Under the pieces are notes generated by a model, which worked only from the letters and a program-made list of their open reading frames with translations, had not been told where the DNA came from and did not search any database. A program made the position numbers and the translations under genes. Positions 1 to 48,588 of a stretch of 48,588 nucleotides of DNA are shown in pieces. The stretch lies in assembly GCF_029946185.1 (NCBI RefSeq), contig NZ_JAQSEA010000118.1, forward strand, positions 1-48,588, read 5' to 3'. The DNA comes from Prosthecobacter sp. (GTDB lineage: Bacteria; Verrucomicrobiota; Verrucomicrobiia; Verrucomicrobiales; Verrucomicrobiaceae). Numbering within the stretch: position 1 is the stretch's first letter; every line of letters starts with the position of its first letter.

Positions 1-3000
1 CGGTTGTTCAGCCTGGGAGCCAATGGAGGCACCCTGGAAGCCTCCGGGACGGGGGATTTGAAGTTCACCAACACGGGCAGCATGGGTTTCAACGGTCAGA
101 CAGGGGCGCGCACGCTCACCTTGCTGGGCTCCTATCTTGGGTTCAACACCATTGCGGCCGTCATTGGTGACAATGGGGGCGCGACTTCAGTGTTAAAAAA
201 TAGCGGGGGAAAATGGGTTTTTACCGGTAACAACACCTACTCAGGCACGACCACCATCAGCGGAGGGGTGCTGCAGATAGGCCACAACACCGCCAGCGGA
301 AGCGTGGGGACGGGCAATATTGTGGACAACGGGGTGCTTGTGTTGTTCCGGTCAGACGCCTTCACCTTGTCCAATGTCATCAGTGGTACAGGAACAGTCA
401 GCCAAGCCCAGGGAATGGCCACACTCTCGGGACTGAACACCTACACCGGGTTCACCTCGATCAGTGGCGGCACCCTGATCGCGGACACTCTGGCCAATGG
501 CGGGAGCGCCAGCAGCATCGGGGCATCCTCGTCCGCGGCCAACAACCTTCAGGTCAACGGAGGTACGCTCAAGTACACCGGTGCAGGTGCGAGCACTGAC
601 AGACTTTTTAGTGCGGGAGTGACGACAACCATCGACGCATCGGGAACCGGAGCTTTGAATTTCACCAATACAGGATCGATGGGGCTGTCTTTTTCAGCAG
701 CGCGTATGCTCATGCTCACCGGGACCAACACCGACAACAACACGCTGGCTGCATTGATCAGTGAGAACTCGGGGGCCACCACGCTGCTCAAGAGCGGCGC
801 TGGAACCTGGGTGCTGTCCGGAGCGAATACCTACACAGGTAAAACCACTATTGCCGGTGGGGTGCTCTCGATTTCAAGTCTTGCCAACGGAGGCTCCGCC
901 AGCAACATCGGAGCAAGCACGAGTGCCGCGACCAACCTGGTGCTCAATGGAGGTGCGTTGCAGTACACCGGTGCGGGAGCCAGCACCGACCGGCTGTTTA
1001 GCGTGGGCACGAGCGGCGGCACGCTGGATGCCTCCGGGACTGGGGCGGTGGACTTCACCAACACGGGCAGCATGGGTTTCAACAGCCAGAGCGGCGTACG
1101 CGTCCTGACCCTCACAGGCACAAACACGGGGAGCAACACTCTCGCTGCGGTGATCGGCGACAACGGCGGGGCCACTTCGCTGGTGAAATCTGGCAGCGGC
1201 ACCTGGGTGTTGACCGGAACGAATACCTACTCTGGCACCACGACCATCAATGACGGCGTGCTGCAGGTCGGCAATGGCAGCACCACCGGCAAGCTGGGCA
1301 GCGGTGGGGTGATCAACAAAGCCAGTCTGGTGGTCAACCGCTCGGACGCAGTGACGATCTCCAACACCATCAGCGGCAACGGTTCATTCATTCAGGCGGG
1401 CGCTGGAACGACCACGCTCAGCGGCAGCAATTCGTACACCGGGGCGACGATCATCACCGCAGGGGTCCTCAAAGTCTCTGTCATGGCCAACGGCGGGAGC
1501 AGCAGCAACATGGGCGCAGCGTCAAACGTGGCTGAGAATCTGGTGCTCAACGGAGGCATCCTGCAATACACCGGAACAGGTGCGAGCACGGACCGGCTGT
1601 TCAGCCTGGGCCTTGCCAGCGGAGGCATTGATGTGTCCGGCAGCGGCAACTTGAACTTTACCAACACGGGCAGCATGGGGTTCAACGGCGAGAGTGGTGA
1701 GCGCACGCTGGTGCTTTCCGGGACGAACACGACCGGGGTGAACGTCATCGCCGCAGCCATCGGAGACTTTGGCGGGGCCACCTCAGTGAGCATCGAAGGC
1801 GACGCCACCTGGCTGCTCACCGGAGCCAACACCTACACGGGAGCCACGACCGTGAGTTCCGGGGTGTTGAAAATCGGTGGCAGCAATCTGGAATCAGCCA
1901 TCATTGTGGGAGCGCATGCCACCTTGGAATTGAATGGACTGAACACGCGCATTGGCTCGCTGGCCGGCTCAGGCACCGTGCAAAACAACTCCACCACTGC
2001 GGCCACGCTGACGACCAGCGGCAACAACTCCAGCACCATCTTCAGCGGAGTCATTCAAGACGGTGGATCAGGAGCGTTGTCCTTGGTCAAAGAAGGTTTG
2101 GGGACGTTCACGCTGACCGGCACCAACACCTATGCCGGAACCACCACGATCAGTGCGGGCGAGCTTCAGATCGGCTCGGGAGGCACGACGGGGACGCTCG
2201 GCACGGGAGCTGTGACCAACAACGCCAGCCTCATCATCAACCGTTCGGATGCCCTCACCGTTGCCAATGCGATCAGCGGCAGTGGTGCCTTCACGCAAGC
2301 GGGTTCAGGCACCACGACGCTGACGGGTGACAACAGCTACAGCGGGAGTACGACGATCAACGCAGGGGTGCTGAGTGTGTCTGTTCTCGCGAATGGTGGC
2401 AGCAACAGCAATCTGGGGGCGTCCACCAGTGCTGCGACGAACCTGGTGCTCAATGGTGGCACTCTGCAATATACTGGCGGAAACACCCGCACGGACCGGC
2501 TGTTTAGTGTTGGCAGCAACGGTGGCACCCTGGATGCTTCGGGCACGGGAGCGGTGAACTTTACCAACACTGGCAGCATGGGTTTTAACGGTCAGAGCGG
2601 CATCCGCACGCTGACGCTCACCGGAACGAATGCCGGTGACAACATTCTTGCGGCAGTGATTGGTGACAATGGTGGTGCGACGGTGCTGACCAAATCCGGC
2701 ACCGGCACCTGGGTGCTCACGGGAGCCAACAGCTACACCGGCACCACGACCATCAGTGAAGGCACGCTGCAGATCGGTGACGGTGGCACCACGGGTTCTT
2801 TGTCCACGAGCAGTGCTCTCGTGAACGATGGCACTCTGGCATTCAAGCGCACGGATGCGGTGACGCAGGGAACCGATTTTGCCAGTGTGATCAGCGGCAG
2901 CGGTGGGGTGACTCAGGCCGGGAGCGGGACGCTGACCCTCAATGGTGACAATACCTATGCAGGGGCGACGAACGTGCGCGCCGGCACGCTGGAGGTGACC

Positions 3001-4992
3001 AGCAACAATGCGCTGGGCACGGGTGACGCAGGCACCACTGTGAGCAGCGGCGGGACGCTGCTGCTCAACAACGTGAACTACAGCACTTCCGAAGCGCTGA
3101 AGCTCAATGGCAGCGGTGCGGGCGGTGGAGGGGCGCTGCGCAACAACGGCACGAGCACCTACACGGGAGCGATCGCGGCTGAGACGAATGCGAGCATCAA
3201 TACGGGTGGTGGTGTTTTGAATCTGACGGGCGGTCTGGTGAAGGACGGCACCGTGCTCACCATTACGGGTGGTGGGACGGTGAATGTGAGCGGCACAGGC
3301 ATCAGTGGAACCAGCGCCAGCTCGGATCTGGTGGTGGATGGAACGACGCTGGTGGTCAGCGCCGACAGCGACTACAACGGCCCCACGACGGTGCAGAACA
3401 ATGCCACTTTGATCGCCAACGCTGCGGTGACGACGACACGGCTTGATCTCAGCAGCGACAGTCTGCTGGCTGGAACGGGTGCCATCACCACGGCGGTGAA
3501 CCAGTCCGTCTTCATCAATGGCACGCTCAGCGTCGGTGATCCGGGGGTGGTGGCAACGGCGACGAACTTTGCACTCACTACGTCGGGCTCGGCTGCTGTG
3601 GTGATGGGCGCGGGCGGCGTTATCCGGCTGGATCTTTTCAGCGGCGCGGGTCTGGGAAACAATCTCAGCAATTCCACGGCGGCGGATTCCATCAATCTTC
3701 ATGGTCAGCTGGACGCCACGGCTGGCGGCACTGTGGTCATTGGCAATCCCAATGGCATGGCCGGCTTTCATGGCGGTGACCAATGGCAGCTTGTTCATCT
3801 CAATGCCGGCGATGCGAATGCTGGCGGCTTCATCTCGACGCTTGCTTTGAATGACAGCAGCTTGGGGCTGGCGAGCGGTGTTACCAGTTATCTTGATCAA
3901 TCCGATGGTGTGTTCTCCATCATCGACACGAATGGCGGGCTGGCGCTTGCCGCTGTCCAGGGGCAGGCATTGATTGCAGGCAGCAACACGGTCACGAGTG
4001 ATCTTAACGGGCATCTTTTTAACCTTCGGTCTGGCGGCGGTGAGGAAGATTCTGACTCTGATTCCATTACTGCCGCACTTGATGAAGGAGTCATTGTTGG
4101 TCAGGGGGACGGCGACCCCAAGAAGGAGTCGCCCATTGCCAAACGTGTGGCGCGTTCGCGTCAGTGGGAGGTGTTTGCCACGGTGAACTACGGCAATGTC
4201 AAACTTAACGCGATCCGGACTCAGTCTGGTGTGCAGGTGGACTCCTGGGCGTCTGGAGTCGGTGCCGAGCGTCATTTCTCACGGGGGGTGACGCTTGGAT
4301 TCGCGGCGTCCTTTTTGCAGAGCAGCCAGGGGTACACTGGAAATGCCGGCAGTGTGGATCTCGAAGGTCCGGCGCTCTCTGCCTACATCTCCTATGTGCG
4401 TGGCAGGTTCTGGAACAGCCTGCTCTACAGCTTTGGCACCTATCAGATGGACTCCATTCGCAATGCGGGTGTGCCTTTCCCGACGGCCTTTGGCTCGACC
4501 CGTACGTACACGCACTCGGTGCAGTACAACACGGGCTGGAGCTTCCGCTTCCAGAACGACACGCTGGTGACTGGCCCCTTTCTCGGGGTGGACTACTTGT
4601 ATGGCTCGGTGGACGCCTACAGTGAAACTGGGGGTGGTCTGGCGGCCTTGCGTTACAGCGCGCAAAGCTTTCAATCGCTGGTCAGTCGAGTTGGCTGGTC
4701 TGCGTCCAAGCAGATGAAGACGCGCTTTGCGACGATCACTCCGCAGGTGCAGCTGAGCTATGAGCGGCAGAACATTAAAAATAACAACGGCAGCAGTGTG
4801 TCGCTGATCAATGTGCCCTTTTCGGCCACTGGTGGCAGTCAGACGCCCGGCCAAGACTATTTGGTGGCTGGGATGGGGGTGAGCTTTGCTTTCACGGACC
4901 AGTTCAGCCTCATGTTGTCCTACCAGGGGCAGTTTTTCCGCCATGATATGCAGGCGCACTTTGGCAGCGTCCGCTTCAGCTATCGGTACTAG
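1..4992 (+). CDS. Giant autotransporter with beta-strand repeats (5' end missing)
   Basis: The reading frame is open from the first base, so the start and the signal peptide lie outside the window; about 1663 residues are visible. Nearly all of the first 1100 residues are Gly/Thr/Ser/Asn-rich repeats of the autotransporter-associated beta-strand (PATR) type, with recurring phrases such as GTNTYSGTTTI, NGGTLQYTG, TDRLFS and NTGSMGFNG. Larger modules starting at TDRLFS recur near bases 1, 600, 985, 1590 and 2495. After a less repetitive linker, the last 277 residues (from RQWEVF, base 4159) look like an autotransporter beta-barrel: alternating hydrophobic strands and a final aromatic residue (FSYRY). 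The family exports its passenger as a beta-helix through this outer-membrane barrel. The ligand cannot be read from the sequence; adhesion is only a guess. Confidence in the class is high. Confidence 0.9.
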   Translation, partial: RLFSLGANGGTLEASGTGDLKFTNTGSMGFNGQTGARTLTLLGSYLGFNTIAAVIGDNGGATSVLKNSGGKWVFTGNNTYSGTTTISGGVLQIGHNTASGSVGTGNIVDNGVLVLFRSDAFTLSNVISGTGTVSQAQGMATLSGLNTYTGFTSISGGTLIADTLANGGSASSIGASSSAANNLQVNGGTLKYTGAGASTDRLFSAGVTTTIDASGTGALNFTNTGSMGLSFSAARMLMLTGTNTDNNTLAALISENSGATTLLKSGAGTWVLSGANTYTGKTTIAGGVLSISSLANGGSASNIGASTSAATNLVLNGGALQYTGAGASTDRLFSVGTSGGTLDASGTGAVDFTNTGSMGFNSQSGVRVLTLTGTNTGSNTLAAVIGDNGGATSLVKSGSGTWVLTGTNTYSGTTTINDGVLQVGNGSTTGKLGSGGVINKASLVVNRSDAVTISNTISGNGSFIQAGAGTTTLSGSNSYTGATIITAGVLKVSVMANGGSSSNMGAASNVAENLVLNGGILQYTGTGASTDRLFSLGLASGGIDVSGSGNLNFTNTGSMGFNGESGERTLVLSGTNTTGVNVIAAAIGDFGGATSVSIEGDATWLLTGANTYTGATTVSSGVLKIGGSNLESAIIVGAHATLELNGLNTRIGSLAGSGTVQNNSTTAATLTTSGNNSSTIFSGVIQDGGSGALSLVKEGLGTFTLTGTNTYAGTTTISAGELQIGSGGTTGTLGTGAVTNNASLIINRSDALTVANAISGSGAFTQAGSGTTTLTGDNSYSGSTTINAGVLSVSVLANGGSNSNLGASTSAATNLVLNGGTLQYTGGNTRTDRLFSVGSNGGTLDASGTGAVNFTNTGSMGFNGQSGIRTLTLTGTNAGDNILAAVIGDNGGATVLTKSGTGTWVLTGANSYTGTTTISEGTLQIGDGGTTGSLSTSSALVNDGTLAFKRTDAVTQGTDFASVISGSGGVTQAGSGTLTLNGDNTYAGATNVRAGTLEVTSNNALGTGDAGTTVSSGGTLLLNNVNYSTSEALKLNGSGAGGGGALRNNGTSTYTGAIAAETNASINTGGGVLNLTGGLVKDGTVLTITGGGTVNVSGTGISGTSASSDLVVDGTTLVVSADSDYNGPTTVQNNATLIANAAVTTTRLDLSSDSLLAGTGAITTAVNQSVFINGTLSVGDPGVVATATNFALTTSGSAAVVMGAGGVIRLDLFSGAGLGNNLSNSTAADSINLHGQLDATAGGTVVIGNPNGMAGFHGGDQWQLVHLNAGDANAGGFISTLALNDSSLGLASGVTSYLDQSDGVFSIIDTNGGLALAAVQGQALIAGSNTVTSDLNGHLFNLRSGGGEEDSDSDSITAALDEGVIVGQGDGDPKKESPIAKRVARSRQWEVFATVNYGNVKLNAIRTQSGVQVDSWASGVGAERHFSRGVTLGFAASFLQSSQGYTGNAGSVDLEGPALSAYISYVRGRFWNSLLYSFGTYQMDSIRNAGVPFPTAFGSTRTYTHSVQYNTGWSFRFQNDTLVTGPFLGVDYLYGSVDAYSETGGGLAALRYSAQSFQSLVSRVGWSASKQMKTRFATITPQVQLSYERQNIKNNNGSSVSLINVPFSATGGSQTPGQDYLVAGMGVSFAFTDQFSLMLSYQGQFFRHDMQAHFGSVRFSYRY

Positions 4993-5107
4993 GAGAGGCT
5001 GCGCTTGTCTTTCAGAAGGCGCGGTGGTTTGCGGAGGCAGCCAATCTTACGGTGGCACGCATGCAAGCCAGCGGCAGAGGAGTGCGGCGGGACACGTTGC
5101 GGACGCC

Positions 5108-5131
5108 CATTCTTCGCTAAAGCTACGAATG
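5108..5131. repeat. Imperfect palindrome in gap after the autotransporter gene
   Basis: A 24-nt near-palindrome: the first 12 bases match the reverse complement of the last 12 at 9 positions. It lies in the 329-bp non-coding gap between the autotransporter stop and the end of corA. It has the look of a REP-type intergenic repeat, but no second copy is present in this window. Confidence 0.35.
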
Positions 5132-5198
5132 ACAAGCTGCTGGAACCCGGCGTGGCTTTGAGGAGTGCTGGGTTTGCTGGCCCGGATTGTCTGCGATA

Positions 5199-5261
5199 CC
5201 CAGGGTCGCCTCGCTGAGGCTTGGCTGACCCTGGGCTGAGTCCGCAGCCCCTTCAGGGCTG
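5199..5261. repeat. Two adjacent palindromic hairpins (REP-like)
   Basis: The first hairpin has a perfect 9-bp stem, CCCAGGGTC (5199-5207) with GACCCTGGG (5227-5235), enclosing a second small stem GCCTC/GAGGC. Ten bases later CAGCCC (5245-5250) pairs with GGGCTG (5256-5261) around a 5-nt loop. They lie between two convergent genes, where they could act as a bidirectional transcription stop or belong to a dispersed repeat family. There is no T-run, so a classical terminator is not supported. Confidence 0.55.
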
Positions 5262-5289
5262 GTGCGAAGCGGGGAGGGTGTGGCAAAGA

Positions 5290-5307
5290 GAAAACAGACC
5301 TGTTTTC
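5290..5307 (-). terminator. Possible terminator downstream of corA
   Basis: GAAAACAG and CTGTTTTC form a perfect inverted repeat with a 2-nt centre, 14 bases past the corA stop. Read on the minus strand it is followed by TCTTT. The stem is AT-rich and therefore weak, so it could equally be a small operator. Confidence 0.3.
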
Positions 5308-5321
5308 AATAGATCGTGGTA

Positions 5322-6296
5322 TTAGAGCAGGCGCTTGCTCTTGAAGTAAACGATGGGCAGGATCGCGGAGAGGACGATCAGGATCATGACGAGGATGAAG
5401 GCCCAGTCGTTGTTGGCGGCGGGTAGGCCGACGTTCATGCCGTAGATGCTGGCGATGAGGGTCGGAGGCATGAAGAGCACGCTGGCGACGGTAAAGATCT
5501 TGATGATCTGATTCTGCTGGATGTTGATGAGGCCGAGGGTGGACTCCAGCAGGAAGGTCATCTCCTGCGTCTGCTGGTTGGTGTAGTCGTCCATGCTCTT
5601 GATGTCGCGCATGACGCTGCGGAACTGCGCGGCGAGGTCTGCGCGCATCCAACTGGCGGCGTTGTTGAGGAAATACTGGAGCATGCGGCTGATGCTGAGG
5701 AGGCTCTCGCGTACATTGGCGACGAGGGCGCTGCGGCGGCCGAGGAGCTTGACGACATCGCTGAGGTCTTTTTCCATTGCCGCGTGCGCTTTGTGCGGAT
5801 CGAGGCTGAAGATGTCGCGGCAGATTTTTTTCATGTCGCCTTCGACGCTCTGCAACGCATCGGCGATGCGGGCGACGATGAGTTCGAGCAGGAGGAGAAA
5901 GACCGCATCACTGGTGAGGGGCATGGTGCACTGACGCTTCGCCTGATCCGCGAGAATGCGGAAGGACAGGGGGTCTGCATAGCGCACGGTGGTGAGGCAG
6001 TCCGGTGCGATGACGAAGGAGATGGAGGTGTTGTCGGGATCTGGATTGTCCAGACCGACGGGGAGCCACGCGGTCATGTAGAGCGTGCCCTTCTCGGTGT
6101 AGAGTCGGCTGGATTCCTCGATCTCCTGCATTTCTTCACGCGTGGGGAGCTGGTATTCGAGCCATTTTTCCGCTTCGAGTTCCTCGGCACGGCCGGGGTT
6201 CAGCAAATCGAGGAAGACGAGATTATCCGGGAAGGGATGGGTCTTTTCGTCATTCCAGTCGATGAGCTGTCCTTGCTGTGTGATGAGTCGAACCAT
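5322..6296 (-). CDS. corA: CorA-type magnesium/divalent-cation channel
   Basis: A 324-residue protein of the CorA family, which forms homopentameric inner-membrane channels for Mg2+ (or Co2+/Ni2+). The family signature YGMN is at residues 285-288, between the two C-terminal membrane helices. The first helix runs through ASVLFMPPTLIASI and the second through FILVMILIVLSAILPIVYF, and the protein ends in the basic tail KSKRLL. The N-terminal two thirds is the acidic, helical cytoplasmic funnel typical of the family. I start it at MVRLITQQ: the upstream in-frame extension is proline-rich and not family-like. It is read towards the palindrome-rich gap and is separated from the rhodanese gene by 80 bases. 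The exact ion cannot be told from sequence. Confidence 0.92.
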   Translation of the reverse strand: MVRLITQQGQLIDWNDEKTHPFPDNLVFLDLLNPGRAEELEAEKWLEYQLPTREEMQEIEESSRLYTEKGTLYMTAWLPVGLDNPDPDNTSISFVIAPDCLTTVRYADPLSFRILADQAKRQCTMPLTSDAVFLLLLELIVARIADALQSVEGDMKKICRDIFSLDPHKAHAAMEKDLSDVVKLLGRRSALVANVRESLLSISRMLQYFLNNAASWMRADLAAQFRSVMRDIKSMDDYTNQQTQEMTFLLESTLGLINIQQNQIIKIFTVASVLFMPPTLIASIYGMNVGLPAANNDWAFILVMILIVLSAILPIVYFKSKRLL

Positions 6297-6376
6297 GCGT
6301 GCGTACGTGTGCGGGGGTAGCGTGAAGGGTAGTCGCGCAGGCACTGTGTGCCATAGCAATCTCGCCCGGATGTGTG

Positions 6377-6721
6377 TCAGTAACGTGGCGTGGAGGGATC
6401 GACCATGTCTGACCAGGCCTGGATGCCGCCGCGCATGCTCTGGGTGTGGGCAATGCCGCGCTGACGTAAAAACTCCGTGGCGCGGAGGCTGCGCATGCCG
6501 TGGTGGCAGTAGATGATGACGTGCTCCTGCGGATCGGTGAAAAGCTGTGGCGCCAACTCACCAAACTGGGATAAGGGCACCAGCTGGGCGTTTGGCAGGT
6601 GGCAGATATGCCATTCGCTTTCCTCGCGGCAGTCAACGAGCCGGAACGTGCGCTCGCCGGGACGCACCAGCAGACTGTTGACGTCCGTGGGGTCGATTTC
6701 GAGCAGTGTTTCCGGTGTCAT
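6377..6721 (-). CDS. Single-domain rhodanese-like protein
   Basis: A 114-residue cytoplasmic protein made of a single rhodanese fold. The active-site loop is CHHGMRS (Cys72-Ser78), a form common in GlpE/PspE-like sulfurtransferases, in which the cysteine carries a persulfide. The conserved DCREESEW stretch (residues 30-37) and the C-terminal RGGIQAW motif are also present. It follows the L,D-transpeptidase gene by 18 bases on the same strand and is probably co-transcribed. The sulfur acceptor is unknown; a role in general sulfur or thiol handling fits, with thioredoxin reductase two genes upstream. Confidence 0.9.
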   Translation of the reverse strand: MTPETLLEIDPTDVNSLLVRPGERTFRLVDCREESEWHICHLPNAQLVPLSQFGELAPQLFTDPQEHVIIYCHHGMRSLRATEFLRQRGIAHTQSMRGGIQAWSDMVDPSTPRY

Positions 6722-6739
6722 GACTTCAGCAGCTAATCA

Positions 6740-7354
6740 TCAAGGGCGAACCGTGACGGGGGTGCCTTTGGTGACGTTGTTGTAGAAAATAGTCGCCATG
6801 TGCGGCGGCATGCGAACGCAGCCATGGGAGGCGGCGTAGCCGGGGAGGAAGCCCTCATGCATGCCGATGCCGCCAACGAAGCGCATGAAATGGTGCATCT
6901 TGGAGCCTTCAAACTTTGCGCCGGGAGGTGCTTTGTCCTTGGTGACGTCAACGTTGGCCACGACGACATTGCCTGAGCTGTCTACAAAGTCGCCGTAGAG
7001 GTTGGATTTGTGCCACTGGTCCTTCTCGGTGACCTTAAAGTTTCCCGTTGTCGTCGCATGGCGTTCGTCGCCAGTGGAAAGCGCGGACACACCGGCGAGT
7101 GCGCCGCCTTTGTAGAAGTAGGCCTTCTGATCGCTGATATCAATGGTGATACTGGGAGCTCCGGACATGCCATCTCCATCCCAATAGGAGTCCTGATCGG
7201 CGTTGTACATTGCGGAATGCGGGACGGTTCCGGTGGAAAAAGCTTCGAGGTACTGCGTCTGTCCACGGGAACTCGAACTCTGGCAGGAAGCCAGGAGTGC
7301 GAAGGCAGAAAGAAGAACAAGACGGAGGGCTGGAGGGATCACCAAATGACTCAT
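6740..7354 (-). CDS. L,D-transpeptidase lipoprotein (YkuD domain)
   Basis: A 204-residue exported protein. The N-terminus is a lipoprotein signal with lipobox LASC, putting the lipidated cysteine at residue 24. The C-terminal half is a YkuD catalytic domain with His166 in GMHEGF and the active-site motif SHGCVRM (Cys179 nucleophile). Such enzymes make 3-3 peptidoglycan cross-links or attach outer-membrane lipoproteins to peptidoglycan. The region between residues 30 and 65 is a low-complexity Ser/Asp-rich linker. It precedes the rhodanese gene with an 18-bp gap. Whether it cross-links or anchors cannot be decided from sequence. Confidence 0.9.
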   Translation of the reverse strand: MSHLVIPPALRLVLLSAFALLASCQSSSSRGQTQYLEAFSTGTVPHSAMYNADQDSYWDGDGMSGAPSITIDISDQKAYFYKGGALAGVSALSTGDERHATTTGNFKVTEKDQWHKSNLYGDFVDSSGNVVVANVDVTKDKAPPGAKFEGSKMHHFMRFVGGIGMHEGFLPGYAASHGCVRMPPHMATIFYNNVTKGTPVTVRP

Positions 7355-7429
7355 GCGTGGGGGTTACGTGTGTGAGGCGTGAAAAGCCGCGACCATATGC
7401 CGTGGCGCGGCGTGTCTGTCCAGCTTCAA

Positions 7430-8362
7430 TCAATGCACGTCGTGATCGGCGAGGTAGCGCTCGGCCTCCAGGGCGGCGGCGCAGCCTTGGCCGGCGGCGG
7501 TGATGGCCTGGCGATAGACGTGGTCGGCGACGTCACCGGCGGCGAAGAGTCCTTCGGTCTTGGTGCGTGTGCCTTGGGTCTGCAGGATGTAGCCATTTTC
7601 GTCGGTATCGACGAGATCGCCGAGGAACTTGCCGTTGGGGACGTGGCCGATGGCGACGAAGACGCACTTGAGTTCCAGCTCGTTTTTCTCGCCGGTGACT
7701 AGGTTTTCGAGGGTGACGGCGCGCATTTCGCCCTTTTCGTCGGTGAGGTATTCAGAGACGGTGGAGTTCCAGACGGGCTTGATCTTCGGATTGGCGAGGG
7801 CGCGGTCAGCCATGATTTTTGAGGCGCGCAATTCGTCGCGGCGATGGATCAAATAAACGGTGCTGGCGAATTTGGTGAGGAAGCTGGCTTCTTCGCAGGC
7901 GCTGTCGCCGCCGCCGATGACGCAGACGGGGACGTTGCGGTAGAAGGCGCCGTCACAGGTGGCGCAGCTGGTCAAACCGCGGCCGATGAGGCTCTTTTCG
8001 TTGGGCAGGCCGAGATGCTTCGGGGAAGCGCCAGTGGCGACGATGACGGTGTGGGTCTCATAGACGGTGCCGCCGTCGGTGTGGACTTCGAAGTGGCCTG
8101 CAGCGGTCTTTTTGACGCTGCTGACGAGGGAGTACTCGATGCGTGCGCCGAACTTTTCCGACTGGGTCTGCATGTTCATCATCAGCTCCGGGCCCATGAT
8201 GCCATTGGGGAAGCCGGGGAAGTTTTCGACCTCTGTGGTCGTGGTGAGCTGGCCGCCGGGCATGTTGCCGGAGAGGATCAGGGGCTTGAGGTTGGCGCGG
8301 CCGGTGTAGATGGCTGCGGTATAGCCGGCGCAGCCGGTGCCGATGATGATGACGTTTTCCAT
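7430..8362 (-). CDS. trxB: Thioredoxin reductase
   Basis: A 310-residue flavoprotein of normal length that reduces thioredoxin with NADPH. The N-terminal FAD motif GTGCAG (residues 8-13) is seen, the redox-active pair is Cys133/Cys136 in CATCDGAF, the NADPH motif GGGDSACEE follows, and GLFAAGDVADHVYRQ is the second FAD contact near the C-terminus. I chose the ATG at MENVIIIG because the FAD strand begins directly there; an upstream in-frame start would add 20 Pro/Ser-rich residues. It is transcribed divergently from the MFS gene with 125 bases between them, which must hold both promoters. A 75-bp gap separates it from the L,D-transpeptidase gene downstream. Confidence 0.95.
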   Translation of the reverse strand: MENVIIIGTGCAGYTAAIYTGRANLKPLILSGNMPGGQLTTTTEVENFPGFPNGIMGPELMMNMQTQSEKFGARIEYSLVSSVKKTAAGHFEVHTDGGTVYETHTVIVATGASPKHLGLPNEKSLIGRGLTSCATCDGAFYRNVPVCVIGGGDSACEEASFLTKFASTVYLIHRRDELRASKIMADRALANPKIKPVWNSTVSEYLTDEKGEMRAVTLENLVTGEKNELELKCVFVAIGHVPNGKFLGDLVDTDENGYILQTQGTRTKTEGLFAAGDVADHVYRQAITAAGQGCAAALEAERYLADHDVH

Positions 8363-8487
8363 GGTGTGGTGTGGAGGGGGAGAAAAGGTCGCGGAAGATG
8401 AAAAGGCAGGGCGGGGGTGCAACCAACGCTTTTTACAGACTCGTTGTTGGAGTTTCCCGACTCCCGGCTTATTTCAAAATAACAACG

Positions 8488-9693
8488 ATGTCCAACCCCG
8501 CCCCGGATGCCAAAGCCAGCCGCAAATCGCTGGCGACGCTGTTTTTCTGCACAGCGCTGCCGATGGGGATGTGGAGTGTGCCGCTTTCGAACGTCTTCAA
8601 TGCGCATGGTCGCGGGCATCTGGTGCCGTGGGTGTTCGCCACGACTGCGACTGCTGCGTTCATCTCGCCGCTGTTTGTGGGGGCGCTGGCGGATCAAAAG
8701 CATTCGCCGGTGCTGCTGCTGCGCTGGCTGACGGCGGCGACGAGCCTGGCTCTGCTGCTCACTTGCGGTGCATTGGCCTGGGGCTGGAGTGATGCTGCGG
8801 TTTTGGTTTGTGCGCAGGTGCTGGCTCTTTGTGCCCTGCCGGCCTGGAGCGTGACCAGCAGCATTGTGTTCTCTCAGTTGCATGACGCCAAGGTGCAGTT
8901 TGGCCCGTTGCGTGCCTGGGCCACGGGGGGGTGGATGGTGGGCTGCTGGATCGTGAGCTTTGTGCTGCGTGCCGATGCCTCGCTGGTGGCGGGAGTGACC
9001 GCTGCGGGGCTATGGCTGGTGGTGATGAGCCTTACCTGGCGGCTGCCGATGATCCCGCCCGGCGAGGTGGTGCAGCACCGCACCTGGAAGCAGATCCTCG
9101 GGCTGGATGCTCTTGGGCTGCTCATTCACCGCGATCACCGCGTGGTCTTCCTAACGGCGGCGTTGTACTGCATTCCGCTGGCGGCTTTCTATCCGTATAC
9201 CTCACGCCAGTTGCACGATCTCGGCGTGAAGAACATCTCTGCGGTTATATCGCTCGGGCAGACGACCGAGGTGGTGGTCATGCTGCTGCTGTCGGGATTG
9301 CTGACGCGTGTGCGTCTGAAGTGGGTTTTCCTCTCGGGCATCGCCATATGCGTGGTGCGCTACTCCTTCAACACGTTCAACACGCTGCCCAGCGTGTTGT
9401 TTGGCACCTTTCTGCACGGCTTTGCCTACACTCTTTATTTCATCACGACCCAGATCTATCTGGAGGAGCGCATTGATCCGAAATGGCGGGTGCGTGCGCA
9501 GGCGCTGCTGGCCATGCTGATGAGCGGGGTGGGCAATCTGCTTGGGTACCTGGGTGGCGGCTGGTGGTTTGATGCCTGCACGGAGGGTGAAAGTACTGAC
9601 TGGTCGCGATTTTGGTGGGGCGAGACGGCGCTGACGGCGGCGGTGTGTGTGTTCTTTGCTGTCGCGTATCGTGGGCGGGTGGCGAAGGCGTAG
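8488..9693 (+). CDS. MFS transporter, nucleoside:H+ symporter-like
   Basis: A 401-residue integral membrane protein with about 12 hydrophobic segments. The N-terminal part (LFFCTALPMGMWSVPLSNVF, then a TM2-TM3 loop reading GALADQKHS) resembles the nucleoside:H+ symporter branch of the MFS, the NupG/XapB type; this is a resemblance call. The start at MSNPAPDAK is preferred because the upstream in-frame residues are not hydrophobic and overlap the promoter region shared with trxB. The substrate could be a nucleoside or a sugar-like compound. It converges on the M3 peptidase gene. Confidence 0.75.
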   Translation: MSNPAPDAKASRKSLATLFFCTALPMGMWSVPLSNVFNAHGRGHLVPWVFATTATAAFISPLFVGALADQKHSPVLLLRWLTAATSLALLLTCGALAWGWSDAAVLVCAQVLALCALPAWSVTSSIVFSQLHDAKVQFGPLRAWATGGWMVGCWIVSFVLRADASLVAGVTAAGLWLVVMSLTWRLPMIPPGEVVQHRTWKQILGLDALGLLIHRDHRVVFLTAALYCIPLAAFYPYTSRQLHDLGVKNISAVISLGQTTEVVVMLLLSGLLTRVRLKWVFLSGIAICVVRYSFNTFNTLPSVLFGTFLHGFAYTLYFITTQIYLEERIDPKWRVRAQALLAMLMSGVGNLLGYLGGGWWFDACTEGESTDWSRFWWGETALTAAVCVFFAVAYRGRVAKA

Positions 9694-9907
9694 AATGGGT
9701 GGCGTCAGACCGACCGTTCGCATGGAGGTAACGAAATGCCCACAGCACGCGGGCATCCGGTTGTGCGCTGGGTGTGTTTGGCGGACTGCGGTTTTGAGCA
9801 CGCAAAAGCTCCCTTCGCCAAACCTCCCGGCTCTGGGAGGCGTACGCAAGCCGCCGTGTTTGCCGTACGCTCGCAAACGGGCGGGCTGTCGCCACACCCA
9901 TTCTACT
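9694..9907. repeat. Structured intergenic repeat, copy A (core 9856-9906)
   Basis: This 214-bp gap between convergent genes holds no gene but is full of inverted repeats: CCTCCC/GGGAGG at 9823-9840 and GCGTACG (9840-9846) with CGTACGC (9864-9870). The last 51 bases, 9856-9906, match 39767-39817 at 43 of 51 positions. In both places the core ends just beyond the stop codon of a minus-strand gene, here 2 bases away. It probably belongs to a dispersed repeat family that may act as a 3'-end structure. Confidence 0.7.
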
Positions 9908-12031
9908 TTATGCCAGCCCGGCACGGACGAGGAGGGCCATGGCGTCGGGGTCGCGGCCCATGAAGTTTTGGAAGAGCTTGGCGGGGTCTTCGGAGTTGCC
10001 TTTGCTGAGGATGGTGTCGCGGAACTCGCGGCCGACGGTGGGATTGAGCACGCCTTCCTGCTGGAAGCGGGTGAAGGCATCGGCATCGAGCACTTCGGCC
10101 CATTTGTAGCTGTAGTAGCCGGCGGCGTAGCCGACCGGGCTGCTGAACAGATGGCCGAAACGGCGTGCCATCGTTGGCTGCTCGGTTTTGAGCTGCATGA
10201 CGTAGCCTTTCAGAATGGAGCGTGCGAGTTTGTCGAGGTCCGCGCCTTCATCGGTGGCGTGGTGCATGTGCAGTTCGAGGTCGAGCTTGCCAAATGCGAG
10301 CTGGCGCATGATGTCGCTGGCGCTGCGGTAGTTTTTGGCGGCCAGCAGCTTCTTGAAGAGCCGAGGGGGAATGGTTTCACCGGTTTCATGATGGCGGGCG
10401 AAGAGATCGAGGCTCTCGCGCTCCCAGCAGAAGTTTTCCATGAGCTGCGAGGGCAGTTCCACGAAGTCCCAGTAAACACTGACGCCGTTGAGCGAGGGAA
10501 TTTCGACGTTGCCGCAGAGCTGGTGCAGGAGATGGCCGAATTCATGGAAGACGGTGGTGACTTCGTCATGCGTGAGCAGAGCCGGCTTGCCATCGACCGG
10601 CGGTGTCATGTTGCCGCAGATGAGGCCGAGGTGCAGGCGGCGGTCGCGCTCGCCACTGGGGGGGACGCCCATCTTGAGGTAGTTCATCCAGGCACCGCCG
10701 CGCTTGGAGTCACGCGGATGCCAGTCGGCGTAGAAGGAGCCGATGTGCACGCCCTTTTCATTGCGCACTTCATAGAACTTCACTTCCGGGTGCCAGACCT
10801 CCACGGGGCCTGCTTTGCCGGGCTGGGTGCTGACGTTGGCGGGAGCTTCCTGGCCGGGCTCGACATACACGACTTCGCGGCTGACGATGCGAAGGTCGAA
10901 GACTTTCTCTGCCAGCTGGAACATGCCGTTAAGCACCCGGTCGATGGGGAAGAAAGGGCGTAGCTCCTCTTCATCAAAATCGTACTTGGATTTGCGCTGG
11001 CGTTCGCTCCAGAAGGCGACTTCCCAGGGCTCGAAGAGATCGACGTCTTGGTGGACGTTGTCGGCGCGGAACTCCTGCAGTTCGATGGTTTCACGCTTGA
11101 AGGCTTCATGAACCCGCTCGTAGAGGTCGGTGATGAAACGGAAGGCGCTCTGGCCGTTCTTGGCCATGCGGTGGTTCAGGACATGATCGGCGAAGTTCGC
11201 CTTGCCCATGATCTGCGCCTTTTCATGGCGCAGGCGCAGGATGTTCCAGACGAGTTCGGTGTTGTCATGCTCGCCGCTGCGGCCAATGCCAGTGGAGCCT
11301 TCCCAGACCTGATGGCGAATGCCTTCATCTTCGAGGTATTCCATGACCGGAATCATCGAAGGGGCCTTCAAGGTGAAGCGATAGACTGGTTTTTCTGGGG
11401 TGCCGAGGGTTTTGGCCAGGGCGTCCGCCTTTGCGGCGTCGATGGCGGTCTGTGGCAGACCTCTGAGACGATCCACGTCTTCAATGAGCAGCTCCCACTT
11501 GTTCGTGGAGTCGAGCACGTTCTCGGAGTACTTCTGCGTGTGCTTGGAGAGTTCGGCTTCGATCTCCTCGACACGCTTCTTCTTGTCCGGCGACAGGTCG
11601 GCACCCGCCTCGATGAAGCCTTCCATGGATTCCTGCAGGGCACGCTTGTGCACGGGGGTGAGCTGCCTGGCCTCGTCGGTCTTGCTGTAAGTGACAAACA
11701 GGTCCCAGAGATGCTCATTGAGAGGGATCTTGGCGAAGAAGGAGCTGACTTCCGACAGCATCTTGTTGTGCGCCTCACGCAGGGCGGGGGAGTTGCAGAG
11801 GGAATCGAGATGGGTTACCAAGCCCCAGGCTTCGTTCAGCTCCCGAGTGCATTCGTCCAGGCCGAGCACGACGGAGTCAAAGTTCATCAGCTTGCCGCGA
11901 TCCTGATCGATGACGGCATCCAGATTCGCCTGCGCTTTTTCAAGAGCGGCGCGGATGTCGGCTTCGATGTGTTCGGGGGTCAGGGTGGACCAGCGGATGT
12001 GAAAGTCCGGAGTGAGGAAAGGTGCTGCCAT
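9908..12031 (-). CDS. M3-family zinc oligopeptidase (oligopeptidase A type)
   Basis: A 707-residue cytoplasmic metallopeptidase of the thimet oligopeptidase/oligopeptidase A family, of usual length. The zinc motif HEFGH is at residues 496-500, with further ligands expected in the ENFCWE stretch downstream. The substrate-side features GGAWMNYLKMG and GYAAGYYSYKWAEVLDADAF near the C-terminus are typical of M3 enzymes. It degrades short peptides left by the ATP-dependent proteases and signal peptide hydrolysis. The ATG is preceded by a C-rich stretch, not a Shine-Dalgarno. It diverges from the glycine-cleavage cluster with 147 bases between starts. Choosing between prlC and dcp is not safe, so no symbol is given. 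Confidence 0.93.
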   Translation of the reverse strand: MAAPFLTPDFHIRWSTLTPEHIEADIRAALEKAQANLDAVIDQDRGKLMNFDSVVLGLDECTRELNEAWGLVTHLDSLCNSPALREAHNKMLSEVSSFFAKIPLNEHLWDLFVTYSKTDEARQLTPVHKRALQESMEGFIEAGADLSPDKKKRVEEIEAELSKHTQKYSENVLDSTNKWELLIEDVDRLRGLPQTAIDAAKADALAKTLGTPEKPVYRFTLKAPSMIPVMEYLEDEGIRHQVWEGSTGIGRSGEHDNTELVWNILRLRHEKAQIMGKANFADHVLNHRMAKNGQSAFRFITDLYERVHEAFKRETIELQEFRADNVHQDVDLFEPWEVAFWSERQRKSKYDFDEEELRPFFPIDRVLNGMFQLAEKVFDLRIVSREVVYVEPGQEAPANVSTQPGKAGPVEVWHPEVKFYEVRNEKGVHIGSFYADWHPRDSKRGGAWMNYLKMGVPPSGERDRRLHLGLICGNMTPPVDGKPALLTHDEVTTVFHEFGHLLHQLCGNVEIPSLNGVSVYWDFVELPSQLMENFCWERESLDLFARHHETGETIPPRLFKKLLAAKNYRSASDIMRQLAFGKLDLELHMHHATDEGADLDKLARSILKGYVMQLKTEQPTMARRFGHLFSSPVGYAAGYYSYKWAEVLDADAFTRFQQEGVLNPTVGREFRDTILSKGNSEDPAKLFQNFMGRDPDAMALLVRAGLA

Positions 12032-12178
12032 GGGTTGGGCTTTTTTTAGCTCGGGCGTTTGGGGGAGGCGGAGTATGGAGCGGATGCGGGGGGCTGCAAA
12101 TGAGATTGGTATTCAGAAATTGGCTTAAAATACCGCGCGAATTGACAAAGCGTTCGCGCTTCACAACATGGGAGAATC
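12032..12178. promoter_or_regulatory. Divergent promoter region of the M3 peptidase and gcvT
   Basis: This 147-bp gap must contain the promoters of both flanking operons. TTGACA at 12142-12147 is a possible -35 box for gcvT, but no convincing -10 is found 17 bases on. A small hairpin AAGCG-TTCG-CGCTT follows it. I looked for the paired-aptamer layout of a glycine riboswitch and did not see it. Confidence 0.4.
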
Positions 12179-13294
12179 GTGTCCGACACCACTCCTCTCC
12201 GCCGCACTCCCCTGCACGCCGTCCATGTGGAAATGGGTGCACGCATGGTGCCCTTTGCGGGATGGGACATGCCGGTGATGTATACGGGCATCGTCGATGA
12301 GCACAAGGCGGTGCGGCAGAGCGTTGGCGTGTTTGATATTTCGCACATGGGGCAGTTCATCGTGAGCGGGCCCGGTGCCGAGGCCTTTCTGAACCGGGTG
12401 CTGACCAACAACATCACCAAGCTGCAGCCGGGTCAGGGGCAGTACACGCTGCTGCTGACCGGACTAGGCGGAGTGATTGACGACCTGATTGCCTACCGGA
12501 CCAGTGAGCGTGAATTTTATCTCGTCGTGAATGCTTCGCGCATTGATGCAGACTGGGAGCATCTTGAAACCCAGCTCAACAAGGATGACGATGTGATGAT
12601 GGCCAACGCGAGTGATTTCACCGCCGGGCTGGCCATCCAAGGACCGAAGGCAAGGGAAGTGGCGGCGGCGGTGTTTGGCAATGAGACCTCTTTTCCCGAG
12701 CACAACACCATCCTCGTCACCATGACCGACACCGGGCCGATGTGGCTCTGCGGCACGGGCTACACCGGTGAGGAAGGTTTTGAATTTTTTATGCCCATGG
12801 AGACGGCGGAAATGTGGTTCCGCAAGATCGTGGAGGCCGTGAAGGCTGCCGGTGGCATGCCCTGCGGGCTCGGAGCCCGTGACACGTTGCGTCTTGAGAT
12901 GGGCTACCCGCTCAATGGCAATGATCTTTCTGAACAGCGCACGCCGCTGCAGGCGGGGCTTGGCTTCTTTGTGGATCTCGACAAAGGAAACTTTACCGGG
13001 CGAGAGGCGCTGGTGGCGCAAAAAGCTGCCGGACTGCCTGATAAACTGGCCGCTTTTCGCATGACGGGTGCTGCCCCGCCGCCGCGCCCGCATTATCCCG
13101 TGGCATTTGCCGGGGATATCATCGGCGAGGTGTGCAGTGGCACGCAGTCTCCCAGCCTTGGTGTGGGCATAGGCATGGCCTACGTGCCGCTGAGCGCCGC
13201 CACGATCGGCAGCACGCTGGAAATCGAAATCCGCGGGCGGCTTTTCCCGGCGGAGGTGGTGAAGAAGCCATTTTATCGCAAGCCGTCTGTTTAA
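12179..13294 (+). CDS. gcvT: Glycine cleavage system T protein (aminomethyltransferase)
   Basis: A 371-residue protein of normal length that moves the methylene carbon from the aminomethyl-lipoyl arm of GcvH to tetrahydrofolate, releasing ammonia. The N-terminus (TPLHAVHVEMGARMVPFAGW, then VGVFDISHMGQ) and GARDTLRLEMGYPLNGND around residues 232-249 are diagnostic. The start is GTG, preceded by GGGAGA at a good distance, one of only two clear Shine-Dalgarno sites in the window. It leads a plus-strand cluster with gcvH 18 bases downstream. The gcvL (lpd) gene for the fourth subunit is not nearby. Confidence 0.96.
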   Translation: MSDTTPLRRTPLHAVHVEMGARMVPFAGWDMPVMYTGIVDEHKAVRQSVGVFDISHMGQFIVSGPGAEAFLNRVLTNNITKLQPGQGQYTLLLTGLGGVIDDLIAYRTSEREFYLVVNASRIDADWEHLETQLNKDDDVMMANASDFTAGLAIQGPKAREVAAAVFGNETSFPEHNTILVTMTDTGPMWLCGTGYTGEEGFEFFMPMETAEMWFRKIVEAVKAAGGMPCGLGARDTLRLEMGYPLNGNDLSEQRTPLQAGLGFFVDLDKGNFTGREALVAQKAAGLPDKLAAFRMTGAAPPPRPHYPVAFAGDIIGEVCSGTQSPSLGVGIGMAYVPLSAATIGSTLEIEIRGRLFPAEVVKKPFYRKPSV

Positions 13295-13312
13295 TTCCCA
13301 ACCGACATCCCC

Positions 13313-13693
13313 ATGAGCAACGTCCCTGACACACTCCGCTACCGTGAATCCCATGAATGGATTGATCCCACGCAAAGCCCCTCTCCGGTCGGCATCACGG
13401 ATCATGCGCAGGCGGAACTGACAGATGTGGTCTTTGTGGATCCCCCTAAAGTGGGTGCTCAGGTCACGGCAGGGCAGCAGGTGTGCGTGATCGAATCTGT
13501 CAAGGCGGCTAGCGATATCTATGCTCCGGTGGCGGGTGAGATCGTGGCTATCAATGAAGCGCTCGGCAGCGATCCGGGGCTGCTCAACCGGGAGCCTTAC
13601 ACCGGCGGCTGGATTTTCAAGATCAAGCCATCCAGCCCGGCGGAGTTTGACGCTCTGATGGATGCCGGGGCCTATGGCAAGCACATAGCCTGA
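13313..13693 (+). CDS. gcvH: Glycine cleavage system H protein
   Basis: A 126-residue carrier protein of usual size. Lysine 64 in [12 protein letters not shown] is the lipoylation site that shuttles the aminomethyl group between GcvP and GcvT. The N-terminal [10 protein letters not shown] and C-terminal [15 protein letters not shown] stretches match the family. It lies 18 bases after gcvT and is surely in the same transcript. The next gene is not the usual gcvP but a dioxygenase-like gene, after an 84-bp gap that contains a palindrome. Confidence 0.97.
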
Positions 13694-13740
13694 GCAAGGT
13701 GCCATTTTGAGTGCTTTTCCGGTTTTTTTCCGGCTGCATT

Positions 13741-13760
13741 GAGTAACAAATTCGTTACTC
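13741..13760. promoter_or_regulatory. 7-bp palindrome upstream of the beta-hydroxylase start
   Basis: GAGTAAC (13741-13747) and GTTACTC (13754-13760) form a perfect inverted repeat with a 6-base centre, ending 17 bases before the ATG at 13778. It could be an operator or a hairpin limiting translation of the inserted gene. A shorter CCGG-T7-CCGG repeat lies just upstream. Confidence 0.35.
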
Positions 13761-13777
13761 GTTCCGGACTCTCGCCC

Positions 13778-14602
13778 ATGCCTCCCGAAGCATCTCCCTC
13801 CATCGCCACTGTTCCCGCCGGCTTTCAGCTCAAGCCGATTGACGGTTATCACCGCCGCCACCGCACCTTTCCAGCCAACGGCTGGGTGGAGCGCCTGACC
13901 AACCGCCTGCAGGATCTCGCTGAGTCGGTGATTGCGCATTGTTCCATTCAGGGTGATCCGCCGATCTATGACTCACGGCACTTCCCTTGGGTGAAGGACA
14001 TCGAGGCGGACTGGCAGAAGGTGCGCGCCGAAGTCGATTCGATCATGAAATACCGCGATGCGATGCCGAGCTTTCAGGACATCGTGAAAGAGGTCGGCAT
14101 GATTCAAGGTGATGACCAATGGAAGACGTTCTTCCTCAAGGGCGTCGGCATGGACTGCGAGGAAAACGCCCGTCACTGCCCGGAGACGATGAAGGTGCTG
14201 GCAAAGATCCCGGGCTGCACCACCGGCTTCTTCTCCATCCTTTCACCGAACAAGCACATACCCCATCATCGCGGTCCCTTTGCGGGTGTGCTGCGCATGC
14301 ACCTTGGGCTGATGGTGCCGGAACCGCGCCACCAGTGCCGCATCCGCATCGCCGACCAAGTCTATGCCTGGGAGGAGGGCAAGGCGATCATCTTTGACGA
14401 CACGTACAACCATGAAGTCTGGAATGACACCGATGGCTACCGTGTGGTGCTGTTTGTGGATTTCGAACGCCCTCTGCGTGCGCCGTTTAACTTCATCAAT
14501 CACTGGATCATCAATCTGGCGGCACTGGCCCCCTTTCTGCGGGAGGCCAAGGGCAAGCAGAAGGCCTCGGAGAAAAAATTCTGGGCGCTGTTTGGCAAGT
14601 GA
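13778..14602 (+). CDS. Aspartyl/asparaginyl beta-hydroxylase family protein
   Basis: A 274-residue protein of the Asp_Arg_Hydrox family of Fe(II)/2-oxoglutarate dioxygenases, which contains AspH and the lipid A hydroxylase LpxO. The iron-binding histidines are His164 in HHRGPF and His212 in NHEVWND. The glycine at 166 replaces the usual carboxylate ligand, as in AspH. The strand VVLFVDFERP after the second histidine is typical. ATG 13778 is preferred; an in-frame TTG at 13739 would add 13 residues and place the palindrome inside the gene. It sits between gcvH and gcvP, 53 bases before gcvP. The substrate is unknown: a protein side chain or a lipid A acyl chain. Confidence 0.88.
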   Translation: MPPEASPSIATVPAGFQLKPIDGYHRRHRTFPANGWVERLTNRLQDLAESVIAHCSIQGDPPIYDSRHFPWVKDIEADWQKVRAEVDSIMKYRDAMPSFQDIVKEVGMIQGDDQWKTFFLKGVGMDCEENARHCPETMKVLAKIPGCTTGFFSILSPNKHIPHHRGPFAGVLRMHLGLMVPEPRHQCRIRIADQVYAWEEGKAIIFDDTYNHEVWNDTDGYRVVLFVDFERPLRAPFNFINHWIINLAALAPFLREAKGKQKASEKKFWALFGK

Positions 14603-14655
14603 CACCGGCCCCCGGCTAGGTAGCGTGGTGGCCTCCTAAACCGCCCCGTTTTTCG

Positions 14656-17484
14656 ATGCCCACAAATTTCTCCCGCCGCCACATTGGTCCCTCTGCCGTC
14701 GAGGTGGAGAGCATGCTGCAAACGCTTGGTTTCAAAACGCTCGATGATCTGATTGATCAAGTGGTGCCGGAAGGCATTCGCGTGCGTGAACCGCTCAACC
14801 TGGCACCGCCGCTGAGCGAGGAGCAGGCCCTGCGCCGCATGCGGCAGATCATGGGGCTGAACAAGGTGATGCGCTCGTTCATCGGGCTCGGATACCATGA
14901 CACTTTCACGCCACCGGTCATCCAGCGGAACATCTTGGAAAATCCGGGCTGGTACACGGCGTACACGCCGTATCAGGCGGAGATCGCGCAGGGTCGGCTT
15001 GAGGCTTTGATCAATTTTCAGACGATGATCCGCGACCTCACGGCGCTGGACGTTGCGAACGCCTCGCTGCTCGATGAGGGCACCGCGTGTGCTGAGGCAT
15101 TGGGGCTGGCGGTGGCGCAGGTGGCCGGGGCTTCGCATGTGTTTGTCTCAGACCAGTGCCACCCGCATAACATTGAAGTGGTGCGCACACGCATGGATGC
15201 TTTGGGGATTCGCGTGGAAGTGGGAGACGTGATGAAATGGAAGCATGATGGCACGAAGGGACTGGCTGCCGTGCTGGTGCAGTATCCTGACACGCGTGGC
15301 ATGATTCATGATTTTGAATCGCTGGCTTCAGAGACGCATGATGCGGGTGCATTGCTCGTCGTCAGCGCTGATTTGCTGGCGCTCACGGTGCTGCGGCCGC
15401 CGGGTGAATTCGGCGCGGACATTTGCGTGGGCAACAGCCAGCGCTTTGGCGTGCCGCTGGGTTTTGGCGGACCGCATGCGGCGTTCATGGCGGTGAAGGA
15501 TGCGCTGAAGCGGCGTCTGCCGGGACGTTTGATCGGTGTTTCGAAGGATGCCTCCGGCAAGCCTGCCTATCGGCTCTCTTTGCAAACACGTGAGCAGCAC
15601 ATTCGCCGTGAGAAAGCCACCAGCAACATTTGCACGGCGCAGGTGCTGCTTGCCGTGATGGCGTCGATGTATGCGGTGTATCACGGGCCGCAGGGGCTCA
15701 AGACTATTGCGCACCGGGTGCATGGTGCGGCGGTCTGGCTGGCTGGCGAGCTGCTGCGTGCAGGCATGGATGTGCTGAGCGATGACTTCTTTGACACGCT
15801 CAGCGTGCGCGTTCCGAACGCCGATGACCTGCTCAAGGGTGCGCTGATCTTTGGTATCAATCTGCGCAAGATCGACGCCACCACCGTGAGTATCGCTTTG
15901 GATGAGCGCGTGCGGGAGGACGAGCTGCTCAACCTGCTCACCGCCTTTGGCATTTCCAAGGCGCAGCGGCCGCCGGTGATTGATGACGAAAGCCCGCTGA
16001 ACTGCTCCGCGCGGCACCACCGCACGTCCGAATTTCTGACGCATCCGGTGTTCAATTCGTACCACTCCGAGACGGAGATGATGCGCTACTTGCACCGTCT
16101 GGAGTCGAAGGACATCGCGCTGAACAGGAGCATGATCCCGCTGGGTTCCTGCACGATGAAGCTGAATGCTGCGGCGGAGATGATGCCGCTGAGCTGGCTG
16201 GAGGTGAACGGGCTGCACCCCTTCGCGCCGCAGGATCAGACGGAGGGTTATCACACGATGTTCAGTGATCTCGAAGGCTGGCTGGCGGAATGCACCGGCT
16301 TTGACGCGGTGTCGTTGCAGCCGAATGCGGGATCTCAGGGTGAGTATGCCGGACTGCTGGCGATCAAGCGCTTCCATGCCGCGCGTGGCGAGGAGCACCG
16401 CGATGTCTGCCTGATTCCCACTTCGGCGCATGGTACGAACCCGGCCAGTGCGGTGATGTGCGGCTTTAAAGTGGTGGCAGTGACGTGTGACATCCAAGGC
16501 AACATTTCGGTCGATGATTTGAAGACGAAGCTGGAGGCGAACAAAGACAAGGTGGCCGCGCTGATGGTCACCTATCCTTCGACGCATGGTGTGTTTGAAG
16601 AGTCCATCGTCGAAATTTGCGGACTGGTGCATGAGCATGGCGGGCAGGTGTACATGGACGGTGCGAATATGAATGCGCAGGTGGGGCTGACCTCGCCGGG
16701 GCGCATCGGCGCGGATGTGTGCCATCTGAATTTGCACAAGACCTTCTGCATTCCGCATGGCGGTGGCGGGCCGGGCGTCGGTCCCATTGCGGTGGCTGCG
16801 CATCTGCGTCCGCATTTGCCAGGGCATCACACCTGGGGGGCTGATATCCATGAAGGTGCGGTGTGTTCCGCGCCATGGGGCAGCGCGAGCATTTGCACGA
16901 TCTCATGGATGTATGTTGCGATGATGGGGCCGCGTCTGGTGGATGCGACCAAGATGGCGATCCTCAATGCGAACTACATTGCGAAGAAGCTGGAGGCGAA
17001 TTTCCCCACGCTGTACAAGGGGACGAAGGGATTCGTCGCGCACGAGTGCATTCTGGATTTCAGCCATTTCCACAAGGTGACGGTGGAGGATGTGGCGAAG
17101 CGGCTGATGGATTTTGGCTATCATGCGCCGACGATGAGCTGGCCGGTCACTGGCACGCTGATGATCGAGCCCACGGAGAGCGAGAGCCAGGCTGAGATCG
17201 ACCGGTTTTGCGAGGCGATGCAGTGCATCCATGCAGAGATGACCGGCGTGGAAAGTGGTGAGAGCCACCCGACGGACAACACGCTCAAGCAGGCGCCGCA
17301 CACCGCTGTTGCCGTGACTAAGAGCGACTGGCCGCACGCCTACACGCGGGAAGCCGCCGCCTTCCCGCTGCCGTGGGTGCAGGAGGCCAAGTACTGGCCG
17401 CCGGTGTCGCGAATCGACAATGTCTATGGTGACCGCCATCTGATCTGCACTTGTGTGAGCGTGGAAGAAGCGGCTGCAAGTTGA
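14656..17484 (+). CDS. gcvP: Glycine dehydrogenase (decarboxylating), fused P protein
   Basis: A 942-residue enzyme carrying both halves of the P protein in one chain (in many bacteria they are split as GcvPA/GcvPB). It decarboxylates glycine and passes the aminomethyl group to lipoyl-GcvH. The N-terminal half starts with FSRRHIGPS; the second half holds the PLP lysine, Lys695, in [17 protein letters not shown]. The C-terminus ends with the expected [20 protein letters not shown]. Together with gcvT and gcvH it supplies one-carbon units or lets glycine be catabolised. It follows the beta-hydroxylase by 53 bases and is followed by a sulfatase after 25. Confidence 0.97.
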
Positions 17485-17509
17485 GGATTTTTGATGCGTT
17501 TCACGGCGC

Positions 17510-19039
17510 ATGAAATTCTACCTGGCTATTTTTGCTGCTCTCGTCTTCGCTGCCGGCATGCGTGCAGCGGAGGCACCGCGTCCGAACATTCTCTTCATTA
17601 TTTTTGATGACTGGGGCTGGCAGCATGCGGGTGCCTATGGCTGTGACTGGGTGAAGACGCCGAACTTCGACCGCGTGGCGAAGGAGGGGGTGCTATTTAA
17701 AAATGCCTTCACTTCCAATCCGAAGTGCAGCCCCTGCCGGGCGACGATCCTCACGGGGCGGAATTCCTGGCAGCTTGAGGAGGCTTCCTGTCATGGAGGC
17801 ATTTTCCCGCCGAAGTTTGCGGTGTATCCTGACCTTCTCGAAAAGGGCGGCTACAACGTGGGCCTGACAGGCAAGGGCTGGGGGCCGGGCGATTTCAAAC
17901 TGGAAGGCCGCACGCGCAATCCTGCCGGGCCGAGCTTTGATGAGTTCAAACAAGAGGTTCCGGCGAAGGGCATCACGACCACGGATTATCCGCTCAATTT
18001 CGAGGCCTTTCTGAAGCAGCGTGACCAAGCAAAGCCGTTTTGCTTCTGGATGGGATTCAAGGAGCCGCACCGCTCCTACGAACTGGATTCTGGTGTGCGG
18101 CTGGGTAAGAAACTGGCGGATGTGAAGGTGCCCGGCTATCTGCCTGACAACGCGACGGTGCGGGGTGATCTGGCTGACTACGCGATCGAGGTAGAGTGGG
18201 GAGACAAGCAGATTGGGCAGGCACTTGATATGCTGAAGAAGTCCGGCCTGCTGGAGGATACGCTGATCATTGTGACGTCAGACCACGGCATGCCATTTCC
18301 ACGGGTGAAGGGGCAGATTTATGAAGACGGCTATCATCTGCCGCTGGCCATGCGCTGGGGGAAGGGGATCAAGGCGGGGCGCGTCGTGGAGGATTTTGTC
18401 AACGTGCGCGATCTTGCGCCTACGTATCTGGAACTGGCGGGACTGCCGAAGCATGAGCAGATGAGCGGGAGCAGTCTGGTGAACATTTTGCGTAGTGAGA
18501 AGAGCGGCTTTGTGGAGGATCGGAAAATCATGCTGGCTGGCAAGGAACGGCATGATCTGGGACGTCCGAACGACTGGGGCTATCCCGTGCGCGCCATCCG
18601 CACGCCGGAGTTTTTCTACAGCCACAACTACCACCCGGAGCGCTGGCCGGCCTGCGATCCTGAAACGGGCTATGGCAATGTCGATGATGGCCCGACGAAA
18701 TCGTGGATCGTGGAGAACAAGGGGTTCTTCTATGATCTTGCTTTCAACTACCGCCCGGAGGAGGAGCTTTACAATATTGCCCAAGATCCTGAGTGCCTCA
18801 AAAATTTGGCGAAGGAACCACAGTTTGCTGCGAAGAAGCAGGAGTTGCGCGGGAAGATGGAGTCTATTTTGAAGGAAGAGAAAGACCCGCGCGCGCTCGG
18901 CAATGGGGCGATTTTTGACACCTATCAGTACGTGGGAAATCACAGCAAGAAGGGCTATGCGGAGTGGGAGGCACGCCAGCGGGGAACACCGCTGCCGGAT
19001 GCACCCAAGAAGAAGGGGAAGAAGGGCGCGGACGATTGA
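17510..19039 (+). CDS. Secreted arylsulfatase-family sulfatase
   Basis: A 509-residue exported enzyme with a signal peptide (MKFYLAIFAALVFAAGMRA, cleavage near AEA). The sulfatase signature CSPCRATILTGR has Cys73, the residue converted to formylglycine, and Arg77. Metal ligands are expected at Asp33-Asp34 (FDDWGW) and in the TSDHG motif near residue 260. The C-terminus ends in a Lys-rich tail, PKKKGKKGADD. Planctomycetes and Verrucomicrobia carry many such enzymes to desulfate polysaccharides. The substrate is unknown. It starts 25 bases after gcvP, so read-through is likely, although the functions are unrelated. No sulfatase-maturing enzyme is nearby. Confidence 0.92.
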   Translation: MKFYLAIFAALVFAAGMRAAEAPRPNILFIIFDDWGWQHAGAYGCDWVKTPNFDRVAKEGVLFKNAFTSNPKCSPCRATILTGRNSWQLEEASCHGGIFPPKFAVYPDLLEKGGYNVGLTGKGWGPGDFKLEGRTRNPAGPSFDEFKQEVPAKGITTTDYPLNFEAFLKQRDQAKPFCFWMGFKEPHRSYELDSGVRLGKKLADVKVPGYLPDNATVRGDLADYAIEVEWGDKQIGQALDMLKKSGLLEDTLIIVTSDHGMPFPRVKGQIYEDGYHLPLAMRWGKGIKAGRVVEDFVNVRDLAPTYLELAGLPKHEQMSGSSLVNILRSEKSGFVEDRKIMLAGKERHDLGRPNDWGYPVRAIRTPEFFYSHNYHPERWPACDPETGYGNVDDGPTKSWIVENKGFFYDLAFNYRPEEELYNIAQDPECLKNLAKEPQFAAKKQELRGKMESILKEEKDPRALGNGAIFDTYQYVGNHSKKGYAEWEARQRGTPLPDAPKKKGKKGADD

Positions 19040-19083
19040 GATGATGAACTCGACTTTGGTGCGTTTGCGTCGATAACAGGCGC

Positions 19084-19554
19084 ATGCGCTTCCTCTCTGT
19101 TTTTCTGCTGCTCGGGTGTTTGGGTTTGAATCTGCACGCTGCTGAGAAAGCGGCCACGCCGGAGGCTCTGGTGGCCGAGCTCTACAAAGCGGCGAAGAAA
19201 GACGCGTCGCCGTTCTTTCAGGACAAGGATCGTGCGCTGGTGAACCATTACTTCTCCAAGGAACTAGGCGATCTCATTTGGAAAGACACGATCGATTCCA
19301 AAGGTGAAGTGGGTGCGCTGGGCGCCGATCCGCTCTACGACGCGCAGGACACTGAGATCAAGGAGTTCGTCATCAACAAGGCGAAGACCGAAGACGGCAA
19401 GACCACCGTGCTGGTGACCTTTGTGAATTTTGAAGAGAAGCAGCGCCTCACCTACCATTTCGTTCAGCAGGGCGGAGCGTGGAAGATCAGCGACATCCAG
19501 TATTCCTCCGGGTATGCGCTGCTGAAGCTGCTGAAGGACAGCGTGGGGAAATAA
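19084..19554 (+). CDS. Small secreted protein, DUF3828-like
   Basis: A 156-residue protein with a signal peptide (RFLSVFLLLGCLGLNLHA), 44 bases after the sulfatase. The mature part has the alpha-beta pattern of DUF3828-type proteins: a helical start (ALVAELYKAAKK), FSKELGDLIWKD, then strands ending TYHFVQQGGAWKISDIQY. LGCLG in the signal is not a convincing lipobox. The fold resembles ligand-binding NTF2-like domains; the function is unknown. Its end is only 14 bases from the end of the convergent EF-hand gene. Confidence 0.65.
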   Translation: MRFLSVFLLLGCLGLNLHAAEKAATPEALVAELYKAAKKDASPFFQDKDRALVNHYFSKELGDLIWKDTIDSKGEVGALGADPLYDAQDTEIKEFVINKAKTEDGKTTVLVTFVNFEEKQRLTYHFVQQGGAWKISDIQYSSGYALLKLLKDSVGK

Positions 19555-19568
19555 GGAGAGCGGCCGGT

Positions 19569-20045
19569 TTACTTAGCGGCAGCGCCTTCTTTTGGCGCTT
19601 CTGGCGGGCGGCGGAACTTGCTGCCATTCTCGGTGTTGCCGCCACCGGAAGCCGGGGGCCCGCCGGACTTGGCAGCGCGCGCCTGCATGGCTGCTGCGCG
19701 TTCATCGGGATCGAGGACGCCGTTTTTATTGGTGTCGAATTTTTCCAGGAGCCTCGCCATCATCGGGCCGCCGCCTTTTGTGGGTTCGGTGGTGGTGCCG
19801 GGTGCGCCGCCTTTGGGGCTGCCGCTGCGGCGTTCCTGCATGGCCTTCAGGGCGGCTGCTTTCTCATCGGGGTCCAACGTGCCGTTTTTATTGGCGTCGA
19901 ATTTTTGCAGCAGCATCTCCTTCATTTTCTCACGGCCCTGGCCTTTGGCACCTGCGGCATCGGGGCGCTGTTTTGGTGCGTCTTCGGCGTGGGTCAGCGA
20001 GAAACTGACCGTGAGGGCGAGGAGGAAGGAGAGCAGGAGTTTCAT
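19569..20045 (-). CDS. Secreted EF-hand protein with two calcium loops
   Basis: A 158-residue protein with a clear signal peptide (LLLSFLLALTVSFSLTHA). Two calcium-binding loops are readable: DANKNGTLDPDE and DTNKNGVLDPDE, each followed by a helix rich in Ala and Arg. They are separated by a Gly/Pro-rich linker, and the C-terminal tail is Gly/Pro/Lys-rich. Such small EF-hand proteins are common in the PVC group; their partners are unknown. It converges on the DUF3828-like gene and diverges from rnpB, whose 5' end is 110 bases away. Confidence 0.85.
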   Translation of the reverse strand: MKLLLSFLLALTVSFSLTHAEDAPKQRPDAAGAKGQGREKMKEMLLQKFDANKNGTLDPDEKAAALKAMQERRSGSPKGGAPGTTTEPTKGGGPMMARLLEKFDTNKNGVLDPDERAAAMQARAAKSGGPPASGGGNTENGSKFRRPPEAPKEGAAAK

Positions 20046-20121
20046 GGCGGTGGTGGGTTCAGGCGGTTGAACACCGGCGGCGCGGGGAAAGTTTCACGGC
20101 ATCTTTCCCCGCAGCCTCGGC

Positions 20122-20149
20122 TTGCCCTTTTGGCCGGAGGCTTTACTCT
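20122..20149 (+). promoter_or_regulatory. Possible rnpB promoter
   Basis: TTGCCC at 20122-20127 and TACTCT at 20144-20149, 16 bases apart, are weak matches to -35 and -10 boxes. They would start transcription about 7 bases later, at the first base of the rnpB P1 helix. The position, more than the match, supports the call. Confidence 0.35.
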
Positions 20150-20155
20150 CACGGC

Positions 20156-20592
20156 GGGTCGGTCGGAGTGATCGCTGGTGTTCTTGCTGCAAGGCGGGGA
20201 TGCCAGAGGAAAGTCCGGACACCATAGGGCAGCATGCCACATGAAAGTGTGGGGGGTGCGGTGCAAGCCGCATTCACAGACAGTATCACAGAAAACAAAC
20301 CGCCCTCCGTAGCTTGAAAGAGCGAAGGTGGGTAAGGGTGAAACGGCGGGGTAAGAGCCCACCGCCCCAACCGCGAGGAAGGGGGCACGACAAACCTCAT
20401 GCGGTGCAAGACAGAACAGGAGAAAGGCCCGCCTGGCCGCAAGTCCCGCAAGGGATGGATACCTCCGGGTAATAGTCGCTCCACTGCGCAAGCAGGGGCA
20501 GGCTGAGCGATCAGCCTGACAGATAAATGATCACAGCCAGGTGCCGAAGGGCATCGGGGACACAGAATCCGGCTTATGAGGGCCGATCCACA
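20156..20592 (+). ncRNA. rnpB: RNase P RNA
   Basis: This is the catalytic RNA of RNase P, which trims the 5' ends of tRNA precursors. Bacterial type A signatures are present in order: GAGGAAAGTCCGGAC at 20206-20220, GTAAGAGCCCACCG at 20351-20364, and ACAGAATCCGGCTTAT at 20562-20577. The ends are set by helix P1: GGGTCGGTC (20156-20164) pairs over all 9 positions, two of them G-U, with GGCCGATCC (20581-20589). The length of about 435 nt is slightly above the usual size. A strong hairpin follows directly. Confidence 0.95.
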
Positions 20593-20594
20593 AT

Positions 20595-20624
20595 GAAGGC
20601 GTCGGGAGAAATCCCGGCGCCTTC
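20595..20624 (+). terminator. rnpB: Terminator hairpin after rnpB
   Basis: A 12-bp stem (one G-T pair) with a 6-nt loop begins 3 to 6 bases past the end of rnpB: GAAGGCGTCGGG against CCCGGCGCCTTC. It is followed by GCCTTT rather than a full T-run, so it may end transcription only partly by itself. Confidence 0.7.
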
Positions 20625-20631
20625 GCCTTTG

Positions 20632-20662
20632 GGGAGCGCATCACGTGATCCATCGCGCTCCC
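20632..20662. repeat. Hairpin enclosing ATCACGTGAT
   Basis: GGGAGCGC (20632-20639) pairs with GCGCTCCC (20655-20662). The loop contains the perfect 10-bp palindrome ATCACGTGAT. It is the second of three hairpins in a row after rnpB. Confidence 0.5.
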
Positions 20663-20690
20663 ACTGCTGGATGGCGTTATTTCTCCCGCA

Positions 20691-20745
20691 GATTCAGGAA
20701 ACCCGCAGATTATTTCATGAATCCAATCTGCGGGTTTCCTGAATC
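20691..20745. repeat. Perfect 21-bp inverted repeat
   Basis: The 21 bases at 20691-20711 are exactly the reverse complement of 20725-20745, with a 13-nt loop. It is the longest perfect hairpin I found in the window. It lies 25 bases past the stop of the minus-strand gene at 20771, so it may end that transcript. It has no T-run. It could also be a REP-type or mobile palindrome. Confidence 0.75.
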
Positions 20746-20770
20746 GGGGGGGAATACTTTGAGGAATGCC

Positions 20771-21745
20771 TCACAAACCGAGGTCGCCTTCGGCCATGAC
20801 GGTGTGTTTGGAGGCTTGGCGGAGTGACTCGGGTAGAAGGAAAAGGTGGCAGACGTGCTGGGTGCGGCGCAGGAGGGCGGGAGTGGGGGACCAACTGGAG
20901 TCGTCAGGGAAGGTGGCGGTGGTTATGAGGGAGGCACCGCCGGGAAAGAGGCCGGGTTCTTTGACGAGGAGGCCGGTGAGGGCGTGCAGCTCGGTCCGGT
21001 CCTCCTGGGTGGTGAAGCTTTCCAGAACATCCCAACTGCGCAGGCCACGCACAAGCCGGTGGGTGACGAGGAGGTAGGAACTGAGTGTTCCTGAGGCATC
21101 GACTAGGCCGAGAAAGTGATGCGGGCGCACGGGGGAACGGCAGAACCACCGCAGGTAGTCGGGGGTGATCCATTTCTCGATGCGGTCCGAGCGCTGGTAG
21201 GGGCGTGAGATGGCGGTGACTTCGGCGGGATCTGTCACCACGCGCTTGTGCGTGGGCAGGGAGGGCCACCAGGAGTGTCCGCGCAGGTGGGAGGCGGGTC
21301 CGGCGGGGAAGTAGTGGCGGGTGACTGTCTGCTCCGCGCGTGCGCCGAGCTTGAGAAGCGCGGTCTGGACGCGGGGGCTGGGGGTTGTGTGAGTGATGAT
21401 GCGGTGGGAGGCCACCTCGCGCTGCTGCAGAAAGACGAGGGCTGCGGCTTTGGGGAACTGCTTGTCCACGCAGAAGGTGGTGGAGTACAGCGCCTGAAAG
21501 GGTTGCTCCTGCCAGGCATAGAGGGCGGGAATGGAACCGCCGTAAGCGACTAAACGCCCATCGGCATGCACCCAGCGACCGCGTTCTTCGTTGTCTGCGG
21601 CGGCGGGGTTTTCATCCCACCAGAAGCGCAGGCGCTGCTCCCAGCCGGGGCCCTTCTGAGGTGGGATGTGCCGCCTCAAAAACTCCGCCAGCTCCGCCCG
21701 TGCCGTGGGGGTATCGGGGTAGGGGCTGATGTCGAGTTTGAGCAT
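20771..21745 (-). CDS. GNAT-like acyltransferase domain protein, function unknown
   Basis: A 324-residue cytoplasmic protein that I do not recognise as a named gene. The layout suggests two GNAT-like halves: an N-terminal part with FLRRHIPPQKGPGWEQRLRF and a strand-rich core (ADGRLVAYGGSIPA, then YSTTFCVDKQFPKAAALVFLQQ), and a C-terminal part with HHFLGLVDASGTLSSYLLV. These resemble putative acetyltransferases found near exopolysaccharide genes, but no acetyl-CoA loop is clearly readable. ATG 21745 was chosen over an upstream start that adds 10 residues. It is divergent from the AraC regulator, with a 510-bp gap that holds the MITE-like element. Confidence 0.6.
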   Translation of the reverse strand: MLKLDISPYPDTPTARAELAEFLRRHIPPQKGPGWEQRLRFWWDENPAAADNEERGRWVHADGRLVAYGGSIPALYAWQEQPFQALYSTTFCVDKQFPKAAALVFLQQREVASHRIITHTTPSPRVQTALLKLGARAEQTVTRHYFPAGPASHLRGHSWWPSLPTHKRVVTDPAEVTAISRPYQRSDRIEKWITPDYLRWFCRSPVRPHHFLGLVDASGTLSSYLLVTHRLVRGLRSWDVLESFTTQEDRTELHALTGLLVKEPGLFPGGASLITTATFPDDSSWSPTPALLRRTQHVCHLFLLPESLRQASKHTVMAEGDLGL

Positions 21746-21904
21746 GAGTGTTCGCTGAGAACTCCTAAGTTCCACTATTAGACCCAGTCCTCAAGCGAGT
21801 TCCCTGATTATGGATATTGCAATTAATGACATGCTTGAATGGCACTTGATTAAGACTGGGCGTCGAGGAAATCATCCATTCACTGACGAAGCCGAAAAGT
21901 GTCA

Positions 21905-21930
21905 CGGAGCGCGGGACTTTAGTCCGCAGC
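21905..21930. repeat. Inner palindromic module A of the MITE-like element
   Basis: CGGAGCGCGG is followed by a hairpin GCGG(G)ACT/AGTCCGC. Its design and most of its bases recur in inverted orientation at 22031-22055, about 100 bp away. Bases in the stem differ in a compensating way (ACT/AGT here, AAT/ATT there). Confidence 0.6.
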
Positions 21931-22030
21931 AGGTCGTCCGCGTGGGATGTGTGATGGCTCGCACTGAATGCCGCAAACACGGTGATGTCGGGTGTCGAGA
22001 AAGCAGCATGTCAAAGCGGGGCAGGTTTGT

Positions 22031-22063
22031 GCAGCGGAATAAATTCCGCGCTCCGAGGAGCGC
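22031..22063. repeat. Inner palindromic module B of the MITE-like element
   Basis: GCGGAAT (22034-22040) pairs with ATTCCGC (22043-22049), and the overlapping GCGCTCC (22048-22054) pairs with GGAGCGC (22057-22063). Bases 22031-22055 are an inverted, diverged copy of module A, making the element roughly symmetrical inside as well as at its ends. Confidence 0.6.
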
Positions 22064-22255
22064 TGCGCACAAGCGGTGAGTTTCACGATCTACGCCTTAA
22101 TCAAGTGTCATTCATGACATGCTTTGGGTTGCCGAGGCGGGGCGCAGAAAATCATCGGACTCAGCATCTACTGGTAACCATTAGGCTAAAATTGCGGTCA
22201 TTCACGACGGGAGATACCGTATGGGACGACAATATCGCAAATTTTGCAGCAGGGC

Positions 22256-23113
22256 ATGGTTGCAACTGTGAAAACAAACCACGAACGCGCCATGAACCAC
22301 ACTCCTGCAGCCCGCACTACTCCGCGCCAGCGTTTCATTCTGAACCTCTCGGAGAGTGAACTCTTCCAGCACTACCAGAAGGCCTTCCACACCCTGACCT
22401 GCCTACCGCTGAGCCTAGAAGCGACTCAGGATGACTCTCCCATCGACAGCATCATCACTCGCAAGGGGGTGGCCGGTGTGGTGGAGACCCAAGTTCCGGT
22501 ACGCGTGGGCAAAAACACCATCGCCATCATGTTGACCGGCGGTGTGCGCCTTCAGCCTGCCAATGCCGATACCTTCGCCCCCGTGGCCAAGGCTCTGCTG
22601 GATGAAGACCGCACCGCCGCAGAAATCCGTGCTGCGAAGGTGCACTTCGAACACGCGCCGGTCATGGAGCCAGCTCGCTATGATGCCGCGCTGGCCATCC
22701 TGCAGTCCTTTGCCCTCCAATTGGGGGACAGCGCGCACCGCTTGTTGTTTGCCACCGCTACGCATGAGCCCGAGGCGGTGCGCAATGCCAAGAGCTTCAT
22801 CCATACCCATCTGGCGGAGCCCATGTCACTCGAAGCCGTTGCCAGCGCGGTGAACGTGAGTCCTTTCCACTTCTGCAAGCTTTTCAAGCGCTCCACGGGG
22901 CTGACGTTCACGGACTTCGTGAACCGCGCCCGCGTGGAAAAGGCGAAGCGAATGCTGATGAAGCCCGCAGCCCGCATCACTGAAGTGGCCTACGACGTGG
23001 GTTTCCAGAGCCTATCGCACTTTAACCGCAGCTTTCGCCGCATCGCCGATGAATCCCCCACGGAATTTCGCAGCCGCATGAAACACTGCGTCACGGCCCA
23101 GATGGCCGCTTAA
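22256..23113 (+). CDS. AraC-family transcriptional regulator
   Basis: About 285 residues. The last 100 form the AraC double helix-turn-helix: SLEAVASAVNVSPFHFCKLFKR is the first unit and ITEVAYDVGFQSLSHFNRSFRR the second, ending SPTEFR. The N-terminal 150 residues resemble a PocR-type sensor (KGVAGVVETQVPVRVGKNTIAIMLTGGV), though the usual cysteine before the glycine is not seen. The start is uncertain: ATG 22256, GTG 22268 and ATG 22292 are all possible and none has a good ribosome site. It stands alone between the mobile element and a strong terminator, so its targets are not evident. The neighbouring divergent gene is one candidate. Confidence 0.88.
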   Translation: MVATVKTNHERAMNHTPAARTTPRQRFILNLSESELFQHYQKAFHTLTCLPLSLEATQDDSPIDSIITRKGVAGVVETQVPVRVGKNTIAIMLTGGVRLQPANADTFAPVAKALLDEDRTAAEIRAAKVHFEHAPVMEPARYDAALAILQSFALQLGDSAHRLLFATATHEPEAVRNAKSFIHTHLAEPMSLEAVASAVNVSPFHFCKLFKRSTGLTFTDFVNRARVEKAKRMLMKPAARITEVAYDVGFQSLSHFNRSFRRIADESPTEFRSRMKHCVTAQMAA

Positions 23114-23158
23114 ACTTTGTCGCCATGCGCACCGCTCTGCGGTGTTTCGACGACACTG

Positions 23159-23208
23159 CCCCGGAGAGGCTGCCTGAGCGCGTTGGGCTACCCTCTTCGG
23201 GGTTTTTT
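23159..23208 (+). terminator. Rho-independent terminator of the AraC gene
   Basis: CCCCGGAGAGG (23159-23169) pairs over 11 positions, one of them G-T, with CCTCTTCGGGG (23192-23202). Six T follow directly. This is the clearest factor-independent terminator on the plus strand together with the one after xylA. Confidence 0.85.
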
Positions 23209-23306
23209 GTGTACGCAGGCCATGCTGGGCGGCCGCTCCATACGAGAGCGCCGCTGAATGTCTCCATCTGCCCTATGCAGAAATCCGTTTTGTAGATGGC
23301 TGTCTC

Positions 23307-24530
23307 TCAAGCATCCAAGCCGAAGGCCGTGTGAACAACGCGGGCGGCGTTTTCGACTTCGGCTTCATCGACGATGACGGCGGTCTTGATCTCGCTGGTG
23401 GAGATCATCTGGATGTTGATCTTGGCGTCTGCGAGGGCCTTGAACATCTTGGCGGCGACGCCGCTGTGGCTGCGCATGCCGATGCCGACGACGCTTACCT
23501 TGGCGATGCTGCTCTGGGTGCGGAGATGGGCTTTCTCACCGAGGCCGGAGAGTTCGGCTTTGAGTACGGTTTCAGCTTTGGCGAGGTCCGCGCCGCTGAG
23601 GGTGAAGGAGATGTCGGTGATGCCGTCGAAGCTGACGTTCTGCACGATCATGTCGATCGTGATGTTGGCGGATGCGATAGCACCAAAGATGGCGGCGCTG
23701 ATGCCGGGGCGGTCGGCGACGTCGTCGATGGTGACCTTGGCCTGATTGCGCTCGAGGCTGACGCCGCGGACGACGACGGACTCCATGCCGGGGGATTCTT
23801 CTTTCACGATGGTACCGGGGTTGTTGTTCATGCTGTTGCGCACTTCAAAGCGCACACCAAATTTGTTGGCAAACTCGACGCTGCGGCTCTGCATCACCTT
23901 GGAGCCGGAGGAGGCCATTTCGAGCATCTCTTCGTAGCTGATTTCAGGGATCTTCTGCGCGGTCTTCACCACGCGTGGGTCGCAGGTGTAAACGCCGTCC
24001 ACGTCGGTGAAGATCTGGCAGAGGTCGGCCTTGATGGCGGCGGCCATGGCGATGGCAGTCAGATCGCTGCCGCCACGGCCGAGGGTGGTGATTTCGCCGC
24101 TGACGGTTTCGCCTTGGAAACCTGCGAGCATGACGATGTTGCCTTCGTCGAGCATCTTTTTCACCGCATCCGGGGTGATGTTGATGATGCGGGCCTTGGT
24201 ATGCACGCCGTCGGTGGAGATGCCTGCCTGCGCGCCGGTGAGAGAGACGGCCTTGCCGCCGAGGGCATTGATGGCCATGGCGGTGAGGGCGATGGTGGTC
24301 TGCTCTCCGGTGGAGAGGAGGACGTCCATCTCACGCTCGATGGGTTCGCGCTCGGGGGAGACTTCTTTGGCGAGACGGATGAGGTTGTCCGTGACGCCGG
24401 ACATGGCGGAGACAACGGCGACGACCTGATTGCCCGCACGCTGGGTTTCCAGAATGCGGCGCGCGCAATTGCGGATTCGCTCGGGGGTGCCGACGGAGGT
24501 GCCGCCGTATTTCTGGACAATGAGGGCCAT
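23307..24530 (-). CDS. lysC: Aspartokinase
   Basis: A 407-residue monofunctional aspartate kinase, the first step towards lysine, threonine, methionine and diaminopimelate. The catalytic domain opens with KYGGTSVG (Lys7 to Gly14). The sequence then shows GRGGSDLTAIAMAAAI and FTDVDGVYTCDPRVV, as in the Bacillus/Corynebacterium-type enzymes. The C-terminal 140 residues are two ACT domains (GISAAIFGAIASANITIDMIVQN and SGVAAKMFKALADAKINIQMIST), so feedback inhibition by lysine and/or threonine is expected. In this class an internal start often yields a separate beta subunit; none was proven here. It is the last gene of a nine-gene minus-strand run. Confidence 0.96.
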   Translation of the reverse strand: MALIVQKYGGTSVGTPERIRNCARRILETQRAGNQVVAVVSAMSGVTDNLIRLAKEVSPEREPIEREMDVLLSTGEQTTIALTAMAINALGGKAVSLTGAQAGISTDGVHTKARIINITPDAVKKMLDEGNIVMLAGFQGETVSGEITTLGRGGSDLTAIAMAAAIKADLCQIFTDVDGVYTCDPRVVKTAQKIPEISYEEMLEMASSGSKVMQSRSVEFANKFGVRFEVRNSMNNNPGTIVKEESPGMESVVVRGVSLERNQAKVTIDDVADRPGISAAIFGAIASANITIDMIVQNVSFDGITDISFTLSGADLAKAETVLKAELSGLGEKAHLRTQSSIAKVSVVGIGMRSHSGVAAKMFKALADAKINIQMISTSEIKTAVIVDEAEVENAARVVHTAFGLDA

Positions 24531-24601
24531 GCTAGGGTTGGGGAAAGGGCGCGGAAAATGGCATGGTGGGGCGGGTGCGCAAGGACGGAGTTGGGGAAGA
24601 G

Positions 24602-24664
24602 GTCAAGGCGGGTCCTGTCAAGGGGTCAAGATGGATGCGCCGTCAAGAGTCGAATCCTTGACCC
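24602..24664. promoter_or_regulatory. Cluster of GTCAAG repeats upstream of lysC
   Basis: GTCAAG occurs at 24602, 24617, 24625 and 24642, and inverted (CTTGAC) at 24657. The copy GGGTCAAG (24623-24630) and CTTGACCC (24657-24664) form an 8-bp inverted repeat whose right arm touches the stop codon of the pseudouridine synthase gene. It may be a regulator binding array for lysC or a 3' hairpin for the upstream gene. Confidence 0.4.
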
Positions 24665-25234
24665 TTATACCAAGACCTTTCGTTCTTCCTCCGCGCTCAA
24701 TGGCTTCCATTTCCCCGCCTCTAAACCCAGTTCCGCCAGTTTGAGGCTGCCGACGCTGACGCGAATGAGGCGGAGGGTGGGGAAGCCGACGGCGGCGGTC
24801 ATGCGGCGGACCTGGCGGTTTTTTCCTTCGGTGAGGGTGAGCTCGAGCCAGGAGGTGGGGATGTTTTTGCGAACGCGGATGGGGGGATCTCGCGGTGGAT
24901 GGGCGGGCTCGGGGTCGAGACGCTGGGCTTTGCAGGGCAGGGAGTGGAAATCCTTCAAGTCCATGCCGGAGCGGAGTTTGCGCAGGGCTTCGTCGGAGAT
25001 CTGGCCGTCCACCTGGGCGTGATAGGTGCGCGGGTGGGCGTGGCGGGGATTGAGGAGGCGGTCGTTCCAGCGGGCTTCGTCGCTGAGAAGCAGGAGGCCT
25101 TCGGAGTCGCGGTCGAGACGGCCTATGGCATAGACGTTTGGTGGGAAACCGAATTCGGCGAGGGTGCGGTGGGAGGGGTGCTCCTGGGTGAACTGGGAGA
25201 GGACGTCGAAGGGTTTATAAAAGGCGAGGAGCAT
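24665..25234 (-). CDS. rRNA pseudouridine synthase, RluE-like (RsuA family)
   Basis: A 189-residue enzyme made of the catalytic domain only, without the N-terminal S4 domain of longer RsuA/RluB proteins; that architecture is typical of RluE. The catalytic aspartate is in GRLDRDSEGLLLLS (Asp41). FYKPFDVLSQF at the start and LTLTEGKNRQVRRM in the C-terminal half are further family motifs. The family isomerises a uridine in 23S rRNA (U2457 in E. coli for RluE). The gene begins 9 bases before the end of the preceding zinc-ribbon gene's intergenic gap and is almost certainly co-transcribed with it. Confidence 0.9.
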   Translation of the reverse strand: MLLAFYKPFDVLSQFTQEHPSHRTLAEFGFPPNVYAIGRLDRDSEGLLLLSDEARWNDRLLNPRHAHPRTYHAQVDGQISDEALRKLRSGMDLKDFHSLPCKAQRLDPEPAHPPRDPPIRVRKNIPTSWLELTLTEGKNRQVRRMTAAVGFPTLRLIRVSVGSLKLAELGLEAGKWKPLSAEEERKVLV

Positions 25235-25242
25235 GCGTGCAG

Positions 25243-25785
25243 TTATTTTTCGGCAAGTGCCGCGAGCTTCTGCACCAATGCAGCACGGCGTGTCTCGTAG
25301 CTGCTTACCTCGCCAATTTTGGTGCTGCTTGAGACGGCTTTGGAAATGATGGAGACGAGGGCAATGATGCCGATGAGGGCGAAGCCACCCCCAAAGAGCT
25401 GGAAGATGAATGGAGCGCCCATGCGAGAAGAGCTGATGGCAAAAAAGAGGCCGAAGGACGTGAACAAGAGCATCATGATCATGCCAATCAACCCACCCGC
25501 GACTTTGGCTCCGGCTGGCAGTTGTTTGGCCTGGGTGGCGGCGACCTCAGGCGCATTCTCGCGGTCAAGGCGCTCGATCTCATTCTGCAGGGTGATGACT
25601 TCCAGGCTCTCGGCCATCTTGCCGGTGTTTTGGGCGATTTTGGCGACTTCCTCGGTGAAGATGGAAGTGTCGGTGCGCTTCACCTCCAGGCTGCTGTGGC
25701 AGAACTGGCAGGTGACGAAGCGCGTGCTGCCAGAGACTTGCAGCGGGGCGCCGCAGTGGTTGCAACGGACGGAGAGCGTTTCCAT
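25243..25785 (-). CDS. Zinc-ribbon membrane protein, function unknown
   Basis: A 180-residue protein that I do not recognise by name. Residues 8-29 form a zinc ribbon with CNHC (Cys8, Cys11) and CQFC (Cys26, Cys29). A helical, coiled-coil-prone stretch follows (residues 45-75), then two membrane helices (VAGGLIGMIMMLLFTSFGLFFAI and FQLFGGGFALIGIIALVSII) and a charged C-terminal tail. Zinc ribbon plus membrane anchor suggests a scaffold or sensor. It is tightly packed between the acyltransferase and pseudouridine synthase genes (gaps of 9 and 8 bases), so it belongs to that transcript. Confidence 0.75.
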   Translation of the reverse strand: METLSVRCNHCGAPLQVSGSTRFVTCQFCHSSLEVKRTDTSIFTEEVAKIAQNTGKMAESLEVITLQNEIERLDRENAPEVAATQAKQLPAGAKVAGGLIGMIMMLLFTSFGLFFAISSSRMGAPFIFQLFGGGFALIGIIALVSIISKAVSSSTKIGEVSSYETRRAALVQKLAALAEK

Positions 25786-25794
25786 GCCGCGAGG

Positions 25795-26454
25795 CTAGCG
25801 GGCGCTTTGCAGATTTTCAAGGGTGGTTCCAAAACGCATCACATCTTCTAATGCGAGGCGCTTCTGCTCAAACTCCTCTTCGGTCAGGCGGCGTGGGATG
25901 TGATGGGGTTTGTCGAAGACGAGGGTGACTTTGGAAAAGGGCAGTGGCAGGAGGAATTCATCCCAAGTCTTGAACTGGATGGCGTGGCTGTAGTGCATGT
26001 GCACGGGTATGATGGGCACGCCGGTGAGCTGGGCGAGCTTCACAATGCCCGGCTGCACGCGATGGAGCGGGCCTCGCGGGCCATCGGGGGTGATGCCGAT
26101 CTCGTAGCCTTCACGTGCCTTAGCAGCGAGGGCGATGAGGGCGCTCATGCCTTTCTCGGGCCTGGAGCTAGAGCCACGTTCGGCTTCGATGCCGAAGGTT
26201 TCACACACATCGGCGATGATCTGGCCATCGCCGCTGGGGCTGGTCAGAATGGTGCCGGGGACATTGGCGAACCATTCATGGTGCAGCCAGGGGATGAGGA
26301 ACATGCGGTTGTGCCAGAAGGACCAGATCCAGCCTTTGCGTGTGGCATCAAACACACCTGCGTCATCGCGCACCTCCCAGCGCAAAGTTGTGCCGATGCC
26401 GCGCATGATCCATGCGATGATTTTGCCGGCGGATTTGATGCGGATTTTGGCCAT
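25795..26454 (-). CDS. Lysophospholipid acyltransferase-like protein (DUF374)
   Basis: A 219-residue protein of the DUF374/lysophospholipid acyltransferase group. WSFWHNRMFLIPWL holds the family histidine near the membrane side. SPSGDGQIIADVCETFGIEAERGSSSRPE and GYEIGITPDGPRGPLHRVQPGIVKLAQLTGVPIIPV are the characteristic blocks, with the PDGPRGP motif replacing the FPEG of PlsC. Such enzymes acylate lipids, including lipid A-like precursors. The start at MAKIRIKSAGKI is chosen; a longer reading frame would overlap the end of the SpoIIE gene. It follows that gene by 34 bases. The acceptor is unknown. Confidence 0.86.
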   Translation of the reverse strand: MAKIRIKSAGKIIAWIMRGIGTTLRWEVRDDAGVFDATRKGWIWSFWHNRMFLIPWLHHEWFANVPGTILTSPSGDGQIIADVCETFGIEAERGSSSRPEKGMSALIALAAKAREGYEIGITPDGPRGPLHRVQPGIVKLAQLTGVPIIPVHMHYSHAIQFKTWDEFLLPLPFSKVTLVFDKPHHIPRRLTEEEFEQKRLALEDVMRFGTTLENLQSAR

Positions 26455-26488
26455 GAGGGGCGCATCCTTGTCACGAAATGCCTGCGCA

Positions 26489-28174
26489 TCAACCCGGCGA
26501 TGCAGCCGGCAGCGACTTGACCAGTTCAATCACCGACCGGCCTTCCTCGCGGCGGAAATCGACATGGTCGAAAATTTGGCTGATGACATGGAGGCCGAGA
26601 CCGCCGATGCGACAGTCGATCGAGGGGGGCACCACGAGCTTCTGAAAGTCCTCGTTGGTGATCCCGGCGCCGTAATGTTCGATGAGGATGCGAACGGAGT
26701 CAGGGGCAGATGCCAGGCGGCAGGTGGCGGTGCGTTCGGTGCTGGTGGAGCAGTAGGCGTATTTGCAGATGTTGCTCATCACTTCGTCACAGCCCAGCAC
26801 GAGGAGGCCGGTGAATTCATCGTTCAGGCCATGATAGGCGGACCAAGTCTCGATGAACTCACGCACAAGGCGCAGGGTGTCGGGATGGCAGGAGAGGGCG
26901 ATTTCCTCGGGTGCTGGTGGGGAGTGATCCGTGATCGTGAGCACGGTAGCGTCGTCCTGATAGCTCGAATCGTCGGCGAAGGTGTGCCATTGTTCGACGA
27001 GGTGTTTCAAGAAGCCATCGCCGTCGTTGGTGTGCTGCATGGCGGCGGCGAAGGCGGCGTCTTCAAAGTATTCCCCCGTGCTGTTCTGCACTTCGAGAAT
27101 GCCATCGGTGTAGAGCATCCATTGGCGGCCGGTGCTGAAGGGAAGAGCCATCTCCGCATAGCGTGCGGCGCAGGTGATGCCGAGCGGCGCATTTCCTGGT
27201 GCAGCGACTTCCCTCCACGCTTTGCCGTCGAAGACTTGTGCACCCGGAAGGCCGGCGCAGCAGAGCCAAACGCGTCTTGTCTTTGGGCACACGAGCATGG
27301 CGTTGATGGCGATGAAGCGTCCTGCCTTCATCACGCCGCAAAGGCGTTTGTTCAATGTCGTCATCCACTCGGCGAGGTTCATCGAGACGCACAGATGCGC
27401 GGTGGAGGCGATGAGGGTGGTGCCGCGTGCCATGTCCAGTGCGGCAGGCAGGCCCTTGCCGCAGACATCGCCGACACCGATGAGAATTTTACCATCATCG
27501 ATTTGGTGCCAGAAATAAAAGTCGCCGCCGACTTCGCTGGCGGGTTCGTAGAAGGTTTCGACGACCACGTCTCCAAGACGTACCTGAGGCGCGGGCAGGA
27601 AGGAGTTCTGGATCTCTGTGGCGAGCGAGAGCTGCTGCCGATTTTCGGCTTCTAGAATCGCCTTTTTTTGTGATTCTAGCCGCATCAGGGTCACGGCGAT
27701 GAGGCTGCCAAAAGTTTCAAACATTTCCACGTCCTGCGCGGTGAAGGATGAGCCGTTGTTTGGATTGATGGCCTGCATTACCCCCAGGCAGTGGTCGCCA
27801 TCCAGCAGGGGAATGGTGACCATCGCATGGGTGATGAGTTCGGACTGGTCGGAGGCAGGTCTGAAGTGGCGTGGGTCGTTGAGGGCGTCTTCAATGTTGA
27901 CGGTCGTTTTGGTCGCATAGACATCACCGGCGATGCCTTTGCCTTTGGGGATACGAACCTCCAACGCATTGATATGGTCGAGCGTGGAGCGAATGAGGAG
28001 GTCCTCGCTGGGGCCGTCTGGCAGGAGGATGGAGCATACTTCGCAGTCCATGACCTCACGCGAACGCTGCAGGATGTGATCGACCAGTTCGACCAGATTG
28101 TGCGTGCTGCTCAGGCGACGGGCCACATCAAGCAGAACGCTTTGGCGGGAGGCGATGGGCTGTGGATTACTCAC
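26489..28174 (-). CDS. GAF-SpoIIE phosphatase-HATPase fusion regulator
   Basis: A 561-residue cytoplasmic signalling protein with three parts. Residues about 20-165 are a GAF sensor. Residues about 195-415 are a SpoIIE/PP2C phosphatase with metal aspartates Asp218 (VGGDFY), Asp236 (GDVCGKG), Asp357 (YTDG) and the DD pair at 407-408. Residues about 430-555 are an anti-sigma kinase-like HATPase with Glu464/Asn468 in the N box and GGLGLH at 524-529. In the G1 box the expected Asp is His500 (EHYGAG), so ATP binding may be impaired. The neighbouring STAS gene, 46 bases upstream in the same transcript, is the likely substrate. This is the RsbU/RsbW partner-switch arrangement in one chain. Confidence 0.9.
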   Translation of the reverse strand: MSNPQPIASRQSVLLDVARRLSSTHNLVELVDHILQRSREVMDCEVCSILLPDGPSEDLLIRSTLDHINALEVRIPKGKGIAGDVYATKTTVNIEDALNDPRHFRPASDQSELITHAMVTIPLLDGDHCLGVMQAINPNNGSSFTAQDVEMFETFGSLIAVTLMRLESQKKAILEAENRQQLSLATEIQNSFLPAPQVRLGDVVVETFYEPASEVGGDFYFWHQIDDGKILIGVGDVCGKGLPAALDMARGTTLIASTAHLCVSMNLAEWMTTLNKRLCGVMKAGRFIAINAMLVCPKTRRVWLCCAGLPGAQVFDGKAWREVAAPGNAPLGITCAARYAEMALPFSTGRQWMLYTDGILEVQNSTGEYFEDAAFAAAMQHTNDGDGFLKHLVEQWHTFADDSSYQDDATVLTITDHSPPAPEEIALSCHPDTLRLVREFIETWSAYHGLNDEFTGLLVLGCDEVMSNICKYAYCSTSTERTATCRLASAPDSVRILIEHYGAGITNEDFQKLVVPPSIDCRIGGLGLHVISQIFDHVDFRREEGRSVIELVKSLPAASPG

Positions 28175-28220
28175 GGCGTTTGGCGAGTTCGCGGATGAGG
28201 CTTGAGGATAGCGGGAAGGA

Positions 28221-28571
28221 CTAACGTTTACTGGTCAGATCGGCGGCGTTCAAGGCATCCTCAACGGTGGGCAGATGGGTGATGAAGTCGCCGAGGCGAA
28301 CGATTTTGAACGAGGCATCCACACGGCCCTGAATGCCAGCCAGCGCAAATTCTGTGCCTGCGCCACTCGCGTGTTGAAAGTATTCCACCACCACGGCCCA
28401 GACGGGGGTGTTGACGAAGGTCACCTTGGTGAAGTCGATGATGAGGCGTTTGACCCCGGCCTTCATTTGCTCGCGCACGACTTTTTGGAATTCGGGTACG
28501 GTCGCCAGATCGGCATCGCCCTCGAGTTCGATGACGACGGCGTTGGGGTGGGTGCGAACGGTAGGTTTCAT
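28221..28571 (-). CDS. STAS-domain anti-sigma factor antagonist
   Basis: A 116-residue protein that is a lone STAS domain, the SpoIIAA/RsbV type. It probably binds the HATPase part of the next gene product and is controlled by phosphorylation. The phosphorylation loop, normally F-x-D-S-S/T-G, reads FVNTPVW here: Asn54 replaces Asp, Thr55 keeps a hydroxyl at the acceptor position, and the following glycine is lost. It precedes the SpoIIE gene and lies 15 bases after xylulokinase in the same direction. No sigma factor gene is beside it. Confidence 0.9.
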   Translation of the reverse strand: MKPTVRTHPNAVVIELEGDADLATVPEFQKVVREQMKAGVKRLIIDFTKVTFVNTPVWAVVVEYFQHASGAGTEFALAGIQGRVDASFKIVRLGDFITHLPTVEDALNAADLTSKR

Positions 28572-28586
28572 GAAGATGTCGGGCGG

Positions 28587-30089
28587 TCAGAGCCAGCCGG
28601 TTTGATTGAGGCGGCCGGTGAGTTCCATCTGGCGTTCCAGTTGTGCGGCATACAGCGCGGCATTTTCCGCATTGGGTTTGCAGCGGGTGGATTCGTCGAG
28701 GGTGACGAGCTTCGCGCAGAGCTGCTCGTAGCTGATGCGTTCCGTTCCGCTCTGATTGGCGTGGGCATAGGCGGCCTGGATGGCTCCGCCGAGGGCGGCA
28801 CCTTCGCTGGTGCTGAGCGTGACGACTTCGGCATTGAAGCAGTCTGCTGCGATCTGACGCCAGACGCCGCTTTTGCTGCCGCCGCCGGTGAGGCGGATTT
28901 CGGTGGGGTTCATGCCGAGATCACGGAAGCGTTTCAAACCGTAGGCGAGGCCAAGTGTGGCACCTTCCACGGCAGCGCGGGCTAGGTTGGCCGGGGCCAT
29001 GTTGGTCGGGCGGAGGCCATGGATGACACCAGAGCCATTCGGCAGATTCGGGGTGCGTTCGCCATTGAGGTAGGGCAGGAACATCACGCCATCCGCACCG
29101 ACGGGGGCGGAATTCACGGCGTCTTCGAGCTGTCGGAGATCCCAGCCGAACATCTCGCGGACCTGTTCGGTGACGACGGTGACGTTCATGGTGCAGACGA
29201 GTGGGAGCCATTGATCCGTGCTGTCGCAGAAAGCGGCCACTTCGCCCTGGCCATCGACCACGGGGGATCCGGCCACGCCATAGAGTGTGCCGCTGGTGCC
29301 AAAGCTGGCGGTGACGACGCCGGGCTTGATGTTGCCGGTGCCGATGGCGCCCATCATGTTATCACCGCCGCCGGCGCTGATGATGACGTCGAGGTTCAGG
29401 CCCCATTTCACGGCGAGATCTTTGCGGATGGTGCCGTGCACGGATTTGGAAGAGCCGAGGGGGGGCAGCATGGCGCGAACGCTGGGATCAATGTAATCAC
29501 AGATTTCATAGGCCCACTGGCGGGTGTTCACATTGAGGATGCCCATGCCGGAGGCATCGCCATATTCCATGCGCTTCACGCCGCTGAGCCAGAAGTTGAT
29601 GTAGTCGTGTGGCAGCAGGATGGTTTTTGTCTTGGCGAAATTTTCGGGCTCGTTTTGCTTCAGCCAGAGGAGCTTTGGAATGGTGTAGCCGGGCAGCATG
29701 GCATTGCCAGCGATGGCGATGACGCCGGGCTGGCCGCCGAAATGATGGGCGATCTCTGCGCACTGCGCCTGAGTGGAGGTGTCGCACCAGAGTTTCGCGT
29801 GGCGGACGGGCTTGTCGTCTGCGCCGAGAGCCACGAGGCCGTGCTGCTGGCCGCTGACGCCGATGCCGGCGATTTTGGCCTTGTCCTTGCCGATTTGCTC
29901 AAGGCACTGCTGCACGGAGGCATCCACTGCATCGAGCCATGATTGTGGATCTTGTTCGAGGTGACCTGGCGGCAGTCCTGCGATCAATTCATAGGAGCTG
30001 TGGCCGGTGGCGACGATTTTGCCTGAGTCGAGGTCGAGGACGATGGCCTTGGTGCTCTGCGTGCCGCTGTCGATGCCGAGGAAATACAT
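28587..30089 (-). CDS. xylB: Xylulokinase
   Basis: A 500-residue FGGY-family sugar kinase that phosphorylates D-xylulose to xylulose 5-phosphate for the pentose phosphate pathway. It shows the N-terminal phosphate loop DSGTQSTKAIVLD, the xylulokinase-like GQQHGLVALG and DYINFWLSG stretches, TASFGTSGTLYGVA in the middle, and the second nucleotide motif LTGGGSKSGVWRQI. Length is normal. It is transcribed away from the partner xylA, which is about 12 kb further on the plus strand (42409). It lies 15 bases before the STAS gene and is likely transcribed with it. Xylulose is the expected substrate, though other FGGY sugars cannot be excluded. Confidence 0.92.
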   Translation of the reverse strand: MYFLGIDSGTQSTKAIVLDLDSGKIVATGHSSYELIAGLPPGHLEQDPQSWLDAVDASVQQCLEQIGKDKAKIAGIGVSGQQHGLVALGADDKPVRHAKLWCDTSTQAQCAEIAHHFGGQPGVIAIAGNAMLPGYTIPKLLWLKQNEPENFAKTKTILLPHDYINFWLSGVKRMEYGDASGMGILNVNTRQWAYEICDYIDPSVRAMLPPLGSSKSVHGTIRKDLAVKWGLNLDVIISAGGGDNMMGAIGTGNIKPGVVTASFGTSGTLYGVAGSPVVDGQGEVAAFCDSTDQWLPLVCTMNVTVVTEQVREMFGWDLRQLEDAVNSAPVGADGVMFLPYLNGERTPNLPNGSGVIHGLRPTNMAPANLARAAVEGATLGLAYGLKRFRDLGMNPTEIRLTGGGSKSGVWRQIAADCFNAEVVTLSTSEGAALGGAIQAAYAHANQSGTERISYEQLCAKLVTLDESTRCKPNAENAALYAAQLERQMELTGRLNQTGWL

Positions 30090-30178
30090 GAATGGAGGAG
30101 GGAGGTTGGGGACGGCGAAAGGTTTACGTTGGGGAGGGAGGGGAGGTCAAGAAATCAAGATGTCCAGAATCGGCCATT

Positions 30179-30631
30179 TTAAGCTGAATCAGTCAGCGTC
30201 TTGGTTTCTGACAGCGCATAGAGCCTCATGACGGAATCCTTGGTCAGCAGAATGATAGTGAAGATACCGAGCAGAATGCCGAACGGAAAATGCAGGCAGT
30301 TCAGGCCGGCAATGACGATGGAAAATGTGCGGTTGGTACGGCGATGAATGAACCGACCGGACATCAAGGTGAGAACAGCGCCCGCCACAATCAGGACGCC
30401 GAAGATGAGATAGAACCACTGGAAGAGGTGGAAAAACTCGGCCGGGTTGAAGGGCGGCGGCTCTTTGGCCTTTTCCCATAGCTTTGGATTGTCAAAGACC
30501 ATGCGCATGATGCCATAGTGCAAAACCAAAAAGCCGAGTGCGAGAAGAGAAAGGCCGGAGACGACGTAATGACAAATCGCGAGGGTGCGCAGATTCTCAG
30601 CGTCCTTGTTGGGAATGGGTGGTGGTTGCAT
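30179..30631 (-). CDS. Small membrane protein, function unknown
   Basis: A 150-residue protein with three clear hydrophobic segments and probably a fourth: ICHYVVSGLSLLALGFLVLHYGIM, FFHLFQWFYLIFGVLIVAGAVLTLM and SIVIAGLNCLHFPFGILLGIFTIILL. The N-terminus is proline-rich (MQPPPIPNKDAEN) and cytoplasmic-looking. I do not recognise a family beyond a general resemblance to small uncharacterised membrane proteins. It follows the UbiB-type gene by 27 bases and is 89 bases before xylB, within the same minus-strand run. Confidence 0.7.
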   Translation of the reverse strand: MQPPPIPNKDAENLRTLAICHYVVSGLSLLALGFLVLHYGIMRMVFDNPKLWEKAKEPPPFNPAEFFHLFQWFYLIFGVLIVAGAVLTLMSGRFIHRRTNRTFSIVIAGLNCLHFPFGILLGIFTIILLTKDSVMRLYALSETKTLTDSA

Positions 30632-30658
30632 GGGAGACGTGATTGACGCTGACAGGGC

Positions 30659-32326
30659 TCAATCCTTCGACTGGATATTCCCGGATTTGCGGATGGCGCG
30701 CATGAGCCGCCAGCCGAAGAAGAGTGAGACTGCATAGCCGAGAGCGCCGAAAATGGACACGTCGTAGAACAAGGGTGCGGCCTGGCGGCTCCAGAGCTCA
30801 CTGGAGCCGAGAAAGATCGCGGCGGTGAGGATGCCGAGGACGAGGCGGTTGACGATGGGATCGAGGTGGCGGTGGTCGATGTGAACCGTGAATGAGCCGT
30901 CGCGGAAACGGGCGAGCAAGTCGGTGAGATCTCGCGGCAGCGCGGTGAGCAGACGATTCCAGACGCGGAAAGAGCGACGGGCGCGTTTGGCGATGCGGCC
31001 TGGCGAGAACCGGCGGAGCATCAGACGTGTGCAGTAGGGCTGCATCAGCGCGGCCAGGCTTATATCCGGACTGAAGCGGCGCGAGGTGCCTTCCAGCACG
31101 ATGAGGGTCTTTAGCAGCATGGCGAGCGCCGGGGGCAGCACGATGTGATGACTGCGGATGATCTCGACGAGGCTGCTCAAGGCTGCGCCGACGTGGATGT
31201 CATTGAGCGGGTGGCCGGTATAATCCGCCATGAACTCCTGCAAGTCTGCCCGCAGCTTGTCACGTGAGCAATCCGCTGGCACGGAGCCGAGGCGGAGGAC
31301 CTGCTCGGCCACGAGTTCGGAGTCGTTTTCCACGACGCCGAAGAGCAGTGCCTCGACTTCATCGCGCAGATCTTCATCGATGCGGCCGACCATACCACAG
31401 TCTATGACGCCCACGATGTTGCCGGGCAGCAGGAAGAGGTTTCCGGGATGGGGGTCGGCGTGGTAGAAGCCGTCGCGGAAGACCATTTCGAGATACATGT
31501 TGGCTCCCCGTTTGGCGAACTCGCCGAGATCCACACCGGACTGTTGCAGCGCCTCGATGTCGGAACCGATGAGGCCGTTCATGCGCTGCATGGTGACGAC
31601 TTGATGCGAGCAGAGTTCGCTGAAGAGTTCCGGGATGCAGACGGTCGGGTCGTCGGCGAAGTTGCGGGCAAACTCCTCCTGATTCTGCCTTTCGTAGGTC
31701 AGGTCGAGCTCGCGCAGCAGGGTGCGGCGGAACTGGCGTACAACAGCCAGCGGCTGGTAGGAACGCAGGGCGGGCGAATGCTGTTCCAGCAGTTCGGCGA
31801 GCGCCTGTACGATCTCGACGTCCGTGGCGGCTTGTTCGGCCACGCCAGCACGGCGTACTTTGACGACGACGCTATGACCCGTGTGGAGCCGGGCGGCATG
31901 GACTTGGGCGACGGATGCGGCGGCGAGAGGCGTGTCATCGAAGGAGGCAAAGAGCTGCTCAATGGGCTGGCCGAGTTCGGCTTCAATCGTCGCACGGGCG
32001 ATGGCGGAGGGGTCGGGTGGGACATTGGCCTGCAGCTGGGAGAGCTCCTCGGTCAATTCAGGGCCGAGCATATCGGCACGGGTGCTGAGCATCTGGCCGA
32101 GCTTGATGAAGGTGGTGCCTAATTCTGTGAGCGCCATGCGCACACGCGCAGCCTGCGTCACGCCGGCGGTGAGGGACTGGCCATCGGAGCTCTTGAGGCG
32201 GTCCTGCAGCCAGGCGTATTTGAAGCCGCCGAACAAATCCGCCAGACCGTACTTGCCGAGTACGGCGGCGATTTCTGCGATGCGCTTGGCATAACGTTCG
32301 AGGCGGGCCAGGGCTTCAATCTTCAT
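30659..32326 (-). CDS. ABC1/UbiB-family atypical kinase
   Basis: A 555-residue protein of the ABC1/ADCK/UbiB family, whose members support ubiquinone or other isoprenoid lipid metabolism. Family features: the extension motif FIKLGQMLSTRADMLG, the alanine-rich AAASVAQVHAARL loop that replaces a Gly-rich loop, the VVVKVRRAG lysine, and HADPHPGNLFLLPGNIVGVIDCGMVGRID with catalytic and metal aspartates. The C-terminus ends with two membrane helices (LVLGILTAAIFLGSSELW and VSIFGALGYAVSLFFGW), as in UbiB. ATG 32326 is used; a TTG three codons upstream is possible. It is the first gene of the minus-strand run. No quinone-biosynthesis gene is next to it, so the symbol ubiB is not assigned. Confidence 0.92.
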   Translation of the reverse strand: MKIEALARLERYAKRIAEIAAVLGKYGLADLFGGFKYAWLQDRLKSSDGQSLTAGVTQAARVRMALTELGTTFIKLGQMLSTRADMLGPELTEELSQLQANVPPDPSAIARATIEAELGQPIEQLFASFDDTPLAAASVAQVHAARLHTGHSVVVKVRRAGVAEQAATDVEIVQALAELLEQHSPALRSYQPLAVVRQFRRTLLRELDLTYERQNQEEFARNFADDPTVCIPELFSELCSHQVVTMQRMNGLIGSDIEALQQSGVDLGEFAKRGANMYLEMVFRDGFYHADPHPGNLFLLPGNIVGVIDCGMVGRIDEDLRDEVEALLFGVVENDSELVAEQVLRLGSVPADCSRDKLRADLQEFMADYTGHPLNDIHVGAALSSLVEIIRSHHIVLPPALAMLLKTLIVLEGTSRRFSPDISLAALMQPYCTRLMLRRFSPGRIAKRARRSFRVWNRLLTALPRDLTDLLARFRDGSFTVHIDHRHLDPIVNRLVLGILTAAIFLGSSELWSRQAAPLFYDVSIFGALGYAVSLFFGWRLMRAIRKSGNIQSKD

Positions 32327-32416
32327 TTGAGGCAACCTTCACAGGAAAGAGGTGCCTGACAATGCGGAATGCTCACTCTCGGCTGGCAGTTTCGACAGGT
32401 TTAGGTATGCATTGGC

Positions 32417-32998
32417 ATGAGCACTCCTAAAATCCTTGCCTTTGCGGGCAGCACCCGTTCCGCGTCCTACAACAAGCAGCTTGTGAGTATTGCCGCTGAT
32501 GCCGCACGTGCCGCCGGAGCTGAAGTCACGCTGCTGGATCTGCGTGATTACCCGCTGCCCTTGTATGACGGGGATTTGGAAGACGAGCAGGGGCTGCCTG
32601 AGAATGCCAAGAAACTGAAGGCGATCTTTCGCGAGCACGATGCGCTGCTGATTGCCTCACCGGAGTACAACAGTTCCATCACCGGTGTGCTGAAGAACAC
32701 GCTCGACTGGGTTTCTCGTGGCGAAACGGACGATGAGCCGGCGCTGGCTGCCTACCGTGGCAAGACGGCTGCTTTGATCAGTGCTTCCCCGGGAGCTCTT
32801 GGCGGACTGCGGGGACTTGTGCATCTGCGTGCCATTTTGGGCAACATAGGCATCATTGTTCTGCCAGACCAAGTGGCGGTGTCGAAGGCCTATGAAGCCT
32901 TTGATGAGAAGGGTGGACTCAAGGATGAACGCACTGCCAAGCAGGTGACGCGGGTGGCGCAGGGACTGGTCGATTTCTTGAAGAAGCACCTGGGCTGA
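32417..32998 (+). CDS. NADPH-dependent FMN reductase
   Basis: A 193-residue flavodoxin-like protein of the NADPH-dependent FMN reductase/quinone reductase family. The FMN phosphate loop is in FAGSTRSASYNKQL (residues 9-22), and the flavin-side motif is SPEYNSSITGVLKNTLDWVSR. It reduces FMN, quinones or similar acceptors in the cytoplasm. It starts 90 bases from the divergent UbiB-type gene and converges on the first FHA gene, 28 bases away. No partner monooxygenase is adjacent, so its physiological substrate is unclear. Confidence 0.9.
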   Translation: MSTPKILAFAGSTRSASYNKQLVSIAADAARAAGAEVTLLDLRDYPLPLYDGDLEDEQGLPENAKKLKAIFREHDALLIASPEYNSSITGVLKNTLDWVSRGETDDEPALAAYRGKTAALISASPGALGGLRGLVHLRAILGNIGIIVLPDQVAVSKAYEAFDEKGGLKDERTAKQVTRVAQGLVDFLKKHLG

Positions 32999-33026
32999 AC
33001 AGGCGCTCGCCTCACGGACGATGACC

Positions 33027-34925
33027 TCAAGAACGAGGTTCGGCTTTTTTCGTGCCGGGGCCGCGGGTGCGTTCGGACTTGATGGTAACGGGGGCGAGGC
33101 GGATGGTCTCAACCTGGACCACCACGGGTGGAGAAAGGTTGGATGCATCCTGTGCGGCTACGATTGCAGCCGCTGAGTGTGCTTTACGCATGGAGGCGAT
33201 TTTGGCCTCCAGTTCAGCAAGCTCACGGCGGGCGGCCTCGATCTGACCGGGAAGTGCCCCGTTTGTTGTCGCGTCGGTTTGGGAGGCGTCTTCGTGGTGG
33301 GGCTGGCGACGAGACGGGGCGATTTGCGATCCGCCTTGGGAACTGTCGGACTGTGCGTCGCGGTAGCGCTGTTCGACAGCGGCGAGGCGTTTTCTGCCAT
33401 CGAAAAGCTGCTGTTTCGTTGAGGCAAGATCCTCGTTCAGCTGTTCCAATTCAGCGCGTTTGGCGTCGGTTTCGACGTAGATGTTGGTTTCGGCAGCAAG
33501 TGAGGCGTTGCGTGCTGCGAATTCTGCATTGCGCGCAGCCAGTTTCTTTTCGCATGAGGCGAGCTCTTCCTGCTGACGCCGGAGCGAAGCTTCGGCGGCC
33601 GCGCAACGATGTTCCAATTCAGCACGGTTGGTGTCGGTTTCGACGGCAAGTGAGGCGTTGCGTGCGGTGAGCTCTGCATTGAGCGCTGCCAGTTTCTTTT
33701 CGTATGAGGCGAGCTCTTCTTGGTGACGCTGGAGCGAAGTTTCGGCGGTCGCGCAACGCTGTTCCAATTCTGTGCGGTTGGCGTCGGTTTCGACGGCAAG
33801 TGCGGAGTTGCTTGCGGCGAGTTCTGCATTGCGCGCGGCCAGTTTCTTTTCGCATGAGGCGAGCTCCTCCTGCTGATGCTGGAGCGAAGCTTCGGCGGTC
33901 GCAGCACGCTGCTCCAACTTCATGAGGAGAGATTCGAGATCTCTGATGGAGGCCTCATCACTCTGCTGTTTGGCGCTGAGCGCCGCGCTGGAGGTGCTGA
34001 GCGAGAGATGTTTTGCCTCCTCCTCAACAATGCGCTTTTCATGTTCAATGATCTGCTGGCGCAGGGAGTTTAGAAGTGCCTCGTCCTGTTCGCACTCATC
34101 ACGCACCTGTTTAAGACGGGCGTCGGTCTGCTCTTTTTGAGCGGCCAGATTTTCGATCTGCTGCTGAGCTTCGGCAGCGGTGGCGGTGAGACGCTGGACC
34201 TCAGTGGACTTTTCGTAATGCTGGGTATTGAGGCGTTCGAGGGCGGTGGTTTTATCCGCGTGCTGGCTGGTCAGGGAATTGATAGCTTCCAGCCATTCGC
34301 GGTGTGCGGTCTCGGCCTGCTGCACAGCAGCCTGCGCGGGGGCGAGCTTTTCCTCCTCGGCGGTCAGTGATTCCACGCGGGACAGATGCAGGGAGCGTTC
34401 TTTTTCAGCACGCTTCTCCCACTCCCGCAGCTCTTTTTCAGCGGCAGCGACCTCGGCTTTGAGCCGTGATTTCTCTGCTTCCAATTGGGCCGTGGCTTCC
34501 ACATGGGCGTTGTCGGGAGGTGCCGATGCAGGGGGTGCCGGAGGAGCAAGAGCTTCAGAAACGGGAACTTTAACCGTCGAATTGGAGACTGGAGGCGCTG
34601 CGGGTGTGGCTTTTGCGGGGGGGGGGCTTGTGGCCGGATGTTCAAGATCGAGTGTGCCTACGAGCGGGCCAAAGGCGATGGTGTCGCCATGGAGCAGGGT
34701 GCAGCTGAGCTGGCGCTCACCATTGACGAAAGTGCCTGCTGTGGATTTCAGGTCAAAAACCTGAAGGCTGCCGTCGGCGTTTTCGACGATTTCAGCATGG
34801 TGCGAAGAAATGCGCTCGTCATCGACCACAATGTCATTGTCCTCGTCACGTCCGAGGGTGATGTGTTCCTTGAGAGGAACCACCACTTCTTGTCCGTCTT
34901 CGAGAACGAAAGTGAGTTTGGCCAT
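33027..34925 (-). CDS. FHA domain and long coiled-coil protein (paralogue 1)
   Basis: A 632-residue cytoplasmic protein. Residues 1-95 form an FHA domain, which binds phosphothreonine: GR at 25-26, SSHH at 40-43 and NG at 68-69. A Pro/Ala-rich linker (residues 98-140) follows, coded in part by a run of ten C. Residues about 145-530 are almost continuous coiled coil, including three 50-residue repeats (RCATAETSLQRHQEELASYE and similar). The C-terminus is basic (RTRGPGTKKAEPRS). The N-terminal domain is nearly the same as in the next gene, so the two arose by duplication. A scaffold that docks on phosphorylated partners is plausible; I know of no described function. Confidence 0.85.
   Translation of the reverse strand: MAKLTFVLEDGQEVVVPLKEHITLGRDEDNDIVVDDERISSHHAEIVENADGSLQVFDLKSTAGTFVNGERQLSCTLLHGDTIAFGPLVGTLDLEHPATSPPPAKATPAAPPVSNSTVKVPVSEALAPPAPPASAPPDNAHVEATAQLEAEKSRLKAEVAAAEKELREWEKRAEKERSLHLSRVESLTAEEEKLAPAQAAVQQAETAHREWLEAINSLTSQHADKTTALERLNTQHYEKSTEVQRLTATAAEAQQQIENLAAQKEQTDARLKQVRDECEQDEALLNSLRQQIIEHEKRIVEEEAKHLSLSTSSAALSAKQQSDEASIRDLESLLMKLEQRAATAEASLQHQQEELASCEKKLAARNAELAASNSALAVETDANRTELEQRCATAETSLQRHQEELASYEKKLAALNAELTARNASLAVETDTNRAELEHRCAAAEASLRRQQEELASCEKKLAARNAEFAARNASLAAETNIYVETDAKRAELEQLNEDLASTKQQLFDGRKRLAAVEQRYRDAQSDSSQGGSQIAPSRRQPHHEDASQTDATTNGALPGQIEAARRELAELEAKIASMRKAHSAAAIVAAQDASNLSPPVVVQVETIRLAPVTIKSERTRGPGTKKAEPRS
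33445..33915 (-). repeat. Three 150-bp tandem repeats inside the FHA gene
   Basis: The DNA repeats with a 150-bp period: copies begin near GCAACGATGTTCC (about 33602) and GCAACGCTGTTCC (about 33752), plus a third copy with a short insertion at the low-coordinate end. Each encodes 50 residues of coiled coil. Copy number could vary between strains. Confidence 0.7.
34617..34626 (-). repeat. Ten-base C tract in the coding strand of the FHA gene
   Basis: Ten consecutive G on the plus strand, read as C in the gene, encode the end of Ser100 and Pro101-Pro103, just after the FHA domain. It is the longest mononucleotide run I noticed in the window and is a potential slippage site. Confidence 0.85.
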
Positions 34926-35024
34926 GGGAGATTTTTGCGTTGAAACCGCCGCAGCAAAGTCGATGAAGTGAGTGGAATCAATCAGGCATTTGAATCTGCG
35001 GGAAAATGATGCAGGAACAGGGCC

Positions 35025-37424
35025 TCAAGCTGAGGTTTTTTTGGCCAAACGGTCGATGGCGGCCTCGAAATTCTTGAGCTCGGTGTGGGCGAGGTCGGCC
35101 TGCTGGCGCAGCTCACTGCGCTGGCGCTCCGCTTCAGTGATGTCGATACGCAGTTCGACGAGCTTGTGTTCGAGCTCACCAAGGCGTTCACGCCGCTTTT
35201 CTTCCTCGGCGTGGGATGTTTCGATGGTGGACTGCAAAGCGTGATGGCGCTCCTGATCCTGACGAATTTTAGCCTCAAGATGGCGGGTCTGCTCACGCAG
35301 CATGGCTTCGGCGGCGGGGCTGGCGCGATGGGGTGCTTCATGACGCATACGTTCGAGGCGTATGTGTTCAAGGCGGGATTCCTCGCGCTGGACGCTTTCA
35401 CGCAGGTGGCTGAGGCGTGATTTTAGAGTGGTCTCCTGCGCGAGGACCACTGCCGGGACTCCGCCAGAGCGGGTTTTGCGAGGAGGCTCAGGTTCGACCG
35501 TCACCGGCGGTGCGCTGGGAGGGAGAGGGGCAGGGGTTGCACCCGCCTGCGCTTGGGTGCGTGCGGTGGTGATGAGTTCATGGAGCCCCGCTTTTTCTCT
35601 TTCGATTTCATGCCAGAGGTCGCGCGCCTCGGTGGAATCCCGCGGCAGGGTGGCGAGGCGTGCGTAGAGCAGGTCCATGGCCTCTTTCCATTCACGCAAG
35701 GGCTGAAGATGGGACAGGAGATCCGCCAAGTCTGTGCGTGCGGACTCAAGACTGGAGGCGTGCTGCTGCTGCTGAGCGGCGTGTTCTTTTTCCGCCTCAG
35801 AGACAAGCTGGAAGACTTCCTCGAAACGAGTGCGGTGACTGCGTTCGGAAGCGTCAAGCTGCGTGAGCTCGGCGCGCAGGTCCGCCTCGCGAGCGTGCAG
35901 AACAGCGATGCGGCCCTTCGCGGCGCTTTCCTCAGCTGCGAGTGTCTTCATGACGGGATTCACCTCTGCGATCTGGGCTTCGAGGGCTGCGGAGGTGGTT
36001 TGCACCTTCACAAGCTGCTCTTCTGCGGTGGCAAGCTGCGTCTGGACGACGGTGAGTTTTTGCGCGGTGTCAGCAAGTGCCTGACACTGCTGATCGAGCT
36101 CAGCGTGGCGTGCCTGGGTTTGGGCAAGCTGCTGCGTTTCAGCGGCGAGTTCTGCGCTGCGGGTGGCGAGGTCCTTCTGGCATGCGGCGAGTTGATTCTG
36201 AAGGTGTTGCAAGGACTCTGCGGCGTGCTGCCGTGATACGACGGCCTGCTGGTGGGACTCCTGCAGCGTGGCGATGCTGGATTCGAGATCCTGGACTGCA
36301 GCGGTGGAGCGCTGCTGATCCAGACCCAGCGCTGCAATGGCGGCTGTGAGTGTGGCATGCTGGGCCTCGGCTTCCTGGCAATGCGCACGAGCCTGGACGA
36401 GTTTTTCCTCCGTGCCGGTGAGTTCGTGGATGTGGGCCTCTATCTGAGCGCGGTGGTGGGAGAGCTGCTCGATTTTCTTTTCTGCGGCTTTCAACTGATC
36501 AGCGCGAATCTCGAAAATTTCCCTGCTCTGGTGACTGCGTGTTTCGAGTTCGGCGAGCTGGCGGCGCAGGTCATTTATTGCAGTCTCATCCTGTACGCTC
36601 TCAGCGCGGATTTGATGGAGGTGGGCAAGGGCCTGATCCCGGTGCGTGGCCAGTCCTTCCAACTCATGCCTGGCGGCGATTTCGTCCTGGCCGAGACGCT
36701 GCAAATCGGCGGCTTTCTCCTCATGCTGGGTGGTGAGGCGCTGCAGGGAGGCGGTGTGTTCCTCGTGTCGGGTGGCTAGAGATTGGATGGACTGGAGCCA
36801 CGCGCCATGCGCTGTCTCGGCTTCGTGAACTACGGTCTTGATGGGGGTGAGGCGTTCTTCCTCGGCGCGGAGAGAGTCGATGCGGGCCAGGTGCATGGCA
36901 TGCTCTGCTGCGGACTGTTCCTGCCAGTCGCGGAGCTCTTTCTGCACGGTGTCCAGTTCGGACTGCAGGCGTGCTTTTTCCATTTCAAGCTGTGCGTTGG
37001 AGTCGGGTCTGCCGCCTCTGCTGCGTTTGCGGGTGGCGATTTTGCCGGCTTGGACCGGCTGGTGGATGGTGACAGCCTGGGTGACATCTTCTGCCGCCGC
37101 CGGGGCGAGAGCGGGGGAGTTGCCGTTGGCTGGATGATCGGTGAAATCAATCACGGCGGTCAGGGGGCCGAAAGTCAGCTCGTCTCCATGGCGGATGGTG
37201 CGGCTGCGCACGCGCTCGCCGTTGACGAAGGTGCCGGCGGTGGAGTTGGAATCAAACAACTGGATGGTGCCGTCCGCATTGTGGACCAGTTCGGCATGGC
37301 GTTTTGAGATACGGTCGTCATCGACGACGACATCGTTGTCGTCGCCACGCCCGATCGTGATGTGCTCTGCCAGGGGGACCACGACTTCCTGGCCGTCATC
37401 GAGTACAAAAGTGAGTTTTGCCAT
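35025..37424 (-). CDS. FHA domain and long coiled-coil protein (paralogue 2)
   Basis: A 799-residue cytoplasmic protein with the same plan as its neighbour. The FHA domain (residues 1-95) has GR at 25-26, SKRH at 40-43 and NG at 68-69, and differs from paralogue 1 at about a third of the positions. A linker with KRSRGG is followed by some 500 residues of coiled coil with long Leu/Glu/Gln heptads, a Pro-rich break near TPAPLPPSAPPVTVEPEPP, and a second coiled coil to the end. There is no membrane segment or enzyme domain. It lies 99 bases upstream of paralogue 1 on the same strand and is divergent from the DNA glycosylase gene. The function is unknown; a phosphothreonine-directed scaffold is the natural guess. 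Confidence 0.85.
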   Translation of the reverse strand: MAKLTFVLDDGQEVVVPLAEHITIGRGDDNDVVVDDDRISKRHAELVHNADGTIQLFDSNSTAGTFVNGERVRSRTIRHGDELTFGPLTAVIDFTDHPANGNSPALAPAAAEDVTQAVTIHQPVQAGKIATRKRSRGGRPDSNAQLEMEKARLQSELDTVQKELRDWQEQSAAEHAMHLARIDSLRAEEERLTPIKTVVHEAETAHGAWLQSIQSLATRHEEHTASLQRLTTQHEEKAADLQRLGQDEIAARHELEGLATHRDQALAHLHQIRAESVQDETAINDLRRQLAELETRSHQSREIFEIRADQLKAAEKKIEQLSHHRAQIEAHIHELTGTEEKLVQARAHCQEAEAQHATLTAAIAALGLDQQRSTAAVQDLESSIATLQESHQQAVVSRQHAAESLQHLQNQLAACQKDLATRSAELAAETQQLAQTQARHAELDQQCQALADTAQKLTVVQTQLATAEEQLVKVQTTSAALEAQIAEVNPVMKTLAAEESAAKGRIAVLHAREADLRAELTQLDASERSHRTRFEEVFQLVSEAEKEHAAQQQQHASSLESARTDLADLLSHLQPLREWKEAMDLLYARLATLPRDSTEARDLWHEIEREKAGLHELITTARTQAQAGATPAPLPPSAPPVTVEPEPPRKTRSGGVPAVVLAQETTLKSRLSHLRESVQREESRLEHIRLERMRHEAPHRASPAAEAMLREQTRHLEAKIRQDQERHHALQSTIETSHAEEEKRRERLGELEHKLVELRIDITEAERQRSELRQQADLAHTELKNFEAAIDRLAKKTSA

Positions 37425-37526
37425 GGTTGTGGAAGAAATCGAGGCTGCGGGAAATTAGAATCAAATCCGATTTTGAGTGCTGAATCAATCTTGCATTTTT
37501 TTCGATGTCGCAATCCTGTCCCCGCC

Positions 37527-38141
37527 ATGCATTCTGAAGCTGAAGCTCATCTCTCCAAGCGCTGCTCTGTCATGCGCCGGCTGATCAAGTCGCATGGCCC
37601 ATGCCTGCTGGTGCCGCTGAAGAGGTCGCCGTACGAAGCGCTGGTCAGCGCGGTGGCGCACCAGCAGTTGCATGCGAATGCGGCGGAGGCGATCCTGCGC
37701 CGCTTCAAGGCGTTGTTTCCGAATACGCGCTTCCCCCGGCCAGAACAGGTGATGGAAGCGAGCGATGAGGCCCTGCGTGGCTGCGGCTTTTCCATGGGCA
37801 AGATTCTTGCCATTAGTGATATTGCCGCGAAGACGATCAGCGGGCAGATCCCGAAGCGCGCGGCGGCGCTGAAGCTGGATGATGAGGAATTGATCGAACG
37901 GCTCGTCGCGGTGCGTGGGGTGGGCCGCTGGACGGTGGAGATGCTGCTGATCTTCACTCTTGGCAGGCCGGACGTGTTTCCCAGTGATGACTTCGGCGTG
38001 CGCAGCGGCTGGCGTGTGGCGAAGAAGCTCGATGAGATGCCGAAGCCGAAGGAATTTCGCGCCTTGGCGGAACGCTGGCAGCCGCATCGTACCCTGGCTG
38101 AGTGGTATCTGTGGCGCGCGGCGGATGCCGCAAAGGTCTGA
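37527..38141 (+). CDS. DNA-3-methyladenine glycosylase, AlkA-like
   Basis: A 204-residue protein of the HhH-GPD superfamily, the short AlkA-type that lacks the N-terminal domain of E. coli AlkA. Its helix-hairpin-helix reads LVAVRGVGRWTVEMLLIFTLG, followed by DVFPSDDFGVRSG, which holds the catalytic aspartate. AVAHQQLHANAAEAILRRF is the usual early helix. It removes alkylated bases such as 3-methyladenine in base-excision repair. ATG 37527 is preferred: the upstream in-frame part overlaps the 102-bp gap shared with the divergent FHA gene and looks non-coding. It is 55 bases before the helicase gene and may be transcribed with it. Confidence 0.9.
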   Translation: MHSEAEAHLSKRCSVMRRLIKSHGPCLLVPLKRSPYEALVSAVAHQQLHANAAEAILRRFKALFPNTRFPRPEQVMEASDEALRGCGFSMGKILAISDIAAKTISGQIPKRAAALKLDDEELIERLVAVRGVGRWTVEMLLIFTLGRPDVFPSDDFGVRSGWRVAKKLDEMPKPKEFRALAERWQPHRTLAEWYLWRAADAAKV

Positions 38142-38196
38142 GGGCCGGGGATGTAGGGAAGAAACGTGTCGTTGCTAATCACCCTTTCGGCGGTTA

Positions 38197-39666
38197 ATGG
38201 CACGGATGCCTTTTAAAGCTCTCGGCCTCGATCCGAACATCCTCACTGCAATTCAAGAAGCCGGTTACACGGAGCCTACCCCTATTCAAGCTGCGGCGAT
38301 TCCGGTGGTGATTGCGGGTGGAGATGTCATTGGCATTGCACAGACGGGGACCGGCAAGACGGCGGCCTTCACATTGCCGATCCTGACCCGCCTGACATCG
38401 AATCCGGTTCCTCAGGGGCAACGCCGCCGGACGCGGGTGCTTGTGCTGGCACCGACGCGTGAGCTTGTGGCGCAGATTGAGGAGAATGTGATGGCCTACG
38501 CGAGACATCTGCCGCTGAAGATTGCCAAGATCTATGGCGGTGTGGGCGAGAAGCCGCAGAAGGACGCGCTGCGCGCCGGAAGTGACATCGTGATCGCCTG
38601 CCCGGGCCGTTTGCTTGATTTGATGGAGCAACGCTGTGCGGATTTCTCCCAGCTCGAATACCTTGTGCTGGATGAGGCTGACCGCATGCTGGACATGGGC
38701 TTCCTGCCGGACATCCGCCGCGTTATCAATCAACTGCCGAAGAAGCGGCAGACGCTGATGTTTTCCGCCACGCTCTCGAAGGAGATCGAAACCCTGACGC
38801 ATGAATTCCAGCGTGCGCCGAAGATTGTGCAGATCGGCAAGCGGGCGAATCCTGCGGAGTCGGTGACCCAGCTTGTCTATGAAGTACACAAGCATCTCAA
38901 GATGCCGCTGCTTTCACACCTCCTGCAGGATGAAAAGATGCAGATGGTGCTGGTCTTCAGCCGAACGAAGCATGGTGCAGACAAGATCGCCAAGAAGCTT
39001 GAATCAACCGGCGTGAAGTGCGCGACTCTGCATGCCAACCGCTCGCAAAACCAGCGTCTGCGCGCGCTGGATGATTTCAAGACGGGCACGGTGCGAGTGC
39101 TTGTGGCCACGGATATTGCTGCGCGCGGTATCGATGTGGATGGCATCTCTCACGTGGTGAATTTCGACTTCCCGCACATCGTGGAAGATTATGTGCACCG
39201 CATTGGCCGCACGGGCCGTGCGCAGGCCATCGGCGATGCGATTAGCTTTGTCTCACCTGATGAGCAGCCTGATGTGCGCAAACTGGAGCGCTTTATCAAT
39301 CGTGGTCTGGTGCGTAAAAAGGCAGAAGGCTTTGATTACAATGCCGCGCCTCAGCCTATCAGCGATGACCGGCCTGAACGCCGTGAGCAACGCAGCTTCC
39401 AGCAACGCCGTCCGCAAGGACAGGGCGGGCCGCCAAGAGGCGGGCAGGGTGGAGGTCGCTCAGGTGGTGGTGGTGGTCAAGGTGGAGGACGTTCCGGTGG
39501 TCAAGGAGGCCAGGGCGGCCAAGGTGGTGGTGGCGGACGTCAGGGCGGTGGCGGCGAGCGTCGCTCTTCGTCGGGCGCAGCGCCCCGGCAGCCAGCTCAG
39601 ATGCCTCAACAAAACACCTCTCCTGACGGCGCACGGGGGCTGTGGAAGCGGCTGACGGGACGGTAG
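38197..39666 (+). CDS. DEAD-box RNA helicase, RhlE-like
   Basis: A 489-residue ATP-dependent RNA helicase. In order: Q motif (FKALGLDPNILTAIQEAGYTEPTPIQ), AQTGTGKT (48-55), PTREL (86-90), DEAD (159-162), SAT, and in the second domain ATDIAARGIDV and HRIGRTGR. The last 80 residues are a Gly/Gln/Arg-rich tail (GGQGGGRSGGGGGQGGGR and similar), which in such helicases gives non-specific RNA binding and can promote condensation. The core resembles RhlE, used in ribosome assembly and RNA decay. ATG 38197 is used; ATG 38206 is an alternative. No cold-shock element is evident upstream. Confidence 0.93.
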   Translation: MARMPFKALGLDPNILTAIQEAGYTEPTPIQAAAIPVVIAGGDVIGIAQTGTGKTAAFTLPILTRLTSNPVPQGQRRRTRVLVLAPTRELVAQIEENVMAYARHLPLKIAKIYGGVGEKPQKDALRAGSDIVIACPGRLLDLMEQRCADFSQLEYLVLDEADRMLDMGFLPDIRRVINQLPKKRQTLMFSATLSKEIETLTHEFQRAPKIVQIGKRANPAESVTQLVYEVHKHLKMPLLSHLLQDEKMQMVLVFSRTKHGADKIAKKLESTGVKCATLHANRSQNQRLRALDDFKTGTVRVLVATDIAARGIDVDGISHVVNFDFPHIVEDYVHRIGRTGRAQAIGDAISFVSPDEQPDVRKLERFINRGLVRKKAEGFDYNAAPQPISDDRPERREQRSFQQRRPQGQGGPPRGGQGGGRSGGGGGQGGGRSGGQGGQGGQGGGGGRQGGGGERRSSSGAAPRQPAQMPQQNTSPDGARGLWKRLTGR

Positions 39667-39766
39667 GAGTCCCTTAGATTGCGTGTGTTTGGCTTCATGT
39701 GATTTTTCAATCATATGGATGCCACTGCGTCAAACGGCCCGAAGCTGGGGACGTTCGTGAGCTAGG

Positions 39767-39817
39767 GTGTTTGCCACACGCTCACAGACGGACGGGCTGT
39801 CGCCACATCCGTCCTAC
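39767..39817. repeat. 3'-end structured repeat, copy B
   Basis: These 51 bases match 9856-9906 at 43 positions. They end 5 bases past the stop codon of the SGNH hydrolase gene, as copy A does for the M3 peptidase gene. On the minus strand GACGGA and TCCGTC pair around the invariant centre TGTGGCGACAGCCCG. GTGAGC (39757-39762) also pairs with GCTCAC (39780-39785). Confidence 0.7.
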
Positions 39818-39822
39818 GCCGG

Positions 39823-40929
39823 TCACTTTGCGAACCAGCTTTTTGCCAGCGGATTGGTGGCGAAGAATTCGAGCAACTGCTTGGCGACTTTTTCGCGGCC
39901 GCTGTTGCTGGGGTGGGTGCCGTCGGGGCCGAAGTCGTCTTTGGTGTATTTGAGGTCGTCGAGTTTGCGACCTTTTTCGCCGTCTGCCCAGAGATAGGGG
40001 CCCCAGAGGAGGAGGGGTGACTTACTGAGGGCGAGGGAATCATCTCCGCCCATCTGCTGCTGAATGAGGTGACGCACGGCGAAGGCCCCCTCATACGCAT
40101 AGGGTTCGGGATTGAGGCCGGTGTTGGCATAGCCGGCGTAGATGCGGCTGCCGAGATAGGCGATGCGGAGATTGGGGAAGCGCTCTTTGAGAAGGTGCAG
40201 GACTTTGAGGGTGTCGGCCTCCAGCGTGGCCAGGTGTTCGGTCTTGGAGCCGGAGGGGCCGGCGTTGGCGAGCTTGACCCAGGCAACTTGGACCTGCTGC
40301 GGGCTGACTTCCGCACGTTGCAGGCGGTTCATGGCTTCAGGCCACGGGCGGCCTTCAGGCTGGGCCCAGGCGGCCATGGTTTGACCGCCTTGGGCGCAAT
40401 CCACGATGGTGAGTTTGTCGGACTTGCGCGGGTCTTTGTCGGCGATGCCTTTGAAGAAGGAGAACTCCTGGGTGGCGTTGGACATGCTGACGGAGACGAG
40501 TGCGATCTTGCCGCTGTCGGACGGTTTGCCTGCGGCATCGAGCGGTTTGATCTGGGCGAGTGAGTCAGCGGCTGATTTTTTCAACGCCTCGGGTTGTTCG
40601 TTGTTGCCTTTGCCGTAGAGGCCGCCGTCCTCGCCTTCATACGATTCACTGGCGGCCATGTCCGTGAGGGGCTTGAGTGTGTCAGGCGCTTTGCGTTGAT
40701 TGGTTGGGTGGCCGCCGCCACCTGGACGACTGCCACCGCCTTTGCGGGCTTCCTTGGCTTTGTTGAGGTAGGACTGCTCCTCGGGACTTAGCTTTTCGCC
40801 GCGTTGCTCGCGTTGGTAGAGCTGCTTGGCTTTGTCCCAGTCGATGGGGGCGCTGGTGGTCTGGCCGAACAATGAAATGCCGCCGAGGAGGAGCACAGCG
40901 AAGAAGGGAAGGCGAACGATGGTCTTCAT
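39823..40929 (-). CDS. Secreted SGNH/GDSL-type hydrolase-like protein
   Basis: A 368-residue exported protein with a signal peptide (MKTIVRLPFFAVLLLGGISLFGQ). Residues about 30-80 are a charged, Gly-rich segment with the EF-hand-like spacing seen in PVC secreted proteins. The main part resembles SGNH hydrolases: the C-terminal DGTHPSNSGREKVAKQLLEFF carries the catalytic Asp and His, but the usual GDSL block is replaced by SVSMSNATQEF, whose serine is the candidate nucleophile. The substrate is unknown; a carbohydrate or plant-polymer ester is likely in this group. It diverges from the MHS transporter gene with 106 bases between starts, and copy B of the structured repeat follows its stop. Confidence 0.8.
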   Translation of the reverse strand: MKTIVRLPFFAVLLLGGISLFGQTTSAPIDWDKAKQLYQREQRGEKLSPEEQSYLNKAKEARKGGGSRPGGGGHPTNQRKAPDTLKPLTDMAASESYEGEDGGLYGKGNNEQPEALKKSAADSLAQIKPLDAAGKPSDSGKIALVSVSMSNATQEFSFFKGIADKDPRKSDKLTIVDCAQGGQTMAAWAQPEGRPWPEAMNRLQRAEVSPQQVQVAWVKLANAGPSGSKTEHLATLEADTLKVLHLLKERFPNLRIAYLGSRIYAGYANTGLNPEPYAYEGAFAVRHLIQQQMGGDDSLALSKSPLLLWGPYLWADGEKGRKLDDLKYTKDDFGPDGTHPSNSGREKVAKQLLEFFATNPLAKSWFAK

Positions 40930-41035
40930 GGTGGGAGGCTTCAACACCGGTGGTGGGGATTGGATGCGGGGCGGGCAAAAAGCTTTTCGTCTTGTCATCT
41001 GCCCGCCAAGCCTTCAGCCTGTCCGGCTTCCGCCC

Positions 41036-42310
41036 ATGTCCGATTCCAACAGCACCCGTCGCGTCGTCCTTGCCAGCTTCATCGGCACCACCATCGAGTG
41101 GTATGATTTCTTCCTGTATGTCACGGCGTCCGCGCTGGTGTTTGGCAAGCTGTTCTTCACCACCATGGACCCTCTGGCGGCGACGATGGCTTCGTTTGCG
41201 ACGAATGCCGTGGGGTTCTTTGCGCGGCCGCTGGGCGGCATCGTGTTTGGACATTTTGGTGACAAGCTGGGGCGCAAATCCATGCTGGTGACTACGCTGA
41301 TGATGATGGGCCTGGCCACGTTTGGCATCGGCCTGCTGCCGACGTATGATCAGGCGGGGATTCTTGCCCCCATCCTGCTCGTCACGCTGCGGTTTATTCA
41401 AGGGCTCGGCGTGGGTGGAGAATGGGGCGGTGCGGTGCTCATGGCGGTGGAGCACGGCAAACCGGGGCAGCGGGGATTTCTGGCGAGCTGGGTGCAGGCG
41501 GGTGTGCCCATCGGCCTGCTGCTCGCCACAGGTGTGTTCCGCACGCTGTCCTCGGTGATTCCGGAAGAATCCTTCATGGCCTGGGGCTGGCGCATTCCGT
41601 TCTTGGTCGGCATTTTGCTGCTCGGAGTCGGTATGTTCATTCGCCTGCGCATCTTGGAAAGTCCGGTTTTTACCGAGGCCCAAAAGTCCAGCAGCACGAC
41701 TGAGATGCCCATCCTTGAGGTGATTCGTAAGTATCCGCGCAATGTCCTGATCGCGATGGGGGCGCGGTTTGCCGAGAATGCATTCTTTTACGTCATCACG
41801 GCCTTTGTGCTCACCTATGCCACGCAGCAGGCTGGTTTTAGCAAGGATCAGGTGCTGCAGGCGGTGCTCATCGGCTCCAGCGTGCAGTTTTTTGTCATCC
41901 CGTTCTTTGGCTGGCTTTCGGATCGTGTCGGCCGACGGCCGGTTTACCTCGGGGGAACGCTCTTCGTCGGGCTGTTCGCGTTTCCGTTTTTTTGGCTCGT
42001 GGATTTGAGAAGCACCGATGCGCTTTGGATCGCTGTCACCGTAGGACTCATCATTCACAGCGCCATGTATGGCCCTCAGGCGGCGTTTTTTTCGGAGCTG
42101 TTTGGTACGCGGGTGAGATACAGCGGGGCATCGCTCGGCTATCAGCTTGCTTCGCCTCTGGCGGGGGGGCTGGCACCGCTCATTGCCACGGCGTTGCTGG
42201 ATCAAAGTGGCGGCAAGCCATGGCCTGTGGCGGTGTATCTTATTATCATGGCCGTCATCACACTGGTCGCCGTTTGGATGGCCGAGGAGACGAATGAGAA
42301 GTCGCTGTGA
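41036..42310 (+). CDS. MHS-family MFS transporter
   Basis: A 424-residue integral membrane protein with 12 hydrophobic segments of the metabolite:H+ symporter (MHS) family, related to ProP, KgtP and ShiA. FIGTTIEWYDFFLYVTASAL opens TM1 and GHFGDKLGRKSMLV is the TM2-TM3 signature; RFIQGLGVGGEWGGAVLM is also diagnostic. ATG 41036 is chosen because the upstream in-frame sequence overlaps the divergent signal-peptide gene. It lies 98 bases before xylA, so xylose or another sugar or acid is possible, but typical MHS substrates are organic acids and betaines. A proven substrate cannot be read from sequence. Confidence 0.9.
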   Translation: MSDSNSTRRVVLASFIGTTIEWYDFFLYVTASALVFGKLFFTTMDPLAATMASFATNAVGFFARPLGGIVFGHFGDKLGRKSMLVTTLMMMGLATFGIGLLPTYDQAGILAPILLVTLRFIQGLGVGGEWGGAVLMAVEHGKPGQRGFLASWVQAGVPIGLLLATGVFRTLSSVIPEESFMAWGWRIPFLVGILLLGVGMFIRLRILESPVFTEAQKSSSTTEMPILEVIRKYPRNVLIAMGARFAENAFFYVITAFVLTYATQQAGFSKDQVLQAVLIGSSVQFFVIPFFGWLSDRVGRRPVYLGGTLFVGLFAFPFFWLVDLRSTDALWIAVTVGLIIHSAMYGPQAAFFSELFGTRVRYSGASLGYQLASPLAGGLAPLIATALLDQSGGKPWPVAVYLIIMAVITLVAVWMAEETNEKSL

Positions 42311-42408
42311 GACAAGGTGCGCGTCCTATTTGGCCTAAAAAGTGTCCGTCGAGAGTCTGACGAACCAGTTGCAGAGCGCCCCGTTTCGTCTCCCTTGGCT
42401 CTCCTACC

Positions 42409-43719
42409 ATGAACGACGCTTTCCCTGACATCCCTAAAATTCAGTATGAAGGGCCTAAGAGCCGCAATGCGCTCTCCTTCAAGCACTACAATCCTGACGA
42501 AATCGTCGGCGGTAAAACGATGCGCTCGCAGATGCGGTTCGCGGTCGCCTACTGGCACGCGATGCGCAACACGCTGTCCGATCCCTTCGGTGGCGGCACG
42601 GCCCAGCGCCCATGGGATGACGGCAGCAACTCCGTGGCCAATGCGCAGCGCCGCGTGTGGGCCTGCTTTGAGTTCATGGACAAGCTCGGCGTGGATTACT
42701 ACTGCTGGCATGATCGTGATGTGGCTCCTGAGCTCGACACGCTGGCCGAGAGCAACGCCGCTTTTGACGCCGTGGCCGATGAGCTCGAAAAAGCACAGAA
42801 GCAGACCGGCAAGAAGCTCCTCTGGGGCACCGCCTGCCTCTTCTCCCATGCGCGTTATTGCCAGGGTGCCTCCACGAGTCCGAATGCGGGTGTGTTTGCC
42901 TACGCTGCCGCGCAGGTGAAGAAGGCCATGGACGTCACGCATCGCCTCGGCGGTGAAGGCTACACCTTCTGGGGTGGCCGCGAAGGCTACGCGACGCTTT
43001 GGAACACCGACATGAAGCGGGAGGTCAATCACCTGGCCCGGCTGCTGCACATGGCGGTGGATTACAAGAAGAAGATCGGTTTCACCGGCCAGTTCTACAT
43101 CGAACCGAAGCCGCGTGAGCCTTCCACGCATCAGTATGATTCGGATGCTGCTGCCTGCTTGAACTTCCTGCGCGAGCATAACCTGCTTGAACACTTCAAG
43201 CTCAACCTTGAAACCAATCACGCCACGCTTGCGGGTCATTCCATGCGTCATGAGATGCAGGTGGCGGTGGCTGCGAATGCGTTGGGTTCCGTGGATGCCA
43301 ACACTGGCGACACGCTCATCGGCTGGGACACCGACCAGTTCCCGACCAACATCTACCTCACCACCGAGATCATGCTCGAAGTGATCAAGATGGGCGGCCT
43401 CACCACCGGTGGCCTCAACTTCGACGCCAAATGCCGTCGTGAATCCTTTGAACCCGTCGATCTCTTCCACGCCCACATCGGCGGGATGGACGCCTTTGCC
43501 CGCGGCCTCAAGATCGCCCATGCGATGATCGAAGACGGTCGAATCGATGCCTTCATCAAGCAGCGTTACAGCACCTACGACAGCGGCATTGGTGCAAAGA
43601 TCGAGAAGGGTGAAGTCGGCTTCGCTGAACTCGAAGCCCACGTCCTCGCCAATGGCGAACCGTTGCTCGGCAGCGGCCGTCAGGAGATGATGGAAAACTT
43701 GGTGAACGACTACCTGTAA
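42409..43719 (+). CDS. xylA: Xylose isomerase
   Basis: A 436-residue enzyme that interconverts D-xylose and D-xylulose (and glucose and fructose). Metal- and substrate-binding stretches are clear: [13 protein letters not shown] near residue 100, the FIEP-type block [33 protein letters not shown] and [21 protein letters not shown]. It is the longer class II type. The following strong hairpin and T-run end the transcript. The next gene upstream is the MHS transporter; xylB is elsewhere (28587). No xylR regulator is visible, so its control is unknown. Confidence 0.97.
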
Positions 43720-43750
43720 AAACGGAGATCAGTCCTTCAAACTCTATCGT

Positions 43751-43782
43751 GAGGCGGCCGGAAACGGTCGCCTCATTTTTTT
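43751..43782 (+). terminator. xylA: Rho-independent terminator of xylA
   Basis: A 10-bp stem GAGGCGGCCG/CGGTCGCCTC closed by a GAAA tetraloop, one G-T pair, followed by A and seven T. It starts 31 bases past the xylA stop and is a textbook factor-independent terminator. Confidence 0.92.
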
Positions 43783-43940
43783 GATAATTTATGGTCAGAG
43801 AATTCAGGGGGAATACAAGGCTCACTGATTTTACTCAGAGATAAGAATAATGCGTGCACATCAATATGCATATATGGGGTGATGTACCCAGACAGGTCAT
43901 GCAGACTTGCAAGCACCTCCGAACTGAGGCACCGGTTCGC
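43783..43940 (+). promoter_or_regulatory. AT-rich leader before treS
   Basis: This 158-bp stretch between the xylA terminator and the treS start is clearly more AT-rich than its surroundings (for example around 43830-43875) and is the likely promoter region. No confident -35/-10 pair can be named. In-frame starts at 43854 and 43899 exist but their added residues do not look like the family. Confidence 0.4.
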
Positions 43941-46900
43941 ATGACTGATCCGCTTTGGTTTAAAGACGCTGTCATCTATCAACTGCATATTCGTGCTTTC
44001 TGCGACGGCGATGGAGATGGGATAGGAGATTTTAGGGGCCTGATCTCCAAACTTGATTATCTGGAGCAACTGGGCGTCACAGCACTCTGGCTTCTGCCCT
44101 TTTATCCATCACCCCTGCGCGACGACGGGTACGACACCGCCGATTACATGTCGGTGAACCCGACCTACGGCACGCTCGCGGATTTCCAGGAATTCCTCGA
44201 CGAGGCGCACCGCCGCAACATGCGCGTGATCACCGAACTGGTGCTCAATCATACCAGCGATCAGCATGCCTGGTTTCAGAGCGCGCGCCGTGCCAAACCC
44301 GGCTCCCCTGAGCGTGATTTTTACGTTTGGAGTGATACGCCGGAGCCCTACCGTGAAGCACGCATCATCTTCAAGGACTTCGAGCAGTCTAACTGGGCCT
44401 GGGATCCGCTCGCCAATGCCTATTACTGGCACCGCTTCTACGCGCATCAGCCGGACTTGAACTGGGACAACCCCGAGGTGGAAAAGGTGATGTTCAAGAC
44501 CATCGATTTCTGGCTCAGCATGGGGGTGGACGGCCTGCGTCTGGATGCTGTGCCTTACTTGATCGAACGGGACGGCACGAATTGCGAAAACCTGCCCGAA
44601 ACGCATGCGATCCTTCGCCGGTTGCGCGCGCACATCGACAGCAACTTTCCCAATCGCATGCTGCTTGCAGAGGCAAACATGTGGCCGGAAGACGCTGTGG
44701 CCTACTTTGGCAAAAACGGAGACGAATGCTCCATGGCCTTCCACTTCCCGGTCATGCCGCGCCTCTTCATGGCGCTGCAGATGGAGGATCGTTTTCCCAT
44801 CATCGACATCCTTGAGCAGACGCCCGCCATTCCCGCGAATTCCCAGTGGGCCATGTTCTTGCGCAACCACGATGAGCTGACCCTCGAAATGGTTACGGAC
44901 GAGGAGCGCGACTATATGTACCACGTCTATGCGGCGGACCAGCGTGCGCGCATCAACCTCGGCATCCGCCGTCGCCTGGCGCCTCTGCTACGCAACAGCC
45001 GCCGCAAGATCGAGCTGCTCAATGTGCTCCTGCTCTCCCTGACGGGCACGCCGATCATTTACTATGGCGACGAAATCGGCATGGGTGACAACATCTACCT
45101 CGGTGATCGCAATGGAGTGCGCACGCCGATGCAGTGGAGCATGGACCGCAACGCGGGCTTCTCCCGTGCGAACGCTCAGCAGCTTTATTTCCCGGTCATC
45201 ATCGATTCGGAATATCATTACGAAGCCGTCAATGTGGAGACGCAGGAGCGCAATCCTTCCTCATTGTTGTGGTGGACACGCCGCATCGTGGCCATGCGCC
45301 AGCGTTTCAAGGCCTTTGGCCGTGGCAGCATGGAGTTCCTGCACTCGGACAATCCGCGCGTGCTCGCTTTTGTGAAGGAGTTCGAGGATGAAAAAATCCT
45401 TGTGGTCGCCAATCTGTCCCGATTTGCGCAGGCGGTGGAGCTTGATCTCGCCCGCTGGCAGGGACTTCGCCCCAAGGAGGTCTTCAGTCACAATCAGTTT
45501 CCCGTCATTGCCGCCACCCCCTATTTCCTCACCATGGGGCCGCACGATTATCTCTGGCTGACCTTGGAGGCAAACGCTGATCCGCTGCGCATCGGTGCGG
45601 ATTTCACGCCACCGTTGGTTGAACAGCCGCCCACATGGGCCAATGCGCTGGAGGCACTGCGCAGCCACTTGTTCACTGACCGCATGCTGCCAGATTGCTT
45701 GCAGCACTGCCGCTGGTTCGGCGGCAAAGCGCATGCCTTGCGCAGCGTGGAGGTGAAGGAAGCCTTGTCTCTTGGCCACACCACTCTCGGAGGTGACGCT
45801 GGCCGTCTGGCCTTCCTCCAGGTCAATTATTTTAAGCTCACTCCGGAAGTGTACCTCATGCCGCTGCAACTAGCTGTTGCCGGCAACGCCTCCGAGTCTG
45901 TCGTGGCACGCTTTGCCTCCCCCGAAGGTGAGGGCGTGTTGTTTGACGCCCTCGACGACGAAAATTTCCGTTCTGCATTGTTCGAGATCATTCTCGGCGA
46001 AAAGCATCTGCGCGGTGCTACAGGCGAGCTGGTAGGCACCTGTAGTGATGGTCTCAAGGCGCAGGCTGCGGAGATAGCCCTGCCGCTGCCGTCACGTGCG
46101 CTGCGCGCGGAACAAAGCAACTCTGCGGTCATTTATGACAACCGCTTTTTCCTCAAGCTCTACCGCAAGCCGGAAGTCGGCCGGAATCCTGATGCCGAAC
46201 TTTTGCGCTTCCTCAGCGAGCGCCAGAAGTTCCCGAATGTTCCAGCCTACTGCGGAGCTATTGAGCACCGGGTTCAAGGCGCGGAGCCACGGGTGCTGGC
46301 ATTGCTTGTGGCGAATGTGCCAAATGAAGGCGATGCTTGGAGCTACACGCTGAATGCACTGGGTCGCTACTATGAGCGCGTGCTGACGCATGAACATCTG
46401 CTGGCGCAGCCCAAGGAGGATGCCTGCGAATTCATCCCCCCTGCGCTCATCGACGAGATCGTCGGCGGCGTCTATCCTGAGCGCGTTCGTCAGCTTGGCG
46501 AGCGCACGGCTCAGATGCATCTCGCACTGGCGGCGGACTGTGATGACCCGGATTTTTCACCGGAGGAGTTTACTGGTCACTACCAGCGCTCACTCTATCA
46601 GTCCATGCGCTCCGGCACCCGGCGAATGAGTCAGTTGTTAAAGCTCAAACTCGCGGATCTTCCGGACCAGTATCGTGAAGTGGCTGCTGGGTTGCTTAGC
46701 CGAGAAGAGGAAATTCTCAGCCGTCAGGCGGGCATGCTGGATCACAAGATCACGGCCACCCGCATCCGGCATCACGGCGACTACCATCTCGGCCAGGTGC
46801 TGAATACAGGCCGTGATTTTATCATCATCGACTTTGAGGGCGAGCCCGCCCGTCCGCTCAGCGAACGCCGCATCAAGCGCTCACCCCTGCGTGATGTCGC

Positions 46901-47228
46901 GGGCATGCTTCGCTCATTCCATTATGCCGCCCATACGGCGCTCACGCCGTTGAATGGCCTGCGTGCCGAGGAAACCGAGCAGCTTGAAAAGTGGGCGGAA
47001 ATCTGGGTCGAGCAAATCAGTGCCAACTTCCTCGACGCCTATCTCACCACCGCCAAGGGTGCCTCCTTTTTGCCGAAGGATGAGAACACACTGAAGGTTT
47101 TGCTCGATGTCTTCCTTCTGGAAAAGGCAGTGTATGAAGTCTGCTACGAACTCAACAACCGCCCTGACTGGCTCTCCATTCCGGTGCGCGGCATTACTCG
47201 CATTCTTGACGGAGGACAGCACTCATGA
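43941..47228 (+). CDS. treS: Trehalose synthase-maltokinase fusion (TreS-Mak)
   Basis: A 1095-residue fusion. Residues 1 to about 545 are trehalose synthase of family GH13, which interconverts maltose and trehalose: nucleophile Asp202 (GLRLDAVPY), acid/base Glu244 (LAEANMW) and Asp311 (RNHDE). From about residue 560 there is a maltokinase: the cap motif LQHCRWFGGKAHAL, then HHGDYHLGQVL (Asp947) and DFEGEPARP (Asp964). Joining the two turns trehalose or maltose into maltose 1-phosphate, the donor used by GlgE for alpha-glucan synthesis. The fusion is common in this pathway. It overlaps treZ by 4 bases (ATGA), so the two are translated together. Confidence 0.95.
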   Translation: MTDPLWFKDAVIYQLHIRAFCDGDGDGIGDFRGLISKLDYLEQLGVTALWLLPFYPSPLRDDGYDTADYMSVNPTYGTLADFQEFLDEAHRRNMRVITELVLNHTSDQHAWFQSARRAKPGSPERDFYVWSDTPEPYREARIIFKDFEQSNWAWDPLANAYYWHRFYAHQPDLNWDNPEVEKVMFKTIDFWLSMGVDGLRLDAVPYLIERDGTNCENLPETHAILRRLRAHIDSNFPNRMLLAEANMWPEDAVAYFGKNGDECSMAFHFPVMPRLFMALQMEDRFPIIDILEQTPAIPANSQWAMFLRNHDELTLEMVTDEERDYMYHVYAADQRARINLGIRRRLAPLLRNSRRKIELLNVLLLSLTGTPIIYYGDEIGMGDNIYLGDRNGVRTPMQWSMDRNAGFSRANAQQLYFPVIIDSEYHYEAVNVETQERNPSSLLWWTRRIVAMRQRFKAFGRGSMEFLHSDNPRVLAFVKEFEDEKILVVANLSRFAQAVELDLARWQGLRPKEVFSHNQFPVIAATPYFLTMGPHDYLWLTLEANADPLRIGADFTPPLVEQPPTWANALEALRSHLFTDRMLPDCLQHCRWFGGKAHALRSVEVKEALSLGHTTLGGDAGRLAFLQVNYFKLTPEVYLMPLQLAVAGNASESVVARFASPEGEGVLFDALDDENFRSALFEIILGEKHLRGATGELVGTCSDGLKAQAAEIALPLPSRALRAEQSNSAVIYDNRFFLKLYRKPEVGRNPDAELLRFLSERQKFPNVPAYCGAIEHRVQGAEPRVLALLVANVPNEGDAWSYTLNALGRYYERVLTHEHLLAQPKEDACEFIPPALIDEIVGGVYPERVRQLGERTAQMHLALAADCDDPDFSPEEFTGHYQRSLYQSMRSGTRRMSQLLKLKLADLPDQYREVAAGLLSREEEILSRQAGMLDHKITATRIRHHGDYHLGQVLNTGRDFIIIDFEGEPARPLSERRIKRSPLRDVAGMLRSFHYAAHTALTPLNGLRAEETEQLEKWAEIWVEQISANFLDAYLTTAKGASFLPKDENTLKVLLDVFLLEKAVYEVCYELNNRPDWLSIPVRGITRILDGGQHS

Positions 47229-48588
47229 AAAGTGGGGCGCGCAAATTGCGCCCGCAAGGCGCTGAAATCATCCCGGACGGAGTACGCTACCGCATCTGGG
47301 CGCCGGAGCGGCGGCATGTGGAGGCGCGGATCATACCCTCTGAGGGTGGCACAGCACGGACCCTGATCTTAGCGATGGATGCTGACGGCTATCACGCTGG
47401 AGTGGATACCCAAGGAGTAGCAGGAGATCGCTATCAATACATGGTGGATGGTGCCGGACCGTTCCCAGATCCTGCCTCACGCTCCCAGCCGGATGGCGTG
47501 CACGGGGTGTCTTCGGTGGTCGATCCTCATGCCTATGCGTGGCAGGATTCAGGATGGAAGTGTCCGCCGCTGCGTGACCTTGTGCTTTACGAAATTCACA
47601 TTGGCACTTTCACACCTGAAGGAACTTTTTTGGCTGTCATCGGGAAGCTCCCGTATCTGAGTGATTTGGGAATCAATGCGCTGCAGATCATGCCGGTGGC
47701 TGATTTTCCGGGTGCCCGGAACTGGGGCTACGATGGTGTGAGCCTGTTTGCTCCGGCGCGCTGCTATGGAACCCCGGACGACCTGCGGGCACTGGTGGAT
47801 GCCGCGCATGAGCAGGGAATCGCGGTGGTCCAAGATGTGGTGTACAATCATCTGGGGGCCGATGGGAACTACCTTGGCGTTTACAGCCGCTTTTACTTCA
47901 ATGATGAAGTGCATACGCCTTGGGGAGCGTCGCTCAATTATGACGGTCACCAGCACCCGGCGGTGCGCGAGTATTTTCTTTCCAACGTGGCCTACTGGCT
48001 GGATGAATTTCATTTCGACGGTCTGCGCCTGGATGCCACGCATGCGATTCTGGATGCCTCATCCCGCCATCTGCTCGCGGAGATCGCGGATGCGGCGCAT
48101 GAACGCGGCGCTTTTGTCATTGCCGAGGACGAGCGCAATCTGGCGGCGGTGATCGCCACCGACGGCCACGGCATGGACGCGGTGTATGCGGATGATTTTT
48201 GCCACTCCATCCAGGTGGCATTGGGTGATAACTCCTACCGGGAAGACTTCACAGGGAGTGCTACGGAACTAGCCGATGAGCTGTGGCATGGCTGGCACTA
48301 TCGAGGACAGGTGAGCCAGCATCTCGGTGTGGCACGTGGCGGCGCAGGCGACCACCTGTCACCGGAAAAATTTGCCTTATGCATCAGCAATCACGATCAA
48401 GTCGGCAACCGCGCCTTTGGTGAGCGCCTGCATCAGCTCACCACGCCTGCGGCGTATCGCGCGGCCAGCGCCCTGCTGCTGCTAGCTCCGGCAACGCCAA
48501 TGCTTTTCATGGGCCAGGAATGGGGGGCGGAAACTCCGTTTCAGTACTTCACCAATCACAACGATGAACTCGGCCGCCTCGTCACCGA
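47225..48588 (+). CDS. treZ: Malto-oligosyltrehalose trehalohydrolase (3' end beyond window)
   Basis: The frame runs open to the window end, giving 454 residues of an enzyme usually near 600. The N-terminal domain (VRYRIWAPERRHVEARI) is followed by the diagnostic PASRSQPDGVHGVSSVVDP. The GH13 core shows Asp270 (GLRLDATHAI), Glu301 (IAEDERN) and Asp391 (SNHDQVGNR). TreZ releases trehalose from malto-oligosyltrehalose made by TreY. Its ATG overlaps the treS stop and is preceded by GGAGGA at a good spacing, the other clear Shine-Dalgarno in the window. Its partner treY, or glgE/glgB, is expected in the missing sequence to the right. Confidence 0.93.
   Translation, partial: MKSGARKLRPQGAEIIPDGVRYRIWAPERRHVEARIIPSEGGTARTLILAMDADGYHAGVDTQGVAGDRYQYMVDGAGPFPDPASRSQPDGVHGVSSVVDPHAYAWQDSGWKCPPLRDLVLYEIHIGTFTPEGTFLAVIGKLPYLSDLGINALQIMPVADFPGARNWGYDGVSLFAPARCYGTPDDLRALVDAAHEQGIAVVQDVVYNHLGADGNYLGVYSRFYFNDEVHTPWGASLNYDGHQHPAVREYFLSNVAYWLDEFHFDGLRLDATHAILDASSRHLLAEIADAAHERGAFVIAEDERNLAAVIATDGHGMDAVYADDFCHSIQVALGDNSYREDFTGSATELADELWHGWHYRGQVSQHLGVARGGAGDHLSPEKFALCISNHDQVGNRAFGERLHQLTTPAAYRAASALLLLAPATPMLFMGQEWGAETPFQYFTNHNDELGRLVT

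Follow-up and report, generated by a model that had tools for sequence, protein, structure and literature searches.

The window analyzed here is a stretch of 48,588 nucleotides from Prosthecobacter sp. and represents one contig of a 6.19-Mb draft genome (317 contigs, 95.9% complete). Between two divergent genes it contains a short stretch with inverted ends that the original prediction attributed to a transposition event, which raises the question of what kind of repeat this is and how DNA lacking a transposase could have reached its site. Direct reading of the sequence confirms the predicted outline to the base. The element comprises 277 bp (21837–22113), is bounded by 18-bp terminal inverted repeats that pair at 17 of 18 positions (GAATGGCACTTGATTAAG at 21837–21854, plus strand, and CTTAATCAAGTGTCATTC at 22096–22113, minus strand), and is flanked without a gap by the exact 11-bp duplication ATGACATGCTT (21826–21836 and 22114–22124). 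Only short reading frames overlap it, the longest of 125 amino acids, and none is a transposase, as had been claimed. Its interior features two GGAG-tagged REP-like palindromes in opposite orientation, recognized by sequence pattern (GGAGCGCGGGACTTTAGTCCGC at 21906–21927, plus strand, and GGAGCGCGGAATTTATTCCGC on the minus strand at 22034–22054), and a TCGT block common among the ends of the family lies just inside the right terminal repeat.

Within the window, the end motif (≤3 mismatches) is found only at the two ends of the element, whereas 0.02 occurrences are expected in shuffles. A phage origin was rejected, as blastn gave no match in the phage collection at E 1e-5. Elsewhere in the window, positions 33482–33922 hold ∼2.9 tandem copies of a 150-bp unit.

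If the stretch is a mobile element, further copies with the same ends should exist, and this is indeed the case. A DNA search of the host genome with the element returned 41 matching places, many of them partial or interior; besides the window copy, seven matches span query bases 1–277 at 84–91% identity, and the host subfamily measures ∼277–288 bp. Sites within three mismatches of the 18-bp end number 84 in the host (versus 3 for the reversed control pattern) and fall into two main variants, TTGATTAAG, which is that of the window, and TCGGTTAAG. Among the fetched loci, 26 paired elements shorter than 700 bp come from the host (one of them, L007, spans a run of N), and nine of these possess an exact 11-bp repeat, so that the element is both multi-copy and associated with target duplications.

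The ends also extend beyond the host. Counting the host, 23 of the 48 genomes in its genus carry them, with zero control hits. An order-wide scan for exact matches to a broader end pattern was positive in 41 of 386 genomes, representing 14 of 50 genera, again including the host and with no control hits. Most sites listed in that scan fall within the genus of the host, and for many of the other genomes just one site was recorded. The exact 18-mer of the window was found in 23 stretches of GTDB species genomes, a scan that may leave out the host's own record; 22 are titled Verrucomicrobia or subgroups thereof and one Gammaproteobacteria. The latter (L215) contains a 198-bp paired element with flanks matching at 10 of 11 positions and may represent a misbinned contig or a transfer.

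To what extent the 11-bp duplication is a property of the family was assessed on 56 distinct paired elements from the host and relatives, all at loci selected because they contain such ends or portions of the element, after removal of pairs with <20 bp of flank. An exact 11-bp repeat flanks 15 of the 56, a 12-bp repeat none, and the remaining 41 match at 2–10 positions, which suggests that many are old, recombined, or mispaired. Because the flanks of different copies resemble one another, each left flank was also compared with the right flank of every other element, and this mismatched pairing gave 11 of 11 matches in 1.23% of comparisons, corresponding to ∼0.7 of 56 elements. The chance argument of the original prediction thus survives as an excess (15 observed versus ∼0.7 expected) but not in its magnitude, since unrelated flanks agree far more often than 1 in 4 million. 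Together with the shuffle expectation and the counts of ends in host and genus, this excess rules out a chance inverted repeat.

The choice of target appears to lean toward a near-palindrome. In the 15 exact duplications, a mean of 2.7 of 5 position pairs are self-complementary, compared with 1.25 expected for uniform bases (no significance test was applied), and the commonest form is close to ATGCCWGGCAT, as judged from a base table made symmetrical by adding the reverse complements. The target of the window itself fits this form in part only. Three of the 15 exact targets (both L055 elements and L136) read GGGTCAGNGTG or its complement, and all three belong to elements with TGARTTAAG-type ends. 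On host contig C38 (L055/L090), elements of 82 and 106 bp with TGARTTAAG ends are flanked by the exact duplications CACACTGACCC and GGGTCAGGGTG, and the insertion sequences (IS) L136 and L135 of sister species, which have similar TGARTTAAG-like ends, show GGGTCAGTGTG and GGGTCAGAGTG at the left. Given these alike flanks, the TGARTTAAG end lineage seems to have a target of its own.

At two places in the host, neighboring elements are separated tail to head by a single 11-bp site, and coordinates indicate a third such arrangement in G058. Repeated insertion into a duplicated target would produce such pairs. Immediately outside some 11-bp repeats (L054, L096, L218, and L009) we observed short stubs of GAATGGCAT, of its complement, or of a variant, which could be remnants of a second element lost via the GGCA common to end and target. 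Another copy (L002, host contig C104) lies directly beside an array of 2.7 copies with a 63-bp period (L002:1319–1482), which looks somewhat like a short CRISPR array.

A parent IS had been postulated from the ends and the duplication, and a full-length candidate is present in the sister species G060. There, an IS of 1,608 bp (L166/L152) possesses two ends that are identical to the left end of the window element at 18 of 18 positions, is flanked on both sides by the exact 11-bp duplication TGGACTGTCCA, and contains a single transposase gene encoding 491 amino acids. The window element hence shares its ends with an autonomous IS, as expected of a MITE. Six IS-length pairs have two readable flanks, of which L152, L136, and L143 show an exact 11-bp repeat and L154 a match at 10 of 11 positions; the flanks of L135, the second end of which has four mismatches, and of L170 do not match. 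A seventh IS-length element (L167) stops at a contig edge, and an eighth, in G034, has one recognized end only.

The 491-residue transposase matches the NCBIfam model NF033592 (transpos_IS4_1) with 206.8 bits at a cut-off of 115. InsG, the transposase of Escherichia coli IS4, matches the same model. Members of the IS4 family are described by the hallmarks D(60–110)D(100–150)E and Y(2)R(3)E(6)K and, for subgroup IS4, by ends of the form -AATR--------WTW----, a length of 1400–1650 bp, and duplications of 10–13 bp (PMC2266710). Six transposases of the group exhibit D75D114–116E (D75D116E in the partner) and Y2R3E6K, and L166 contains a single gene. At the positions listed for the subgroup, the ends read GAATG........TTA; the IS measure 1,540–1,624 bp, and the duplication is 11 bp long. 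The partner IS thus shows the tested hallmarks of the IS4 family and, by ends, size, and duplication, of subgroup IS4, the transposase itself being placed by NF033592. In the plasmid collection, the partner transposase matched 568 records, all <60% identical (12 of the 568 among the matches listed).

Comparison with IS4 of E. coli K-12 shows a related but distinct system. The K-12 element starts with TAATGCCAGTCAGTTAAG (TAATGCC...), which agrees with the genus variant GAATGGCACTCAGTTAAG at 15 of 18 positions (counted by eye). Both IS4 and the partner IS encode a DDE transposase with YREK motif in a single gene, and the duplication amounts to approximately one helix turn in both cases (12 bp at the K-12 copy, 11 bp here). 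However, over 454 aligned columns the partner transposase and InsG share only 23% identity, and the window element lacks a transposase and has an unrelated interior.

The ends of the family share a second feature beyond the 18-bp repeat. Despite differing interiors, positions 27–30 hold a conserved TCGT block in a set of 104 ends from elements outside 1,400–1,700 bp, nearly all of them MITEs. The motif [AT]TCG occurs at positions 21–33 in 70 of these 104 ends and in 4 of 8 IS ends, whereas the reversed motif is found in 5 of 104 and 2 of 8, respectively; many of the 104-end elements are related, so that the count does not reflect independent events. This conservation suggests that the TCGT block is a second contact of the transposase.

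The ends, the length of the duplication, the leaning of the targets, the multi-copy spread, the autonomous partners with the same ends, and the absence of one host copy (L004) from its site in relatives can be read from the sequences, and it is almost certain in our judgment that the window stretch is a transposase-less MITE of the IS4 type with ends recognized by a DDE transposase made elsewhere. The putative recognition sites of this enzyme would be the end pieces, consisting of the 18-bp inverted repeat and the looser TCGT block at positions 27–30. The transposase would bind both ends, cut the element out in a presumed cut-and-paste reaction, and join it to the target by cuts staggered by 11 bp, with a preference for near-palindromes like ATGCCWGGCAT. 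Gap repair would then yield the exact 11-bp duplication. The enzyme would act in trans, and the partner IS or a near relative probably moved the window copy.

A comparable division of labor is known from the Bacillus cereus group, where MIC231 cassettes have IS4-family ends, are moved in trans, and carry genes. As in IS231/MIC231 (subgroup IS231), non-autonomous DNA is here bounded by IS4-family ends, with mobilization in trans as the probable route, whereas the window element carries no genes. The ends differ as well: those of subgroup IS231 are described as starting with CAT (PMC2266710), those found here with GAAT.

The partner transposase has no match in the host genome at E 0.001 (317-contig draft). 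The enzyme may have been lost, may be unassembled, or may come from elsewhere. Several matches to the element sit at host contig ends, and a collapsed IS could therefore be missing from the assembly. Across the genus, the partner transposase is matched in 21 of 48 genomes, in many of them by fragments only. The only DDE_Tnp_1 match of the host, on contig C126, was rejected as parent because its frame is broken and it is a different gene; positions 1–6000 of C126, which hold a run of N, contain no end of the three variants searched (≤4 mismatches). The same contig features tandem units of AAAAAGATGCCAAC, interrupted by a run of N and ending in the full target-like palindrome ATGCCAGGCAT (L086:2720–3040). 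This array follows the broken IS4-like transposase and precedes a RAYT-like reading frame recognized by eye.

We also considered that the MITE was moved by a different IS4-type transposase, from another lineage or on an unassembled contig, and not by a relative of the L166 IS. The lack of a matching transposase in the host draft speaks for this view, as does the variety of ends across IS or MITEs (TTGATTAAG, TCGGTTAAG, TCAGTTAAG, TCATTTAAG, and TGAATTAAG). Among the IS-length elements examined, however, an exact match to the left end of the window element was limited to the L166 IS, and we consider a different enzyme unlikely, although it would fit within mobilization by an IS4-type transposase. 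A simple internal deletion of any of the three IS compared does not account for the MITE, because nothing convincing is common to them inside the ends.

The joined flanks of host copy L004 (contig C226) match unbroken stretches in two sister species, G013 (606 bases for 600, 79% identity) and G058 (622 bases for 600, 77%), and both alignments show no element and one stretch opposite the L004 target. As the target retains only 6 of 11 host bases in G013 and 5 of 11 in G058 (counted by eye), the insertion point is placed by the alignment of the flanks and not by an identical single target. In G012, G021, G028, G030, and G023, both L004 flanks lie close together without the element, and the target plus ∼100 bases to its left are also missing; the alignment of L004-like sites covered four of these five genomes. 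The flanks of another copy, L088, are on different contigs in those relatives that have both; for L088 and the window copy alike, relatives have the left flank at another place or not at all.

A site without the element is thus indicated for L004 alone, with a diverged target, and the window locus itself offers no such comparison, since its left gene stands beside the AraC gene in none of 29 relative loci. This left gene (20771–21775, minus strand) is transcribed away from the element. Its description as acyltransferase-like in the original prediction is unsupported, as no Pfam or NCBIfam model matches at E 0.001. On the right, an AraC-type regulator (22244–23113, plus strand; likely start ATG 22292) is also transcribed away from the element. 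Excision of the element and one repeat would leave 228 bases between the two genes if translation starts at GTG 21775 and ATG 22292. The AraC gene is conserved in relatives, in the closest together with ∼130 bases before the start. This upstream block (22161–22291, plus strand), conserved in the nearest relatives, begins ∼36 bp to the right of the duplication, so that the insertion left it intact. Alignments start at window positions 22160–22169 in the eight relatives shown, and the sequence farther left mostly differs; three of the eight (L179, L180, and L182) have in common a different left neighbor of the AraC gene, as judged by eye. Given the position between two divergent genes and the intact AraC block, no effect of the element on either gene needs to be assumed.

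The same setting could be read in another way, namely as a fixed repeat that has decayed and serves structurally as a terminator, mRNA hairpin, or boundary of divergent genes, with flanking repeats that are due to chance or selection. Indeed, the 277-bp element has a strong predicted single-strand fold (z −4.6) and includes a terminator-like hairpin at 22048–22063 on the minus strand (two such hairpins were found versus 0.5 expected), and its place between divergent genes would suit such a role. Yet any DNA with inverted ends folds well, a simple scan found no promoter-like site in the element, and a structural repeat explains neither the exact 11-bp duplication, nor the copies at unrelated loci, nor the fact that relatives lack a sister copy at the corresponding site. 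A purely structural origin is thus extremely improbable. An Rfam search of 21500–22600 at E 1 matched no known RNA family.

Nine of 50 paired elements shorter than 700 bp, all in the host, belong to the interior class of the window, and all nine carry the two inverted GGAG-tagged palindromes (pattern with ≤3 substitutions). In the host, the palindrome occurs 44 times with ≤1 mismatch, part of these within MITE copies, whereas the reversed control yields 0. When the entire element was used as the query, 18 of 56 genomes (counting the host) yielded matches, which outside the host are confined almost entirely to the two palindrome regions. Palindromes were recovered at 37 of 39 re-read loci, some of which overlap, often as inverted pairs spaced 133–137 bp apart and also at 84–87, 121, 176, and 182 bp. 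At 33 of these 37 loci no family end is found within 260 bp (≤4 mismatches); three have a weak end and one (L275) a strong end. As the pairs mostly lack family ends, the pair represents a repeat found more widely in the genus, which the MITE has taken in. Four tandem REP-like doublets with a period of ∼202 bp were seen on host contig C135 (L271:161–923), without MITE ends within 260 bp.

With an inverted pair of tagged palindromes that is repeated in the genome, the interior looks like a REP doublet or REPIN. As with REPINs and BIMEs, the palindromes occur singly, in pairs, and in tandem arrays elsewhere (PMC2817692, PMC3116915), and GTAG-tagged REP-type repeats are reported from one verrucomicrobium, O. 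terrae (PMC3733652). Unlike described REPINs, the pair is enclosed here by DDE-transposon ends with an 11-bp duplication. Its spacing also differs, being 133–137 bp in many copies and 84–87, 121 or more in others, compared with 71 bp given for the GI type of Pseudomonas fluorescens. Another comparable system is the BrickBuilt MITE of Porphyromonas gingivalis, likewise a bacterial MITE enclosing repeats of another class; BrickBuilt, however, has IS5-like ends, a minisatellite interior, and no constant duplication length (PMC4596501).

These palindromes raise the alternative that the whole stretch is a REPIN- or BIME-type repeat spread by a RAYT, a tyrosine transposase acting on single strands, with the outer inverted and direct repeats being secondary. 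In favor of this reading, the two inverted GGAG-tagged palindromes are arranged as in published REP doublets, copies lacking the outer ends exist in both relatives and host, and contig C126 contains a RAYT-like frame. However, the outer ends also bound elements with quite different interiors as well as full IS4-type IS. Moreover, 11-bp duplications are not known from IS200/IS605-type movement. Spread of the window stretch by a RAYT is accordingly very improbable, if marginally less so than a structural origin.

Under mobilization by an IS4-type transposase, the REP-like pair is cargo of the subfamily of the window, and this pair is found outside the MITE as well. It is possible, though doubtful, that an IS4-type MITE took up an entire REP doublet, which a double-strand DDE transposase unrelated to RAYTs now spreads in a host with ∼26 paired elements and no recognizable partner transposase. 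If so, a repeat usually assumed to depend on RAYTs for its movement would be dispersed by a DDE transposase. A second interior class, different from that of the window, has 29 members in host and relatives, and the short palindrome GCCCTGAAAGGGC (≤1 mismatch) is present in 19 of 56 elements. As this second large class also holds a short palindrome, we might guess that the MITE ends repeatedly pick up palindromes.

In sum, the transposition event claimed for this locus is borne out by copies with the same ends, by the partner IS, and by the exact duplications. The further claim that parent and family are undescribed applies in part: the parent belongs to the well-known IS4 family, whereas no description of the MITE family was found in the literature searched, ISfinder not being covered. 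Within that literature the family is new as a family, and the kind of system is already known, so that the general picture of transposition is unchanged. What the analysis adds is a link between a MITE family of uncultured Verrucomicrobiaceae and its probable autonomous partner, with evidence at the level of single bases (ends that are identical, a duplication of 11 bp in both, and relatives with sites that lack the element). The family also provides a natural case of one class of small repeats riding inside another, together with a testable target preference, and it may underlie some of the breaks between contigs in these drafts.
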